A program made the translations under genes and the position numbers. DNA of 48,870 nt from a virus. Under the pieces are notes generated by a model. It was not told the DNA's origin and did not search any database. It worked only from the letters and a program-made list of their open reading frames with translations. This document shows, one piece after another, positions 1 to 48,870 of this stretch; the first letter of the stretch is position 1; each line of letters starts with the position of its first letter. The DNA lies in IMG/VR virus record IMGVR_UViG_3300036761_001677, positions 1-48,870 of that record; one strand, given 5' to 3'.

Positions 1-58
1 TATGTAGTCCCTTAATAGCGGGCTGAATGGGGAAGCTAACAGGATCGGGTAGTGCCAT
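1..58 (-). CDS. 5' end of an unknown protein, truncated by the left edge
   Basis: An ATG at 58-56 opens a frame (MALPDPVSFPIQPAIKGLH) that is still open at base 1. An AAGG-type ribosome binding site lies 8 nt upstream, just past the stop of the preceding gene, so it continues the leftward tail operon. Only 19 residues are visible and no function can be given. Joining it to the right end of the window does not restore a sensible frame. Confidence 0.6.
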   Translation of the reverse strand, partial: MALPDPVSFPIQPAIKGLH

Positions 59-265
59 TTATGGTGCCTTCTTCCAACCGCTTATTATGGTAAGAGCTCC
101 CTGCTCATCCACTCCCTTAAGGTTCATCACCTGTTGTACCATCTGCGCATCAATAAGTTTGCTCTGTGCCCGTTGTAGTTCAGGGTCGAAGGTGGTCATT
201 AGAATTTCCATTGCACTAGCGATTCTTTCAAGAACAACCACCAGATCATCCATTGTTGCTGCCAT
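59..265 (-). CDS. Small helical protein of unknown function (68 aa)
   Basis: I do not recognise this protein. The start is the ATG at 265-263, preceded by GGAGG 4 nt upstream; an upstream in-frame ATG at 316 lacks such a site and lies deep inside the radical SAM gene. The product looks mostly alpha-helical, with a hydrophobic heptad-like stretch (VVVLERIASAMEILM) and no cysteine. It overlaps the end of the radical SAM gene by 20 nt, so it is probably translationally coupled to it. A role as partner or accessory of the Cys-rich/maturase pair is possible but unproven. Confidence 0.75.
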   Translation of the reverse strand: MAATMDDLVVVLERIASAMEILMTTFDPELQRAQSKLIDAQMVQQVMNLKGVDEQGALTIISGWKKAP

Positions 266-1394
266 ATTGCCTCCAGTACTCTTCTGTCCACTTTGCTTGA
301 ACCTTATGAACACCACATATATTCATAGGTCTATAAAACTCTCCCCTTTCAGAATATGCACCACCTATACACCATGCACATCCCCTCTCCCATTTGCACT
401 CAAGGCACTCTTTCGAGGATATCTTTGAGCGGGTTTGGCCTCTAACTATGCAGAACCTATCCTTGTGTGTAAATCCGTTCCAAACGTCCCCAACGTAGAA
501 GTCCAATTCACGAGTGGTCATTGTATGAGGAAGAAATCTGAAGCACGGATAGATCTTCCCGTTGATCCCAAGCGCTGGCATTGCTCCTGCCCCACACCAT
601 CCTCTATCGAGGTCTCCTATACCGCACTGGAAACTACTCTCAAGCATTCCCCAGTACAGATCATTCCTATGATCTAGTACGTATCCAACGCACTTCTCCA
701 TCTGCCTATCGAACTCCATAAGGTCATCTTCAGTCTCACCCATTGGCTCGAAGATGAAGTTCTGATTGATGTAATTTATTCCGAGGTCTTCATGTAGAAA
801 CTTTAAGGATCTAAATAGGAATGGTATTGAGCTTCTATTCAATGTGGACTTTGTGGTAGGAGCATTTCCGAATGCCTTACAGTAGTTCACATACCAGTCC
901 CATTCTCTCAGTATAGTACTCATAGAGTTACTTCTGTTCAGATTGTGTATCTCTGGACAACCATCCACACTAATACCAATTGATAGGTTCTTACTGTAAT
1001 CAAGTAGAAAGTCTCGTACCTTCTTGTCCCCAAACAAGGTTCCATTGGTAGATATGGAAGCTCTCCATCGAGTTGCCCAGTGATGCCCCATAGCCATAGA
1101 CGCAAATGCCCAGTACTCGAGGATAGAACGACAGAGATCAGGCCGCATGAGTGCATCACCACCAATAAAGTCAAGGCATAGTCCTTTCTCTATTAGCCAT
1201 GCGTCATTAGTTCCTAATACGGCTATAGGATCGGGATCACTGAGCATAACATCTATGAACCGCTTTGCATAATCTAATGGAAGGTCCCTTGGGGTCTTAT
1301 TGAGTTCATAGCAGTATGAACAACGAAGATTACAATCCTCCGTTACGTTAAATGTGATCTCCATACCATCATATTGATCCCTGGGTTTAATCAT
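246..1394 (-). CDS. Radical SAM/SPASM enzyme, peptide-maturase type
   Basis: Residues 21-28 carry the radical SAM signature C-x3-C-x2-C (CNLRCSYC), which binds the 4Fe-4S cluster that cleaves S-adenosylmethionine. GGD at 78-80 fits the SAM-binding GGE-type motif. The C-terminus has a SPASM-type cysteine set that binds auxiliary Fe-S clusters: C267, G279-x4-C284, then C330-x2-C333-x5-C339-x2-C342 and C360. The length (382 aa) is normal for SPASM maturases, which install thioether or other radical crosslinks in ribosomal peptides. Its ATG overlaps the stop of the 71-cysteine protein by one base (TGATG), so the two are translationally coupled; that protein is the obvious substrate candidate, by inference. 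An anaerobic-SMase-like role is an alternative. No peptidase or transporter lies alongside. Confidence 0.93.
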   Translation of the reverse strand: MIKPRDQYDGMEITFNVTEDCNLRCSYCYELNKTPRDLPLDYAKRFIDVMLSDPDPIAVLGTNDAWLIEKGLCLDFIGGDALMRPDLCRSILEYWAFASMAMGHHWATRWRASISTNGTLFGDKKVRDFLLDYSKNLSIGISVDGCPEIHNLNRSNSMSTILREWDWYVNYCKAFGNAPTTKSTLNRSSIPFLFRSLKFLHEDLGINYINQNFIFEPMGETEDDLMEFDRQMEKCVGYVLDHRNDLYWGMLESSFQCGIGDLDRGWCGAGAMPALGINGKIYPCFRFLPHTMTTRELDFYVGDVWNGFTHKDRFCIVRGQTRSKISSKECLECKWERGCAWCIGGAYSERGEFYRPMNICGVHKVQAKWTEEYWRQYGSNNG

Positions 1395-2641
1395 CAGTAG
1401 GACCCTGCATCAGCACCGTACCGCTGCGAATTGACACATCCACTAAAGCACGATTGATTGCACGAATTATAGCAATTTGATATGCAGCCAGTACTACAAT
1501 TATTCTCACAGCCTAAAGTACAGTCGTTATTTGTACATCCCCCAATACAGATATTTGAACACGATCCAGTACAGTTACTACTTGAACATGCTCCAGTACA
1601 GGAATTGGAACAAGCGGGTACTGTACATCCAGATCCACAGTACCCTGAGCAAACGTCCTTACAGCTCAGACGACAGTTAGAACCGCACCAGGAACTACAT
1701 ACAGTGATACACATACCTGAGCTGCAGCCGGCTCCACAACCTATACCACTACATGCACCCAAACAAATAGTGCTGCAACCACCCCCACATGTAGCACTGG
1801 CACAACCGCTAACGCACGAGACACTACAAGAAGTGCACATATTATTACAGGTAGCTCCACAAGTGCCACCGCCGCAAGCACCACCACCACAGTATAGATC
1901 ACATCCTGTATCGCACCAGTTGGCGCACCCAGAAGTATCGCATCCTCCAGAGCATATGAATGAACAAATAGCACAGAACGCATCACAGTTTCCCATACAC
2001 CCAGTACCAGAACATCCCCGTGCAGTACAGTACGCTGAACACCTTGGGGTGGAGCATGTCCCACCACATGATCTGCATTGTGTATAGCATGTGGCAGAAC
2101 AGTACTGATTGGCGCAGCCACCAGTACATGAACCTCCTGAACAAGTTCCTCCACAGCTATTAGAGCAGGTGTTTGAACAGGTAGCGATACAGGCGCTGGT
2201 ACAGATAGTAATGCAAGCACCAGTGCATAAGTTAGAACAGGCTGATGTTGAACAGCTGCTCTTACAGTTCCCTGTACATCCAGAACCGCATGAGCTATAA
2301 CATCCAAAGCACCTTGCTTTGTTCGCTGAATCGTCAGCTACCTGACGTGCTTCTTCAACATGTGTTGCGCGAACCTTGGTTATTCGAGCAGTTATGGTAT
2401 CAGCAAATGTAAAGTTAGAACCACCATAGTTCACCAATCCCTGTGTAGCAGTTCTGAGATCGTCAATGTGTTGTTTCCTGATTCGCTTTGTTCTTGCTGC
2501 TGGAGTATCAGTCCACGAAGCAGCTCCAAGTACTCGAGCTGTCCTCTGTAGTCCAATGTTCGTGAACGTCTCGGTCCAGTCTACTACCCGTACCTTTTTT
2601 CTGAGGAGAGGTTTTTGTGTGTACGAGTACTCAAAGCTCAT
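1394..2641 (-). CDS. Cys-repeat protein with fibre-type N-terminus, candidate maturase substrate
   Basis: This 415-aa protein has two parts. Residues 1-110 have no cysteine and contain two copies of a short motif of the type (K/R)IR-x2-H-(I/V)-x2-(L/A)R, near residues 52-63 and 88-99; this motif occurs, from memory, in surface and tail-fibre proteins. Residues 111-402 hold 71 cysteines (24%): 51 of the 70 spacings are C-x3-C, 15 are C-x4-C and 4 are C-x2-C. The intervening residues are mostly Gly, Ser, Thr, Asn and Ala. A 13-residue Cys-free tail follows. It lies at the end of the tail-fibre cluster and is coupled to the radical SAM gene by TGATG, and its start overlaps the upstream gene by ATGA. 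I infer a virion fibre or adhesin whose cysteines are modified; metal binding or a disulfide-rich stalk are alternatives. Confidence 0.88.
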   Translation of the reverse strand: MSFEYSYTQKPLLRKKVRVVDWTETFTNIGLQRTARVLGAASWTDTPAARTKRIRKQHIDDLRTATQGLVNYGGSNFTFADTITARITKVRATHVEEARQVADDSANKARCFGCYSSCGSGCTGNCKSSCSTSACSNLCTGACITICTSACIATCSNTCSNSCGGTCSGGSCTGGCANQYCSATCYTQCRSCGGTCSTPRCSAYCTARGCSGTGCMGNCDAFCAICSFICSGGCDTSGCANWCDTGCDLYCGGGACGGGTCGATCNNMCTSCSVSCVSGCASATCGGGCSTICLGACSGIGCGAGCSSGMCITVCSSWCGSNCRLSCKDVCSGYCGSGCTVPACSNSCTGACSSSNCTGSCSNICIGGCTNNDCTLGCENNCSTGCISNCYNSCNQSCFSGCVNSQRYGADAGSY

Positions 2642-2943
2642 TTTTCTTCTTTGCAGTCCTTAACGAATAGCAGTTCATTGTTCCCAAAGTCTATGTGAAC
2701 ATGCTTTCCTTGCATCGAGTGCTCTGCAACGATAACATTCCACCAGTCCTGTTCAAGGAATAGAGCATCTGCTTTGGCCTCGAGGGCTGCTTTCACGAAG
2801 ACCTTGGCTTTGTCCTCTGGACAACCATCGGGAATGTTCCGAGGATCTGCAGCCTGTGATGCACAGGATAATTGATTCTGGATTAGTCTCAGGCTGCTCA
2901 TCTCTTCCTCAGTAAGAAAAATACCAGTTCTTTCTGTTTCCAT
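2638..2943 (-). CDS. Unknown small protein (101 aa)
   Basis: The family is not recognised. It starts at an ATG with AGGAGG 5 nt upstream and ends in an ATGA overlap with the Cys-rich gene, so it belongs to the same translational unit. The first half is helical and acidic; three cysteines (26, 41, 97) show no motif. The C-terminal third (HVHIDFGNNELLFVKDCKEEK) looks like beta strands. A chaperone or assembly role for the neighbouring fibre genes is possible, from position alone. Confidence 0.8.
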   Translation of the reverse strand: METERTGIFLTEEEMSSLRLIQNQLSCASQAADPRNIPDGCPEDKAKVFVKAALEAKADALFLEQDWWNVIVAEHSMQGKHVHIDFGNNELLFVKDCKEEK

Positions 2944-2952
2944 TTGTTCCTC

Positions 2953-3225
2953 CTATGGAGCATAAACCGCATAGTGATATTGCTGTCCTTGATATCTTTC
3001 AATGTAGCCAAGGATCAGGTGCATTTCTATCAGCTCTCGTACCCTAATCTCAAGATTTGGGAGTTGTACGGAGCCGAGTGGATGATCAAGAATCTTCGCC
3101 TCTTTGTGCGTTGCGAGATCAGTGGATGTGGACTCAGTAACCTCAGAAGGTTTAGGTACAATGAGATCGGTCGCCTTTGGGGGTTTCGTAGGTGCAGGAA
3201 ATACGTCACGGGGTTGATCACTCAT
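2953..3225 (-). CDS. Unknown small protein (90 aa)
   Basis: The first 45 residues are rich in Pro, Thr, Ser and Lys and look disordered. The second half is a compact helical segment (NLEIRVRELIEMHLILGYIERYQ). The ATG overlaps the stop of the upstream tail-fibre-type gene (4 nt). No family is recognised; the location suggests a tail-associated or assembly protein. Confidence 0.72.
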   Translation of the reverse strand: MSDQPRDVFPAPTKPPKATDLIVPKPSEVTESTSTDLATHKEAKILDHPLGSVQLPNLEIRVRELIEMHLILGYIERYQGQQYHYAVYAP

Positions 3226-4055
3226 GCCATTTTCCTCGAAACGAGCTTAATATGCTTAGTAACTGCCGTGGTGTTCTTTAGGCCTAATCTTCCGTTCCAA
3301 TCCGAGATCCCTACTATAGAAGCAGTTATATAAGGAATAGTCTTGAGATAGTTCCCAGAACTAGATCCTGCAGCAGATGGCATGAAGCAGTCCAAACCAA
3401 AGTCTATCATAAGATAGGTACTTCCAGACATATCTTGATCTACAATAGTGGCCAATGTGCTATCCAATTTTGCTGATTTCAGTTCCTCATCGACAGATGG
3501 TACTGGGAGAGATACGATCGAATTATTATCATGTAGACTTCCAGTTGTAGGATCATTTCCGATATGTACAACTTTTGGCATCACATGATAGTCCTGAGTA
3601 TAATGTGCAGAGGCTGTATCAAGGTTCTCTACTCCGCCATCCAGAATATCAACGTTCACAAACGTCGAGTACTTCGGAGCTATTCCTTCTCGGCCAGCAA
3701 GTAGAAGATACTGGGTATGATCATCATCCCCAAGACCTATGAGGCCACTATGATCTATCCCGTTCACTGGCCCAATCATAACCGAGGACGAGTCCCAGTA
3801 GAGTCTCTTTGAGGTACTATCGAACTGTATTGCACCCAAAATACCCGTACTAATTGGGATCCCACTTAGTATGCTCACGATCGAGCATTCTCCAACTCGG
3901 TGCTTCATCACAGGGGTCACTGTCGGGTCCCAGGTATGCTCTATTAGGAACATCTGTTTGAAGAGTACCTTTAGTGTCAAAATAGCATCGCAGGAGACTG
4001 CTCCAAAGTCTCCTGACTCCGGGTCGTTTAGAAAGTCACTGTTCCAGACTGCCAT
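3222..4055 (-). CDS. Tail-fibre-type structural protein 1
   Basis: A 277-aa protein containing the segment GLGDDDHTQYLLLAGREG near residues 106-123, a short motif repeated in many phage tail-fibre and baseplate-type proteins. It is the third of three adjacent genes that each carry a version of this motif (also 4065-4847 and 4844-5623). The rest is rich in beta-type sequence. Inference: trimeric receptor-binding or fibre protein. No enzymatic motif is visible. Confidence 0.75.
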   Translation of the reverse strand: MAVWNSDFLNDPESGDFGAVSCDAILTLKVLFKQMFLIEHTWDPTVTPVMKHRVGECSIVSILSGIPISTGILGAIQFDSTSKRLYWDSSSVMIGPVNGIDHSGLIGLGDDDHTQYLLLAGREGIAPKYSTFVNVDILDGGVENLDTASAHYTQDYHVMPKVVHIGNDPTTGSLHDNNSIVSLPVPSVDEELKSAKLDSTLATIVDQDMSGSTYLMIDFGLDCFMPSAAGSSSGNYLKTIPYITASIVGISDWNGRLGLKNTTAVTKHIKLVSRKMA

Positions 4056-4064
4056 GTTCTCTTC

Positions 4065-4847
4065 CTAGCTCTTTATCTTGTATCCCCAAACTTGGGGATC
4101 TGTAGAAGAATATAGCCCACAATTTCCAGACCCAGCATCCGAGAAGTATATTGGGTACCCCGTTGGAAAGCCTGTAGAAAGTGCCCTCGGCCAGAACAGG
4201 TAGTTATCTGTAGGTACCTTTACCATATAAGTAGGCGAACCCACATAGGAGTATATTCCTGCCTCGCTCGAAAAGTTTCCTCTACTAATAGAACCTGCTG
4301 ATAGATGACGGGCGACTATCGCGGCATTTGGAACAGGATGTGCAATAAGCCATGATAGATCCCTATGAGTCTCAGGAAGCGCCGAGCCAGCATTTGAATT
4401 AAAATCTGTTACCTCAAGTGCATCAGCCGCTACTAAATGGATCTCAGAAGCTATAGGTCTTGTATTGTCCTTCAAGTAGTACTGAGTATGATCTGCATCG
4501 ACATCGAGATTTGTTAGTTCATTATGACTATTCGTAGCGAGAACCATAAAGTTCCCATCGCTATCTATAACGTACAGTCTGTTTTCTTCTAAATCAAAGT
4601 GTAGGCTCCCTGTATTCTTCGGAGTGAAAGCAAGGCGATCTGTAGTGAGGGTATGCACCTTACACCATCCAACTTTCGAGATCGGATGGGATCCATTCGC
4701 GCTTCCCCCATAGAATAGATGCTCATCAAAGACTCCATTGTTACAACTTGCCCTCTCACGAATGAGCAACTTCATATTCTGTAGTACTATATGGAGGGTA
4801 TTCGCTTGGACTGTACCCCCATCAGGGTAATCATCTTGCCAGATCAT
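4065..4847 (-). CDS. Tail-fibre-type structural protein 2
   Basis: A 260-aa protein with the tail-fibre motif in the form LDVDADHTQYYLKDNTRPI near residues 118-136. It overlaps the upstream gene 4844-5623 by 4 nt and is followed 9 nt downstream by 3222-4055. The three genes look like diverged paralogues of one fibre or adapter protein, each similar in size. The C-terminal region is beta-rich and differs from its neighbours, as expected for host-contact domains. Confidence 0.75.
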   Translation of the reverse strand: MIWQDDYPDGGTVQANTLHIVLQNMKLLIRERASCNNGVFDEHLFYGGSANGSHPISKVGWCKVHTLTTDRLAFTPKNTGSLHFDLEENRLYVIDSDGNFMVLATNSHNELTNLDVDADHTQYYLKDNTRPIASEIHLVAADALEVTDFNSNAGSALPETHRDLSWLIAHPVPNAAIVARHLSAGSISRGNFSSEAGIYSYVGSPTYMVKVPTDNYLFWPRALSTGFPTGYPIYFSDAGSGNCGLYSSTDPQVWGYKIKS

Positions 4848-5623
4848 ACTGAGAGGTACCTCTGCCGTACCCTATACGTGTACGTTAAGATACTATTATT
4901 ATATAGTACTAATCCTCCTGGGTACAAAAGAAGTGTAACGTCCTCTGTATTAGATCCGTTCTGTAATAGTACTTGTGGTACAAATCCATAATAGCTCAAT
5001 GGGATATACTTGCTCACAAAGGCACCAATAGTATCATTGTACTCTACGGTACTAATCTTCAGTTTCGTACCAGATATAATTCCGTCTTTTACAACGGACG
5101 CATTCCCAAGAGCTGGATGGGATTCTGCCGAATGCCCCTTTGTTAAGAACTGACCGTATTCCTTCGTTCCAGCAACACCAGTCGAAGGCATTAGAAGCTG
5201 CCCACCCATATTGAGGTCCCCAGTTGGGACCATCCCGCCATTCAGTTTAAGGTACTGAGGATGGGAATCATCGAGAAGATCAGCAAGAGCTCCATGGTCG
5301 AGTGTGCACAGAACAATCCATGCGCTGCTATGGTAGCACATGAGCTTATATAGATGGGGAGATGAACCATCATCGTAGAGGTATAATGCACCTTCCTGTG
5401 GATTAACTACGCCGGCCGGGTTGTTCCCTCTGTCGGCAAGTCCAACATGCCCCATCCAGTGCTTCCCCTGGTCAGCCTCTGAAAAGGCCATTCCCCACTG
5501 ATGTTGGACTTCCATACGGTCTTGAATACCGACTTTGGCTTTTTGGATCTCCCAACGGATCTGGTCCCGAGGAACGAGATTACTTGGAGTTCCTTCATAG
5601 GAGCTATCCCAGATGAAGGTCAT
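4844..5623 (-). CDS. Tail-fibre-type structural protein 3
   Basis: A 259-aa protein. The N-terminal part (WEIQKAKVGIQDRMEVQHQWG) is helical, and residues around 109-136 carry LLDDSHPQYLKLNGG followed by a GDLNMGGQ segment, the classic phage tail-fibre motif. The ATG overlaps the end of the adaptor gene by 4 nt. As the first fibre-type gene after the adaptor, it may be the one that anchors fibres to the tail; this is inference from order. Confidence 0.78.
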   Translation of the reverse strand: MTFIWDSSYEGTPSNLVPRDQIRWEIQKAKVGIQDRMEVQHQWGMAFSEADQGKHWMGHVGLADRGNNPAGVVNPQEGALYLYDDGSSPHLYKLMCYHSSAWIVLCTLDHGALADLLDDSHPQYLKLNGGMVPTGDLNMGGQLLMPSTGVAGTKEYGQFLTKGHSAESHPALGNASVVKDGIISGTKLKISTVEYNDTIGAFVSKYIPLSYYGFVPQVLLQNGSNTEDVTLLLYPGGLVLYNNSILTYTYRVRQRYLSV

Positions 5624-6510
5624 TTCATTCTCACCTTCATCCGGCGCTTCTGATACTGTTGCTCGACTTCGTAGTCGTCCCGGCGGTTAATTGCCATATC
5701 GACGAACGATGCTTTCTTCTCCGTGGCTCGAGCTGGTTCCATCAGGTTCTCGAAGCCTCTATAGATTGCCCCGGCTATGATGCACTCATGCCATATCTCA
5801 GGGAGTTCAGAGGAGAGTGCAGGGAATGCCGTAAGTAGCCGAGTAGGGTACCTTCGATAGTACATCCGGAGCCATACTGACTCTTCAGGTGCACTATCAA
5901 AAATAAGGGTGTTGCCCCTCCGTGCGAACTTTGAAGGAGTACCGATTGACTTCGGGCTGATTCCTGCTATCTCGTTCCAAGCAACGTGATTCAGGGATGA
6001 ACCCTCATCAGCAGTCTCGAGCCGCTCGACTGTGTGAAGTGCCTGATTTATATCAAGTCCTGTAACTACAGGTAGCCAGACTTTCTTCGACCGGATAGTG
6101 TACTTTGTACCAGAAGGCCAGACCTGTGAGAAGTTCGGGTAGACATATGCCCTTGCAGTAACCTGATCATAGTCAACGATTATCGCTTCATCAGTCCCGA
6201 TCGTGACTACTGCATCGTTGTACGCATCAGCAAAGGCCATTGAGGGAGAATCGAGAATCATGTACAATAGAGTCGTATCGTAGCCGCTCGTCTGATCAAT
6301 ATAGTAGGGAGCAAGCTCAAAGTTCTTATCCCCTTCCAAAATATGGAAGCGCTTTGGGGGGAACATCCTCTGTCTGTAGTAACCACAGAGTTCGTATTGT
6401 GCCCAGTTCAACCATCCCACAATACGGCCATAGCCCGGGTTAGGGGCTGCGAAGTCTGTCCGGTTTCCGAGAGCTGCTTGGACCTCAGCTATCATTTCAG
6501 CAGTGGTCAT
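5620..6510 (-). CDS. Putative head-tail adaptor (neck) protein
   Basis: A 296-aa protein. The N-terminus (MTTAEMIAEVQAALGNRTDF, then IVGWLNWAQYELCGYY) has the pattern of podovirus adaptor or tail-tubular-A-like proteins: a helical start with a conserved 'I-x2-WLN-A-Q' segment. The middle is beta-rich. It sits between capsid-related genes and the fibres and close in order to structural genes, as expected of a connector that docks on the portal ring. It could instead be another neck component. ATGA overlaps link it to the fibre gene downstream. Confidence 0.6.
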   Translation of the reverse strand: MTTAEMIAEVQAALGNRTDFAAPNPGYGRIVGWLNWAQYELCGYYRQRMFPPKRFHILEGDKNFELAPYYIDQTSGYDTTLLYMILDSPSMAFADAYNDAVVTIGTDEAIIVDYDQVTARAYVYPNFSQVWPSGTKYTIRSKKVWLPVVTGLDINQALHTVERLETADEGSSLNHVAWNEIAGISPKSIGTPSKFARRGNTLIFDSAPEESVWLRMYYRRYPTRLLTAFPALSSELPEIWHECIIAGAIYRGFENLMEPARATEKKASFVDMAINRRDDYEVEQQYQKRRMKVRMK

Positions 6511-6663
6511 TTAATCCCCCGAATCAGGAGCGCCACTCGATTGATCCCAGCACGTTGAACAAATGTGCTTCCCTGCCCTATTCACTTGGAGATACGACTC
6601 TGGAAAGGTTCTTCCACACCGGTCGCAATCTCTCCATTTTTCTCCGAGCAGTTGAGGTCTCAT
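6511..6663 (-). CDS. Zinc-ribbon microprotein (50 aa)
   Basis: A 50-residue gene between the adaptor and the membrane protein. It begins at the ATG at 6663 (ATGA overlap with the preceding stop) and ends in TAA, immediately followed by the adaptor's ATG. It has a treble-clef or zinc-ribbon pair: C13-x2-C16-G and C35-x2-C38. Such CxxC...CxxC proteins bind one zinc ion; the partner is unknown. Tight packing on both sides supports it being real. Confidence 0.75.
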   Translation of the reverse strand: MRPQLLGEKWRDCDRCGRTFPESYLQVNRAGKHICSTCWDQSSGAPDSGD

Positions 6664-6917
6664 GGATGAGTGGATAACCTCATATGATCATCAAGTCGAG
6701 TATTTAGTGAATCGATCTTTACCTCTATAGCACTAACTTTCGACTTTATGTCACTGACGTCCGATGTTAGAGTATCAAGGTTCCCAAGTTGTCGGCTTAG
6801 TCCAGCTTGATACATATTGAACAATAAACTAATCGCAAGGAGTACTATTGCACTTAATACTCCTGCGATCCATGCGTTTATATGGTTCTTCTGAGGTCTT
6901 TGATGTTGATCTGACAT
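6660..6917 (-). CDS. Small membrane protein with coiled coil
   Basis: An 85-aa protein: a short polar N-terminus, one transmembrane helix at about residues 14-35 (WIAGVLSAIVLLAISLLFNM), then a hydrophilic heptad-type region (LDTLTSDVSDIKSKVSAIEVKI) that should form a coiled coil. The topology resembles small phage lysis or membrane-anchor proteins such as inner-membrane spanins, but nothing in the sequence proves this. The position amid head genes is unusual for a spanin. Confidence 0.75.
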   Translation of the reverse strand: MSDQHQRPQKNHINAWIAGVLSAIVLLAISLLFNMYQAGLSRQLGNLDTLTSDVSDIKSKVSAIEVKIDSLNTRLDDHMRLSTHP

Positions 6918-7204
6918 TATGCACCATCATCAAAGGCAATCATGCACCTCCCTGCTGAGCAGGTGAGGGTCACGTTCTTCACCCATGTTTTCAAGTTGAA
7001 CACCCAGGATCCACTTGTTGCTCCTGCCTGAGCTTGAAGTATGATCTGTCCAGAATCAGTGTCGGTGAGACTGAACGTATCAGCGGCTGCTGTGAAGCTG
7101 TCCCATACAACGAGTTGGGTCCTTCGCTTCATTTCCATAGTGAGAGCATCACCTGTAGCAGCAAAGGTCGCTACATTAGTCGCTGGAAGATATGCTGCGG
7201 CCAT
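6917..7204 (-). CDS. Small virion-type beta protein (95 aa)
   Basis: A 95-aa protein rich in Ala, Thr and Val with a beta-sandwich look (LVVWDSFTAAADTFSLTDTDSGQIILQAQAG). No family is recognised. It lies just after the hairpin that follows the capsid-side genes, so it may be made at reduced level. A minor head or decoration protein is plausible. Confidence 0.65.
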   Translation of the reverse strand: MAAAYLPATNVATFAATGDALTMEMKRRTQLVVWDSFTAAADTFSLTDTDSGQIILQAQAGATSGSWVFNLKTWVKNVTLTCSAGRCMIAFDDGA

Positions 7205-7214
7205 TTTATTCTCC

Positions 7215-7243
7215 TAAGAAAGCGGGGAGCCGGAGCCCCCCGC
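7215..7243 (-). terminator. Probable leaky terminator after the capsid genes
   Basis: Bases 7222-7243 form a strong GC hairpin (8 pairs, one mismatch, 4-nt loop CGGA). On the minus strand it is followed by TTTCTT, a short U-tract. It lies between 7263-7715 and 6917-7204 in the leftward direction. A partial terminator here would raise capsid-side over distal transcripts. The U-tract is weak, so termination is likely incomplete. Confidence 0.5.
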
Positions 7244-7262
7244 CATTCCTTTTCGACTGAAC

Positions 7263-7715
7263 TTAGTTCGTCCAGGTCCCTTGACCACCAACGATCAACC
7301 AGTCCGTCAGGCCGTTCGACACAATGGTGACCCAATCGTCGACCTTTGCGGTTGCCTTCGTGAGCTTGATGTTGTTGTTCGCGGTGCCGTTCGAGGTGAA
7401 CAGTGTACAGGTGTTGGCACCCGTAACTGCATAGATACATCCCCAGATCGCATCCGATGCGTTGCTCTGGATCGTGATCAGCGCTCCACCTGCCGCCATG
7501 TGGTGCACGACAGTCAGCATGAAGCCTGGATCTAGCGTAGCCACCTGTGGGAGCGTGATCGTGAGGGCATCCGTTGCGATCACGATTATTCCACCGTTGT
7601 GGATTGACGAGATCGCCAACCCAGTCGTCGGTGTGAAGATCTGACGGCCCGATGCAATGACCCTATGATGAGTTACTGCAAGGGGGTCGTTCGCGACGGT
7701 AACTGAAATAGCCAT
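7263..7715 (-). CDS. Probable head decoration or minor virion protein (150 aa)
   Basis: A 150-aa beta-rich protein. Repeated short strands (GGIIVIATDALTITLPQV, then LITIQSNASDAIWG) resemble generic phage decoration or fibre-head domains. It sits 15 nt downstream of the major capsid gene. No enzymatic motif is visible. Position and composition support a capsid-exterior role; this is inference. Confidence 0.65.
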   Translation of the reverse strand: MAISVTVANDPLAVTHHRVIASGRQIFTPTTGLAISSIHNGGIIVIATDALTITLPQVATLDPGFMLTVVHHMAAGGALITIQSNASDAIWGCIYAVTGANTCTLFTSNGTANNNIKLTKATAKVDDWVTIVSNGLTDWLIVGGQGTWTN

Positions 7716-7729
7716 GTGCTACTCCTTTG

Positions 7730-8638
7730 TTAGGTCGACCCCGAAGAGCCGTACCACCCGCGCCAGTCACCAAAGCCCATCGAGTTTCGATAGTACCCAG
7801 TGAACTTCGCGTCCTTGGTGTCAAAATCATCCGAGTTGTCGAAGATCGGACGAATCCTCCAGAAGTACTTGAGATCCTGCTCGTCCATTCCGGCACGGAG
7901 CAGCCATGCGTTCGCGTCACTCTGGTAATGGTACACGAAGAAGCTCAAGTTGAGGTCGCGGAACGCGTTCAACTCGTTGTCTGCCGTGTAGGGCTTGCCT
8001 TGTGACTGGGTGAGTTCCTTTGCGATCCACTGGAAGCTCGGGTCGACGATGAGTAAGCTGCCCTTCTTCATACGAGGGAAGCCACGCTCATCCTGAGTCA
8101 GCTCGAGGTTCTCCATTGCCTTGCGCAATGAAGATACCCCAAGGTCAACTTCAGCAGCTGGCCGGTTGGACTGCGAAGCGCCGAATACCGTTGTGTGCGC
8201 CGTGTTGATCAGTGACTTCGTATCGAAGCCAGTGTAGATCGATCCTGCGTAAGCATCGTCGATCATAGCTCCGAACTGCAACTCGACAGAGTCCTCGGCG
8301 GACTGTGCCAGGTCTTTCGACATCCTCGTACCGAGGATTTTGTACTGATCATCATCGTACGCTTCACGGGTGACCCGGAAGCCCAGAGCAAACGTGAGGT
8401 GCGTGTAGCGCTTCTTGTTGCCCTGCTGTCCGGTATCGTAGTGGATCGTTTCTCCTTCGGGTTTCCTCAGGAACGCCCCAAGGCCGGCCAGAACGAGGTC
8501 TTCCTCGTACGCCCTGGTCGAAGAGAGAGTATTCGCGATCTGCGAATACTCTTGGGGCCATTTCTTGAGCCACTCGAAATACACCTTCCTGAGCCCAGGA
8601 GCCAGGAGGGAACTAAAGGCCGCAGTAGTAGCTGGCAT
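7730..8638 (-). CDS. Major capsid protein (HK97-fold type)
   Basis: A 302-aa protein of the size and character of HK97-fold major capsid proteins. It has an N-terminal helical segment ending near residue 45, a region around residues 58-95 rich in Gly, Thr and aromatic residues, a long central helix (MSKDLAQSAEDSVELQFGAMIDDA, residues 106-129 roughly), and a C-terminal part with FFVYHYQSDANAWLLRAG. It follows scaffold and 8652-9152 in the transcript, the usual order scaffold - (decoration) - capsid. Start ATG with GGAGG 10 nt upstream. Confidence 0.88.
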   Translation of the reverse strand: MPATTAAFSSLLAPGLRKVYFEWLKKWPQEYSQIANTLSSTRAYEEDLVLAGLGAFLRKPEGETIHYDTGQQGNKKRYTHLTFALGFRVTREAYDDDQYKILGTRMSKDLAQSAEDSVELQFGAMIDDAYAGSIYTGFDTKSLINTAHTTVFGASQSNRPAAEVDLGVSSLRKAMENLELTQDERGFPRMKKGSLLIVDPSFQWIAKELTQSQGKPYTADNELNAFRDLNLSFFVYHYQSDANAWLLRAGMDEQDLKYFWRIRPIFDNSDDFDTKDAKFTGYYRNSMGFGDWRGWYGSSGST

Positions 8639-8651
8639 CTATTTGCCCTCC

Positions 8652-9152
8652 TTAGGTGCTGTTGAACTGCGACTTGAGAACCTTGATATACGCTCTACCA
8701 GGGTTCGTCGTGTCGGCTGTATCATCATCGGGAACGAGAGAGTCGATGAGGAACAGGTTGTCAATCGGGGCGGCTCCATCAAGCTGCGGAATGCGCGTTG
8801 CCCCCGACCCAGTAATAAAGAGGTCAGCCGTTTTCCCTGGCACTAGGCCAGAACTGGCAACCCCTGCCTTGTTCTGCATCACGAAGATCGTTTCGGGAGC
8901 AGCCGGCGCGACACGAACCATCGTGTCGGTCACCTGCGCGATCGAATCTTCGAGTGCAACCCCGTAGACGTAGCTAACGCCCACGCCTGCATAGATGAGC
9001 CTCCCTGCGGTATCCAGTGCAACCCAGTCTCCCTTGTAGAAGGTCTGGGCATTTGCGACTGGTTTGTTCCGCAAGGGAGCCGGTCCCCCGGTCTCCGTCC
9101 TTACAGGCCAGGCCTTACGGTACCAGCTACGGGCGCGAATTGTGTTCGCCAT
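8652..9152 (-). CDS. Head protein, probable decoration/cement type (166 aa)
   Basis: A 166-aa beta-rich protein (FYKGDWVALDTAGRLIYAG, then YVYGVALEDS) resembling small capsid-decorating proteins that share the order scaffold - decoration - capsid. It has no membrane segment or catalytic motif. The alternatives are a prohead-associated or head-completion protein. Confidence 0.62.
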   Translation of the reverse strand: MANTIRARSWYRKAWPVRTETGGPAPLRNKPVANAQTFYKGDWVALDTAGRLIYAGVGVSYVYGVALEDSIAQVTDTMVRVAPAAPETIFVMQNKAGVASSGLVPGKTADLFITGSGATRIPQLDGAAPIDNLFLIDSLVPDDDTADTTNPGRAYIKVLKSQFNST

Positions 9153-9163
9153 GTGGTCCCTTT

Positions 9164-9778
9164 CTAGGCCTCGTCAGTTGTGACTTTGGTCTTTATCGAG
9201 CCGAAGGTTTCAATCCCTGCTCTTGCACCAGACTCTTTGAAGGACTGCTCGATCTGAGTCAATGCGTTCCTCCGATAGTCCTTCTTAGCCTTCACAGGCT
9301 TGCGAACGTTCTCCACGAAAGCCTCCATCGGGCAGGACATCAACACCAGGTCGCCATCTATGATTTGGGCACCTTTGTCCCCAAACTTGTCGTCCTCGGC
9401 GACCACTGGCCTGAAGCCCTTAGCTCTCCAGTCGGCTTGGATCTTGTCGTTCCTGTTGCAAAAGCGATACTTCGTACCAGGGTTCTTCCTCTGGTAGTAT
9501 TCAGTAGCGGTCTCATACAGAGTCGGCATACTCAGGGACCGCTGAACTGCAGTTCTATCGGTGGCCTTTGGCTTGTTCGAGTCGAGGATCTCCTTGATCC
9601 TGGCTCGAAGTTCATTGGCCTCTTCTCGGTTCGTTACTTCGCTGAGCGTGGTAACTCCACGAGAATCGAGGAGACTCTTGATCAATCCCCGACAGGTTTT
9701 CAAGTACCCTTGGTACTCAGAAGACCTCATGAACTCTTCTTGCTCTGGACTTGTTAGTCCAATATCCATGTCTGACAT
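9164..9778 (-). CDS. Unknown head-region protein (204 aa)
   Basis: A 204-aa protein; the N-terminal 75 residues are charged and helical, with a basic/acidic pattern (EEANELRARIKEIL). Two cysteines (108, 150) show no motif. Residues 110-150 look like a small alpha/beta domain. It lies between scaffold and decoration genes, so a head assembly role is likely, but no family is recognised. Confidence 0.62.
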   Translation of the reverse strand: MSDMDIGLTSPEQEEFMRSSEYQGYLKTCRGLIKSLLDSRGVTTLSEVTNREEANELRARIKEILDSNKPKATDRTAVQRSLSMPTLYETATEYYQRKNPGTKYRFCNRNDKIQADWRAKGFRPVVAEDDKFGDKGAQIIDGDLVLMSCPMEAFVENVRKPVKAKKDYRRNALTQIEQSFKESGARAGIETFGSIKTKVTTDEA

Positions 9779-9780
9779 GA

Positions 9781-10635
9781 TTAGCTCCTCTCTCCAAGTT
9801 GGGTAATGAGGTCTGAGTTATCCTGCTTGTAGAGAAGGTACTCGTCCTCGGTCATTTCGAACTTCGCACACATTGCCTTCTCAGCATTCGAGAGTTTGCC
9901 CTTCGATGCTGCTGAGTTGGCGGCTGATCCACTTCTCGGAGTAGAGACGGACACTCCAGTCCTCCCTTGGAAGAGACTTTGGCGAGCAGGCTCTTGAGGC
10001 TTTCCATCTGCTATAGTATGCGCCGAAATCGACTCACTGTCAATACCTAATTCCTTGAGCAGTTCAACGGCGACTTTCTTCGCCTCAACGTTCACCTGCT
10101 CCTTTATGATTTCGTCAGCGTGCTGACCCTTCACAAAGTTATAGGCGATCTCATAGATCTTTGGGTTCGCCTGCATCTGAGGATTCGTGGCATCGACGAA
10201 CTGCTCAATCTCCTTCCCAAAGCGGTCCCAGTGGCCAGCAGGAAGGGAACCTTTGATGATTGCTCTTCCCGACTCACGACCAGCGGCGACCATCCCTTGG
10301 ATCACAGGGGCCATTCGCTTATCGACCTGCCTGCTCAAATACTCCTCTGGATTCGACAGGTCGAAACCAGGTTCCTCAGCAGGAGGTGGACTGAAAGGAA
10401 AGGACGTCTGCTGAGGAGCAGGCTGCTGTGGCTGCTCAGGTGGTCTGGTAGCAAGCTGCTCGAGTCTCTGAGTATACCCCTGGGTCTGCTCAGCCATTTC
10501 CCGTACATGCTCCGCTTGTAAGATCTTAAAGATCTCCTCTGAACTCTTGCCCTTCAGAGCGTCCGGTAGAACTTCATCCGGCTTCTTCGGGGCAGCCGGA
10601 GGTCCCAGTGGGAGTCCGGTAGCTGGATCACTCAT
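9781..10635 (-). CDS. Scaffolding protein
   Basis: A 284-aa protein of scaffold character: a Pro-rich N-terminus, a region 55-100 rich in Gln and Pro, helical acidic middle (SNPEEYLSRQVDKRMAPVIQGM) and helical C-terminal part (LSNAEKAMCAKFEMTEDEYLLYKQ). Scaffolds drive procapsid assembly and leave or are cleaved before DNA packaging. It sits downstream of the portal and upstream of the capsid gene, the standard order. The ATG overlaps the preceding 88-aa gene's stop by ATGA. Confidence 0.8.
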   Translation of the reverse strand: MSDPATGLPLGPPAAPKKPDEVLPDALKGKSSEEIFKILQAEHVREMAEQTQGYTQRLEQLATRPPEQPQQPAPQQTSFPFSPPPAEEPGFDLSNPEEYLSRQVDKRMAPVIQGMVAAGRESGRAIIKGSLPAGHWDRFGKEIEQFVDATNPQMQANPKIYEIAYNFVKGQHADEIIKEQVNVEAKKVAVELLKELGIDSESISAHTIADGKPQEPARQSLFQGRTGVSVSTPRSGSAANSAASKGKLSNAEKAMCAKFEMTEDEYLLYKQDNSDLITQLGERS

Positions 10636-10898
10636 TCTTTTGTCCTCCTAAGTGCGTTTTGTATCTCTGCCGACATAATGCCGGGCAATTCCATAACCAT
10701 CTTGATGGTCTTTCTCTGATTACTGAACGCCATAGCCTTGGACTGGTCCCCCAGCTCCAGCGCCTGCAGGCACTGGGATTGGTAGTCCTGCTCCAGGCGC
10801 TTCAGGCGTTGGTGTACCAGGTCCCATCCCGGGTCCGCCTTGAGGGAGTCCAGGTGCATTGCCTGCTCCCGTAGGGCCTGCTCCTTCTGTCTGTCCAT
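10632..10898 (-). CDS. Small helical protein nested in the portal 3' end (88 aa)
   Basis: An 88-residue, strongly helical protein (PGWDLVHQRLKRLEQDYQSQ) beginning at an ATG with GGAGGAGG about 8 nt upstream. The first 179 nt overlap the end of the portal gene in another frame, and its stop overlaps the scaffold start by ATGA. The good ribosome site and natural composition argue that it is real. Function is unknown; position suggests a head-assembly partner. Confidence 0.8.
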   Translation of the reverse strand: MDRQKEQALREQAMHLDSLKADPGWDLVHQRLKRLEQDYQSQCLQALELGDQSKAMAFSNQRKTIKMVMELPGIMSAEIQNALRRTKE

Positions 10899-12819
10899 TG
10901 ACTTGTCCTCCTCCGGTCTCCATTGAGGCCTGTATCATTAGTATATCTTCGATGTTCGGTGCGAATGTGGCTGGATCACGGAACTCAAACGCTTCGAGAA
11001 CACGCTTCCACATTTCCGTTCCAGCAATCGCAGCCTGAGTTCCAAGTGCTTTAATCTGTGGAGGTGCCTGCTGGCTCGTCGCAATGCTTACGGCTTGGAA
11101 CATAGCTTGGTAGAATGTCTGCATGAGCTGCATTAGAGTGAGCATTCCCTGCTTCTTCGCGTCTTTGTTCTCAACTTCACTGAGAGCGGGAACGTCAATA
11201 GCTATATTGGCTCTGGTATATTCTACTGGCATTGTCATGTACTTCTCAACCCACTTCGCTTCATCGGGCGAGAATATCTCGTACATGATGTTGTCTTGGC
11301 CAGCTGGAACGAACTGCTGGTAAAGCATGATGATTTGGTGTGCTATATTCTTCAGCGACTTTCTAATGTCATTGATCGTCATTAGGAACCGTTTATTTCC
11401 TTCACGGATCAGTGCAAGAGTCGAAGTCGCGGTTGCTCGAGAACCAATTGCTTGGCTCTCTCTGCCCGAAGTGTAGTCGTTGACTCCTGTACGTTTCTCT
11501 CCAATCGTGAAGGAGTTCAGTTCCTCACGGAGCAAGGTGTCATGGGTTGCACCCATTAGGAGAGGCTTGATATCGTCCTGAGAATCTACAGGAACAAAGG
11601 CACCTGGGTATATCTCGACCTCATCGAGGTGGCTCGTTCTTAGCACCGTAAAGGTAGGAGCATTGGAGATCGTCGCATTGTCGAGACGGAGGTTGTGCTC
11701 TGTCGATATTTCCGTTTGAATGTCCTGAAGCATCTGGCAGATCCCAAGTCCCCATAGAGACCCCTCACGAGGGCAGAAACGAATGAAATGGAATGGGCGC
11801 TCCTGGTGCCGATATGGATTGTAGACCGCACGAAGGATGGTCTTGGTCGGGTAGTGGTAATCTATGAGGACCTCAGAGAGTTCACCACCTTGGATCGTTA
11901 TCGGTTTTCCAGTTGAATCGGTGCCAGATTCTACCGTTCCATTGTCATCAATAACGTACGAGACCCAGCACTCCCATGTTTCGAACTCTCCATCACGGTT
12001 TGCCCGGTTGATACCCATGGCGGAGTCCTTCTGATCCTCCATCCTGGTTCCTTCAGAGCGAGGACTAGCAAGTACCTTATCAACGTTTATGAATATGCCA
12101 GAACCTTCCTTTTCCTTGAGGGTCTTTTTGGTATAGACGCACCTCTGGAAAAGTCCTTCACAGTTCTGAATATCGAGGGTACTATAGGCGTCCGGAGTAA
12201 CATAGAAGTCACTGAGAGGCACAACGTACATCTTTGGTCCGTTGTACCGTTCAACGAGTTCTATCTTCACGGAGCCATCAGGCATCTTGTACTTTACTTT
12301 GCGGACTATCTTTTCCCAAGGCACTTTTGCAACACCAGTCCCGAACTTCAGCATACCGAGGAACCAGCGTTGGCAGGCCTCATACATGTCCATAACATCA
12401 TGTCCAACCCAGTTCAGCCATTGTTCCATGGGTTCAACAAGATCGACCCACTTTGCAGACTTCGGCATGCCCTGCCATAGGTTCTTCCCGATGAAGATCG
12501 AACCCATGAGTCTCGATAGGACTGCCTCAACATGGATCGCGATGATGGGAACTATGAGGTTTGAAGCACCTTCCCAAGGCCACTGCTTTGTAGCTGTCTT
12601 GGGGATGGCCTCATATTGCTGTTCCCATTCTACGATCTTATCATCCATGCCCTGTTTGGCATCGACTGCACGACGGATGGCCTCTTGTAGCCAGTCACCG
12701 ATTTCGTCCAGTTTAGCCTGTGGGACCTCAATCCAGGCCTCCATTGACTGGCCAATCATTGTATTATCTGTTGGGGAGGCCATGGGAGCTGGTTTCGTTG
12801 CAGTACTTACATCGCTCAT
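10720..12819 (-). CDS. Portal protein
   Basis: A 699-aa protein of typical podovirus portal size. Residues 50-200 (GKNLWQGMPKSAKWVDLVEPMEQ) and the segment NLRLDNATISNAPTF fit portal proteins, which form the dodecameric ring through which DNA enters and leaves the head. From about residue 636 to 699 the sequence becomes a Gly/Pro-rich tail (for example PGLPQGGPGMGPGTPTP). The tail is exactly the part that overlaps the next gene in another frame. It lies downstream of the terminase unit and upstream of scaffold. Confidence 0.92.
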   Translation of the reverse strand: MSDVSTATKPAPMASPTDNTMIGQSMEAWIEVPQAKLDEIGDWLQEAIRRAVDAKQGMDDKIVEWEQQYEAIPKTATKQWPWEGASNLIVPIIAIHVEAVLSRLMGSIFIGKNLWQGMPKSAKWVDLVEPMEQWLNWVGHDVMDMYEACQRWFLGMLKFGTGVAKVPWEKIVRKVKYKMPDGSVKIELVERYNGPKMYVVPLSDFYVTPDAYSTLDIQNCEGLFQRCVYTKKTLKEKEGSGIFINVDKVLASPRSEGTRMEDQKDSAMGINRANRDGEFETWECWVSYVIDDNGTVESGTDSTGKPITIQGGELSEVLIDYHYPTKTILRAVYNPYRHQERPFHFIRFCPREGSLWGLGICQMLQDIQTEISTEHNLRLDNATISNAPTFTVLRTSHLDEVEIYPGAFVPVDSQDDIKPLLMGATHDTLLREELNSFTIGEKRTGVNDYTSGRESQAIGSRATATSTLALIREGNKRFLMTINDIRKSLKNIAHQIIMLYQQFVPAGQDNIMYEIFSPDEAKWVEKYMTMPVEYTRANIAIDVPALSEVENKDAKKQGMLTLMQLMQTFYQAMFQAVSIATSQQAPPQIKALGTQAAIAGTEMWKRVLEAFEFRDPATFAPNIEDILMIQASMETGGGQVNGQTEGAGPTGAGNAPGLPQGGPGMGPGTPTPEAPGAGLPIPVPAGAGAGGPVQGYGVQ

Positions 12820-12822
12820 TTC

Positions 12823-13095
12823 TCACCCCGTATAGACAAGAATGTACCCTGATTGCATCGTCACGATGTTCAATCCATCGACCCAACGGTAGAGGGGCAT
12901 AACATCGAGAAAATACTGGCCATCAGCGATACTTGGAAAAAGTTCTTCGGATTGGAGGTAGTTTTTGACGAGCAGCTGATGGCCAGCCGTTGTTGCATTG
13001 AACCAGCGAATATGCTTCACGAACATGCGATCCGGAATTGTATCGCCAGCAGCGTCGAGCTTTAGAACTCCACCTATTGATCCCGTTACTGCCAC
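12823..13095 (-). CDS. Unknown small structural protein (90 aa)
   Basis: A 90-aa beta-rich protein (MAVTGSIGGVLKLDAAGDTI) ending 4 nt before the portal ATG. It resembles small phage structural proteins but no family is recognised. It has one hydrophobic C-terminal strand (NIVTMQSGYILVYTG), too polar overall for a membrane helix. It could be a minor head or tail subunit. Confidence 0.7.
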   Translation of the reverse strand: MAVTGSIGGVLKLDAAGDTIPDRMFVKHIRWFNATTAGHQLLVKNYLQSEELFPSIADGQYFLDVMPLYRWVDGLNIVTMQSGYILVYTG

Positions 13096-13096
13096 T

Positions 13097-13462
13097 TTAG
13101 ATGTTCCTTATCCTATGCTTCGTTGTTCCACTACCGCCCTCAAGGGTTCCGGTGAACTCGGTTCCATTCGCACCATACTTTATGTTCTTCTTCACGTCGG
13201 CCTCGGAAGGTTCAATCTCATTTCCCGTATAGTCGTTCCCAGAGGGACCATACTGATCAGGAGCCCTAACATGACCTGGAACTGGGTAGACTGCTCCAAG
13301 GGGAATAACAGGAGGAGTGTACAGATTGAAACTAAAACTTCCAATAGTGAGGTCACTTACAAATGAGTTATCGAGTACTATAGGGTCATCGACCTTTGAG
13401 AATGTCACATCGGTCGGAGTTGCTTCATAGTCGATGATCCTAATATCCTGTGTCTTTGTCAT
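13097..13462 (-). CDS. Unknown tail-type protein (121 aa)
   Basis: A 121-aa protein. The C-terminal part carries DVKKNIKYGANGTEFTGTLE near residues 89-108, a 'V-x2-G-G-T-x-G-T-L' type strand-loop seen in many phage tail or fibre domains. The rest is Pro/Gly-rich. It overlaps 13459-14025 by 4 nt. A virion fibre fragment or minor tail protein is plausible. Confidence 0.68.
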   Translation of the reverse strand: MTKTQDIRIIDYEATPTDVTFSKVDDPIVLDNSFVSDLTIGSFSFNLYTPPVIPLGAVYPVPGHVRAPDQYGPSGNDYTGNEIEPSEADVKKNIKYGANGTEFTGTLEGGSGTTKHRIRNI

Positions 13463-14025
13463 GATCCTACCAGGTTCCTTGCGCTAACTCCACCTGCAGC
13501 TCCCGTGTAGGCGACTATGAAGTACTTTGTCGTTGTATCAGGGACTTGGAACGAATAGTAGCCATCAGCATTTGAGATCGTTGTCTGAACTAGTACTTCA
13601 GGTGTAAATCCTCCTGAGGATGCAGGACTAGCGCCTGCTGTGAACCCTACAGGGGCCGAAGCAAGCCATAGTTCAACAGTGGCTCCTATGACGATGTTCC
13701 CGTTGTTGTCCCTAATAGTTCCCTTAATGTTGTAGGGCTGTTGTTTGCTCCCACCCCAGTGGATATCATATGTCCACATAGCTGGGAGATAGGTTGGGGC
13801 CAAATCTAAGCCTGCCCAGACGTCCCCAACAAAGATGTTCCCAGAGGACCCTATCCATCCACTATTCCAGCCTGGCCAGATATCTGCAGCCCATGCACCA
13901 AAGATTGCATCATCCTCTCGCATGCTCTCAGGATGGACACCAATCGACATATCCAGACTTCGATCACGTCTCTGAAGCGGAATCGTAACTCCAACACCAG
14001 CTCCACCAGTTATTCGTCCACCCAT
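13459..14025 (-). CDS. Virion protein with carboxypeptidase-regulatory-like domain
   Basis: A 188-aa protein. The first half is Gly/Trp-rich and the second half (about residues 96-180) matches the carboxypeptidase regulatory-like (Ig-type) fold: IKGTIRDNNGNIVIGATVELW, then SNADGYYSFQVPD and YFIVAYTG. In phages such domains decorate capsids or tails and bind carbohydrate. Stop and start overlap its neighbours. Function as a surface adhesion domain is inferred. Confidence 0.7.
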   Translation of the reverse strand: MGGRITGGAGVGVTIPLQRRDRSLDMSIGVHPESMREDDAIFGAWAADIWPGWNSGWIGSSGNIFVGDVWAGLDLAPTYLPAMWTYDIHWGGSKQQPYNIKGTIRDNNGNIVIGATVELWLASAPVGFTAGASPASSGGFTPEVLVQTTISNADGYYSFQVPDTTTKYFIVAYTGAAGGVSARNLVGS

Positions 14026-14234
14026 TAGAGTTCCTTTATGAGGACTGGTGTCGTATCATGTCCTTTACAGAACGGACAAGCGACAGACTCTGCAGCGCGC
14101 CATGTTTTGCATAGTACATTGAATGGACCACACATTGAACATAGCATTGGATGGATTGTTGGACCAGTAGTTGAACTCCTTAGTTTATCAGCTACTCGGT
14201 CTATCTTCTGGTAGGAACTGACGACATCGATCAT
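14025..14234 (-). CDS. Zinc-ribbon microprotein (69 aa)
   Basis: The start is the ATG at 14234, which overlaps the stop of the DUF1737-like gene (ATGA). A longer frame from 14309 runs over that gene and looks non-coding. The protein has C32-x2-C35 and C58-x2-C61, with a further cysteine (C42) between them, as in zinc ribbons. It is basic and small, and the binding partner is unknown. Confidence 0.7.
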   Translation of the reverse strand: MIDVVSSYQKIDRVADKLRSSTTGPTIHPMLCSMCGPFNVLCKTWRAAESVACPFCKGHDTTPVLIKEL

Positions 14235-14383
14235 TGCTTTACAACCGCCTGTGCAAACAAGTGCTGTGGAGTACCAGTTAGCTCGACTATTCCACCAACT
14301 GGTACCCATTCATCCAGGATCTTCTCGTTCACAGCATCCACGAGTGCTTGTAGAGTATCACCAGCGATGATATTGTACTGCAT
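14231..14383 (-). CDS. DUF1737-like microprotein (50 aa)
   Basis: A 50-residue gene that a length filter would miss. The protein (MQYNIIAGDTLQALVDAVNE, ending FAQAVVKQ) has the DUF1737 pattern: a starting strand, a helix with L-x3-V-N, a G/W-P-x-G-G turn (DEWVPVGGIVEL) and a terminal F-x-QA-V. Its ATG overlaps the TAA of 14383-14811 by one base and its TGA overlaps the next ATG. DUF1737 proteins are widespread and of unknown function. Confidence 0.75.
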   Translation of the reverse strand: MQYNIIAGDTLQALVDAVNEKILDEWVPVGGIVELTGTPQHLFAQAVVKQ

Positions 14384-14811
14384 TATTCGTCAACGACGAT
14401 ATGTACATCGTATAGGGAAACCGCGGCTATGTTCCAGAGAACCACCGAGCCGGCACCTGGAATCACGAGACCTCGAGGGAACGTCGCAATGACACCTGCC
14501 CCAATCGCTGCCGCGATGTTGAACCTTCGGAAGAAGTTCAGCGGGACGGTAGGAGGTGTGCCCCAGGCTAGTGCTGTCTGTGACGCACCAGTGGCATCGT
14601 TCGGATCCTCGGCGAGGACGCTAATCGGTGACGTTGGAGTGACCCCAATGGCCTGAGGACGTCCCAACCCAAGAGGAGACTGAGTTGCGGCATTGAGCCA
14701 TATCCCTATCTCCATGAGCCTGACACGTGCAGAAGCAGGGCCTCTCAACTCGAAGCTCGCCTGTGTCGTTGTTACGTTTGATGTCCTGTTTGCAAGTGAA
14801 TAGATTGCCAT
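14383..14811 (-). CDS. Conserved-looking virion protein (142 aa)
   Basis: A 142-aa beta-rich protein (ASFELRGPASARVRLMEIGIW) with the feel of capsid fibre or decoration proteins; it has no membrane helix. Start ATG with a GGAG-type site (GGATAGGAGAACAAA). It lies a few bases after the basic 42-aa gene. The N-terminus is a clean strand-turn pattern. Role in the virion is inferred from neighbourhood. Confidence 0.7.
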   Translation of the reverse strand: MAIYSLANRTSNVTTTQASFELRGPASARVRLMEIGIWLNAATQSPLGLGRPQAIGVTPTSPISVLAEDPNDATGASQTALAWGTPPTVPLNFFRRFNIAAAIGAGVIATFPRGLVIPGAGSVVLWNIAAVSLYDVHIVVDE

Positions 14812-14820
14812 TTTGTTCTC

Positions 14821-14949
14821 CTATCCCTGAAGGCCTTCGAGCTCATCTGTACGGCGTAGCATATCGAGCCGACGTTGAGTCCTTGCTCTTCTGAGTTTCT
14901 TGAGTTTTCGACGTTGGAACAATGACTTTATCCATCGGATGAACTTCAC
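14821..14949 (-). CDS. Very basic helical microprotein (42 aa)
   Basis: A frame starting with GTG at 14949 that overlaps the TGA of the preceding gene (GTGA) and ends at TAG 14821-14823, just 9 nt before the next ATG. The 42 residues (FIRWIKSLFQRRKLKKLRRA and so on) are amphipathic and Arg/Lys-rich, so nucleic-acid or membrane contact is likely. No family is recognised. Overlap structure supports it, but it could be non-coding. Confidence 0.5.
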   Translation of the reverse strand: MKFIRWIKSLFQRRKLKKLRRARTQRRLDMLRRTDELEGLQG

Positions 14950-15086
14950 TTTTTGCCTTTTGGTTTCTTGCCTGTTCTAAGAGACTTCCCAGTTCTTTTC
15001 TGGGCAGTAGCAGCAGCTTCCCCTTTTGGGACTCCATTCCTCACCATCGCTTCGTACATCTTATGTACCTTTGTGTTCTTTGGCAT
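14946..15086 (-). CDS. Small basic conserved-type microprotein (46 aa)
   Basis: A 46-residue gene with a very strong ribosome site (GAGGAGG, 7 nt before ATG 15086). The protein (MPKNTKVHKMYEAMVRNG, ending GKKPKGKK) has the pattern of a common microprotein type: V-x-K-x-Y-E-A-x(3-4)-G-x(3-5)-A-x2-AQ-x2-TG-x2-L-x-TGK. It lies right behind a sigma70 promoter at 15114-15142, so it is the first gene of the leftward structural transcript. Function unknown. Confidence 0.78.
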   Translation of the reverse strand: MPKNTKVHKMYEAMVRNGVPKGEAAATAQKRTGKSLRTGKKPKGKK

Positions 15087-15113
15087 CTTTCAGCCCTCCT
15101 CAAAGTATACTAT

Positions 15114-15142
15114 AGAATAGCATGACTTGACGAAAATGTCAA
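15114..15142 (-). promoter_or_regulatory. Sigma70-type promoter, leftward, for the structural genes
   Basis: On the minus strand TTGACA (15142-15137), a 17-bp spacer and TATTCT (15119-15114). The predicted start is near 15107, giving a short leader before the GAGGAGG site of 14946-15086. The 10-mer TATAGTATAC (15114-15105 on this strand) overlaps the -10 edge and start region and also occurs twice at the 37.9 kb promoter. Confidence 0.7.
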
Positions 15143-15144
15143 TA

Positions 15145-16788
15145 CTAATATCCTGCCCTTCCAATGAACCGCTTCCTTCGGTTCGAGCGTTCAGCGAGAA
15201 TCCTCTTGGTATCTTTTGTCCTTACTTCACTTTGTGGCATGTGAATCTGGTCGATTCCCCAAGTCAAGCAGTCGAGAGTGTCCATCATGCCAGACGGAAA
15301 TGCACAGAACTCCGTTATGAATTGGTCTTGATTTCTACGAATGCGGAGTTGTCCATTCTGTGCTACCGGCCCAACTGCTGTACGAATCCTAACCTTTTTG
15401 GCTTTCTTTGTGCCCTTTGGTAGCGCCTCAACGGGGAAGAACTTGTTGTTCTCACGGCAGATCATGTTGAAAATCGTGATGAAGGAGCCATGTGCCCCGA
15501 ATGCTTCTATGTAGATCTTGCGAAAGTAGCCCTGCCATTGGATCGCCATTTCCATTAGCTTTACAGCGATCTGCATTTCAGGGTTCTCTCCTTTTGCACG
15601 TCCTGCCCATGAGTCCAGTTGAAAGTAAAGGTCGGAGTGGCCCATTAGTACAGCAACTGCGTTGTTTGAGAGGTCAGTTTTCTGCTTTTTGATCTCATTT
15701 CGGTCTACCGTGTCGAGATCACCAGATGCGGCCGTATCGACTATGATTATTATGTCGCCCTCTGAACAAATATAGTCCTTTGAATGCTCTAAGTCCTCTA
15801 TTCTACAGTAGTACCCCTTACTCTTGTCCTCGAGGAGCTTAAAATACTTTAGTTGACTGTCCTTAAACTCAAGTGACCCTGGATGAACCTCCTGATTCAT
15901 GATATTGGCCTGATACATGAGCCAGTTTCTATCCCTCAGTTTGCGAAGTTCATCATCATCGTAGATTTTTGGGAAGTACAACTTTCCAGTCGTCTCATCT
16001 TTGGCAGGGACCCAATAGGTTTTGTACTCTCCAGACCGAATTATCTCTTTATAGATATCGTTCCCAGGCCATCTCGTCCCATACATTCGCTCGATACCAA
16101 TTTTTGGCTCGACAAATAGACTTCTTTCATAGTCGTGCCATGTCAAAGCAGCCGCCATGTTCATTTCGCTGAACATATCTTCTATTCCAACAAGGTCATC
16201 GTTAATCTGGAAGTCCGTATGGATGCTTTCCGACCTCGCACCAACCCCGATCGTTATGATTGAGGGGGTGGAGCGAATCTGAGTGCGGTTTGGAACACTC
16301 ATTTCCATCTGGTTCCAAGGCCTGTGCTTGTCGTTTGGCTTGATGACCTCAGGAAAAAACAAGTTCATGAGAACATTTGACCCACCAAGATGCTCTTCAA
16401 TCTCCGTCAACATCCTCTCAGCGTGCCTTGCAACTTGGTTTGCGATTAGTATTGTCCTATTGGGGTCATTTATCAGGAGCCAAATTGAGTAGGCAATGGT
16501 TCCGATCGTCGTCTTGAATACACCACGAGGGAGCAAAATAAGACCTCTCTGGATAGAGAGGTCTTGAATGAAGTCACAGAGGGGTTTGTGCGACTCGAAG
16601 TCCAGTTTTGTGTACTGGAGTATCGCCTTTGCTAAGAAATAAAGGCTCCGCTTGCCAAGAGCACGATAGACCGTCTGGACCTTTCGATCGGACTGGACGT
16701 CAGCGAGGGATAAGGAACCACGGTCTGACAACTGGAACACTTCATCCCGTAGCGAGTTGGGTGCAGTATCGACTTGCAGTCCTGACAC
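15145..16788 (-). CDS. terL: Terminase large subunit
   Basis: A 547-aa ATPase/nuclease that pumps phage DNA into the procapsid through the portal. Walker A is LPRGVFKTT (about residues 86-94) and an acidic Walker-B-type strand is FQINDDLV (about residues 195-202). The C-terminal nuclease domain has D-containing strands (for example IIIVDTAASGD). Start codon is GTG at 16788 (GTG TCA GGA) with AGAGGG upstream. It follows 16798-17091 by 9 nt, the usual small-then-large order. Confidence 0.9.
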   Translation of the reverse strand: MSGLQVDTAPNSLRDEVFQLSDRGSLSLADVQSDRKVQTVYRALGKRSLYFLAKAILQYTKLDFESHKPLCDFIQDLSIQRGLILLPRGVFKTTIGTIAYSIWLLINDPNRTILIANQVARHAERMLTEIEEHLGGSNVLMNLFFPEVIKPNDKHRPWNQMEMSVPNRTQIRSTPSIITIGVGARSESIHTDFQINDDLVGIEDMFSEMNMAAALTWHDYERSLFVEPKIGIERMYGTRWPGNDIYKEIIRSGEYKTYWVPAKDETTGKLYFPKIYDDDELRKLRDRNWLMYQANIMNQEVHPGSLEFKDSQLKYFKLLEDKSKGYYCRIEDLEHSKDYICSEGDIIIIVDTAASGDLDTVDRNEIKKQKTDLSNNAVAVLMGHSDLYFQLDSWAGRAKGENPEMQIAVKLMEMAIQWQGYFRKIYIEAFGAHGSFITIFNMICRENNKFFPVEALPKGTKKAKKVRIRTAVGPVAQNGQLRIRRNQDQFITEFCAFPSGMMDTLDCLTWGIDQIHMPQSEVRTKDTKRILAERSNRRKRFIGRAGY

Positions 16789-16797
16789 AGCGCCCTC

Positions 16798-17091
16798 TTA
16801 CTTACCATTGAGGACTTCGCGTCCAACTTGGAGAAGGAGATTGACTTGATCTGCATTGATCACCACCGGGGCGGTCTTGGGCCCGCCACCTGCCCCTGCC
16901 AGTTCTACAATGTCCATCGCTGTCTCCTTGCGGAGTTTCTCATTGTTCGACATCTTCAAGATTCGTCGAAGCTCGAGTTCAGCATCAGGAAGCAGCTTGA
17001 GGAAATAGTTCCTGGCTACTGCGACTTCTGAGTCGCTCTGTTCCACCACTGGCATAGCCAGTGTTGCCTCTATAGGTTGTACATCACCCAT
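16798..17091 (-). CDS. Small terminase-type protein
   Basis: A 97-aa helical protein (VARNYFLKLLPDAELELRRI) with a compact C-terminal helix, immediately upstream of the large terminase. The size is small for a DNA-recognition subunit, and no helix-turn-helix can be read with confidence, so this assignment rests mainly on position. Two starts are possible: ATG 17091, which sits at the predicted transcription start of the palindromic promoter (leaderless), or ATG 17055 with GAGG about 11 nt upstream. Confidence 0.6.
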   Translation of the reverse strand: MGDVQPIEATLAMPVVEQSDSEVAVARNYFLKLLPDAELELRRILKMSNNEKLRKETAMDIVELAGAGGGPKTAPVVINADQVNLLLQVGREVLNGK

Positions 17092-17092
17092 A

Positions 17093-17127
17093 TTGACAAA
17101 TGTATCATATTATGGTATATTTGTCAA
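17093..17127. promoter_or_regulatory. Palindromic back-to-back promoter
   Basis: The 35-bp stretch is nearly its own reverse complement (arms of 17 bp, 2 mismatched positions). Read rightward: TTGACA (17093-17098), 17-bp spacer, TATATT (17116-17121). Read leftward: TTGACA (17127-17122), 17-bp spacer, TACATT (17104-17099). Each -35 abuts the other's -10, so the two polymerases would compete. Rightward it serves the early-type small genes, leftward the terminase. Confidence 0.78.
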
Positions 17128-17163
17128 GGGTTCTGAAAAACTTTTTTTAGGAGGTTTAGGACT

Positions 17164-17589
17164 ATGTTAGACGAGCATGAACAGACAAAACTACTTGCTA
17201 TGGGAGAAGGGGGCTGCTACCTTCTCGTGTTGAAGAAGATCGCTGAACTGGATACGGCTTGGAGATTGGATCCTGTCGTAGTCTACAATGAGGCAATAAG
17301 GCGCGGCTTCATGCGAGAGGATTGTTGGCTCCTTGATTCTGCTTCGCTCCTTGACTTTCTAACATCGAAGAAGTGCACCAAGGTCGCCGTCGCCATTGGT
17401 AATACTCTACCAGTTGGATCGAAGTATGTCGTCGCAGAGTTTGCGCGTCGTACCCCGAAGGGAGAGATCACACACTGGGTTCTCCTAAATAGCCAGTTGG
17501 AGATTTGGTACAATCCCCTTGCTTACTCTGAGACGGTCAAGCATGGAATCATCAAATCCCTTCGGGTGTTCCTGCTGGAGGACAAGTGA
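17164..17589 (+). CDS. DUF261-like protein, cysteine-peptidase-type residues
   Basis: The first gene of the rightward unit, 141 aa, with AGGAGG 9 nt before the ATG. C18 (GGCYLL), H104 (THWVLL) and N117 (YNPLAYS) lie in the order and spacing of a papain/NlpC-like Cys-His-Asn triad. The pattern resembles DUF261 proteins, which from memory are found mostly in spirochaetes; I cannot check this. A host-takeover peptidase or amidase is possible. No signal peptide is visible. Confidence 0.6.
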   Translation: MLDEHEQTKLLAMGEGGCYLLVLKKIAELDTAWRLDPVVVYNEAIRRGFMREDCWLLDSASLLDFLTSKKCTKVAVAIGNTLPVGSKYVVAEFARRTPKGEITHWVLLNSQLEIWYNPLAYSETVKHGIIKSLRVFLLEDK

Positions 17590-17984
17590 TGAGACGCTCG
17601 AGAGAGACTATCCAACTGAATGACCTGTGTTTCGATCGTAAATACTTTCATTCAGCTACGCTGCGCGTAGACAAGGCACCGGGAGGGTTCAACTGCTTCC
17701 TTGCCATTACACTGTTCACCCATAATGGTATCCGAGAGTATTGTACACTGGGTCGTGAGATCCTCGATACAGTCACCATGTACAATGCACTATTAAAGCA
17801 GCTTGGGAAGCCGGTGCTCAAGAAAGTGGAAACAATCCGGATGGCCTTGGAGAAGTCCCAAGAGCTGGAGTTCCACCGTTCCGCTCAAGCCAATAGAGAA
17901 GTAGCTGGCCAACGATCCAGCCCAAAGGCTGATGCTTCTGCTCCACAAGAGCCTTTGTCTGAGACCAGTTCTCATCTGTCATAG
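17589..17984 (+). CDS. Unknown protein (131 aa)
   Basis: The start is the ATG at 17589, overlapping the previous TGA by one base with GGAGG upstream; a GTG three bases earlier is the alternative. Residues 1-95 look natural, with a beta-type start (LRVDKAPGGFNCFLAITLFT) and a helical segment. The last 40 residues are Ser/Ala/Glu-rich and disordered. It is followed by a strong hairpin terminator, so it closes the first rightward unit. Confidence 0.72.
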   Translation: MRRSRETIQLNDLCFDRKYFHSATLRVDKAPGGFNCFLAITLFTHNGIREYCTLGREILDTVTMYNALLKQLGKPVLKKVETIRMALEKSQELEFHRSAQANREVAGQRSSPKADASAPQEPLSETSSHLS

Positions 17985-18010
17985 GGACGGAAATCTGGTG
18001 TGCTTTCAAA

Positions 18011-18040
18011 AGGGGCCTCCTCATAGGAGGCTCTTTTTCT
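18011..18040 (+). terminator. Rho-independent terminator
   Basis: GCCTCCT-CAT-AGGAGGC (18015-18031) makes a perfect 7-bp stem, followed by TCTTTTTCT. It ends transcription from the 17.1 kb promoter after two genes, so the many small genes beyond 19.1 kb need a second promoter or readthrough. Confidence 0.8.
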
Positions 18041-18327
18041 GCGCCTCGCAGTCCTGAGGCGAAGCCTCACAACACGCGCGGAGCGCGAGAGCCTCCATTC
18101 CAATAGTAGCATAATTCTCAATAAAAGTCAATACCTCAAGAAAGGCACCTCAAGAGAGGGGAGCATCCAAACTGGAGCATACTCACTCCACAATAAAGGT
18201 CAATAGGCATAAAAATGCTCACGAATTATAGAGGGCATTCTACAGGCTGGCGGCGGCGGCGGCGGGGGGTCTCCCGACCTCGCGTGTTTGACGCATCGCC
18301 CTCGCTCGATGCGAAACGCGAACCGGT

Positions 18328-18858
18328 AACTGATATCTCAGTTTGGCAGGCCTCGCCCGATGGCAATACGTTTCATTCGGCAAATGGCATAACTGATATC
18401 TTACTGGCACAGGGTAGACTGATATATCAGTTCAACTGAGATATCAGTTTTGACGGATCGCTATGGAATACAGCCGCACAAGCTGATATATCAGTTTGAA
18501 GGATCGCTAATAAAATCCATACTTTCATTTTTTCAATCCCCTATGCCATGGTGTCTATGGTATTCAAAAAATGGCGATCCTTAGCTAGCTCCTCTCCCCG
18601 TCCCCTGTGAATCTAAAGTATCTCCAAAATCTCCAGCTCCTTCAAAGGTATATAAATATATATAATATATTGAAAGTATTATGTCTCCATGCCGTCCAAT
18701 TTCTCCATTCCCATGCCGGGGCAGGTAAACTGATATATCAGATCGCGTCGATACTTCGGCGAATAGCATAACACGCCGAGTGCGTCATTTTGACACACTT
18801 CGGAACTCCATTATCTCCAAAAGTGAGTCAAATTGATACAAAAACTGAGATATCAGGC
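18328..18858. repeat. AACTGATATMTCAGTT palindrome family (7 copies)
   Basis: Palindromic sites: 18328-18343, 18391-18404 (partial), 18418-18431, 18434-18449, 18481-18496, 18728-18743 and 18843-18858. The core is CTGATATATCAG or CTGATATCTCAG/CTGAGATATCAG. Two sites are only 2-3 bp apart. Sites of this length and symmetry normally bind a dimeric repressor or initiator. The binder is unknown; small RHH-like products at 21980-22180 and 27481-27672 are the only candidates visible. Confidence 0.75.
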
Positions 18859-18884
18859 CTCGAGCGAGTCAATTTGACTCACTT
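18821..18884. repeat. 16-bp inverted repeat framing an operator-type site
   Basis: AAGTGAGTCAAATTGA (18821-18836) and its exact reverse complement TCAATTTGACTCACTT (18869-18884) are 32 bp apart, and the palindrome CTGAGATATCAG (18845-18856) lies between them. The right arm includes GAGTCAATTTGACTC, itself nearly palindromic. This looks like a compound protein-binding site. Confidence 0.65.
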
Positions 18885-18925
18885 GCTACGTTTCGCCGAA
18901 AATCGAAGGGCTCGAAAAGTATCGT

Positions 18926-18948
18926 AATTCCTTATACTATAAGGAATT
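18926..18948. repeat. 23-bp perfect palindrome
   Basis: Perfect 11-bp arms around a central C (AATTCCTTATA/TATAAGGAATT), in AT-rich sequence. Possible operator, or a stem in RNA; there is no U-tract, so it is not a terminator. Confidence 0.6.
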
Positions 18949-19003
18949 AAAAATCTTTCTCATTTTTCCAGTTCCGGCATGGATTTTGCTACATTATTGG
19001 CAT

Positions 19004-19031
19004 GCGTCGGCACGAGAAATCGTGCCGATGC
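19004..19031. ncRNA. GAAA-tetraloop hairpin
   Basis: A 12-bp stem (one G-U on the plus strand) closed by GAAA, a stable GNRA tetraloop, about 100 nt before the ATG of 19130-19522. There is no U-tract, so it is more likely an RNA structure or protein-binding element than a terminator. Whether it is transcribed is unknown. Confidence 0.4.
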
Positions 19032-19080
19032 AAAAAGCCGATCTTTGAAAATTTAGGGGTAGGGGAAACGGATCGCAAAA

Positions 19081-19097
19081 CCGCGCCGTTGGCGCGG
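19081..19097 (+). promoter_or_regulatory. GC triloop hairpin in the leader of 19130
   Basis: CCGCGCC-GTT-GGCGCGG, a perfect 7-bp stem, ends 33 nt before the ATG at 19130 and 19 nt before its AGGAG. Similar GC stems precede other genes in this block (19750-19764, 20245-20257), so it may set mRNA stability or ribosome access. Confidence 0.35.
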
Positions 19098-19129
19098 GAG
19101 TGTATACTTTTCTGTACAGGAGTATCATC

Positions 19130-19522
19130 ATGTCGAAAGCTCTAGAAAATCTCATGGCAGGACTGAAGGGCAGGGAGAACGAGCCCGAGGCAAAAGCGCT
19201 CATCGCGCTCCAGAAAATCGGCGAGTCCATGGCCGAAAGCGCTGACACGGAGCGAAAGGGCTACGCGAATACCATAGCGTCGCTCCGGGCAAAGGGGAAC
19301 AACCCGATGGCGGATCAGCTCCAGAAAGTGCTGGACGCCATGCCGACAGCCACCCGGGGCCTGTCCGCCGATGATGCGCGGAAGCAGATGGAACCGTACC
19401 TGGCCACCCTAAACGGTGACTTCGCTCAGATCGTGAAGCTGGGCTGCACGAAGTTCAAGAGCGACAAGTATTGGCAGCTCTACCAACAGCCCGCGAAGGA
19501 AAAAGCCGAGGCCAAAAAGTAA
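19130..19522 (+). CDS. Unknown helical protein (130 aa)
   Basis: The start is the ATG at 19130 with AGGAG 7 nt upstream; an upstream ATG at 19100 lacks a good site. The protein is rich in Ala, Glu and Lys and almost entirely helical (MSKALENLMAGLKGRE and so on). GC content is higher than in neighbouring genes. No family is recognised; it is probably a DNA- or protein-binding early-type gene given its place after the non-coding hub. Confidence 0.8.
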   Translation: MSKALENLMAGLKGRENEPEAKALIALQKIGESMAESADTERKGYANTIASLRAKGNNPMADQLQKVLDAMPTATRGLSADDARKQMEPYLATLNGDFAQIVKLGCTKFKSDKYWQLYQQPAKEKAEAKK

Positions 19523-19776
19523 ATCGAACAAAATGGAGGGACTGGAGAAATCCAGCCCCTCCAAAAATTAGCGATCCGTATCCCGTCCCAAATTGTCACG
19601 AGGGCGAGGGCCGCCGAAAGTGCGATGCGAGCGAGGCGCACGGCTCTATACCATGGTGCATACCATGGAACGTCTAAGAGCAGTACCAGTTAATCGGCCA
19701 GTCCTGCTACTCCCCTGTCGTGGGAACTGGTACTGCTAATCATGGATCATGCGGCAGAGCCGCAGGAGGACACAAA
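19523..19776 (+). other. Intergenic region with structured RNA
   Basis: No gene seen. It contains a GGATCGC copy at 19569-19577 and a 13-bp perfect inverted repeat (AGCAGTACCAGTT at 19679-19691, AACTGGTACTGCT at 19725-19737) around a 33-nt loop. A small GC triloop hairpin (TGCGGC-AGA-GCCGCA, 19750-19764) runs into the GGAGG of the next gene. The long hairpin is not a terminator (no U-tract) and does not fold as a tRNA. Confidence 0.5.
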
Positions 19777-19932
19777 ATGAGAACAAGCTATGCAGTCCAG
19801 GTACTCAGCGAGAATGCACAGAGGCTCGAAGAGTACGTGGCCATAGGGCCCAATCCAGAGAACAAGCTCTTCGCAGCCCAAGCCACTGAACTGAGAGAGT
19901 GCGCGCAGGCCCTCAAAGACCTGGGGGATTGA
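19777..19932 (+). CDS. Unknown helical microprotein (51 aa)
   Basis: The start is the ATG at 19777 with GGAGG 7 nt upstream, placed right behind a GC hairpin. The 51 residues form one or two helices (VLSENAQRLEEYVAIG). No family is recognised. It is followed 3 nt later by 19936. Confidence 0.75.
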   Translation: MRTSYAVQVLSENAQRLEEYVAIGPNPENKLFAAQATELRECAQALKDLGD

Positions 19933-19935
19933 GCC

Positions 19936-20400
19936 ATGCTTAAGCTCTACCATGATACCAACACGGGCATCGTCTATGCCGACAGCGCACCAGTTGGAAC
20001 GACTGCCACTCCAGAAGGTCGAATTAAAATGTGGGATCTCATGAAGGAACTATATTCGCTCGACGTTTATATTCCTCAGTCTCTGAGGGCTTCACTCTGT
20101 GAAGAACCAGTTATTCCAACTGGCTCCATTGGTATCCACGAGCCGACCTTTGCAGAATGGTCGGCACTGCATCCCGTGCGGATGCAGAAAACAAAAGCAA
20201 CGAAGGACGCAAGGTACTTTGCACCTCACGTTGCTACTAAAAGAGCCGCGAAGCGGCAGGGGGACAAGAGTCATGGAAAAGAAAAAGGTGCAGGTCCACA
20301 TGGATCGAGAAATGCTGGGACCATGGGTCCCAGCACAAGCAGAGCAGCAGATAGTCTACTCGCTGAGGCACGTCGTTGGCTTGCGGAACACCCTGATTGA
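19936..20400 (+). CDS. Unknown protein with low-complexity tail (154 aa)
   Basis: An ATG with GGGGGA nearby. Residues 1-90 look natural (MLKLYHDTNTGIVYADSAPVG) and could be a small alpha/beta domain. From about residue 112 the frame overlaps the next gene (20273) in another frame and becomes Gly/Ser/Ala/Arg-rich. The tail may be real or a consequence of overlap. No family is recognised. Confidence 0.62.
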   Translation: MLKLYHDTNTGIVYADSAPVGTTATPEGRIKMWDLMKELYSLDVYIPQSLRASLCEEPVIPTGSIGIHEPTFAEWSALHPVRMQKTKATKDARYFAPHVATKRAAKRQGDKSHGKEKGAGPHGSRNAGTMGPSTSRAADSLLAEARRWLAEHPD

Positions 20401-20491
20401 AACCAGGGCGAGGAACTCGAATGCGCAGGCATACGATCTGCTCAAGTCTTTCGGTATTCCGAAAGCTCATCGCCAGCTCATCTTTCAATAA
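20273..20491 (+). CDS. Unknown small protein (72 aa)
   Basis: The start is the ATG at 20273. A GC triloop hairpin (GCCGC-GAA-GCGGC, 20245-20257) and an AGGGGGA site lie directly upstream. The 72 residues include a helical core (QIVYSLRHVVGLRNTLIETRA). The first 128 nt overlap the previous gene. No family is recognised. Confidence 0.68.
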   Translation: MEKKKVQVHMDREMLGPWVPAQAEQQIVYSLRHVVGLRNTLIETRARNSNAQAYDLLKSFGIPKAHRQLIFQ

Positions 20492-20502
20492 GGAGGGGAT
20501 AG

Positions 20503-20880
20503 ATGTTGAACAATAATGAAGAAGGTACGAGGGCTCTCGATGAACTAATGAATGCGTTCAAGGACGATGCTCCAAAGCAGGTACTCATGCGAGGCATCGA
20601 GATCATGGCGAATGTGCTATACTCCATCGACGCAATAACCAATCAGTTCCTTTCGATTGTCCTCAATGAGACCACGAAGGAAGTGATCATCAGCAGGATC
20701 AAGGAGGAGTTCCCAAAGGCCATTTCCGCCACCAGCTCCTTTGGGATTCTCGCTGCACTATTTGGCTCTGACAGTGTGTTCATACGCAATCCCATAATAC
20801 GCACCTCATTCGTCGAGACTGCTCAGTACTGTCTGGAGCATGGTCACTTCATGAACTCCAAAACGAAGGAGCAAATCTGA
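20503..20880 (+). CDS. Unknown helical protein (125 aa)
   Basis: An ATG with AAGGAGGGG 4-8 nt upstream. The protein is all-helical with an amphipathic pattern (LDELMNAFKDDAPKQVLM, then ANVLYSIDAITNQFLSIVL). It has no motif of a known family. It ends at TGA overlapping the ATG of the 42-aa basic gene. Confidence 0.78.
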   Translation: MLNNNEEGTRALDELMNAFKDDAPKQVLMRGIEIMANVLYSIDAITNQFLSIVLNETTKEVIISRIKEEFPKAISATSSFGILAALFGSDSVFIRNPIIRTSFVETAQYCLEHGHFMNSKTKEQI

Positions 20881-21008
20881 TGAAAAGCCGGAACGCAAAG
20901 CGTGCCGCGAGGGCAAAAGTCAGGGCCATCCTCAAGGGGTACAACCGAAGCCACCGAGCGAAAGTGGCACGGCAAAGGAAGCATAGGAGCAAGAGTCATG
21001 ATCTGTGA
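20880..21008 (+). CDS. Arg/Lys-rich microprotein (42 aa)
   Basis: An ATG at 20880 overlaps the previous TGA (ATGA). The 42 residues (KSRNAKRAARAKVRAILKG and so on) are almost wholly basic and helical, so RNA or DNA binding is likely. The end overlaps the start of 20998-21156 by 11 nt. It may be a genuine small nucleic-acid-binding protein; no homologue is recognised. Confidence 0.55.
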   Translation: MKSRNAKRAARAKVRAILKGYNRSHRAKVARQRKHRSKSHDL

Positions 21009-21156
21009 GGTTTGTGAAGAGGACGACGCCAAGTTCAGAGTCTCTATCACCGATCTCGAAGGTGAGGTGAAGGATCTCATAAATGTCTGCTTTAATTGCA
21101 TGAACATTGTGAGAATCGAGTGGCGCCCATTGGCAGGCTTTTGCCTGACCGTATGA
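20998..21156 (+). CDS. Zinc-ribbon microprotein (52 aa)
   Basis: The start is the ATG at 20998 (AGGAG upstream). The protein has C3-x2-C6 and C31-x2-C34, a zinc-ribbon pair separated by a beta hairpin. It is one of several such microproteins in this phage. Partner unknown. Confidence 0.75.
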   Translation: MICEVCEEDDAKFRVSITDLEGEVKDLINVCFNCMNIVRIEWRPLAGFCLTV

Positions 21157-21169
21157 AAGGAGCAAAATA

Positions 21170-21361
21170 ATGTGGAAGCTCTGTGATGGAGCTGGTAGAG
21201 AGGTCACTTTACCGATCACTTTGAAGGACTCCCAGGGTGATGCGGTAACGGTCATTGGAGGAAGGCCCCCAATGAAACCAAGTTCTACTGGGAGGATCTA
21301 CACTGAAGATGGACGGGAATACTTCCCAGGTGTAGTGGACTTACGATGGGAGGACAAATGA
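21170..21361 (+). CDS. Unknown small beta protein (63 aa)
   Basis: An ATG with AAGGAG 7 nt upstream. The protein (EVTLPITLKDSQGDAVTVIGG) is a compact beta-type fold. No family is recognised. Its TGA overlaps the next ATG (ATGA). Confidence 0.75.
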   Translation: MWKLCDGAGREVTLPITLKDSQGDAVTVIGGRPPMKPSSTGRIYTEDGREYFPGVVDLRWEDK

Positions 21362-21507
21362 GCGAGAAGACCTGGGACGATGGACTCAAGTCAGGTGCCT
21401 TTAAGAACAAGGGTACTCGGAAACGAAAGTTCCGCGGCAAGCCCGAGGACAAGGGCCGGCGCCGCCTCGGCGTCAGGGGGCGCCGAATGTCAGAACGAAG
21501 GAAATGA
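21358..21507 (+). CDS. Basic microprotein (49 aa)
   Basis: The ATG at 21358 overlaps the preceding TGA and its own TGA overlaps the endolysin ATG (ATGA at both ends). The 49 residues are Arg/Lys-rich (KRKFRGKPEDKGRRRLGVRG). Coupling to the endolysin suggests shared expression, not shared function. A nucleic-acid-binding role is the only reasonable guess. Confidence 0.55.
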   Translation: MSEKTWDDGLKSGAFKNKGTRKRKFRGKPEDKGRRRLGVRGRRMSERRK

Positions 21508-21932
21508 GCCCAGCGGTTCTCCTAATTGCAGCAGCGCTGGGTCGCAACCCGTTCTATGTTGCAATGGTGTACGAGAACCCTATCGCCCAATATGATAGGG
21601 TTCTCAACTCTGCACTCGTTGAAAGGGAGAGCTGGTACAATCCGAATGCTGAGGAGTTCATCTGGAATAAGGAGCATACTGGTATCATCGGTACGTCGTG
21701 GGGTCTGTACCAGATCTGTGATCTATACCATGAACAATATCGTGGTAATATAAGGGAGCATATCCGTGCTGGCGCAGGTATCTTACTTGGCCTGCTCATG
21801 AGGGAACACGAACCGCTCTTTGCCCTATCATGTTACAATTCGGGGCAGGAGTGGAGCAAGCGGGGCCTGCGGTACGCACAGGATGTGCTTGCAATAGTCG
21901 ATCGAATCCACGCCGTTGGCGTATGGAAGTGA
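21504..21932 (+). CDS. Lytic transglycosylase-type endolysin
   Basis: A 142-aa lysozyme-like protein of the SLT fold. The catalytic glutamate is E42 in ALVERESWYNP. GTSWGLYQI (about 63-71) matches the glycan-binding loop, and SCYNSG (about 108-113) the third conserved loop; Y at YAQDV. A short hydrophobic start (PAVLLIAAALG) could be a signal-arrest sequence. It cleaves peptidoglycan to release progeny or acts in tail entry. The ATG overlaps the preceding gene. The holin candidate is not adjacent. Confidence 0.82.
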   Translation: MSPAVLLIAAALGRNPFYVAMVYENPIAQYDRVLNSALVERESWYNPNAEEFIWNKEHTGIIGTSWGLYQICDLYHEQYRGNIREHIRAGAGILLGLLMREHEPLFALSCYNSGQEWSKRGLRYAQDVLAIVDRIHAVGVWK

Positions 21933-21979
21933 GCGGCGCAGCCGTGCCGCGAAAGTGTATTCCGCACTGGAGGATCAAA

Positions 21980-22180
21980 ATGCCGGTACTCAGAAGGGTC
22001 TATGCCGAGGTCGATGACAACACGTTCTTTGCATTCCGAGATAGGGCAAAGCACGAAGACCTCACCCTGGCCGAAGCGTTCAGCGCAGCCGTTATTGCGC
22101 TCTCAAAAGGCTACATCATCGTCCGCCCGAAGGTAGTCAAAGAACATGCTGAGTCAACAGGAGCTGCATATGGGAAGTAG
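21980..22180 (+). CDS. Ribbon-helix-helix-type small protein (66 aa)
   Basis: The start is the ATG at 21980 with GGAGG 6 nt upstream. An initial strand (RRVYAEVDDNTFFAFRD) is followed by two helices with LTLAEAFSAAVIALSKG. This is the arrangement of ribbon-helix-helix DNA-binding dimers that act as small repressors. It is a candidate binder for the 18-19 kb palindromes. Confidence in the fold is moderate. A GCGGC/GCCGC stem lies 30 nt upstream. Confidence 0.58.
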   Translation: MPVLRRVYAEVDDNTFFAFRDRAKHEDLTLAEAFSAAVIALSKGYIIVRPKVVKEHAESTGAAYGK

Positions 22181-22499
22181 TGCAAGACTCAAGATGCTCG
22201 CTTCGACTATGGTAGATATGTACCAGGCTGGAAGGGAACCCGCCGCAAAGATAGCTATAGAGTCCACTATTCCTGGGGACGTGAAAACCTCATTGGTGAT
22301 TGTTGATGTACTCGCCAAGTACCTCATACATTCGATCAGAGAATACTGGAAAACTCAACCGGTCTGGAAGGAGTTCTCCGAGGATGAGATAGACACGGCG
22401 TGCCAAGAGGAGAACGATCGGAGGGGGAAGTCTGAGGATCTCACCATCTCCTCGCTCTCTTCTGCATTGGACATCCTACTCAACGGTGGTATGTCGTGA
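22170..22499 (+). CDS. Unknown helical protein (109 aa)
   Basis: The start is the ATG at 22170 with AGGAG upstream, overlapping the RHH-type gene by 11 nt. The protein is helical (SLVIVDVLAKYLIHSIREYWK) with an acidic C-terminus. No family is recognised. Confidence 0.7.
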   Translation: MGSSARLKMLASTMVDMYQAGREPAAKIAIESTIPGDVKTSLVIVDVLAKYLIHSIREYWKTQPVWKEFSEDEIDTACQEENDRRGKSEDLTISSLSSALDILLNGGMS

Positions 22500-22702
22500 A
22501 CCTCCACATCCATATCCGAGACTCGAACCCAATCCACACGCACATAACTGTGTTCATCGAGGGTGCCAGCACTGGCACCCTCTGCCTACGCACAGTCGAT
22601 GTTGCCACGTTCTGCATGATCCTTCGGAATGGGAAGAGTGCAGAACTCGACACCTACAAAGAGAGTGGCAAGCTGTGGACGGTAGAAGACCAAACTCTCT
22701 GA
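22496..22702 (+). CDS. Unknown small protein (68 aa)
   Basis: Start GTG at 22496 overlapping the previous TGA (GTGA). A beta-type protein with His-rich start (NLHIHIRDSNPIHTHITVF). No family is recognised. Two His residues and strands suggest metal binding at most. Confidence 0.65.
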   Translation: MNLHIHIRDSNPIHTHITVFIEGASTGTLCLRTVDVATFCMILRNGKSAELDTYKESGKLWTVEDQTL

Positions 22703-22866
22703 ACTTTATAGAATGGCTCCTCGAGGTCGATAGGATCCTCGAGGAGTGTTCATGCCTGGATCATTACTATCTGGATGAACGCCCATGGTTCGAATGGTGG
22801 CAGAATGGGATGATCCCAGATGAAGCTGCCCATATTACCCTCAAAGTAGAGGGACTGGAGGACTAA
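22675..22866 (+). CDS. Small phage protein with P-W/E-AA signature (63 aa)
   Basis: The C-terminal part (FIEWLLEVDRILEECSCLDH, then RPWFEWWQNGMIPDEAAH) fits a family of short phage or bacterial proteins with the pattern W-L-x2-V-x(8-15)-PW-x2-W-x2-G-x2-P-x2-A. The start is unclear: GTG 22675 is used here, while CTG 22699 would overlap the previous TGA as CTGA, matching the ATGA style of this phage. No function is known. Confidence 0.6.
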   Translation: MDGRRPNSLNFIEWLLEVDRILEECSCLDHYYLDERPWFEWWQNGMIPDEAAHITLKVEGLED

Positions 22867-23106
22867 GTGCCAGAAGATATTGCAAAGCGCGCAAGGCGTA
22901 GACTATGGGAATGGTCACACGCAAGGGGCAGTCATTTCGTCATGCACCTCTTCGACCTGGCTGCTAACTGTGATCCAATGAACCTATCGCTCTTAGCGAT
23001 GGGGTTCCCAGAAGAGATCAATGTTTTCAAGAAGTACCGTTTTGAAGAGGGGTACTTCAATGAGCTCGATGGCGAGTTCGCGGTAAGACATGAGGAGGAC
23101 AAATGA
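22867..23106 (+). CDS. Unknown small protein (79 aa)
   Basis: Start GTG at 22867 (GGAGG 5 nt upstream). The sequence is helical with a central LFDLAANCDPMNLSLLAMGFP segment. No family is recognised. The TGA overlaps the next ATG (ATGA). Confidence 0.7.
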   Translation: MPEDIAKRARRRLWEWSHARGSHFVMHLFDLAANCDPMNLSLLAMGFPEEINVFKKYRFEEGYFNELDGEFAVRHEEDK

Positions 23107-23279
23107 AGGTACTAAAAGGAATCGCAGTTGCATTTAGCTCAACTGCAATCATACTTGGATCGGTGATGATTATCCTGTCCATCTTCGGGATTGTAAGCAC
23201 AAAGGGCATCGTCGTCGATGTGATGAGCATAGCAATGGGCATCTCGTCACTATGTCTTATATCCACGATCAGGAGGTAG
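23103..23279 (+). CDS. Small double-membrane-helix protein (58 aa)
   Basis: An ATG at 23103 overlaps the preceding TGA; 58 codons to TAG. Two hydrophobic helices, about residues 7-30 and 36-55 (IAVAFSSTAIILGSVMIIL and so on), suggest a small holin or other inner-membrane effector. It was not distinguishable from non-holin membrane proteins by sequence alone. Confidence 0.72.
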   Translation: MKVLKGIAVAFSSTAIILGSVMIILSIFGIVSTKGIVVDVMSIAMGISSLCLISTIRR

Positions 23280-23282
23280 ATC

Positions 23283-23672
23283 ATGAACAGTCTCACAAAG
23301 AGTGAAGGCCTGCTGAGGGTCGATGTGAACATCGGCAGCCTGCCAATCGGGATCGCTGATGCCGGCGCCGAGTACTTCGTTGTACAGAAGGCGATCAAGC
23401 AGCTCGAGTCCCGGGAGAAGATCCTAAAAGAGCATCTCATGAACAAGCTGGATCCCGAGAACCGCAAAGAGAAGCTCGATATTTGTATGGAGGGTGTTCG
23501 ACTCCTCCGTATCCCCCGAAAGGACGTCCGATGGAAGGAGGCAGCGGAGCAGATTGTTGAGGAGCTCGTTCCAAAGACACGGTATGATGATGCACAGATA
23601 ATCATCAATGGTGCTTCAAAGGATGGATTCACGAACAAAGTGAGTGCCTCCGATGATACCAATGAAGTGTGA
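23283..23672 (+). CDS. Unknown helical protein (129 aa)
   Basis: An ATG with AGGAGG 6 nt upstream. A helical protein with charged coiled-coil-type middle (KAIKQLESREKILKEHLMNK). No family is recognised. Confidence 0.78.
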   Translation: MNSLTKSEGLLRVDVNIGSLPIGIADAGAEYFVVQKAIKQLESREKILKEHLMNKLDPENRKEKLDICMEGVRLLRIPRKDVRWKEAAEQIVEELVPKTRYDDAQIIINGASKDGFTNKVSASDDTNEV

Positions 23673-23853
23673 GCTCTGCAGAAGCCCCCTTGGGAATGTA
23701 TTGGAGAACGGTTTGAAATTTGGCCAGAGTTATATCCAGTTCTATCTGGATACTGGTGGCTGTGCCGAGTGTTGGGGAAGAGCACAAATGCACGAAACAA
23801 GGAGCACAACAAATGCCCCGACAGAGAGTTTACCCAAGGTTTGTTCTACCTGA
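23662..23853 (+). CDS. Zinc-ribbon microprotein (63 aa)
   Basis: Start at ATG 23662 (ATG 23653 is an alternative; no good ribosome site precedes either). C3-x2-C6 and C32-x2-C35 with a beta hairpin in between form a zinc ribbon. It overlaps the previous gene by 11 nt and the next by 41 nt. Function unknown. Confidence 0.6.
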   Translation: MKCELCRSPLGNVLENGLKFGQSYIQFYLDTGGCAECWGRAQMHETRSTTNAPTESLPKVCST

Positions 23854-24229
23854 TGGAACAAAGAAGCTACTACTTACTCGGCGCAGGCTTGTAGTTGATC
23901 TTAGTGATGCAGTCCCCGAGGAGCTGACCATAACGGACATCCAAAAATCGTATCGTCGTATGCAGTCCCTGGTTGAGAATACCAGGGACTTCTACAAGAT
24001 CGAAACGAGAAGAAACCTTTATGTGTACAAAGAAGAAGATGGATGGGTTTGGTGCACCGATGATATACAACGCAATGTGTCCGAATATGTATGGCTCCGG
24101 AAGAAGGCCGACAAGCTCGCTTCTGGAATTATCGAGCTGTTAAAACAGGAGCTGATAGATGCCAAAGTTCGACACGAAGGAAGTCCCACAGTCGGGGACA
24201 CTAGTACGGATAAAACTTGCGAGACCTGA
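23813..24229 (+). CDS. Unknown protein (138 aa)
   Basis: The start is the ATG at 23813 with AAGGAG 8 nt upstream. The protein begins Arg-rich (PRQRVYPRFVLPDGTKKLLL) and has a strand-helix pattern. From about residue 116 the frame overlaps the next gene and is Gly/Ser/Thr-rich. No family is recognised. Confidence 0.7.
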   Translation: MPRQRVYPRFVLPDGTKKLLLTRRRLVVDLSDAVPEELTITDIQKSYRRMQSLVENTRDFYKIETRRNLYVYKEEDGWVWCTDDIQRNVSEYVWLRKKADKLASGIIELLKQELIDAKVRHEGSPTVGDTSTDKTCET

Positions 24230-24524
24230 ACTATGGCTCTACGCCGAGGTCGACAAGGTAAGTCCGAGTTATTCGTTCATAACCCTAAAGGTGCTGGGAA
24301 TCAAGGAGTCCCCTGATGAAGAAGTCACAGAGCCAACAGTACTCAAGGATGCCTCCGATCCAATGGGAGAGACTCACGAGCGTCCTCCTATTCGCACTCG
24401 GGATGATCACGGGAGCGGTACTACTCGGCGCGCTCCTGCTAATGATGGTCTACCTCCCTCACCTGTTCTTGAAGTAGAACAACGTGAGAAGGAATTAGGG
24501 GATCCACAGCCGGAGTTGTTCTAA
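24159..24524 (+). CDS. Unknown protein with nested gene (121 aa)
   Basis: The start is the ATG at 24159 with AGGAG 7 nt upstream. Residues 1-52 look natural (a beta-type domain: TLVRIKLARPELWLYAEVDK). The remaining residues overlap the nested membrane gene 24316-24477 and are rich in Pro, Asp, Arg and Gly. It ends overlapping the ATG of 24524. Function unknown. Confidence 0.62.
   Translation: MPKFDTKEVPQSGTLVRIKLARPELWLYAEVDKVSPSYSFITLKVLGIKESPDEEVTEPTVLKDASDPMGETHERPPIRTRDDHGSGTTRRAPANDGLPPSPVLEVEQREKELGDPQPELF
24316..24477 (+). CDS. Nested single-pass membrane protein (53 aa)
   Basis: Lies wholly inside 24159-24524 in the +1 frame. ATG 24316 has AAGGAG at 7 nt spacing. The 53 residues contain one clear transmembrane helix (about residues 21-47, LTSVLLFALGMITGAVLLG and onward) after a basic/polar N-terminus. 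The hydrophobic frame looks like the selected one, because the other frame is low-complexity. It may be a holin- or spanin-type membrane protein, but the outer frame is not Rz-like. Confidence 0.62.
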   Translation: MKKSQSQQYSRMPPIQWERLTSVLLFALGMITGAVLLGALLLMMVYLPHLFLK

Positions 24525-24766
24525 TGGCAAAGGTCCCCCCTCATACATTCCAATGGTGCTGCGGAAGGTGCGCTACCTGGAACCCCATCGAGAGGGGAAC
24601 TTGTTCCAGTTGTGGTTCCATGTTGCAGGACGTCGCGAAGGCATTTCGGTTGCAGAACGTCCTGACTGATGAAGAAAGGAACTACTACGAAGTAACTGCT
24701 CCGATGATACTAACAGAACTACGTTGGATACGGGAGCTGCTGGAAGGAAGGAAGTTAATTCCATGA
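24524..24766 (+). CDS. Zinc-ribbon small protein (80 aa)
   Basis: An ATG at 24524 overlaps the preceding TAA. C12/C13-x2-C16 and C27-x2-C30 in CCGRCATWNPIERGTCSSCG form a zinc ribbon of RanBP2/rubredoxin-type look; a helix follows. Its TGA overlaps the next ATG (ATGA). Function unknown. Confidence 0.75.
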   Translation: MAKVPPHTFQWCCGRCATWNPIERGTCSSCGSMLQDVAKAFRLQNVLTDEERNYYEVTAPMILTELRWIRELLEGRKLIP

Positions 24767-25245
24767 ACGACGATTGGTTCCGGCTCTGCCAGACCCTTGA
24801 GGAAGGCCGAAGGATCTATCGTGAGATGCTCATGAAGGAGCACCCAGATCGGGGTGGTGATGCTGAGGTCTTCAAGAAAGTACAGGTTGCGTTCGAGGAG
24901 TTTCTGAGGTCTCGCCCCAACGACGATTTCGTGAAAGATATGCACAAAACACAGGGTGCATACACGAGATCAAAGATGCAGTATTCACCTGAGTTCTACG
25001 AGGCACTCACAAGGATCATGGCCATGAACGTTGACGTCGAGGTCATAGGAACGTGGATCCATATCACGAACTATGTTGGGAGAGATGTCCTCGAACTCAC
25101 CTTCATAGGGTGCTGGTACTCTGTAGGGCATAAGGCAATGATCTGGAGCGGTGATGAAAAGAAGCGCGTTGCGCCCAAGTTCACCACGGACGAGCTCCGC
25201 TCGAGGTATGGCGCTGAAGAGAAGCGCAGAAAGAGGTACGTATGA
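24763..25245 (+). CDS. J-domain (DnaJ-type) protein
   Basis: The start is the ATG at 24763 (ATGA overlap). Residues 5-50 read as a short J-domain: helix II (YREMLMKE), HPD at 27-29, RGGDAEVF, then helix III (KKVQVAFEEFL). J-domains stimulate Hsp70 ATPases. The rest (residues 60-160) has no Gly/Phe or zinc region and is unknown. Phage J-proteins can redirect host DnaK; this is the likely role. Confidence 0.75.
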   Translation: MNDDWFRLCQTLEEGRRIYREMLMKEHPDRGGDAEVFKKVQVAFEEFLRSRPNDDFVKDMHKTQGAYTRSKMQYSPEFYEALTRIMAMNVDVEVIGTWIHITNYVGRDVLELTFIGCWYSVGHKAMIWSGDEKKRVAPKFTTDELRSRYGAEEKRRKRYV

Positions 25246-25742
25246 AAACCACTGGCGTAGTCTCTGATCCATTCGCAGAAGTTCTCACCCTGGTAAAGAA
25301 GCTCGCTCTTTCCAAGGAAGTTGAGAAGAAGATCTCCGAGATTGAATGCTCGGTGCCCTGCGATGTATATATTCAGATATGGAACGAGAGTATCCTCTAT
25401 TTGAGCATCACTCCTGAGGGTCAGAAGGTGTTCTCTACTGAGGAGGTCCGAGAAATCCGTAAGTCCCTTCATGATGGTGGTATAGTCCCTGAGGGGGGAT
25501 GGAAAAGGCTCTTCAACAAAGAAGATGGGAGCTTCTACTGGAACAACGACGTAAACTCCACGACGGGAACTGTCCATGCTTACATTAGGAATGCAGGACA
25601 GGGTCAGTGTACCATCGAGAAGTACGAAGAGACTGTAATTCGTTATCGGACGAATTGCAAGCCAGAGCCCGAAATCGAAGCTGATGTTCCCGAACAGCTC
25701 GAAGCCGAGCCAGTCGGGACTGAGGTGGGCCATGACGCATGA
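25242..25742 (+). CDS. Unknown protein (166 aa)
   Basis: The ATG at 25242 overlaps the J-domain gene's TGA (ATGA). An alpha/beta protein, with an acidic C-terminus. No family is recognised. Confidence 0.78.
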   Translation: MKTTGVVSDPFAEVLTLVKKLALSKEVEKKISEIECSVPCDVYIQIWNESILYLSITPEGQKVFSTEEVREIRKSLHDGGIVPEGGWKRLFNKEDGSFYWNNDVNSTTGTVHAYIRNAGQGQCTIEKYEETVIRYRTNCKPEPEIEADVPEQLEAEPVGTEVGHDA

Positions 25743-26091
25743 GGAGCTGAGGGAGAAGGTGGCGGGGTGGTTTGCGCATAAAGATCACCACGATGAAGAG
25801 CAAGGGCCATGTGAGCAATGTTATCGAATGGCCGACAGCATCCTTGCCCTCGTCGAGCCGATGCTGGCGGAGGCGTTCGTAGCGGGTGCGGTTGCGGTAC
25901 GGTTATATCTTCCGCGAGGAATAGATTGGACGGAATGGGTCGAGGCCGAAACTGCCCGCCGCTATAAGGTGAAAGGGGAGTTGTGCTGCTGCGAACGACA
26001 TGTGGTAGCGGGGCGATGCTTGGAATGTCCGGTCCATGGAATTCTACCACCCGGTACCAAGGCGAAAGGGGAGAACAATGAAGCTACGTGA
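25732..26091 (+). CDS. Unknown cysteine-rich protein (119 aa)
   Basis: The start is the ATG at 25732, overlapping the preceding gene by 11 nt. Contains C27-x2-C30 and a cysteine cluster near residues 87-102 (ELCCCERHVVAGRCLECPVHG), suggesting zinc binding. GC content and codon use differ from the upstream genes, as for 26078-26824, so this may be a newly acquired block. Confidence 0.7.
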   Translation: MTHEELREKVAGWFAHKDHHDEEQGPCEQCYRMADSILALVEPMLAEAFVAGAVAVRLYLPRGIDWTEWVEAETARRYKVKGELCCCERHVVAGRCLECPVHGILPPGTKAKGENNEAT

Positions 26092-26824
26092 ACGGATCGA
26101 GGCGCTGGCGAAGGTTTGGGAACAAAGGGAAAAGGAATCAGGACTGCCTCATCCCGGACTATCAGAACTTCGCGCCCTGCTTGCAGAGGAGGAGGAGCCG
26201 GGGGATGAGGCGATAGTGCGCGAGTTTCTCTGGACGAATCACGGTTGCTCTATCTCCGCACTTTACGGGGATGATGGAGAGATGCAATGCAATAATGGAT
26301 TGCATAGGCCACTGGACTTTAAGCGTCAACCGATGCCGGTTCTGGTGAGGGCAATTCTCGCCGCACGCATCGAACACGCAAAGGCCGCCCTCGCCGAGGA
26401 TCGAGCGGAGAAGGCCGAGCGGGAACGGGATGGGGGAGAAGAGATCGAGATTCTCCGACAACGTGTTAAAGACCTTGAAGGATACCACGGTACTGAACAT
26501 GACCGTATGCAAGCACAACGTGTTGTGATCGAGGAAGGCGGAAGCGCCCTTAATCGTCAGGACACGGATTTGTTCCGCTTTGCCGTGGATATGGTTTTGA
26601 AACTTGACCGCCAGAATTACGCATACGGGGAATGCCTGAAGAGAGAACGAGCTCTTCGCACTGCACCCGCCGAGGCCGCCCTGTCGCGGATGCGGGAGGC
26701 GCTGGAAAAGATTGCGCGTCGTGGCTGCGTGTTTGATGCCAAAGGCACATGGAGTCAAGAGGTGCATAGCATTGCATCTGTTGCCCTCGCCGCCTACGAC
26801 GAAAGGGGGTCAAAAAGTGACTGA
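26078..26824 (+). CDS. Unknown helical protein (248 aa)
   Basis: The start is the ATG at 26078 with GGGGAG upstream, overlapping the previous gene by 14 nt. Long coiled-coil-type segments (KAERERDGGEEIEILRQRV). No family is recognised. GC-rich like its neighbour. The last gene (26817) starts inside it by 8 nt. Confidence 0.75.
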   Translation: MKLRERIEALAKVWEQREKESGLPHPGLSELRALLAEEEEPGDEAIVREFLWTNHGCSISALYGDDGEMQCNNGLHRPLDFKRQPMPVLVRAILAARIEHAKAALAEDRAEKAERERDGGEEIEILRQRVKDLEGYHGTEHDRMQAQRVVIEEGGSALNRQDTDLFRFAVDMVLKLDRQNYAYGECLKRERALRTAPAEAALSRMREALEKIARRGCVFDAKGTWSQEVHSIASVALAAYDERGSKSD

Positions 26825-26990
26825 TCTCCAACGGGCTGCCAAAGACTCGTACCTAATGTGGATGAGCTACAAGCCAGAAGTACGAAAGCAGTTCGAGCTA
26901 TTCGATGATGCAATAGGTAGGCTCATGGAAATCGTACAGAGAGAATGTCCATCTCCTCCTCCATTCGAGGATGATCATAGCGAAGAGTAG
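26817..26990 (+). CDS. Unknown small protein (57 aa)
   Basis: Start GTG at 26817 (AAGGGGG upstream), overlapping the previous gene. A helical protein with a Pro/Asp/Glu-rich tail. Last gene of the rightward block; terminator follows. Confidence 0.7.
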   Translation: MTDLQRAAKDSYLMWMSYKPEVRKQFELFDDAIGRLMEIVQRECPSPPPFEDDHSEE

Positions 26991-27000
26991 CTGATAACAC

Positions 27001-27033
27001 AAAGCCCCCCTCTTGCGAAGGGGGCTTTTTTTT
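27001..27033 (+). terminator. Strong terminator between convergent blocks
   Basis: A GC-rich hairpin (AGCCCCC...GGGGGCT) followed by eight T residues on the plus strand. It ends the rightward block just before the convergent end of the leftward block at 27047. On the minus strand only a short U-tract follows, so it may act weakly there too. Confidence 0.85.
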
Positions 27034-27046
27034 GAGCTTAGAGAGC

Positions 27047-27340
27047 TTAATCGTCCAGTTTGTCCATGGCCTTTTGTGCAATATGTGGGATCGCTTGGAT
27101 TATGATTTCATAGCAGAGCTGTGAAATCGCCAGCGAAACCGCACCGAGCAGCACGCAGACCCCTATGAAAAGATCCAGAGACAGTCCCCCTATGAACGAA
27201 AAGCCGAAGCTCAGAAGGACTGCCGTAATGGACCAGACCCATGATGGGGCCTTCTTGAATAGACCCTTCAGCCACTGTACGAGCCCAACAGTGGCAACCA
27301 TGATGATCGCCATCAAGAGCAAAAAGTAAGTTACGTTCAT
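27047..27340 (-). CDS. Holin-type membrane protein
   Basis: 97 aa, ATG at 27340 (AGGAG 5 nt upstream; a TTG three bases before is not preferred). Three hydrophobic segments: about residues 4-24, 33-53 and 56-76, then a charged C-terminus with IPHIAQKAMDKLDD. This is the length and topology of class I holins, which form the membrane lesions releasing endolysin. Last gene of the leftward replication block. The endolysin is 5 kb away, so the assignment is by form only. Confidence 0.6.
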   Translation of the reverse strand: MNVTYFLLLMAIIMVATVGLVQWLKGLFKKAPSWVWSITAVLLSFGFSFIGGLSLDLFIGVCVLLGAVSLAISQLCYEIIIQAIPHIAQKAMDKLDD

Positions 27341-27349
27341 CAAATCTCC

Positions 27350-27835
27350 TTACATCGTAGCCTGGACTCGAATTATTCTGCCAGATGGCAGATCCAAAGT
27401 GTATAGTTGATGCTCAGGGCACCTCCTATATGTTCTTGCCATCGGCTCTCCCTCTACAAGATAGACCTGTGAGTAGAGAGCTATCTTCTCGCACCCAGCC
27501 GTCTGGCATTCATCTTTTCGTGCAGACTTACCTGCTGACGGATCTGTTCCCGAACCCACGCGCTCAGGCTCTGGCCCCTTTGGCGCAGAATCTGAATCAT
27601 CTGTGGCATGTCCCGTCCTTCCAGCAGTAAGTTGATCCTGCAGGGTTCTTCCACTACTTGGCGCTGTGGCACCTGTGGCTCCTTTCCTTTTGGCCTCAAG
27701 ATTCATATCTCGAGACCGGAGGGCTTCTACACATGCAAGGCATACTGGTACCTCACTCCCTTCGAGGGACAGTGAATCCACGAGGTCTCTTCTTGTCCAG
27801 TTATTGCAAATCCAGCATTTCAAATAATCGCTCAT
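27350..27835 (-). CDS. Zinc-finger protein with nested gene (161 aa)
   Basis: Residues 1-40 carry CWIC...CLAC, one zinc ribbon. Residues 110-161 look natural and contain C-type pairs (DECQTAGCEK, then RRCPEHQ). The middle (about residues 45-105) is Ser/Gly/Pro/Asp-rich and overlaps another small gene (27481-27672) in the +1 frame. It ends next to the holin-type gene. Function unknown. Confidence 0.72.
   Translation of the reverse strand: MSDYLKCWICNNWTRRDLVDSLSLEGSEVPVCLACVEALRSRDMNLEAKRKGATGATAPSSGRTLQDQLTAGRTGHATDDSDSAPKGPEPERVGSGTDPSAGKSARKDECQTAGCEKIALYSQVYLVEGEPMARTYRRCPEHQLYTLDLPSGRIIRVQATM
27481..27672 (-). CDS. Nested ribbon-helix-helix-type protein (63 aa)
   Basis: Lies inside 27350-27835. 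Start GTG at 27672 with AAGGAG 6 nt upstream. The sequence has an RHH pattern: strand (EEPCRINLLLEGRDM), helix (PQMIQILRQRGQ) and a second helix (SLSAWVREQIRQQVSL). The S-L-S-x-W-V-R-E motif is typical. It could be a repressor for the phage's palindromic operators. Alternative in-frame TTG at 27699. Confidence 0.65.
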   Translation of the reverse strand: MPQRQVVEEPCRINLLLEGRDMPQMIQILRQRGQSLSAWVREQIRQQVSLHEKMNARRLGARR

Positions 27836-29127
27836 GGTGTTGTGTCCCTCTTTACATACAGCACCGATGGCCTACCAGCCTTTCCGCTCCGGATAATCTC
27901 AACCTTCATTTGTCCACTTTCGACGAGGATCTTCTGCACTTCTTCCAGATCAGCCAGTCCTCGGTGTAACCGACCTCCCAGCTTACGCAGTACTTCACCA
28001 CGAGTAACCTGGCCCTGATTGTCAAGGATCTCCATGACCTTCTTTTGGAGTATCCCGAGGGGCGATAGGTCAACATGGGCGAAGGCTGTAAACATGCGCT
28101 CCTGAGTCCAGGTTATGATGGAATGGGCCTGTCTCAAGTCGCTTGCTGTTATGCTCCCTCGCTTATCTGATACTGCGAGAATGATGGACAGCTTCAAGAT
28201 AGTATCTGGCTTGCGTTCGACGAACCCGAGCAAACTTGTGTCTGTGACTGGTACGGATTCAACAGACGTGTACCAATCATTATACCACTTCTTTGCATCT
28301 GCGGTCAGTGTCACTTCTCCGTGTAGTTTGTGCATCTCCCCTATAGTATCGTGGAGATGATCCTTCTCTGCCTGAGGTGGGCTCTCTGGCATGGAGATAT
28401 TCCGGTCGCGTCGGTGTCTTACGACGAACACGATCCTTGACATGAACCCCCCCTCGAATGAATCGGCGGGCAAGTTCGTGGCAAGCCATTCTGGTGTGCT
28501 GGCTCCAATGAGAGAGACAGCAATGTCCTTCAAGACAATCGGCCTCTTGTTCCGAGTTAGGTATTTGAAGGACGATGGGCAATCATATAGAGTTGTGAGC
28601 AACCCTACCATTCCACTATTGTAGTTCTGCTTGCTAACGAATACAGCAAGCTCATACGCGGTGACAAGGCCACAGTGCGCCGGGTTAATGTTTATGTTGA
28701 TCCCTCCGCCCCCTCCTGGGTTCGTTGAATCTGTCTTTTCGAACATTGCAGTTCCAACATGGAGTGCAGCAAGTAGAGCTTCGGGGGTGGTCTTGTCGGC
28801 CATCACATTTGCCCAGTCGAATCCATCGAGGAGCTGGATCCCGAGCATCATGGCTCTGGTCTTCCGACACTTCCCCGAAGGTCCAATTAAAATCGTGTAC
28901 AGGTTTGGAAAGACCTCATAGATGCCTTTGCTCACCCATACCTGCCTCTGCAAAACGGCACCTATGATAGATGCCCCTACCCAAAAGTGATATGAACCTG
29001 GAGACTCCTGACGATCTGTGTACTGCATGTATTCTGCCAGAAAACCTGTGCTTGGAAGTAACGAACGGAACTCGACTTCCTCTGCATGGGTCTCTGCGAT
29101 GAGATGCTCTATCTCATCCTTTTCCAT
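27832..29127 (-). CDS. DUF3987/YfjI-type ATPase
   Basis: A 431-aa protein. Walker-A-type GPSGKCRKT lies at 82-90, within the segment FPNLYTILIGPSG common to DUF3987 phage proteins; the N-terminal segment HFWVGASIIGAVLQRQVW (about 47-65) is also characteristic. These proteins are replication or DNA-processing ATPases, sometimes fused to primases. C-terminus ends with a helical region that may be winged helix. It sits downstream of the polymerase. Confidence 0.75.
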   Translation of the reverse strand: MEKDEIEHLIAETHAEEVEFRSLLPSTGFLAEYMQYTDRQESPGSYHFWVGASIIGAVLQRQVWVSKGIYEVFPNLYTILIGPSGKCRKTRAMMLGIQLLDGFDWANVMADKTTPEALLAALHVGTAMFEKTDSTNPGGGGGINININPAHCGLVTAYELAVFVSKQNYNSGMVGLLTTLYDCPSSFKYLTRNKRPIVLKDIAVSLIGASTPEWLATNLPADSFEGGFMSRIVFVVRHRRDRNISMPESPPQAEKDHLHDTIGEMHKLHGEVTLTADAKKWYNDWYTSVESVPVTDTSLLGFVERKPDTILKLSIILAVSDKRGSITASDLRQAHSIITWTQERMFTAFAHVDLSPLGILQKKVMEILDNQGQVTRGEVLRKLGGRLHRGLADLEEVQKILVESGQMKVEIIRSGKAGRPSVLYVKRDTTP

Positions 29128-29408
29128 TCCCCGCTCCTATCTATATACCCAATTATGTGTCGAACTCGGATCCATGTCTTGGGGATCTTATGAACACCAC
29201 CCCACTGTTCTGTACGGTTTGCAGACTTCTCTGGTTCATGACGCTCAGCGAGTATGATCATCTTCTGTGTTTCTTTTATTAGGAACCCAACTGTCTGTGT
29301 GTACCAGTCCTCTTTGATCCATCCCTCGATCTCTTCGTTGCTAAACCAGCTCGTATTCCCATGTGCGTCTATCCATTCAATGTATATCACAGGGTACTGT
29401 TTATCCAT
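29109..29408 (-). CDS. Unknown protein (99 aa)
   Basis: The start is the ATG at 29408 with GGGGGAAG upstream, overlapping the polymerase stop by 8 nt. The N-terminus (YPVIYIEWIDAHGNTSWF) and the remainder look like a small alpha/beta protein. No family recognised. Confidence 0.75.
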   Translation of the reverse strand: MDKQYPVIYIEWIDAHGNTSWFSNEEIEGWIKEDWYTQTVGFLIKETQKMIILAERHEPEKSANRTEQWGGVHKIPKTWIRVRHIIGYIDRSGEWKRMR

Positions 29409-31746
29409 TGAGCTTCCCCATTTCCCCCATGTTGGGGCCGGACTTCTGTTCGACAGGCCACTGGAATACCATTCCGTTTGGTGCCGTAACAGGAGACTCC
29501 ATGACCTCCTTGACAATCTTGGCGACTGTCTCTGCTCGAGAAGTAGGAGTCTCGATATAGAACGAGTCATGCAGTTGTAGTATTATTTTGTCCTTATCCC
29601 TATCAAGTTCCTTGTCGAGCTGTGCAAAATGGTAGTGCATTACATCGCTCACTACACTTTGGATTGGAAAGTTCACTGCTTCCCTTAAGTTCGCTTGTGT
29701 TGGCTTGTTTGTGAACCACCTAATCCTGCCGAATGGGTTTGTGATCTTCTGCTTTTCCCTCATTTCGATCTCTATGCCTGTCTTATAAGCAAATAGTGCA
29801 GGGTGCTTCGCCCACAGGTTTACAAGTGCTTGTCTAATGTTGGCTCTTTGCATCAACTCCAAAGGGCATACTCTCTCAATCTCCTGTCCTTCAGATCCAT
29901 AAACGATCCCATATATAAAGTTCTTGATGAATGTTCTGTGCTTCTCTATGTACTCCCCATAGACATCGAGCATGTTCAAAGCATGAATGTCGTCGCCTCG
30001 CTCAAATGCCCCGAGCCACGGTATATCGTGAGCGATAGTAGCAAATATCCTAAGCTCAACTTGCGAATGATCACTCTCCACGATGGTACAACCAGGCTCG
30101 GCTGCGTACAGCGTTCGTATAAAACCAGTCTTGTCCCGTGCTGGATTCGGGAGATTCTGAAGATTAGGATCACTGCTATTGAATCTGCCCGTAACCGTTC
30201 CGTGTAAAGTGAAAGTGCTATGGACTCTCCCATCAAGACCGATCGGGGGGTCAATGTAAGTTGAACGAATCTTCTCTGCTTCCCGATAGTCCAGTAGGAG
30301 TGAAGGGACACGACTTTCAGGATGCCGAATTGTGAGCTTTTTAAGTACATCCTCATTTGTTGATAGTGCCTCCCCACTTCCAGTCTTGACACCCGAACGA
30401 AGTTTGAGCGTCTTGAAGAGCATCTCCGACACTTGCTTTGGAGAGTTCAGGTTAATCCCGGGTGATAAGCCAAGAGTCTCAATTTCGTCCTTCAATTCTG
30501 CAAGGTGAGTTGAGAGCTTTCCAAGTACCTCGTCACGACGTGCAGCATCGAAGCGTATGCCGTTTACGGCCATTCTTGCCGTGGGAATGACTGCCCCATT
30601 CAGAACATCGAGGAGCCAGCCCAGTCCTAAAGTCTTGGCTTCTGCTTCAAGCGCAGGTTTGACAAGGTGCAGAACAATACCGTCCCTTGCATTGTACCTT
30701 CTGAAATCAAAGTCGGAGCCGGTACCCTTGCTCAACTTCCATGCTGGATAATCAGAGAACGTTGAAACGATGAAAGCGAGATCATGGGCGGCAGGTTGAT
30801 AGATCAAATAATGCGCAAGGATAATATCGAACACTGGCCCAACGACCTCGAAGCCATGGTTTATTAGAACCGAAATATCGAATATCCCGTACTGGAATAT
30901 CTTGAGAACATTGGAGTTCTCGAGGATCCCTCCAATAGCCTGTATGATTCTTAGTTCCTCTTCCTCGGTCTTCCACGCCCAGTTCCCTGCCTCAGTTATC
31001 ATAGGCACAACAAAGGCTTCTGATGCAGAATGCGCAAAACAGATGCACTTTAGGGGTGTCTCTGTTGCCTTGGCATGGTACGTCTCGATGTCAATCGCGA
31101 GTTCCAATCTCTTCCCGTTCGCTGTTTCTCGGTCAACTCGCATCCGGAACTCTTCAACCTCAAGGACAGTTGGGAAGGTGAAGAACTTTTCAGCAGGTTG
31201 AGGGACCTGCATCCCCGTCGCGTAGCGGCGGATCTTCTTCCAGTCTCGTACTGAGGTATCAAACTCGACCCAATCTCGAGCTACATAACCTGGGTGCCAT
31301 GTTGGAACAGCAAGCCCGTAACTCGTACTCCAGATAGCCCCCCTTGCTGCACTAATGGGTGCATCAATTCCGAGAGCATGGAGGGAAGTGTTACCAACAG
31401 GTACAAGGATCTTCTTATTTCGCAGCCCCTGCAATTCGGAAAGAAGTCTTGGTGTACACAGGGATATTGCTCGCTGAGCTGCCGCAGTCTTAATGATATT
31501 TCCTGGAGGTCTACACTGAAGGACATTGAGGAATGAACAGTCCTCCCTTGATAGTCCTGCTCTCTTCTGAATCCTGTCTTGAAGTTGTCCTGTTGTTCCG
31601 ACGAACGGCTTTCCATACTTCTCCTCATGTTCACCTGGAGCTTCACCAATGACTACGATCGGCGCTCCTGGGCGTATCTCCGATGGAACAATCCGTTTAC
31701 CTGCGAACGGGCATTCTGCGCAGTTGCTCAATGTCCACCCCCTCAT
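29401..31746 (-). CDS. UDG - DNA polymerase A fusion
   Basis: A 781-aa protein joining two enzymes. Residues 1-170 form a family-4-type uracil-DNA glycosylase: C9-x2-C12, GEAPG (34-38), PFVG (47-50), C78 and C97 (cluster ligands) and HPG at 151-153. The rest is a family A polymerase: 3'-5' exonuclease start (LAIDIETYHA), motif A ESDHSQVELR, motif B with NFIYGIVYG, and motif C LHDS at about 725-728, where E of the usual HDE is Ser. It copies the phage genome; the UDG part may remove or guard against uracil. Confidence 0.9.
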   Translation of the reverse strand: MRGWTLSNCAECPFAGKRIVPSEIRPGAPIVVIGEAPGEHEEKYGKPFVGTTGQLQDRIQKRAGLSREDCSFLNVLQCRPPGNIIKTAAAQRAISLCTPRLLSELQGLRNKKILVPVGNTSLHALGIDAPISAARGAIWSTSYGLAVPTWHPGYVARDWVEFDTSVRDWKKIRRYATGMQVPQPAEKFFTFPTVLEVEEFRMRVDRETANGKRLELAIDIETYHAKATETPLKCICFAHSASEAFVVPMITEAGNWAWKTEEEELRIIQAIGGILENSNVLKIFQYGIFDISVLINHGFEVVGPVFDIILAHYLIYQPAAHDLAFIVSTFSDYPAWKLSKGTGSDFDFRRYNARDGIVLHLVKPALEAEAKTLGLGWLLDVLNGAVIPTARMAVNGIRFDAARRDEVLGKLSTHLAELKDEIETLGLSPGINLNSPKQVSEMLFKTLKLRSGVKTGSGEALSTNEDVLKKLTIRHPESRVPSLLLDYREAEKIRSTYIDPPIGLDGRVHSTFTLHGTVTGRFNSSDPNLQNLPNPARDKTGFIRTLYAAEPGCTIVESDHSQVELRIFATIAHDIPWLGAFERGDDIHALNMLDVYGEYIEKHRTFIKNFIYGIVYGSEGQEIERVCPLELMQRANIRQALVNLWAKHPALFAYKTGIEIEMREKQKITNPFGRIRWFTNKPTQANLREAVNFPIQSVVSDVMHYHFAQLDKELDRDKDKIILQLHDSFYIETPTSRAETVAKIVKEVMESPVTAPNGMVFQWPVEQKSGPNMGEMGKLNG

Positions 31747-32209
31747 GGATCACGACTACATACATGACGATAAACCAAAGGTCCTTTTCAGCCAGTTCCA
31801 TTCTATACCCTATCCAGAGGGCACGAGGATCATAGAATATGGAGGCATGTACGGGACTATCGTCAAACCAATGAGCTATCTGTATAAAGGTTGGGTTCCC
31901 TCGATACCATCCCAATAGCTCGTAGCATTCCCAGTCCTCCCAATATCCATCTACTTCTATCCCGAGCAGATCCAAGAAGATCTCTATTCTATCCTGCTTT
32001 TCTTCAAGGGGTATTACGAAGTGCGAAATCCCCCCATTCTCGATCTGGAGCGGCATTATTACATCTGCCATTTCGTTCAGCCAAAATGAACGAATGAATG
32101 GCTCCAGGCCTCTCTCCCTCCGTGCCATGTTGAAGACCTCCACGGACATATCCGCGGAGGTCATGATGGCAACGAATAGGAAGAGACTACTGAACAGTCT
32201 CTTCTTCAT
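31697..32209 (-). CDS. Secreted CAP-domain protein
   Basis: The start is ATG 32209, giving a signal peptide (MKKRLFSSLFLFVAIMTSAD). The remainder follows the CAP (SCP/PR1) pattern: N-x-A-RRERGL-x2-F, SH in GGISHF, a YEL, W-x2-SPVH, then IGY and DLWFIVM. CAP domains are extracellular, usually with lytic or sterol-binding roles, and are unusual in phages. It overlaps the polymerase gene by 50 nt. It may be a secreted effector or an odd tail-associated protein. Confidence 0.68.
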   Translation of the reverse strand: MKKRLFSSLFLFVAIMTSADMSVEVFNMARRERGLEPFIRSFWLNEMADVIMPLQIENGGISHFVIPLEEKQDRIEIFLDLLGIEVDGYWEDWECYELLGWYRGNPTFIQIAHWFDDSPVHASIFYDPRALWIGYRMELAEKDLWFIVMYVVVIHEGVDIEQLRRMPVRR

Positions 32210-32423
32210 TCTTCTGTCCTGTTGCCGGCATTGCAGGCCTTGGTATATCGAGCTCAATGGGAACTGGTGAGACAGTTCTTTCGACAAGTCGCCCATCCAT
32301 AATTACGTCCTTCACCCCGAGCCTGCATCTATGCCTTTCGAGAGACTTCACGATCTCTTCTTCACACGCACGGGATCTTTCAGCCATTGCAAGCTCTCTC
32401 GGCGTAAGTATAAGTTTGTTCAT
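32187..32423 (-). CDS. Unknown helical protein (78 aa)
   Basis: ATG at 32423 overlapping the preceding gene's TAA region. The first half is helical (ELAMAERSRACEEEIVKSLE) and the rest is Pro-rich. No family is recognised. Confidence 0.7.
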   Translation of the reverse strand: MNKLILTPRELAMAERSRACEEEIVKSLERHRCRLGVKDVIMDGRLVERTVSPVPIELDIPRPAMPATGQKNEEETVQ

Positions 32424-32770
32424 TTTATTAGCACTCCTATTGTGATACCAAGTAGTCCGGCGATAACAAATGTCACCGACCCAACTAAGAACTCTTCCCA
32501 GTTCTTATTCTTTAGTTGTTCGTCTTTCTGAAGACCCAACTTCGTAAGGTCCGCTATTTGACCCTGCAGGATTGGAACGGTTTCCATGGCAACAACGGCC
32601 TTTTCCAGTCCAGAGCGTGTCATAAAAAAGCCGGACATACCCGATAGTGTCTCGTAGCCAACGTACGGGGTGGGGAGAACGATCGGTGTTGCGTCTGGAA
32701 CCTGTGCGCCAACTGTCAACAAGAAGCTCAGCATCATGAACAAGCTGGTTAAAACGAGTTTTGCTCTCAT
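32420..32770 (-). CDS. Membrane/secreted lysis-type protein (116 aa)
   Basis: A signal-like N-terminus (KLVLTSLFMMLSFLLTVGAQ), a periplasmic helical region (about 55-90) and a C-terminal transmembrane helix (about 92-115, FLVGSVTFVIAGLLGITIGVL). No lipobox Cys is visible, so it is not a u-spanin of the classic kind. Paired with 32767-33045 and close to other membrane genes, it may act in envelope disruption. Confidence 0.6.
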   Translation of the reverse strand: MRAKLVLTSLFMMLSFLLTVGAQVPDATPIVLPTPYVGYETLSGMSGFFMTRSGLEKAVVAMETVPILQGQIADLTKLGLQKDEQLKNKNWEEFLVGSVTFVIAGLLGITIGVLIK

Positions 32771-33045
32771 GTGCCATCCTCCTTCTTCGAGCCCTTCGCG
32801 AGCTCATTGAAGTGCTGTGCCAGCGCATCGTTTGACTCTTTGGAGATCTCCTCCGAGGTCTTTGCGATTTGAGCATCAGCTTCTGCCTTTAGGTGATCTG
32901 CTTCCGTTGCGAACGATGTTTTGGTTGGGGTGGAAGTCGGCCATTGGAGTCTCTTCGGAAGGTACTTCTTCACTGAGATCCACCCCACTCCGAGAATCCC
33001 CAGGATCATTACTATGATCCATCCCCAGTCTTTCATGAACTGCAT
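32767..33045 (-). CDS. Inner-membrane spanin-like protein (92 aa)
   Basis: The start is the ATG at 33045 with AGGAG 8 nt upstream; a TTG two codons earlier is not preferred. N-terminal transmembrane helix (about 8-26, WGWIIVMILGILGVGW) and a periplasmic charged helical region (HLKAEADAQIAKTSEE). This is the form of an i-spanin. It overlaps the downstream membrane gene by 4 nt and the 163-aa gene above it by 170 nt in another frame. Confidence 0.6.
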   Translation of the reverse strand: MQFMKDWGWIIVMILGILGVGWISVKKYLPKRLQWPTSTPTKTSFATEADHLKAEADAQIAKTSEEISKESNDALAQHFNELAKGSKKEDGT

Positions 33046-33367
33046 CTTCAATCTCCTTCTGGAGCCTCTCCAGTTCCATATCGAGGTATTTCACTGCCCA
33101 CCGTGGTGGGTTCCAGTTTCTCACCTTTCCAGTGAGCATTGACTTCAGAGCTCGTCCTTCGGCGATCTCTCTTGCTCGAAGTCGGTTCCATTGATCTCGG
33201 GGGCTACATAGGCTGACACCAACGTAGACCCTTCCATCGGAGGGTCCGATGTGGGCAACAATACATCCAATGGGAGTTCCAGTTGGCCTTCGTCCTGGAA
33301 CCACTGGAACCCCTTTGTCCAGTCCTGTTCTGATATATCGGATGATAGGAAAATTGATCCTCCCCAT
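32876..33367 (-). CDS. Phage protein overlapping both neighbours (163 aa)
   Basis: The start is the ATG at 33367 with AGGAG 8 nt upstream, 223 nt inside the methyltransferase gene. Residues 20-112 fit a recurring phage pattern of P-x3-P-G-x(5)-P-I-G-x(2)-V-A, then VYVGVSLCSPRDQWNR, IAEGRAL and helices. Residues 108-163 overlap the i-spanin-like gene and are low-complexity. Only about 100 nt of the gene are not shared with another frame. Confidence 0.6.
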   Translation of the reverse strand: MGRINFPIIRYIRTGLDKGVPVVPGRRPTGTPIGCIVAHIGPSDGRVYVGVSLCSPRDQWNRLRAREIAEGRALKSMLTGKVRNWNPPRWAVKYLDMELERLQKEIEDAVHERLGMDHSNDPGDSRSGVDLSEEVPSEETPMADFHPNQNIVRNGSRSPKGRS

Positions 33368-34239
33368 TTACCCAGCTCCTTCTGCAGTTCATCATTTGCC
33401 AGTTTACAGTACTCCTCACTTAGCTCTGTACCAAGTGAGTGACGTGCTAAGCGGTTAGCCGCTATTGCAGTCCTACCTGAACCCATGAATGGATCAAATA
33501 CCAGGCCACTCTCCGGACAGCAAGCAATGATGGGCCTTGCAATAAGTCCCTGAGGATAAGGTGCCTTGTGTGGAACTTTGTCCTTGTTTGTAGGAACAAT
33601 CCATACGTCTCCACAGTCCACTCCTCCTTCGAGGATATCGTCCGTTTTAGAACTCATGTCCCCGATCATACCGCGCATGCGGGAGGTCTCGGTCTGCTTG
33701 CTCTTGTTGAAGTTGTACTGCATTCGCTGCACAGTGTTCAGACGCGATGGTATGTTCGTCGCGTCACGATTAAAGAAGTACTCAGCCTGCAGAACAAACC
33801 AATAAAAGAACTCATACTTTCGGGTGAACCTATTCACCACTGACTCGGGTTGTGGATCTGGCTTATACCAGATCACTTTGTTCTTCAGTTTGAATCCTGC
33901 TGCGATCATCCCGAGGCAGAACTTTTCGGGAACCATCAATGGCCCACCTCTGTAGGTATCGTCGATGTTCACCCATACTGAGCCTGTCGGCTTCATCTTT
34001 GGCTTTATAGCCATGAACACATCCACGAGAGCCTGGACGAACTCCTCAACGGTTTGCTCTCGTCCAATCTCCCGTGAATCTGGTGTTCCCCCCAGACCAG
34101 ATGTGTACTTTCGTAGCTTGAAGTAGGGGGGCGACGTAACGCACAGGTCAATGAAATGGTCCGGGAACTGTTTGACCAGTTCCCGGACGTCACCCTGGTA
34201 CGTTTTGTCTACGGCAAAGCCGTTAGACGACGTACTCAA
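33145..34239 (-). CDS. DNA methyltransferase, N4-cytosine/N6-adenine class
   Basis: A 364-aa beta-class DNA methyltransferase. The catalytic motif IV is TSPPY (35-39) and the SAM-binding motif I is DPFMGSGRT (249-257), in the order of the beta class. TSPPY is common in N4C enzymes. It likely modifies phage DNA against host restriction. The domain ends near residue 290; the last 74 residues overlap the 163-aa gene. Confidence 0.9.
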   Translation of the reverse strand: MSTSSNGFAVDKTYQGDVRELVKQFPDHFIDLCVTSPPYFKLRKYTSGLGGTPDSREIGREQTVEEFVQALVDVFMAIKPKMKPTGSVWVNIDDTYRGGPLMVPEKFCLGMIAAGFKLKNKVIWYKPDPQPESVVNRFTRKYEFFYWFVLQAEYFFNRDATNIPSRLNTVQRMQYNFNKSKQTETSRMRGMIGDMSSKTDDILEGGVDCGDVWIVPTNKDKVPHKAPYPQGLIARPIIACCPESGLVFDPFMGSGRTAIAANRLARHSLGTELSEEYCKLANDELQKELGKWGGSIFLSSDISEQDWTKGFQWFQDEGQLELPLDVLLPTSDPPMEGSTLVSAYVAPEINGTDFEQERSPKDEL

Positions 34240-34648
34240 CGTTTCTGTATTCCTTTCCGTCCTTGATGTTCGGCGTGAGCTTCACCTGGAAGGGCCCGGA
34301 TGCAAGAAGCAGATCGAGGTTGATCCGTCCCTTGGCCATCGGAGAGTCCTTGTCGTCCCTTGAAAGGAGGCCGGAGGCAACGAGCAGTCTCTTCAACCGC
34401 CACGCCGCGTTCCCAGTCAGGTAAACCCTGTCACGGATCTTCCGACCAGCCGGGTCGGTGGAGCCATGCTCATCAGGCTGCTTCTGTGCAGGGCCAGCCT
34501 TTACGGTGAGCTCGAGCTGGATGAACTCCTTGTCGTTCTCGAACTTCTGCTCATAGGGCTCTTGGATCTGCACCGTATAGGTGCCAGGATCCAACTGCAC
34601 GAATGAGAGGGGAGTGTTCTCGAAGTTCGGGATATTTATCTCTGCCAT
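34223..34648 (-). CDS. DUF669-like DNA metabolism protein
   Basis: A 141-aa protein with P-G-x-Y-x-V-x-I (DPGTYTVQI), a Gly-Arg-type segment and YLTGNAAWRLKRLLVASGL, as in DUF669 proteins that accompany phage recombinases and are thought to bind ssDNA. Sits beside Sak4-like and nuclease genes, which supports the assignment. Confidence 0.72.
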   Translation of the reverse strand: MAEINIPNFENTPLSFVQLDPGTYTVQIQEPYEQKFENDKEFIQLELTVKAGPAQKQPDEHGSTDPAGRKIRDRVYLTGNAAWRLKRLLVASGLLSRDDKDSPMAKGRINLDLLLASGPFQVKLTPNIKDGKEYRNVEYVV

Positions 34649-34658
34649 TGCTTTGCTC

Positions 34659-35405
34659 CTATGATTGTGTGATCTTTGCTACTTCTATTCCAGAACGCTT
34701 TCCAGATGTGAATTTGCTCCAAATCGTAGGGAAATCGTTTGGTTCCACCATGTCGAGTGTTGTTGTTCTGTCCTTTGCTGGAAACCCATCTGCTTCAACA
34801 GTACTTAGCCAATAACGAGCTTGTCGCTTTCCGTTATTGAATAGAGCTTCCTGCTTTGCATATAGAACCATATCGAAGGCCCCAGGCCCTGCCTTCCTAT
34901 ATGCCCCGAGTATGTCTGGTCCCCAGAGGCGAGCTTTGGTGTCCTTATCATCACGAGTGTCTTGTCGAGCAGTCGCTATGATATTCACCTTGAGCTTATT
35001 TCCAAGGGACAGCATCTGGTTCATACACATCCTGGTCATATCAGTGACCAGCCCCCAATCCTGTATCCTTAGGACAGTCTGGTGAGTGATGTCCTTGACC
35101 TTTTTATAGACCAGGAAACACAACTCTGATATCCCATCTAAACAGAGCGTCTTGAATGGGGGAACTCTTCCAAGTTCCACATCTGCCAGCGCCCTAAGGT
35201 AGTCGTCATAGTCCAAGAAGGTAGAGTAACCCCCCTTGATCCCTGCAATCCGCAGTCCGATTAGCCCCTCCTCCGTACATAGAAAGTGAGGTTCTGGAGC
35301 GGTTCCACAGAACCAGGTCTTTCCTGAACCCCATGGCCCGTAGACCATGATCTTCAGTTGAAACGTGGTGAGGTCAATGTCCTCTATCCTCTTATGTTCT
35401 GGCAC
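34659..35405 (-). CDS. Sak4-type recombinase/ATPase
   Basis: A 248-aa RecA-fold protein with Walker A GPWGSGKT (23-30) and the Walker-B-type FKTLCLDGISELC. Sak4 proteins are phage ssDNA-annealing ATPases for recombination. Start GTG at 35405. Next to DUF669 and Cas4-like nuclease in one leftward transcript. Confidence 0.8.
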   Translation of the reverse strand: MPEHKRIEDIDLTTFQLKIMVYGPWGSGKTWFCGTAPEPHFLCTEEGLIGLRIAGIKGGYSTFLDYDDYLRALADVELGRVPPFKTLCLDGISELCFLVYKKVKDITHQTVLRIQDWGLVTDMTRMCMNQMLSLGNKLKVNIIATARQDTRDDKDTKARLWGPDILGAYRKAGPGAFDMVLYAKQEALFNNGKRQARYWLSTVEADGFPAKDRTTTLDMVEPNDFPTIWSKFTSGKRSGIEVAKITQS

Positions 35406-35416
35406 AAAGCGCCTCC

Positions 35417-36292
35417 CTAAGTTTGTGGCTCATCCGGCTCAGGCTTTCCCTGCCGTTCCACGAAAGCTGTGCCAATTAGCCCCTCAGCGTATGAAGAACC
35501 AAAGCACAGATCCAGGTACTGACATGGCCTGTTGAACAGAAAGCAAGCTCCTGTATTACGAGGCCATATTGCGTCAGGGTTTGAGACCTTCTCTGCGATC
35601 TCATTTAGAACAAATCCAGATTCCTTCTTGAACCGTCCAATGTCCTCATCAGTTTTCATAACGAGGGCTTGGCGGAACTCATTGGAGGATTTGTAGGATC
35701 GCAGAATGTTGAAGATAATGCCATCCACAGGCTCATTCTGGTGAACGACATTCCAGAGCCAAATGTAGCCGGTACCCTGATCGGATACACCTAATGCTCT
35801 GCTGAGAGAACTCATCGACCATCCAGTTGTTTTGTGATCCACTATGTATGTTCTACTATTGGCTCGAGCAACCAAATCCATTCGGCCGGTGAACTTATCA
35901 CCAGTTTCAGGAAAGGTGTACTCTACTGGTACTTCGACTTCGAGTATCTCCCATGGCTCCATAGGGTATTCGACAGCGTACGCCTGGAGAAGTATTTGAC
36001 CCCTAATGAGATCATCATCATACTTCTCCGTGTCCATGTACTGATCTCTGTCAGCTTCCATTCCATTTCTGAACGCGAGTTGTGCTGAGGCAAGTTTAGT
36101 ATCGAAGTCCTTACCTTCCTTGATAGCTTCGTACCAAGCAGCAAGCGCAGAATGGATATTGGTACCGAAGATAAGAGCTGGCGCCTTGGTCGCTGGCTCG
36201 AGAGCGCGAGGATACTTCCAGTAGAAGTACTGTTGGCACCTCAAATAATCGGCCAGAAAGTGAAAGCCGCTCTCAGAAGCCTGACCAGGCAT
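35417..36292 (-). CDS. Cas4/RecB-type nuclease
   Basis: A 291-aa PD-(D/E)XK nuclease: H47 in GTNIHSAL, GRMDLVA (D139), IVDHKTT (D152, K154), and Q-x3-Y at 172-176. C19, C250, C257 and C263 form a probable 4Fe-4S cluster, as in Cas4 and AddB. It likely processes DNA ends for recombination with the Sak4-type protein. Confidence 0.85.
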   Translation of the reverse strand: MPGQASESGFHFLADYLRCQQYFYWKYPRALEPATKAPALIFGTNIHSALAAWYEAIKEGKDFDTKLASAQLAFRNGMEADRDQYMDTEKYDDDLIRGQILLQAYAVEYPMEPWEILEVEVPVEYTFPETGDKFTGRMDLVARANSRTYIVDHKTTGWSMSSLSRALGVSDQGTGYIWLWNVVHQNEPVDGIIFNILRSYKSSNEFRQALVMKTDEDIGRFKKESGFVLNEIAEKVSNPDAIWPRNTGACFLFNRPCQYLDLCFGSSYAEGLIGTAFVERQGKPEPDEPQT

Positions 36293-36555
36293 TAGTCCTC
36301 GCTACTCGCGGTACCGGCCCGAAGTTTTCCGATAGGCGGCCAAAAGATCCGCTCTCCGGAAACCACGATGTAGGACTCATGCTCCTTCCGATTCTTGTTG
36401 TCAATGGTCTTCACGGAATAACCCTTTGGGACAACCTCCAAAGGATCTCCACCGGGCGGTACAATCGCAACCACGATTCCCGACCGCTTGATCGGTGCCT
36501 CGCCCTCGACTTTCGAGGACCAGTTCACCGTGTCACCGAACTTGTACCTTTCCAT
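36292..36555 (-). CDS. Unknown small protein (87 aa)
   Basis: ATG with GGAGG 5 nt upstream. A beta-type protein with KFGDTVNWSSKVEG, then SGIVVAIVPPGG and SYIVVSGERIFWPP. No family is recognised. Its stop overlaps the ATG of the nuclease. Confidence 0.75.
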   Translation of the reverse strand: MERYKFGDTVNWSSKVEGEAPIKRSGIVVAIVPPGGDPLEVVPKGYSVKTIDNKNRKEHESYIVVSGERIFWPPIGKLRAGTASSED

Positions 36556-36586
36556 AGGTACCTCCTGTAAGAAAGATTTTGGAGAG

Positions 36587-36678
36587 TGGAGATGGACGGA
36601 ATCGAACCGTCATTCATAGAGAGATACGGGCGCTATTAGACGGAGCCGTTCGTTTTCTATGAACCTCCGCGCATCCCC
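36587..36678 (-). tRNA. tRNA-like element, not resolved
   Basis: On the minus strand, GACGG-TTCGATT-CCGTC (36611-36595) is a good T-arm. It is followed by CATCTCC and A at 36587, and GGGGATG (36678-36672) pairs with it (7 bp, one G-U). Total 92 nt. The D- and anticodon arms do not fold convincingly; the best anticodon loop is GTCTAAT (CTA), with mismatches in its stem. No CCA is encoded. It may be a degenerate tRNA, an attachment-site relic or another tRNA-like RNA. Confidence 0.4.
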
Positions 36679-36711
36679 AAAAGAACCCCCTTCCGTCTCA
36701 CTTGAAGGGGG
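36679..36711 (-). terminator. Terminator on the minus strand before the tRNA-like element
   Basis: CCCCCTTC (minus, 36711-36704) and GAAGGGGG (36693-36686) form a strong stem with a 10-nt loop, followed by TTCTTTT. It follows the gene at 36770 and directly precedes the tRNA-like element. The genes further left would need readthrough or another promoter. Confidence 0.65.
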
Positions 36712-36769
36712 AGAAGTCCTCTCGTCCTTAACCTGACGTGCCAGGGATCCGAGGAACTTCTTTTTTATC

Positions 36770-37009
36770 CTAATCGACCATCTTTGTGATGACCTCTTTC
36801 AAATGATAGCGAAAGTATAATCGATCCTTCTTTGGACCTTTGAACTTCTTATTGTCTCTAACGAGTGTAGTTCCTTCATAATGATAACCTTCGGGCTTTT
36901 CGAACTCGATGATGCGCTTCTCAGCTTCGCTACGAGGAACACCCTGATTCATCAGATCTCGGACGCCCTCCTCTTTGTCCTTATAGATTTTGCGGGTTTG
37001 TGTGTCCAT
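36770..37009 (-). CDS. Unknown small basic protein (79 aa)
   Basis: ATG at 37009, only 1 nt from the stop of the vWA gene. Charged, with helix (SEAEKRIIEFEKPEGY) and a basic C-terminus. No family is recognised. It may be coupled to the vWA gene. Confidence 0.7.
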   Translation of the reverse strand: MDTQTRKIYKDKEEGVRDLMNQGVPRSEAEKRIIEFEKPEGYHYEGTTLVRDNKKFKGPKKDRLYFRYHLKEVITKMVD

Positions 37010-37010
37010 C

Positions 37011-37580
37011 CTACTGCCTCATTTCAAGACGGAGCCTCGAAACACTTGATGAAACTTGAGCGAAAGCCTTTCGCACACCTTCTTTATCTGTGCGAAAGTT
37101 GATCGCTTTCTTTTCATCAATGCCCAGTTGAATCGCTGTCTCTTGGAATAGTTCACTGGCACCAAGAAATATGAACTCCCAGCCCATGCTCCGGCATTTG
37201 TCAACCATGTGCTTTGTCGTAGCCCAGGTCCATTTGCGAGAGTTCGCTTCCTCACCATCAGTGAGCAGTACAATAACCATATGGGGTTTTGGATCGAGTT
37301 TGTCATAACCACGGAGCATCTTTTCAAGCGTATCCCCGAGGGCATCAAGAAGTGCTGTTCCTCCTGAGGGACGATAGTTCTTCTCATCGAGTGGAGGGCA
37401 CTCCATTATATTGCCTGAGTAGATGTCCTCAACGAATGAATTGAAAACGCGTAGCGTAACTTTTGCAGAATCACCGAGCTTCTGTTGATCCCGTAGGAAT
37501 CCATTGAAGCCCGACATTGCATCGACCTTTATGCAGCCCATCGAGCCACTCTTGTCGATGATCATTGCTATGCGAGTCAT
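37011..37580 (-). CDS. von Willebrand factor A-domain protein
   Basis: A 189-aa vWA domain. The metal-ion-dependent adhesion site is visible: D9-x-S-x-S13 (DKSGSM), T in SGGTALLDA and D in LLTDGEE. vWA proteins mediate protein-protein contacts; in phages they occur with MoxR-type ATPases or in takeover functions. No AAA partner is adjacent. AAGGAG precedes the ATG. It is the first larger gene behind the 37.9 kb promoter. Confidence 0.85.
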   Translation of the reverse strand: MTRIAMIIDKSGSMGCIKVDAMSGFNGFLRDQQKLGDSAKVTLRVFNSFVEDIYSGNIMECPPLDEKNYRPSGGTALLDALGDTLEKMLRGYDKLDPKPHMVIVLLTDGEEANSRKWTWATTKHMVDKCRSMGWEFIFLGASELFQETAIQLGIDEKKAINFRTDKEGVRKAFAQVSSSVSRLRLEMRQ

Positions 37581-37605
37581 TCGTTCTCCTTCTCTGTAAA
37601 AGGAA

Positions 37606-37735
37606 GGGTGCCAGACAGAATGAGCGGGGGAACATGCAACGCATGTGAGTCGCTCCTGGCACCCCTTTGAGTAGTTCAGGCATATGTGACTGAACTACCC
37701 AAAATAAAGAAAGCCTCCCGAACGAGAAGCCTAAG
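37606..37735 (-). ncRNA. Structured leader upstream of the vWA gene
   Basis: Three stem-loops in order of minus-strand transcription: (1) about 37735-37705, a GCTTCTC/GGGAGGC stem followed by TTTCTTTATTTT, a terminator-type element; (2) GTAGTTCAG/CTGAACTAC (37698-37671), a 9-bp perfect stem with 10-nt loop; (3) a 59-nt compound hairpin (37664-37606) with nested stems GGGTGCCAG, GAGCG and ACATGC. They lie between the promoter and the vWA start. An attenuator or ligand- or protein-responsive leader is plausible. Confidence 0.55.
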
Positions 37736-37801
37736 AAGTTCCGGACGATAATGGAGAAAACTAACTTGCCTTAGGACGTTCTCTCCGCTTTCGCTTACTC
37801 A

Positions 37802-37900
37802 TTAAAACCCAAGGTCGAGTTGCCCCGCCTTTTTAGGTTCAACGGCCTTCTTGAGTTCTTTCAATTTTTTATTTATTTTCGCCGCTTTCTCTTTCGTCAT
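37802..37900 (-). CDS. Lysine-rich peptide with clamp-type C-terminus (32 aa)
   Basis: A 32-codon frame from ATG 37900, directly at the predicted transcription start (leaderless). The peptide is Lys-rich and ends GQLDLGF, which resembles the beta-clamp-binding motif QL(S/D)LF. A 13-codon frame follows by TAATG. No ribosome site is well placed. It may be a real microprotein or a non-coding leader. Confidence 0.4.
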   Translation of the reverse strand: MTKEKAAKINKKLKELKKAVEPKKAGQLDLGF

Positions 37901-37905
37901 AATAT

Positions 37906-37934
37906 AGTATACACTCACCATGCTGATATGTCAA
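37906..37934 (-). promoter_or_regulatory. Sigma70-type promoter, leftward, for the replication genes
   Basis: On the minus strand TTGACA (37934-37929), 17-bp spacer, TATACT (37911-37906). The predicted start is at about 37899. Two copies of TATAGTATAC, inverted to each other, frame it: 37903-37912 (covering the -10) and 37946-37955. The same 10-mer lies at the 15.1 kb promoter. The transcript would run through the replication block. Confidence 0.75.
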
Positions 37935-37995
37935 GGGAAATATGCGTATACTATAGAAGAAAAAAATATATAATCAAATGAAAGTATTTTGCTCA

Positions 37996-40900
37996 TCACT
38001 TCATGAATCCCTGTGCCTTGAGATACTTCTGTCCCAGTTGGATGATCTCATTCGCCACCACATCGCTTAGTACCTTGCGTCTTGGATATATATCCGTGCG
38101 GATTGGTGCACTGAGCAAATGAATTATGGCTTCCTGTGGATCTCCATCCTGCATGGCCTGCCATGCCCTCATCACGCCCTCACCTTCAAGTGCGAACGGA
38201 ATGAGAGAAGTCATAGCGTTGGCCAATCCTTTTAGGCCTTCTTGTGAACCATTGAGGAAACCAAAGGCATCGTTGACCATCTGATAGTACGGCCCACCTT
38301 GGAAGAGCATCATGTTCCATGGGGCCCATTGCCGTGGGGAAAGGCCAACACTATTCACCCCTGCTGCTATAGCACCAGTTGTGATTCCCAGTTCTGCAAA
38401 GAAGGCCGCTTTCTGGCCAAAGGTCAATGAGTCCGATGAGAGCCTGTCTTTGACGAGATGGAGCATGTTAATCGGCCAGCTTGTGTACTGTCCCATTAAC
38501 CGTCCAAAGGAACCACGGAAGATGCTCGGTTGGTTGAAGGCATCGTAGAGGACCTGTGTACGATCGGAAGCCAGTTTGGATACTTGGTGCACAAACGCAT
38601 CGACTCCCTTTCCTTTGTTCAGCAAACCGAGTGCATAGTTCGTTTCAGCTTTGCCGAAAAGGTTGGCGCCAGATTCCCGTGCAAATTCGCTTGCCTTGAT
38701 CTTCCCCTGCGATAGCCGAAGAAGAGCATCCTTCGCTCGAGCCTCCATACCAAAGTAGATAATAGCACGGTTCACGTTATCCGACCAGGAGTAGGGCTTC
38801 ATGACCTTGGTAACGGCAGCCCCAAGTTTTCCAGCTCCAGCTATGTCATGTCCTGTTGTAACAGGAATATCTGTTGCGGTGAACAGCCCCAAGGATTCCG
38901 CTCTTTGTAGTGAGCCAGGCCTCAGTACTTCATCGAGACCTTTGAACCACCACTTGAGTTGAATAGTCGTGCCACCTGGTACGAGGGACTGCATAAGGTT
39001 CCTCATAATAGGATATGGGCGGCCTGCAAGCTGACCTCCAATCGTGATGGAAGCGAGCTTACTCATCATACTAAACTTTCCCTTTGTTGCTCCCTCGAGC
39101 TTCTGTCCTGTTAAGGCCTGCATTTTGTTGGAGAGTTCTTCCATCATATTGTCCGTGGCTATTCGGAAGGTTCTCTCACTTGGTCCAGCGATTCCTTCAA
39201 TGGACTCAAACATGCTTGCAATATAGTGCTCGAATGCTATGTAGTCTTTTGGAGTCTTGCCCGTTAGGTTGTACACCTTATTTATATCCCTAATTTGATC
39301 CTTTATCATAGTCGTTATCGGTCTAATATAGAGCTTTCGAGCCATCATGTGAGTATAGATTTTTAGAACGTCGTCAAGGCTATCACTGAACGCTACATCC
39401 TTCGGATCTACTTCTCGCATGAACTCGAAGAACATCTTACGGTCATTTGCTGGAATACCTTTGAAGAGCTTGTTTGCCAAATGGTTCGATACTCCTCCAC
39501 CGTACTTTGCCGTCTCCGATCTAATATGTGGGAAGTAGTGTTTTAGGAACATATTATAATCCATGCCAGAGAATGAGAACAATTCATTAAAGTAGCGACG
39601 AGCCTGTGTGCCAATAGACAAAAGCTGGTCTGCCCTCTGAGCCCCAAAGGTAGTTCCCATTTCCCGTTCAATGTCGGACTTCACTTCGTACATCACATCA
39701 TCCATCTGGATTGTGCCGAGCTCATTCGGTGTATCGAGAGCCTCGAGCCAGCGCTTCAGCATTTTGGATTCGTCCGCTGAAACTCCCTTCATGAGATTGG
39801 CACGCCATCTATCACGGGGATTGATGAATGACCTAACTGCTGAAACGGCATCGTTGAGCTGATTCCCCATAGCTGTTGGACTCAGTCCAGTATCCTGCAC
39901 AACCTTTAGCTGTGAGAATCTATCGAGCATCCATGTAGAAGGTGCCAGTTTGGTCTCTATTGCATCATATAAGCCGAACTTCTTCCTGGTCGTATATGAC
40001 TCTTCAGGGAGATCGTGCAGAGCATTCTCAATGTTTGGGTAGATCTCCTTCACAGCATCAGTTGAAAGACCGTCGATGGAGGGCCGTCCTGTTCGAGATT
40101 CATTCGAATTGAGGTACTCAACTACTGAAGAAAGATTGTCGAACTGTTTAGCTCCCGGCGCTGGATCGAGAACGTCCTGTAGAAGGTACTTACCTCTATA
40201 AACTCCAAGGTAGAAATCGTTCTGCTTGGCCTGAGCTGCGACGTACTGAAAAGGCATCCAGTTCTTGTCGACCCATTCCTGTCCCTTCGTTTTGCGAATG
40301 CGCTTCAGATAATCGTCGTATTGCTTCTTGAGCAACGGGTTGTCTGCAAAGAAGTGTCCTGAGAAATCCTTGCCAGATCCAATCCGGCCTCTCGAGAGCA
40401 GTTCAACAGCATCCTTCATAGAAGGAGAGTGCAATCTCACAAACGCTTGATTTCCTGCCTCGTCCATCATGGGTATCTGCAGTTCAACGACCTGAGTATC
40501 CATGAACTTCTTATACGATAGGCCCATTCCTTTGGCCTTCTTCTTGAGTTGGGTATCCATGCCCTTCTTGTATTTCGACTCTGCTGCGAACTGAGTTCGG
40601 ATCTGGGAACCACTTCCAACGAATAGTTTGTTGTTCACAGATGGTTCATACTTGTCGGGGGCCTCAAGGTAAACAACAGGGATGTCTTTGTGCGGTATGT
40701 TAATGTCTACCTTATAGTTCGGATCTGGTTTCTGCCCAGGGATGGAGAGTCTGGAGTTCTCTGCATTTGTCCTATCAACTATGAGATAAGAACCTTCTGG
40801 AAGTATCTGATCCAGCTTCCCCTGCAGTTCTTTGATCGTCCCAAGGTTTACCTTTGGGTTCGCATCGAAAGAAATACCCCTGGCCTTAAGAGCCGCCATC

Positions 40901-42537
40901 AGTTTGGGTCCTGACTTGTGACTCCTAAGGACTTCGAACAAGTCGTCTATTTGAGAGATAGCCTGCCGATTGGGATCGAGCCTAAAGTCCCACCCTGCAA
41001 TACCATGACTATTCATAAAGTCCGCAATGTAGTTTCGGGCACTATCAGGAATGAAGGTGACCTGTCGTGCAACGATACCAGGAGCAGTCATTACGGACTC
41101 AGAGAACTGCTTCGTCGGTGTGGTCTTGAGCCAAGACTCGATAGCCGCATTGCTCTGTGAGTCAAGCCAATAGTGTGCCTTGTCAATTCGTACTGAAGGA
41201 TCCCCATGCGTAAATGTCTGAACTACTTTGTCATCCTTGAGGATCTGTATTGTTCCAGGCTCATCCTTCACTGTGAATCCAAGGATCTCCGCCCTCATCT
41301 TTACCCCTTCGGGCGTATAGAGGTTCTTCGCAAGAATGCCATCTTTGTCCGCATTAGTCATTCCAAAAATGGCCTCCCGATATACAGGGTTCTGCTTCAT
41401 AGCCTTCTCAAGTTCAGCACCTAACGGGTTGCTCGAGCCGACAGTGAAGGGTTCCCGGAACATCGAGGAGGCCTGTTTGGGATCTATGCCCATTTCCTTG
41501 GCCGCTTTCCGAACGGTAGCGAACATTCCAAGGTAACGAGTAGCGAACTCGAATCCAACGCCCATTCCAATGTTCGCTCCGAGGTTCTCCGACCATGGGC
41601 GGCCCTGTGAGAGGTTCATTGTAATGCCCTGTGCAGCACCTGCTGCAGCACCGCCTGCGGTCTGGTAGAGTAGCGAAGGAGCTTTTGCACCGATTGCTGT
41701 CCCAGCCTTTTCGAGTAGGCCTGGGACTGTCCCCATCATTTTCTCGACGGCGCCGGCACCCTTTGCCAGCTCAAATCCTCCTGTCATGACCTTACTGATC
41801 TTCCCCCATGGGCCGACTGCAAAACCACCTGCCACACCGACCAATGAGGGAAGCGTTTTCGTGAAGAAGTCGTTCGACTCTGAAACCGTATTGTACCATT
41901 CACGGTTCTTCTCAACGTCGTCCATAATTCGTGCAATGAGGCTCGAATCTCCTGCAATGAGCCGTGCCGGCCCAGTTATTATGTCGGTTAAGCTCTCAGC
42001 GAATGAAGTGAAAAGGTTCACTCCAATAACTTTAGCTGTTTGTATTGCACGACTCGAAGCATCAAAACTTTTCTGCACCTCCTGCGGGCTATAACCTGGC
42101 AATATGCCCGTAGACATAGCCGGCCCCCTGCGCATAAGCGAGGTGTAGAACTGCTGCTGCTGATCAAAGGACATTGCCTTAAACGATGGATCGAGGACTG
42201 ACGTTTTCGCATACCATACCCCCTTGAGCTGTTGCTGCTCAGCATACGACTTTCGTGCGTAGAGAGGGTTCCTTTCAATAACGGCGAAGTTGTCTGCCCC
42301 AAGAGAATCTGGTGTGAGGATAATGTCCTCATCGGGAGTTTTTGCTGGAACACTAAACTGCATTACGCTCCGCGTAATTGCCATCTGAGCGAGTGGATCC
42401 TTTGTCACTTGTGGATAGAGCATAGGCATAGTATCTCTGATCCATGCCATCTTCGTCATGGCCTGCTGCATCGGAGTCGATAGACGGTACGAATCACTTA
42501 CAGCAATCTGGGGCCAATCAGGAAGTGTTCCAGGCAT
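37996..42537 (-). CDS. Very large internal virion (ejection) protein, 1513 aa
   Basis: The largest gene. It has long helical segments, short hydrophobic Gly/Ala-rich regions (about residues 225-320, including GVAGGFAVGPWG) that could cross or insert in membranes, and no visible enzymatic motif. The size, position behind the nozzle-like and other ejection-type genes, and its composition fit podovirus internal core proteins (analogues of T7 gp16) that form a conduit during DNA ejection. It could also carry a peptidoglycan-active domain that I do not recognise. Confidence 0.7.
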   Translation of the reverse strand: MPGTLPDWPQIAVSDSYRLSTPMQQAMTKMAWIRDTMPMLYPQVTKDPLAQMAITRSVMQFSVPAKTPDEDIILTPDSLGADNFAVIERNPLYARKSYAEQQQLKGVWYAKTSVLDPSFKAMSFDQQQQFYTSLMRRGPAMSTGILPGYSPQEVQKSFDASSRAIQTAKVIGVNLFTSFAESLTDIITGPARLIAGDSSLIARIMDDVEKNREWYNTVSESNDFFTKTLPSLVGVAGGFAVGPWGKISKVMTGGFELAKGAGAVEKMMGTVPGLLEKAGTAIGAKAPSLLYQTAGGAAAGAAQGITMNLSQGRPWSENLGANIGMGVGFEFATRYLGMFATVRKAAKEMGIDPKQASSMFREPFTVGSSNPLGAELEKAMKQNPVYREAIFGMTNADKDGILAKNLYTPEGVKMRAEILGFTVKDEPGTIQILKDDKVVQTFTHGDPSVRIDKAHYWLDSQSNAAIESWLKTTPTKQFSESVMTAPGIVARQVTFIPDSARNYIADFMNSHGIAGWDFRLDPNRQAISQIDDLFEVLRSHKSGPKLMAALKARGISFDANPKVNLGTIKELQGKLDQILPEGSYLIVDRTNAENSRLSIPGQKPDPNYKVDINIPHKDIPVVYLEAPDKYEPSVNNKLFVGSGSQIRTQFAAESKYKKGMDTQLKKKAKGMGLSYKKFMDTQVVELQIPMMDEAGNQAFVRLHSPSMKDAVELLSRGRIGSGKDFSGHFFADNPLLKKQYDDYLKRIRKTKGQEWVDKNWMPFQYVAAQAKQNDFYLGVYRGKYLLQDVLDPAPGAKQFDNLSSVVEYLNSNESRTGRPSIDGLSTDAVKEIYPNIENALHDLPEESYTTRKKFGLYDAIETKLAPSTWMLDRFSQLKVVQDTGLSPTAMGNQLNDAVSAVRSFINPRDRWRANLMKGVSADESKMLKRWLEALDTPNELGTIQMDDVMYEVKSDIEREMGTTFGAQRADQLLSIGTQARRYFNELFSFSGMDYNMFLKHYFPHIRSETAKYGGGVSNHLANKLFKGIPANDRKMFFEFMREVDPKDVAFSDSLDDVLKIYTHMMARKLYIRPITTMIKDQIRDINKVYNLTGKTPKDYIAFEHYIASMFESIEGIAGPSERTFRIATDNMMEELSNKMQALTGQKLEGATKGKFSMMSKLASITIGGQLAGRPYPIMRNLMQSLVPGGTTIQLKWWFKGLDEVLRPGSLQRAESLGLFTATDIPVTTGHDIAGAGKLGAAVTKVMKPYSWSDNVNRAIIYFGMEARAKDALLRLSQGKIKASEFARESGANLFGKAETNYALGLLNKGKGVDAFVHQVSKLASDRTQVLYDAFNQPSIFRGSFGRLMGQYTSWPINMLHLVKDRLSSDSLTFGQKAAFFAELGITTGAIAAGVNSVGLSPRQWAPWNMMLFQGGPYYQMVNDAFGFLNGSQEGLKGLANAMTSLIPFALEGEGVMRAWQAMQDGDPQEAIIHLLSAPIRTDIYPRRKVLSDVVANEIIQLGQKYLKAQGFMK

Positions 42538-42549
42538 ATAGTCCCCTTT

Positions 42550-45174
42550 TTATTCTGTGGTGCCAGAGTTTATGATCGTCGTTGGTGCCCCTGAAAGAAC
42601 TGAAGCGTCTGGCTGTGCTCCCCGTACTATGAGTTGGAAGTTCGGGTTCGCTCCAATCTCAGCCTGAGCCCTTCTAATCTCTTCGATGGTAAGATAGCTC
42701 TTTACGATTCCAAATGCTCCCTTCTTCTGGAACTCTTGTAGGAGGTCCTCTGCACTACTATATGCTTTTATAGGGTTCACAGCGAACTCATACGCGAGAG
42801 CTTTGCGGAGATAGTCACTCCGATAAATAGTGTCCTTGAACTGAGTAGCAGTTGCAACAGCTCGAGAAGCATCCACCTGGGCTTTCAGTCCCTGAACCCA
42901 TGCAGTAACGTTCTTTGTTATCTGTGCTGCTCCCTGTGCTGTACCAGCAGCCGCAGCCTTTGCGAGATAGTACTGTCCCTGCTTGTTTAGTAGGTCTATT
43001 CTTGCTTGGGTCTCCGCAAGGTCGAGAAGAGGCTTCTGCAAGGTAGCGTCCATGTACTTCCTATTCGTGACAGAGTACTTCAGAACGAAGTTATCGAGGG
43101 CTGACTTCTCCAGGTCATACTTCACCGCCGCAGCTCTTTGAGGTGCAGTGAACTGATCGTAGGCGTTCACGATCTTCTGATGAATCGTGTTCTCTTTGTT
43201 GTAATCAACTTGAGCCTTCTGTAGATCAATGGCACTCCCCTTGCCATATTGCTCCAGCATCATATTAAAGGCATCCATCTGAGGGTTCTCAGATTTCAGA
43301 GGGTTCCCTCCGAACTCCATGCCAGAAGCGACCTGTCTCAGATACTCCATGGCCTGCCCCGAGTCCATCTTCGACAGAGCATCATAGTCAATCTGAGGCA
43401 TCGCACCTTCAGGAGTCAATCTCGCTCGAGGAGTAGCCACTGATTGTGGAGCAGCTCCTCCAATCTGAGGAATCTGCTCTACGACTGGACCAGAGAATGG
43501 TACCCGTGCTGTTCCCTCTGCATGAGGAGTAGTGTTCTGCGGTCCCTCTCCTTTGTTTGGAGGAGTTCCGCCAGGGGGCTGAACAGGTGGTGTCGGGGTC
43601 ACCGTGCTCACAGGAGCAGGTGCCGGAGCTGGAGCTGTGCCTTGAGGTTGTTCCTTCTGTCCAACGAGAATCCACTCTGCTCCATTCGGCCCCTTTGCTA
43701 CGATGGGCTTCCCATCTTTCCCAACGATCGTATCGTAGCCCTTCCTCATGTTGTTGGGAAGAAGGTTCGTCCCGATGATTCTCCTATCGAGCCACACAGT
43801 ATTCTGTGGGAGGTACCCCTGATCTTTTGCTGCTTTGTAGTCGAACCACTTGGTGGATAGCCCAACGGGGTCAGACCCAGTTGCTCCCATTCTACCATTC
43901 CCCATCCAGGCCTTCATCTCTGCCATTGGACTCCATCCAGTGAGCCCCTTTGACTTCAACAGATTTGCTGTACCCCCAGGGAGCAAACCTTCGAACTTTG
44001 CAATGGATTCAGCACCAGCTTGAGCCGGATCGGCGTTCTGGATCATGTACTCGGGGCCTATAACCGCTTTGAGGTAGTCGTCGTACGTCTTGAAGTTATC
44101 GAGTGCATCTCCATAGACCCTCGCCGCCTTTGAGGTATAGAACGTATTTGGGTCAAGGTTGTTCGGGGGATGCTGAGGCACAGTTTTCTTCTGAGGTTGT
44201 GATGTCTGTGGCCTCCGAGTCTGTGCGTTGGCGTTTACGGGCCCAGGAGCAATATCGAACGCTGAGCCCGGGAGAACAGGGTTATCACTAAGGATCGGTT
44301 TCTGTCCCGCGGTTCCACCAGGATGGTACCTTGGAATTGCCCTATTTATGGCATTCAGTTTGTTGGCTCCAATTGCCCTTGCCGCGTTCTTGTTGATGAC
44401 TACCTCGCCCTTTTCGAGAATTGCAGGAACTTCACCTGCATCGAGAGTGATCATATTGCGAAGGTCATCTATTGCACCACCACCATGGAACTGTCGAATA
44501 GGAGTAGACCCCGTTTTCTGTACCTGCTTCATTAGTAGAGGGAGGAGCAGTTTCAGCATCGACGTTCGCATGGTATCGCTCGAATCTGAAGGCACAGGAT
44601 TCGGAACGTTACTCGGTCCTGGATATGTTGGATCAAGCATAGATGGATTCAGGATCGGCTGCCCACTCGGTAGGTTCCTCGATGAACCTATAGCCTTTGC
44701 GAGTTCCCCTATGAAATCAAATGAGGGGTTGTTCGATGGCCTCTGCCCACCAAAGTCAAGTCCACTAATTGGTACCTGCATTGGAGGCGCGCCCTTCCCA
44801 GAGGGTATGAATGACCCTTGTGCAAATAGTCCCTCTGAGGTTGCGTTTGGGGGGACTAACTTCCACTCAGGTCCTGGCTGCTCCTTCGATGTTCGATAGA
44901 TTGGGGTCCTCTGACCTTCCTTTCCAACACCCATAGTCCACCAGTCTTTGTCCCCTTCCCACCACTTTTTTACTTGTGCTTGCCAGGGAACTCCAGCTCT
45001 CAACTGTCCTGGATTGGCCATGTCTCTCCACTTGTTTAGATCAAGGAGATCGGCATTCTGACCAGCCCATGCCGGATCCATGAACCTTCCGACTTGAGAC
45101 TGGAGAACACTGGCGAGTGCATTCGCCAGCATCGTCATGTCTGCGCCACCACCAGATAGTTCTTGGATTGACAT
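42550..45174 (-). CDS. Large internal/tape-measure-type virion protein, 874 aa
   Basis: An 874-aa protein rich in Gly, Pro and Gln. Near residues 235-275 it has GEVPAILEKGEVVINKNAARAIG and RYHPGG, a motif seen in tape-measure-type and ejection-type proteins. The middle (about residues 485-570) is Pro/Thr/Ala-rich and disordered. The last third is helical. ATG near 45174, followed by 37996-42537. Likely an internal or ejection protein. Confidence 0.68.
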   Translation of the reverse strand: MSIQELSGGGADMTMLANALASVLQSQVGRFMDPAWAGQNADLLDLNKWRDMANPGQLRAGVPWQAQVKKWWEGDKDWWTMGVGKEGQRTPIYRTSKEQPGPEWKLVPPNATSEGLFAQGSFIPSGKGAPPMQVPISGLDFGGQRPSNNPSFDFIGELAKAIGSSRNLPSGQPILNPSMLDPTYPGPSNVPNPVPSDSSDTMRTSMLKLLLPLLMKQVQKTGSTPIRQFHGGGAIDDLRNMITLDAGEVPAILEKGEVVINKNAARAIGANKLNAINRAIPRYHPGGTAGQKPILSDNPVLPGSAFDIAPGPVNANAQTRRPQTSQPQKKTVPQHPPNNLDPNTFYTSKAARVYGDALDNFKTYDDYLKAVIGPEYMIQNADPAQAGAESIAKFEGLLPGGTANLLKSKGLTGWSPMAEMKAWMGNGRMGATGSDPVGLSTKWFDYKAAKDQGYLPQNTVWLDRRIIGTNLLPNNMRKGYDTIVGKDGKPIVAKGPNGAEWILVGQKEQPQGTAPAPAPAPVSTVTPTPPVQPPGGTPPNKGEGPQNTTPHAEGTARVPFSGPVVEQIPQIGGAAPQSVATPRARLTPEGAMPQIDYDALSKMDSGQAMEYLRQVASGMEFGGNPLKSENPQMDAFNMMLEQYGKGSAIDLQKAQVDYNKENTIHQKIVNAYDQFTAPQRAAAVKYDLEKSALDNFVLKYSVTNRKYMDATLQKPLLDLAETQARIDLLNKQGQYYLAKAAAAGTAQGAAQITKNVTAWVQGLKAQVDASRAVATATQFKDTIYRSDYLRKALAYEFAVNPIKAYSSAEDLLQEFQKKGAFGIVKSYLTIEEIRRAQAEIGANPNFQLIVRGAQPDASVLSGAPTTIINSGTTE

Positions 45175-45186
45175 TCTCTGTTCTCC

Positions 45187-45900
45187 TTAGCCTGTTGCCT
45201 GTGCGGGGCCTTTGCCAAGTCCCATAAGTATTGCTGAAATCAGTGGTCCGATTGTCTGCTCCCAAGGGCTCTTTCCTATAGCGAGCTCATCGAAGTATCT
45301 CGAGCCTTGCATTCCTGCAAGTAGCGTGCTGAGCCAATCGTTCTGTGACGATAGGTTCGCTGTCTCATATGGTGCTTTTGCCCCAAGCATAGCGAGTTCG
45401 ATAGAACTGGGCTGCGATATGTAGCTTGGGAGTCCCTCCATTCCCTGGACGGCTCCGAACTGATTCCCTGTCTTTGCAGTGGCCTTATCGAGAAGGAACC
45501 GGAGCATCGCCTCAGTTTGAGAGGTTCTCTGATCCCCAAGTCCTCTTGTGAGTGCACTAACCGCTGCTGAGCTACCAAGGGGCATCGTATTCGACACCTG
45601 AGCGGAAATGTCCCTGCGCGCATTTCCTCCAGATTCCTCAAGGGACTTTAGGTTCTGCCCAATAAGTCCCTCGTCAATCCCCCCTGTTTGGAGCATCCTC
45701 GATAGATAGTCCTGTATCGACCCCAGGTTCTTGTCTATCGAGGACTTTGAGGTCTCCGCTGCCCACTGGCTGTACGGCGTCTCCGGAACCTTGAGTTGGT
45801 TCGGTCCCTGATTCAGCATCTTCTGAATTAGGGCTGCCATGTCCGAGTATTGGTTCGGAGTGTTCCGAATCTGCGGTTGCTGAAAGATGTCCTGTCCCAT
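45187..45900 (-). CDS. Internal virion protein, 237 aa
   Basis: A 237-aa helical protein rich in Gln, Ser and Gly with an amphipathic C-terminus (SAILMGLGKGPAQATG). The start ATG has GAGG upstream and lies within the GNAT gene; 227 nt are shared in different frames. The order nozzle - (GNAT) - 237 - 874 - 1513 resembles ejection-protein clusters of podoviruses. Confidence 0.65.
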   Translation of the reverse strand: MGQDIFQQPQIRNTPNQYSDMAALIQKMLNQGPNQLKVPETPYSQWAAETSKSSIDKNLGSIQDYLSRMLQTGGIDEGLIGQNLKSLEESGGNARRDISAQVSNTMPLGSSAAVSALTRGLGDQRTSQTEAMLRFLLDKATAKTGNQFGAVQGMEGLPSYISQPSSIELAMLGAKAPYETANLSSQNDWLSTLLAGMQGSRYFDELAIGKSPWEQTIGPLISAILMGLGKGPAQATG

Positions 45901-46387
45901 TGGTCACTTCCTCTCGTGTCATACCATAGAAGTATACACCATATAGCTTAGAATTGCTATAGCTCCAATTGCGCACCAAACCTTCTTTTTTGAAGCCCAG
46001 TCGCTCAGTAAAAGCTACTGCGGCTCCTGCGAACTCTGGTAGAATGACGTTGATTTTCTGTAGATCAAAAGCATTCACCGCGAATAGGAGACAGTTCAAC
46101 GTAAATGCCTCTCTTCCACGGAGCCTTTTGTCCCAGTAGATTACATGAGCTTGTGCTGACAATCTCGGGACGATTTTGGTAAGGTATAGAATACCATTAC
46201 CATCTTCTCTCTCGAGCCACCATGTGTCAGGACTGAAGTAGAGTGACAAGAACATGTCCGGTCTCCCACGGGCATAATCATCGAACACTCCACTAATGCT
46301 GGAAATCCTGTCCCAGATTTCCCCGAGCTTCTTTGCATCTCCCGCGAGTGTGCGGGTTCCTTCGGGAACTTCCCGATCAATAGGCAT
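45674..46387 (-). CDS. GNAT-type acetyltransferase
   Basis: A 237-aa protein. Residues about 25-160 show the GNAT fold: AHVIYWDKRLRGREAF, then NVILPEFAGAAVAFTERLGFKKEGL and YGVYFYGMTREE, ending at the usual fold end. Residues 163-237 are Ser/Gly/Asp-rich and overlap 45187-45900 in another frame. Phage GNAT proteins are often modifiers of host factors or virion parts; substrate unknown. Confidence 0.75.
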   Translation of the reverse strand: MPIDREVPEGTRTLAGDAKKLGEIWDRISSISGVFDDYARGRPDMFLSLYFSPDTWWLEREDGNGILYLTKIVPRLSAQAHVIYWDKRLRGREAFTLNCLLFAVNAFDLQKINVILPEFAGAAVAFTERLGFKKEGLVRNWSYSNSKLYGVYFYGMTREEVTNGTGHLSATADSEHSEPILGHGSPNSEDAESGTEPTQGSGDAVQPVGSGDLKVLDRQEPGVDTGLSIEDAPNRGD

Positions 46388-48824
46388 TTGCCTCTCCTCT
46401 CGCTATGATCTTCACAGACCAGCCCGATACCGCGAACGGGACTGCTGCTCTGATTCTAAAGCGTATATTTGTACCAACAACAAAGAAATCAGCGAAGGTC
46501 TCATTTCTACCAGACCGAATTGTAACGGTTTGGTTTGTCCATGTTGCGCCTGAATCTGTCGATGCACCAATCTCAACGTCAACGGCGGGATGGCTGACCT
46601 CATGGTATATCGACACTCTGCTCAGAGTTTTATCAGTATATGGCTGACCCATTGTAAAGTCTTTCGATTGCCAGTACGATAGAAGAGGCCTGTTCAATAA
46701 GCCTTCCCAATCGTAGTTGTACTTCTTGCTAATTTCATAGAACTGTCCATCCAATCCACCAAGCAGGTTGGAGGGAGCAGCAGCAGCTACAAGTTTCTCA
46801 TCGAACTTCCATGTTTGCTCTGTGACGAGTCCCTGTAGTTCAGCGATGCTAATGAAGCCCTTTGTTACATCGTACCCTTGGCCAGCAACGGGTAGACGCC
46901 ATTTGGTCCACGAGTCGTCCGAGTAATTATACACCCAGAGCGTATCGGCAATATAACCAGCGATCTTGTTTATGAACATTGGAATGAGCTGAGGTGCCCC
47001 ATCCGGCCCAATATAGCCGAGTGCTCGATAGGCTCCTTCAGTATAGATGAACTTGTCCTCAACGTACTTGGAAGATGATTTGTAGAGGTCAACCACGGAG
47101 ACTGCATCGACGTCCACATTCACTCCAGTGTTACTTGGAGTCCCTATACGAATATCAAAGTACCGGCTATCTGCAGAGCCATTTGTGAACTTCCTGCTTA
47201 CAATATAAGGTGCCCACTCTGAAGCTCCAGTAAACACGATAGTCCTTGTCGTTGCGCCCCTGGAGACACCGCCAGCATTCTGCTCATCAATGGTGATATC
47301 AACAGAGCAGGCCCCAGCAACCTTGAGCCATACTACAGCAGAGACCTCATGGACGTCTATGCTTCCAAGATCGAAGTGGACTGCCCCAGCGATCCCATAT
47401 GGGTGAAGATAGATTGTCCCTGAGGTTCTACTATAACGGACAAACTGACCTCCGAAGTTCCCTCCCGACACTGTAACCAGTGTTCCGGCCCCACCCCCGT
47501 CGAGCTTCCATGAGTTCCTAAACCCATTCGATGAAGGAATAACAGTGAACTTAGAGTCAAGGATCGTCCTATCTCCGTTCCCTCCATTTAGTGTAACTGT
47601 TGTCCCCGCTACGCTCGACACGGTTCTATCTGCCGTGAGTCCCCAACCAGATATAGTATCTACCGCTCCAGTTGGTATTCTCGTCCCAACCACGTCTCCA
47701 GACTCCATGATGCAGTTCAGGAGAGTGTTGTTTGCTGTGCTAACATCTCCTTCGAACTCTTCATGCAAAAACGTTGGGTTCGGAGCGAGCTGATAAATCT
47801 CTGTCCCATCAGCGTACTCAGGGATCTTCCCAGTCGGAACGAATAGCCAGTACTCATCAAACTCTGCTGCGGTTGTACCAAAGCACGTCGAGTAGTATTT
47901 CTGTGTGATCCCATCAGGTCCATATAGGAGTTCCTGCTTGACCTTATCTGCGACGGACTTGATGTTCTGCAGATTGAGGATGTACACATTATCCCATCCA
48001 AGGAATATGTGCTCAGTTCCCATGTCTCCTATTGAGCGGGGGGCTGCAAGTCCAATAGAGTGCAATTGCTGGAAGGAAAATGCTGGATCGAGTAGATCTG
48101 TCTTTCGGCCAATGTGCACAGAACCTTCCTTGTATACAAGGAGGAACTCTCCCAGCTTAGCGAGCTGCTGAATGTACTCTGCGTCGTCACCAACAAGTAC
48201 TGAGCCTCCACCGTATGCTGTAGCCCATTTCGAGACCTCACCCTTTGCAGACCACTGAACATGGGCATACAACTGCACTCCACTTCCTCTCGGCCCTCCG
48301 AGTACCGCTCTTCCGTCCATCGTGGCAATTGCTCGAGCATTCGTAGGCACTGGGTCTGGGGTACCACCACCAATATCGAACCCAGTAAGTACTTGCCCCT
48401 CAGGTCCATAGGAAGCATTGATCAGTATGAATATCCCATCTGCTTCTGAGCAGAGAAATGTCGCATCACCATAATCACCAGAGCCAGGATATGCACTTCC
48501 ATTGTTAATGTGCATTCTGTACGGTGTGTAGATGCACTTTCCAACGTCCAGAGAAAACCATTGTGCAGGAAGGAGCTGGAAGTAGTTAAAGGCACCTCCT
48601 CTGAATATGGTCTTCGTTGCTACGTTCCCAGTGTACAATGGAATTCTTTTGAACTTTGTACCAGACTCATAATAGGCATTGAGCAATGAGATTGCCATAA
48701 GAGTACTACTACCAGTAAGGGTCCAGAGGTACTCACTCAGGATTATCGGCTCTTTCGCCCCGAAATACTTTCCCTTAAAGCCGTTCCTCGTGACTATCTG
48801 TCCACGAGTAAACCTGACATTCAT
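46377..48824 (-). CDS. Nozzle-like tail protein (gp10/tail tubular B type)
   Basis: An 815-aa beta-propeller-type protein. The segments ARAIATMDGRAVLGGPRGSG (about residues 186-205), QWSAKGEVSKWATAYGGGSV, then YKEGSVHIGRKTD and SIGLAAPRSI fit the nozzle/packaged-DNA-stabilisation family of podoviruses, which closes the portal channel with the adaptor. The C-terminal half has carbohydrate-binding-like beta domains. ATG at 48824, 12 nt after the end of the partial gene. Confidence 0.75.
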   Translation of the reverse strand: MNVRFTRGQIVTRNGFKGKYFGAKEPIILSEYLWTLTGSSTLMAISLLNAYYESGTKFKRIPLYTGNVATKTIFRGGAFNYFQLLPAQWFSLDVGKCIYTPYRMHINNGSAYPGSGDYGDATFLCSEADGIFILINASYGPEGQVLTGFDIGGGTPDPVPTNARAIATMDGRAVLGGPRGSGVQLYAHVQWSAKGEVSKWATAYGGGSVLVGDDAEYIQQLAKLGEFLLVYKEGSVHIGRKTDLLDPAFSFQQLHSIGLAAPRSIGDMGTEHIFLGWDNVYILNLQNIKSVADKVKQELLYGPDGITQKYYSTCFGTTAAEFDEYWLFVPTGKIPEYADGTEIYQLAPNPTFLHEEFEGDVSTANNTLLNCIMESGDVVGTRIPTGAVDTISGWGLTADRTVSSVAGTTVTLNGGNGDRTILDSKFTVIPSSNGFRNSWKLDGGGAGTLVTVSGGNFGGQFVRYSRTSGTIYLHPYGIAGAVHFDLGSIDVHEVSAVVWLKVAGACSVDITIDEQNAGGVSRGATTRTIVFTGASEWAPYIVSRKFTNGSADSRYFDIRIGTPSNTGVNVDVDAVSVVDLYKSSSKYVEDKFIYTEGAYRALGYIGPDGAPQLIPMFINKIAGYIADTLWVYNYSDDSWTKWRLPVAGQGYDVTKGFISIAELQGLVTEQTWKFDEKLVAAAAPSNLLGGLDGQFYEISKKYNYDWEGLLNRPLLSYWQSKDFTMGQPYTDKTLSRVSIYHEVSHPAVDVEIGASTDSGATWTNQTVTIRSGRNETFADFFVVGTNIRFRIRAAVPFAVSGWSVKIIARGEANAY

Positions 48825-48836
48825 GAGAGCAGGGCT

Positions 48837-48870
48837 CTACGCAATGTCGATATCAACAGGGACAAGCTCT
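48837..48870 (-). CDS. 3' end of an unknown protein, truncated by the right edge
   Basis: A frame open from the right edge ends at TAG 48837-48839 with residues ELVPVDIDIA. It is followed by the nozzle gene 12 nt later. Too short to identify; this frame was chosen because it ends tidily before the next ATG. Confidence 0.45.
   Translation of the reverse strand, partial: ELVPVDIDIA

Follow-up and report, generated by a model that had tools for sequence, protein, structure and literature searches.

A candidate three-gene phage module for radical SAM/SPASM modification of a probably tail-associated cysteine-repeat protein

Introduction

The closest described relative of the locus reported here is the CXXX-repeat peptide modification system of Bacteroidota, which is known in silico and is covered by the NCBIfam models TIGR04114, TIGR04115, TIGR04116 and TIGR04117. 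We found no paper using these system names or accessions in the open-licence literature, and no reported product of the CXXX-repeat enzyme family. Among related enzymes, PapB-type maturases link cysteines to Asp or Glu acceptors in substrates with a Cys-to-Asp spacing. CteB-type enzymes form Cys-Thr gamma-thioethers (PMC10352776).

Here we analyze a 48,870-base IMG/VR record (the window, i.e. the whole stretch of DNA under study), identified as a tailed phage by its SU10-type portal and adaptor proteins, major head protein and terminase. Judged from its genes, the locus described below represents the phage counterpart of the CXXX-repeat modification system. In open-licence papers we found no account of such a Cys-repeat/radical SAM pair in a phage.

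Results

The module occupies the minus strand of the window and consists of three genes that overlap or abut. The radical SAM/SPASM maturase P0001 (382 aa, 246..1394) starts within the stop codon of the Cys-repeat fibre-like protein P0002 (415 aa, 1394..2641), giving a TGATG overlap, and the start of P0002 in turn overlaps the stop of a gene for a 101-aa accessory protein (2638..2943; ATGA). Upstream on the same strand lie three fibre-like structural proteins of 277, 260 and 259 aa (3222..4055, 4065..4847 and 4844..5623) displaying DDDHTQYL, DADHTQYYLKD (in translation) and DDSHPQYL, respectively; the first and third of these we take to be motifs familiar from phage fibres. Further upstream are the SU10-type adaptor (5620..6510, minus strand; Pfam PF24175, E 1.8e-14) and portal (10720..12819, minus strand; PF23899, E 4e-26). 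The original prediction of a TGATG-coupled pair in a tail-fibre region is thus borne out by the gene order. Elsewhere on the minus strand the window encodes a family A DNA polymerase with an N-terminal domain of the uracil-DNA-glycosylase superfamily (29401-31746; Pfam PF03167, PF00476) and a DNA methyltransferase (33145-34239; PHROG 67, E 2e-48).

All 71 cysteines of P0002 fall within the 292 residues from 111 to 402, the first and last positions of this core being cysteines, behind 110 Cys-free N-terminal residues and ahead of a 13-aa tail (VNSQRYGADAGSY). The predicted predominance of C-x3-C also holds, as 51 of the 70 gaps are x3, with 15 x4 and four x2, compared with a mean of 7.5 and a maximum of 20 x3 gaps when the same 292 residues were shuffled in 2000 trials. 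The core is not of low complexity at the DNA level, since spacer residues are diverse and both cysteine codons are used (47 TGT, 24 TGC). P0002 therefore displays the tandem C-x3 repeats, in a protein linked to a maturase, by which CXXX-repeat substrates are recognized. It carries no Tat-like signal and gave no fibre-family match in Pfam, NCBIfam or PHROGs; tblastn against phages returned no matches either, possibly on account of the BLAST low-complexity filter. Structure prediction of the Cys domain had been proposed as a check, and AlphaFold was run on P0002 with six homologues, but it yielded no usable model (pLDDT 35), an outcome that speaks neither for nor against modification. The core, poor in Lys and Arg, gives few tryptic peptides (six in its 292 residues).

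P0001 is an intact enzyme gene, as had been claimed, with the radical SAM motif C21-x3-C25-x2-C28 and SPASM cysteines at 267, 284, 330, 333, 339, 342 and 360. All ten cluster cysteines are invariant among 68 relatives. The top NCBIfam model for P0001 is the CXXX-repeat maturase TIGR04115 (216 bits, under the 350-bit cut-off), followed by PapB NF047865 (103 bits; cut-off 340), and the SCIFF model TIGR03974 scores 49 bits (cut-off 425). The TIGR04115 cut-off is exceeded by another phage enzyme (L137, 496 bits) and narrowly missed by a third (L075, 341 bits). The proposed link to CXXX-repeat systems is upheld by these scores, and on profile evidence P0001 is related to the CXXX maturases but divergent, and is not a member by curated score. 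Its best PDB match is 5wgg (E 8e-49), presumably the thioether-forming SCIFF maturase CteB, and it matches PHROG 1802, a family of phage radical SAM proteins, at E 1e-35. Searching viral contigs for exact patterns with only P0001 as the query gave no matches. Inteins typically occupy conserved sites of genes that their host cannot lose, and intein-like insertions are present in the catalytic Cys motif of four phage radical SAM genes (L131, L189, L193, L194) and in the SPASM cysteine region of a fifth (L195). Together with the invariant cluster cysteines, these insertions suggest that maturase function is retained in phages.

Iterated profiles started from the accessory protein first reach Margulisbacteria proteins encoded beside the same enzyme and, from there, Bacteroidota proteins. 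One accessory of the Bacteroidota type (L122) matches TIGR04116, named "CXXX repeat peptide modification system protein". The window accessory has no direct match to this model, and is joined to TIGR04116-type proteins as a remote homologue by the iterated profiles (about E 1e-21). A second accessory family of similar size, found at 36 loci and mostly between the Cys gene and the enzyme, is homologous to it (hhalign 97.2%, E 2.8e-11). The AlphaFold model of the window accessory is good (pLDDT 89); its fold is common to three phage proteins of unassigned function (BFVD, TM-scores 0.64-0.84), and the PDB fold search produced no match below E 0.001 (best 0.35) and nothing that points to a known peptide-recognition domain. 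The profile links to TIGR04116-type proteins and to the second family indicate a module of substrate, accessory and maturase. The coupling of substrate and enzyme in the original prediction stands, whereas its two-gene scope was too narrow and should include 2638-2943.

To assess recurrence, enzyme loci were gathered with a profile of five enzymes, giving 79 viral and 80 genome loci; two of the five seeds came from a Cys-pattern scan and the search for the remaining loci relied solely on enzyme motifs. Linkage was defined as a C-x3-C gene on the same strand within 3 kb of the enzyme. At a threshold of 200 bits, chosen after the data were seen, 75 of 84 enzymes had a linked Cys-repeat gene (53 of 58 distinct viral and 22 of 26 genomic enzymes), versus six of 66 weaker SPASM matches (Fisher p 7e-25). 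Five of the six weak linked cases were viral, and the contrast is therefore, if anything, understated. Conversely, viral contigs were scanned for the Cys pattern at the DNA level and low-complexity frames, which made up most of the C-x3-C matches, were discarded. All six contigs with long, non-low-complexity Cys repeats (L040, L058, L075, L293, L307 and L387) encoded the enzyme. Homologues of the Cys-rich protein lacking a radical SAM neighbour would have spoken against the original prediction, and there were none among these six genuine cases. The pair also recurs in other phages, and its conserved linkage in many independent phages argues that the coupling of substrate and enzyme is very probably both genuine and widespread. 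In one phage carrying the module, three further radical-SAM-like ORFs lie directly upstream (L136, 1015-4351).

In a tree of 68 enzymes, inferred quickly and with an arbitrary root, the window enzyme falls in a clade made up of five phage rows and four from Margulisbacteria and is nearest to the latter (58% identity, support 80), and the Bacteroidota clade is nested within phage diversity. The four Margulisbacteria loci (L212-L215), whose Cys-repeat proteins share homologous N- and C-termini with P0002, are chromosomal and lie among housekeeping genes with no phage neighbours. They have two accessory genes, with HTH-like genes lying upstream in the opposite orientation, and the Termititenax aidoneus assembly holds two copies of the module. 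The setting among housekeeping genes suggests that the module also works, or was taken over, outside phages. In Bacteroidota, substrates carry RREFFKKAAK-type (Tat-like) N-terminal signals and TatA-like genes follow downstream (L218, L222 and others).

The module is also present in cultivated phages. Each of seven Salmonella, Erwinia and Cronobacter jumbo phages examined (SPN3US, CR5, Caitlin, Phobos, EarlPhillipIV, STsAS and pEa_SNUABM_43) carries a pair of neighbouring Cys-repeat ORFs, flanked on one side by an annotated virion structural protein and on the other by two radical SAM genes, mostly at about 3.0-4.0 kb of the extracted loci (L124, L500-L505; 6.2-7.1 kb on the minus strand in L500). 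Several of these ORFs are unannotated or lie under antisense calls, e.g. CAITLIN_176 and PHOBOS_167/168. Their N-termini contain "KATNNADLFGG" or "NANNLGGMSPG"-type stretches, which we regard as familiar from tail fibres. In the main text of the SPN3US virion mass spectrometry study, the module's neighbours gp168-gp170 are baseplate/tail-fibre candidates, and gp163 and gp165-gp167 are not mentioned (PMC5694885), although Cys cores poor in Lys and Arg yield few tryptic peptides; the SPN3US proteomics papers examined gave no evidence on the relevant gene products.

Across viral loci, upstream neighbours belong to tail-fibre, tail and collagen-like minor-tail PHROGs and downstream neighbours to endolysin PHROGs. 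Among the N-termini of phage Cys-repeat proteins, inspection shows sequence resembling collagen in L205, an SGNH hydrolase in L139 and a galactose-binding domain in L075, and the phage proteins have no Tat-like signal, unlike those of Bacteroidota. Two marks of a fibre protein, position among fibre genes and fibre-like N-termini in relatives, are thus present. Phage cores have 76% x3 and 22% x2 spacing, and their spacers are composed of Gly (29%), Ser (22%), Thr (17%), Asp (4%), Glu (1.4%) and Pro (0.2%). A start motif, C-x3-C-x-G-[LMV]-C, occurs in 31 of 70 phage cores, many of them from gut phages, and in some Bacteroidota peptides, and is perhaps an enzyme entry site; it was not seen in P0002.

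Discussion

On balance, our results favor a three-gene phage module in which a dedicated enzyme would introduce thioether-type modifications into a Cys-repeat stalk associated with the tail. According to this hypothesis the Cys-free N-terminal part docks P0002 to the tail, and the maturase, made in late infection, would process the Cys core, rich in Ser, Thr and Gly, ahead of assembly while the accessory protein helps to present the long substrate. Numerous thioether links from Cys to carbon, resembling those of ranthipeptides or sactipeptides, could then stiffen an otherwise disordered chain into a crosslinked stalk or tip. More broadly, we consider the case evenly balanced that a maturase-crosslinked Cys-repeat chain supplies a fibre or tip segment in the virions of many tailed phages, cultivated jumbo phages among them, the Bacteroidota systems being a branch of a mainly viral family.

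The role as virion stalk or adhesin should be interpreted with some caution. Gene position and N-terminal domains support this part of the original prediction and make a virion location of the Cys-repeat protein quite likely, but the relatives nearest to the window pair reside in Margulisbacteria chromosomes and the role is consequently not universal. The same chromosomal loci, the Tat-like signals and TatA-like genes of Bacteroidota, and the silence of the SPN3US proteomics main text on gp163 and gp165-gp167 (PMC5694885) would fit a Cys protein that is matured by the enzyme as a non-virion, RiPP-like product acting on the host cell or on competitors, as the secreted CXXX peptides of Bacteroidota perhaps do. 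We find this unlikely, insofar as the phage proteins have long fibre-like N-terminal domains in place of such signals and the module is placed between tail-fibre and lysis genes.

With respect to the chemistry, thioethers from Cys to Thr, Ser, Gly or Ala carbons are suggested by analogy with CteB, and on that analogy the maturase probably makes Cys-carbon thioethers. A PapB-like mechanism with Asp acceptors is improbable given the scarcity of Asp and Glu in the cores (about 4% and 1.4%). This very scarcity of the acceptors of PapB-type enzymes, and the other products of SPASM enzymes to which the names of NCBIfam enzymes attest, could be accommodated if the Cys core were a fibre segment held by disulfides or metal ions, on which the enzyme performs epimerization, oxidation or carbon-carbon linkage at Ser, Thr, Gly or Asn. 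However, the enzyme associates specifically with Cys repeats and the nearest characterized enzymes by profile (5wgg, PapB and SCIFF maturases) form thioethers; both the disulfide- or metal-held core and this alternative chemistry are in our view doubtful. That a low-complexity frame merely adjoins an unrelated radical SAM gene, as many low-complexity C-x3-C DNA matches in viral contigs might suggest, is scarcely credible given the high DNA complexity of true members, the linkage across divergent phages and the homologous N- and C-termini in relatives, and is ruled out by the recurrence of the pair.

If the thioether-modified stalk is real, radical chemistry would provide phages with covalently stiffened receptor-binding parts, of which we know of no example in a virion, and RiPP-type modification would be put to use in building a viral structural component. 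Orphan CXXX-repeat enzymes would gain a plausible role and could be studied in model phages that are easy to grow, and several gene calls that are wrong or absent in sequenced phages would be explained. Moreover, each pair of Cys-repeat gene and enzyme makes a ready test system for SPASM processing of dozens of sites per chain.

In conclusion, the locus is best placed by comparison with four known systems. CteB, from the SCIFF group, is the nearest solved structure to P0001 (5wgg) and a SPASM enzyme with three iron-sulfur clusters, but it acts on a short six-Cys peptide whereas the window substrate has 71 cysteines. The freyrasin maturase PapB differs in the Cys-to-Asp spacing of its substrate, Asp being rare in phage cores. 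PHROG 1802 is taken here to hold the SPN3US-like jumbo-phage enzymes; the loci of these presumed members also carry Cys-repeat genes, partly unannotated, but the enzymes are separated from the window enzyme by a very long branch and each locus has two radical SAM genes. The Bacteroidota CXXX system likewise combines a tandem C-x3 substrate with a related SPASM maturase and an accessory protein, and its TIGR04115 cut-off is reached by the L122 and L137 enzymes, whereas the window enzyme and accessory fall below or outside its models. Phage substrates, in turn, are longer than those of Bacteroidota, have fibre-like N-termini in place of a Tat-like signal, and are encoded in late operons.
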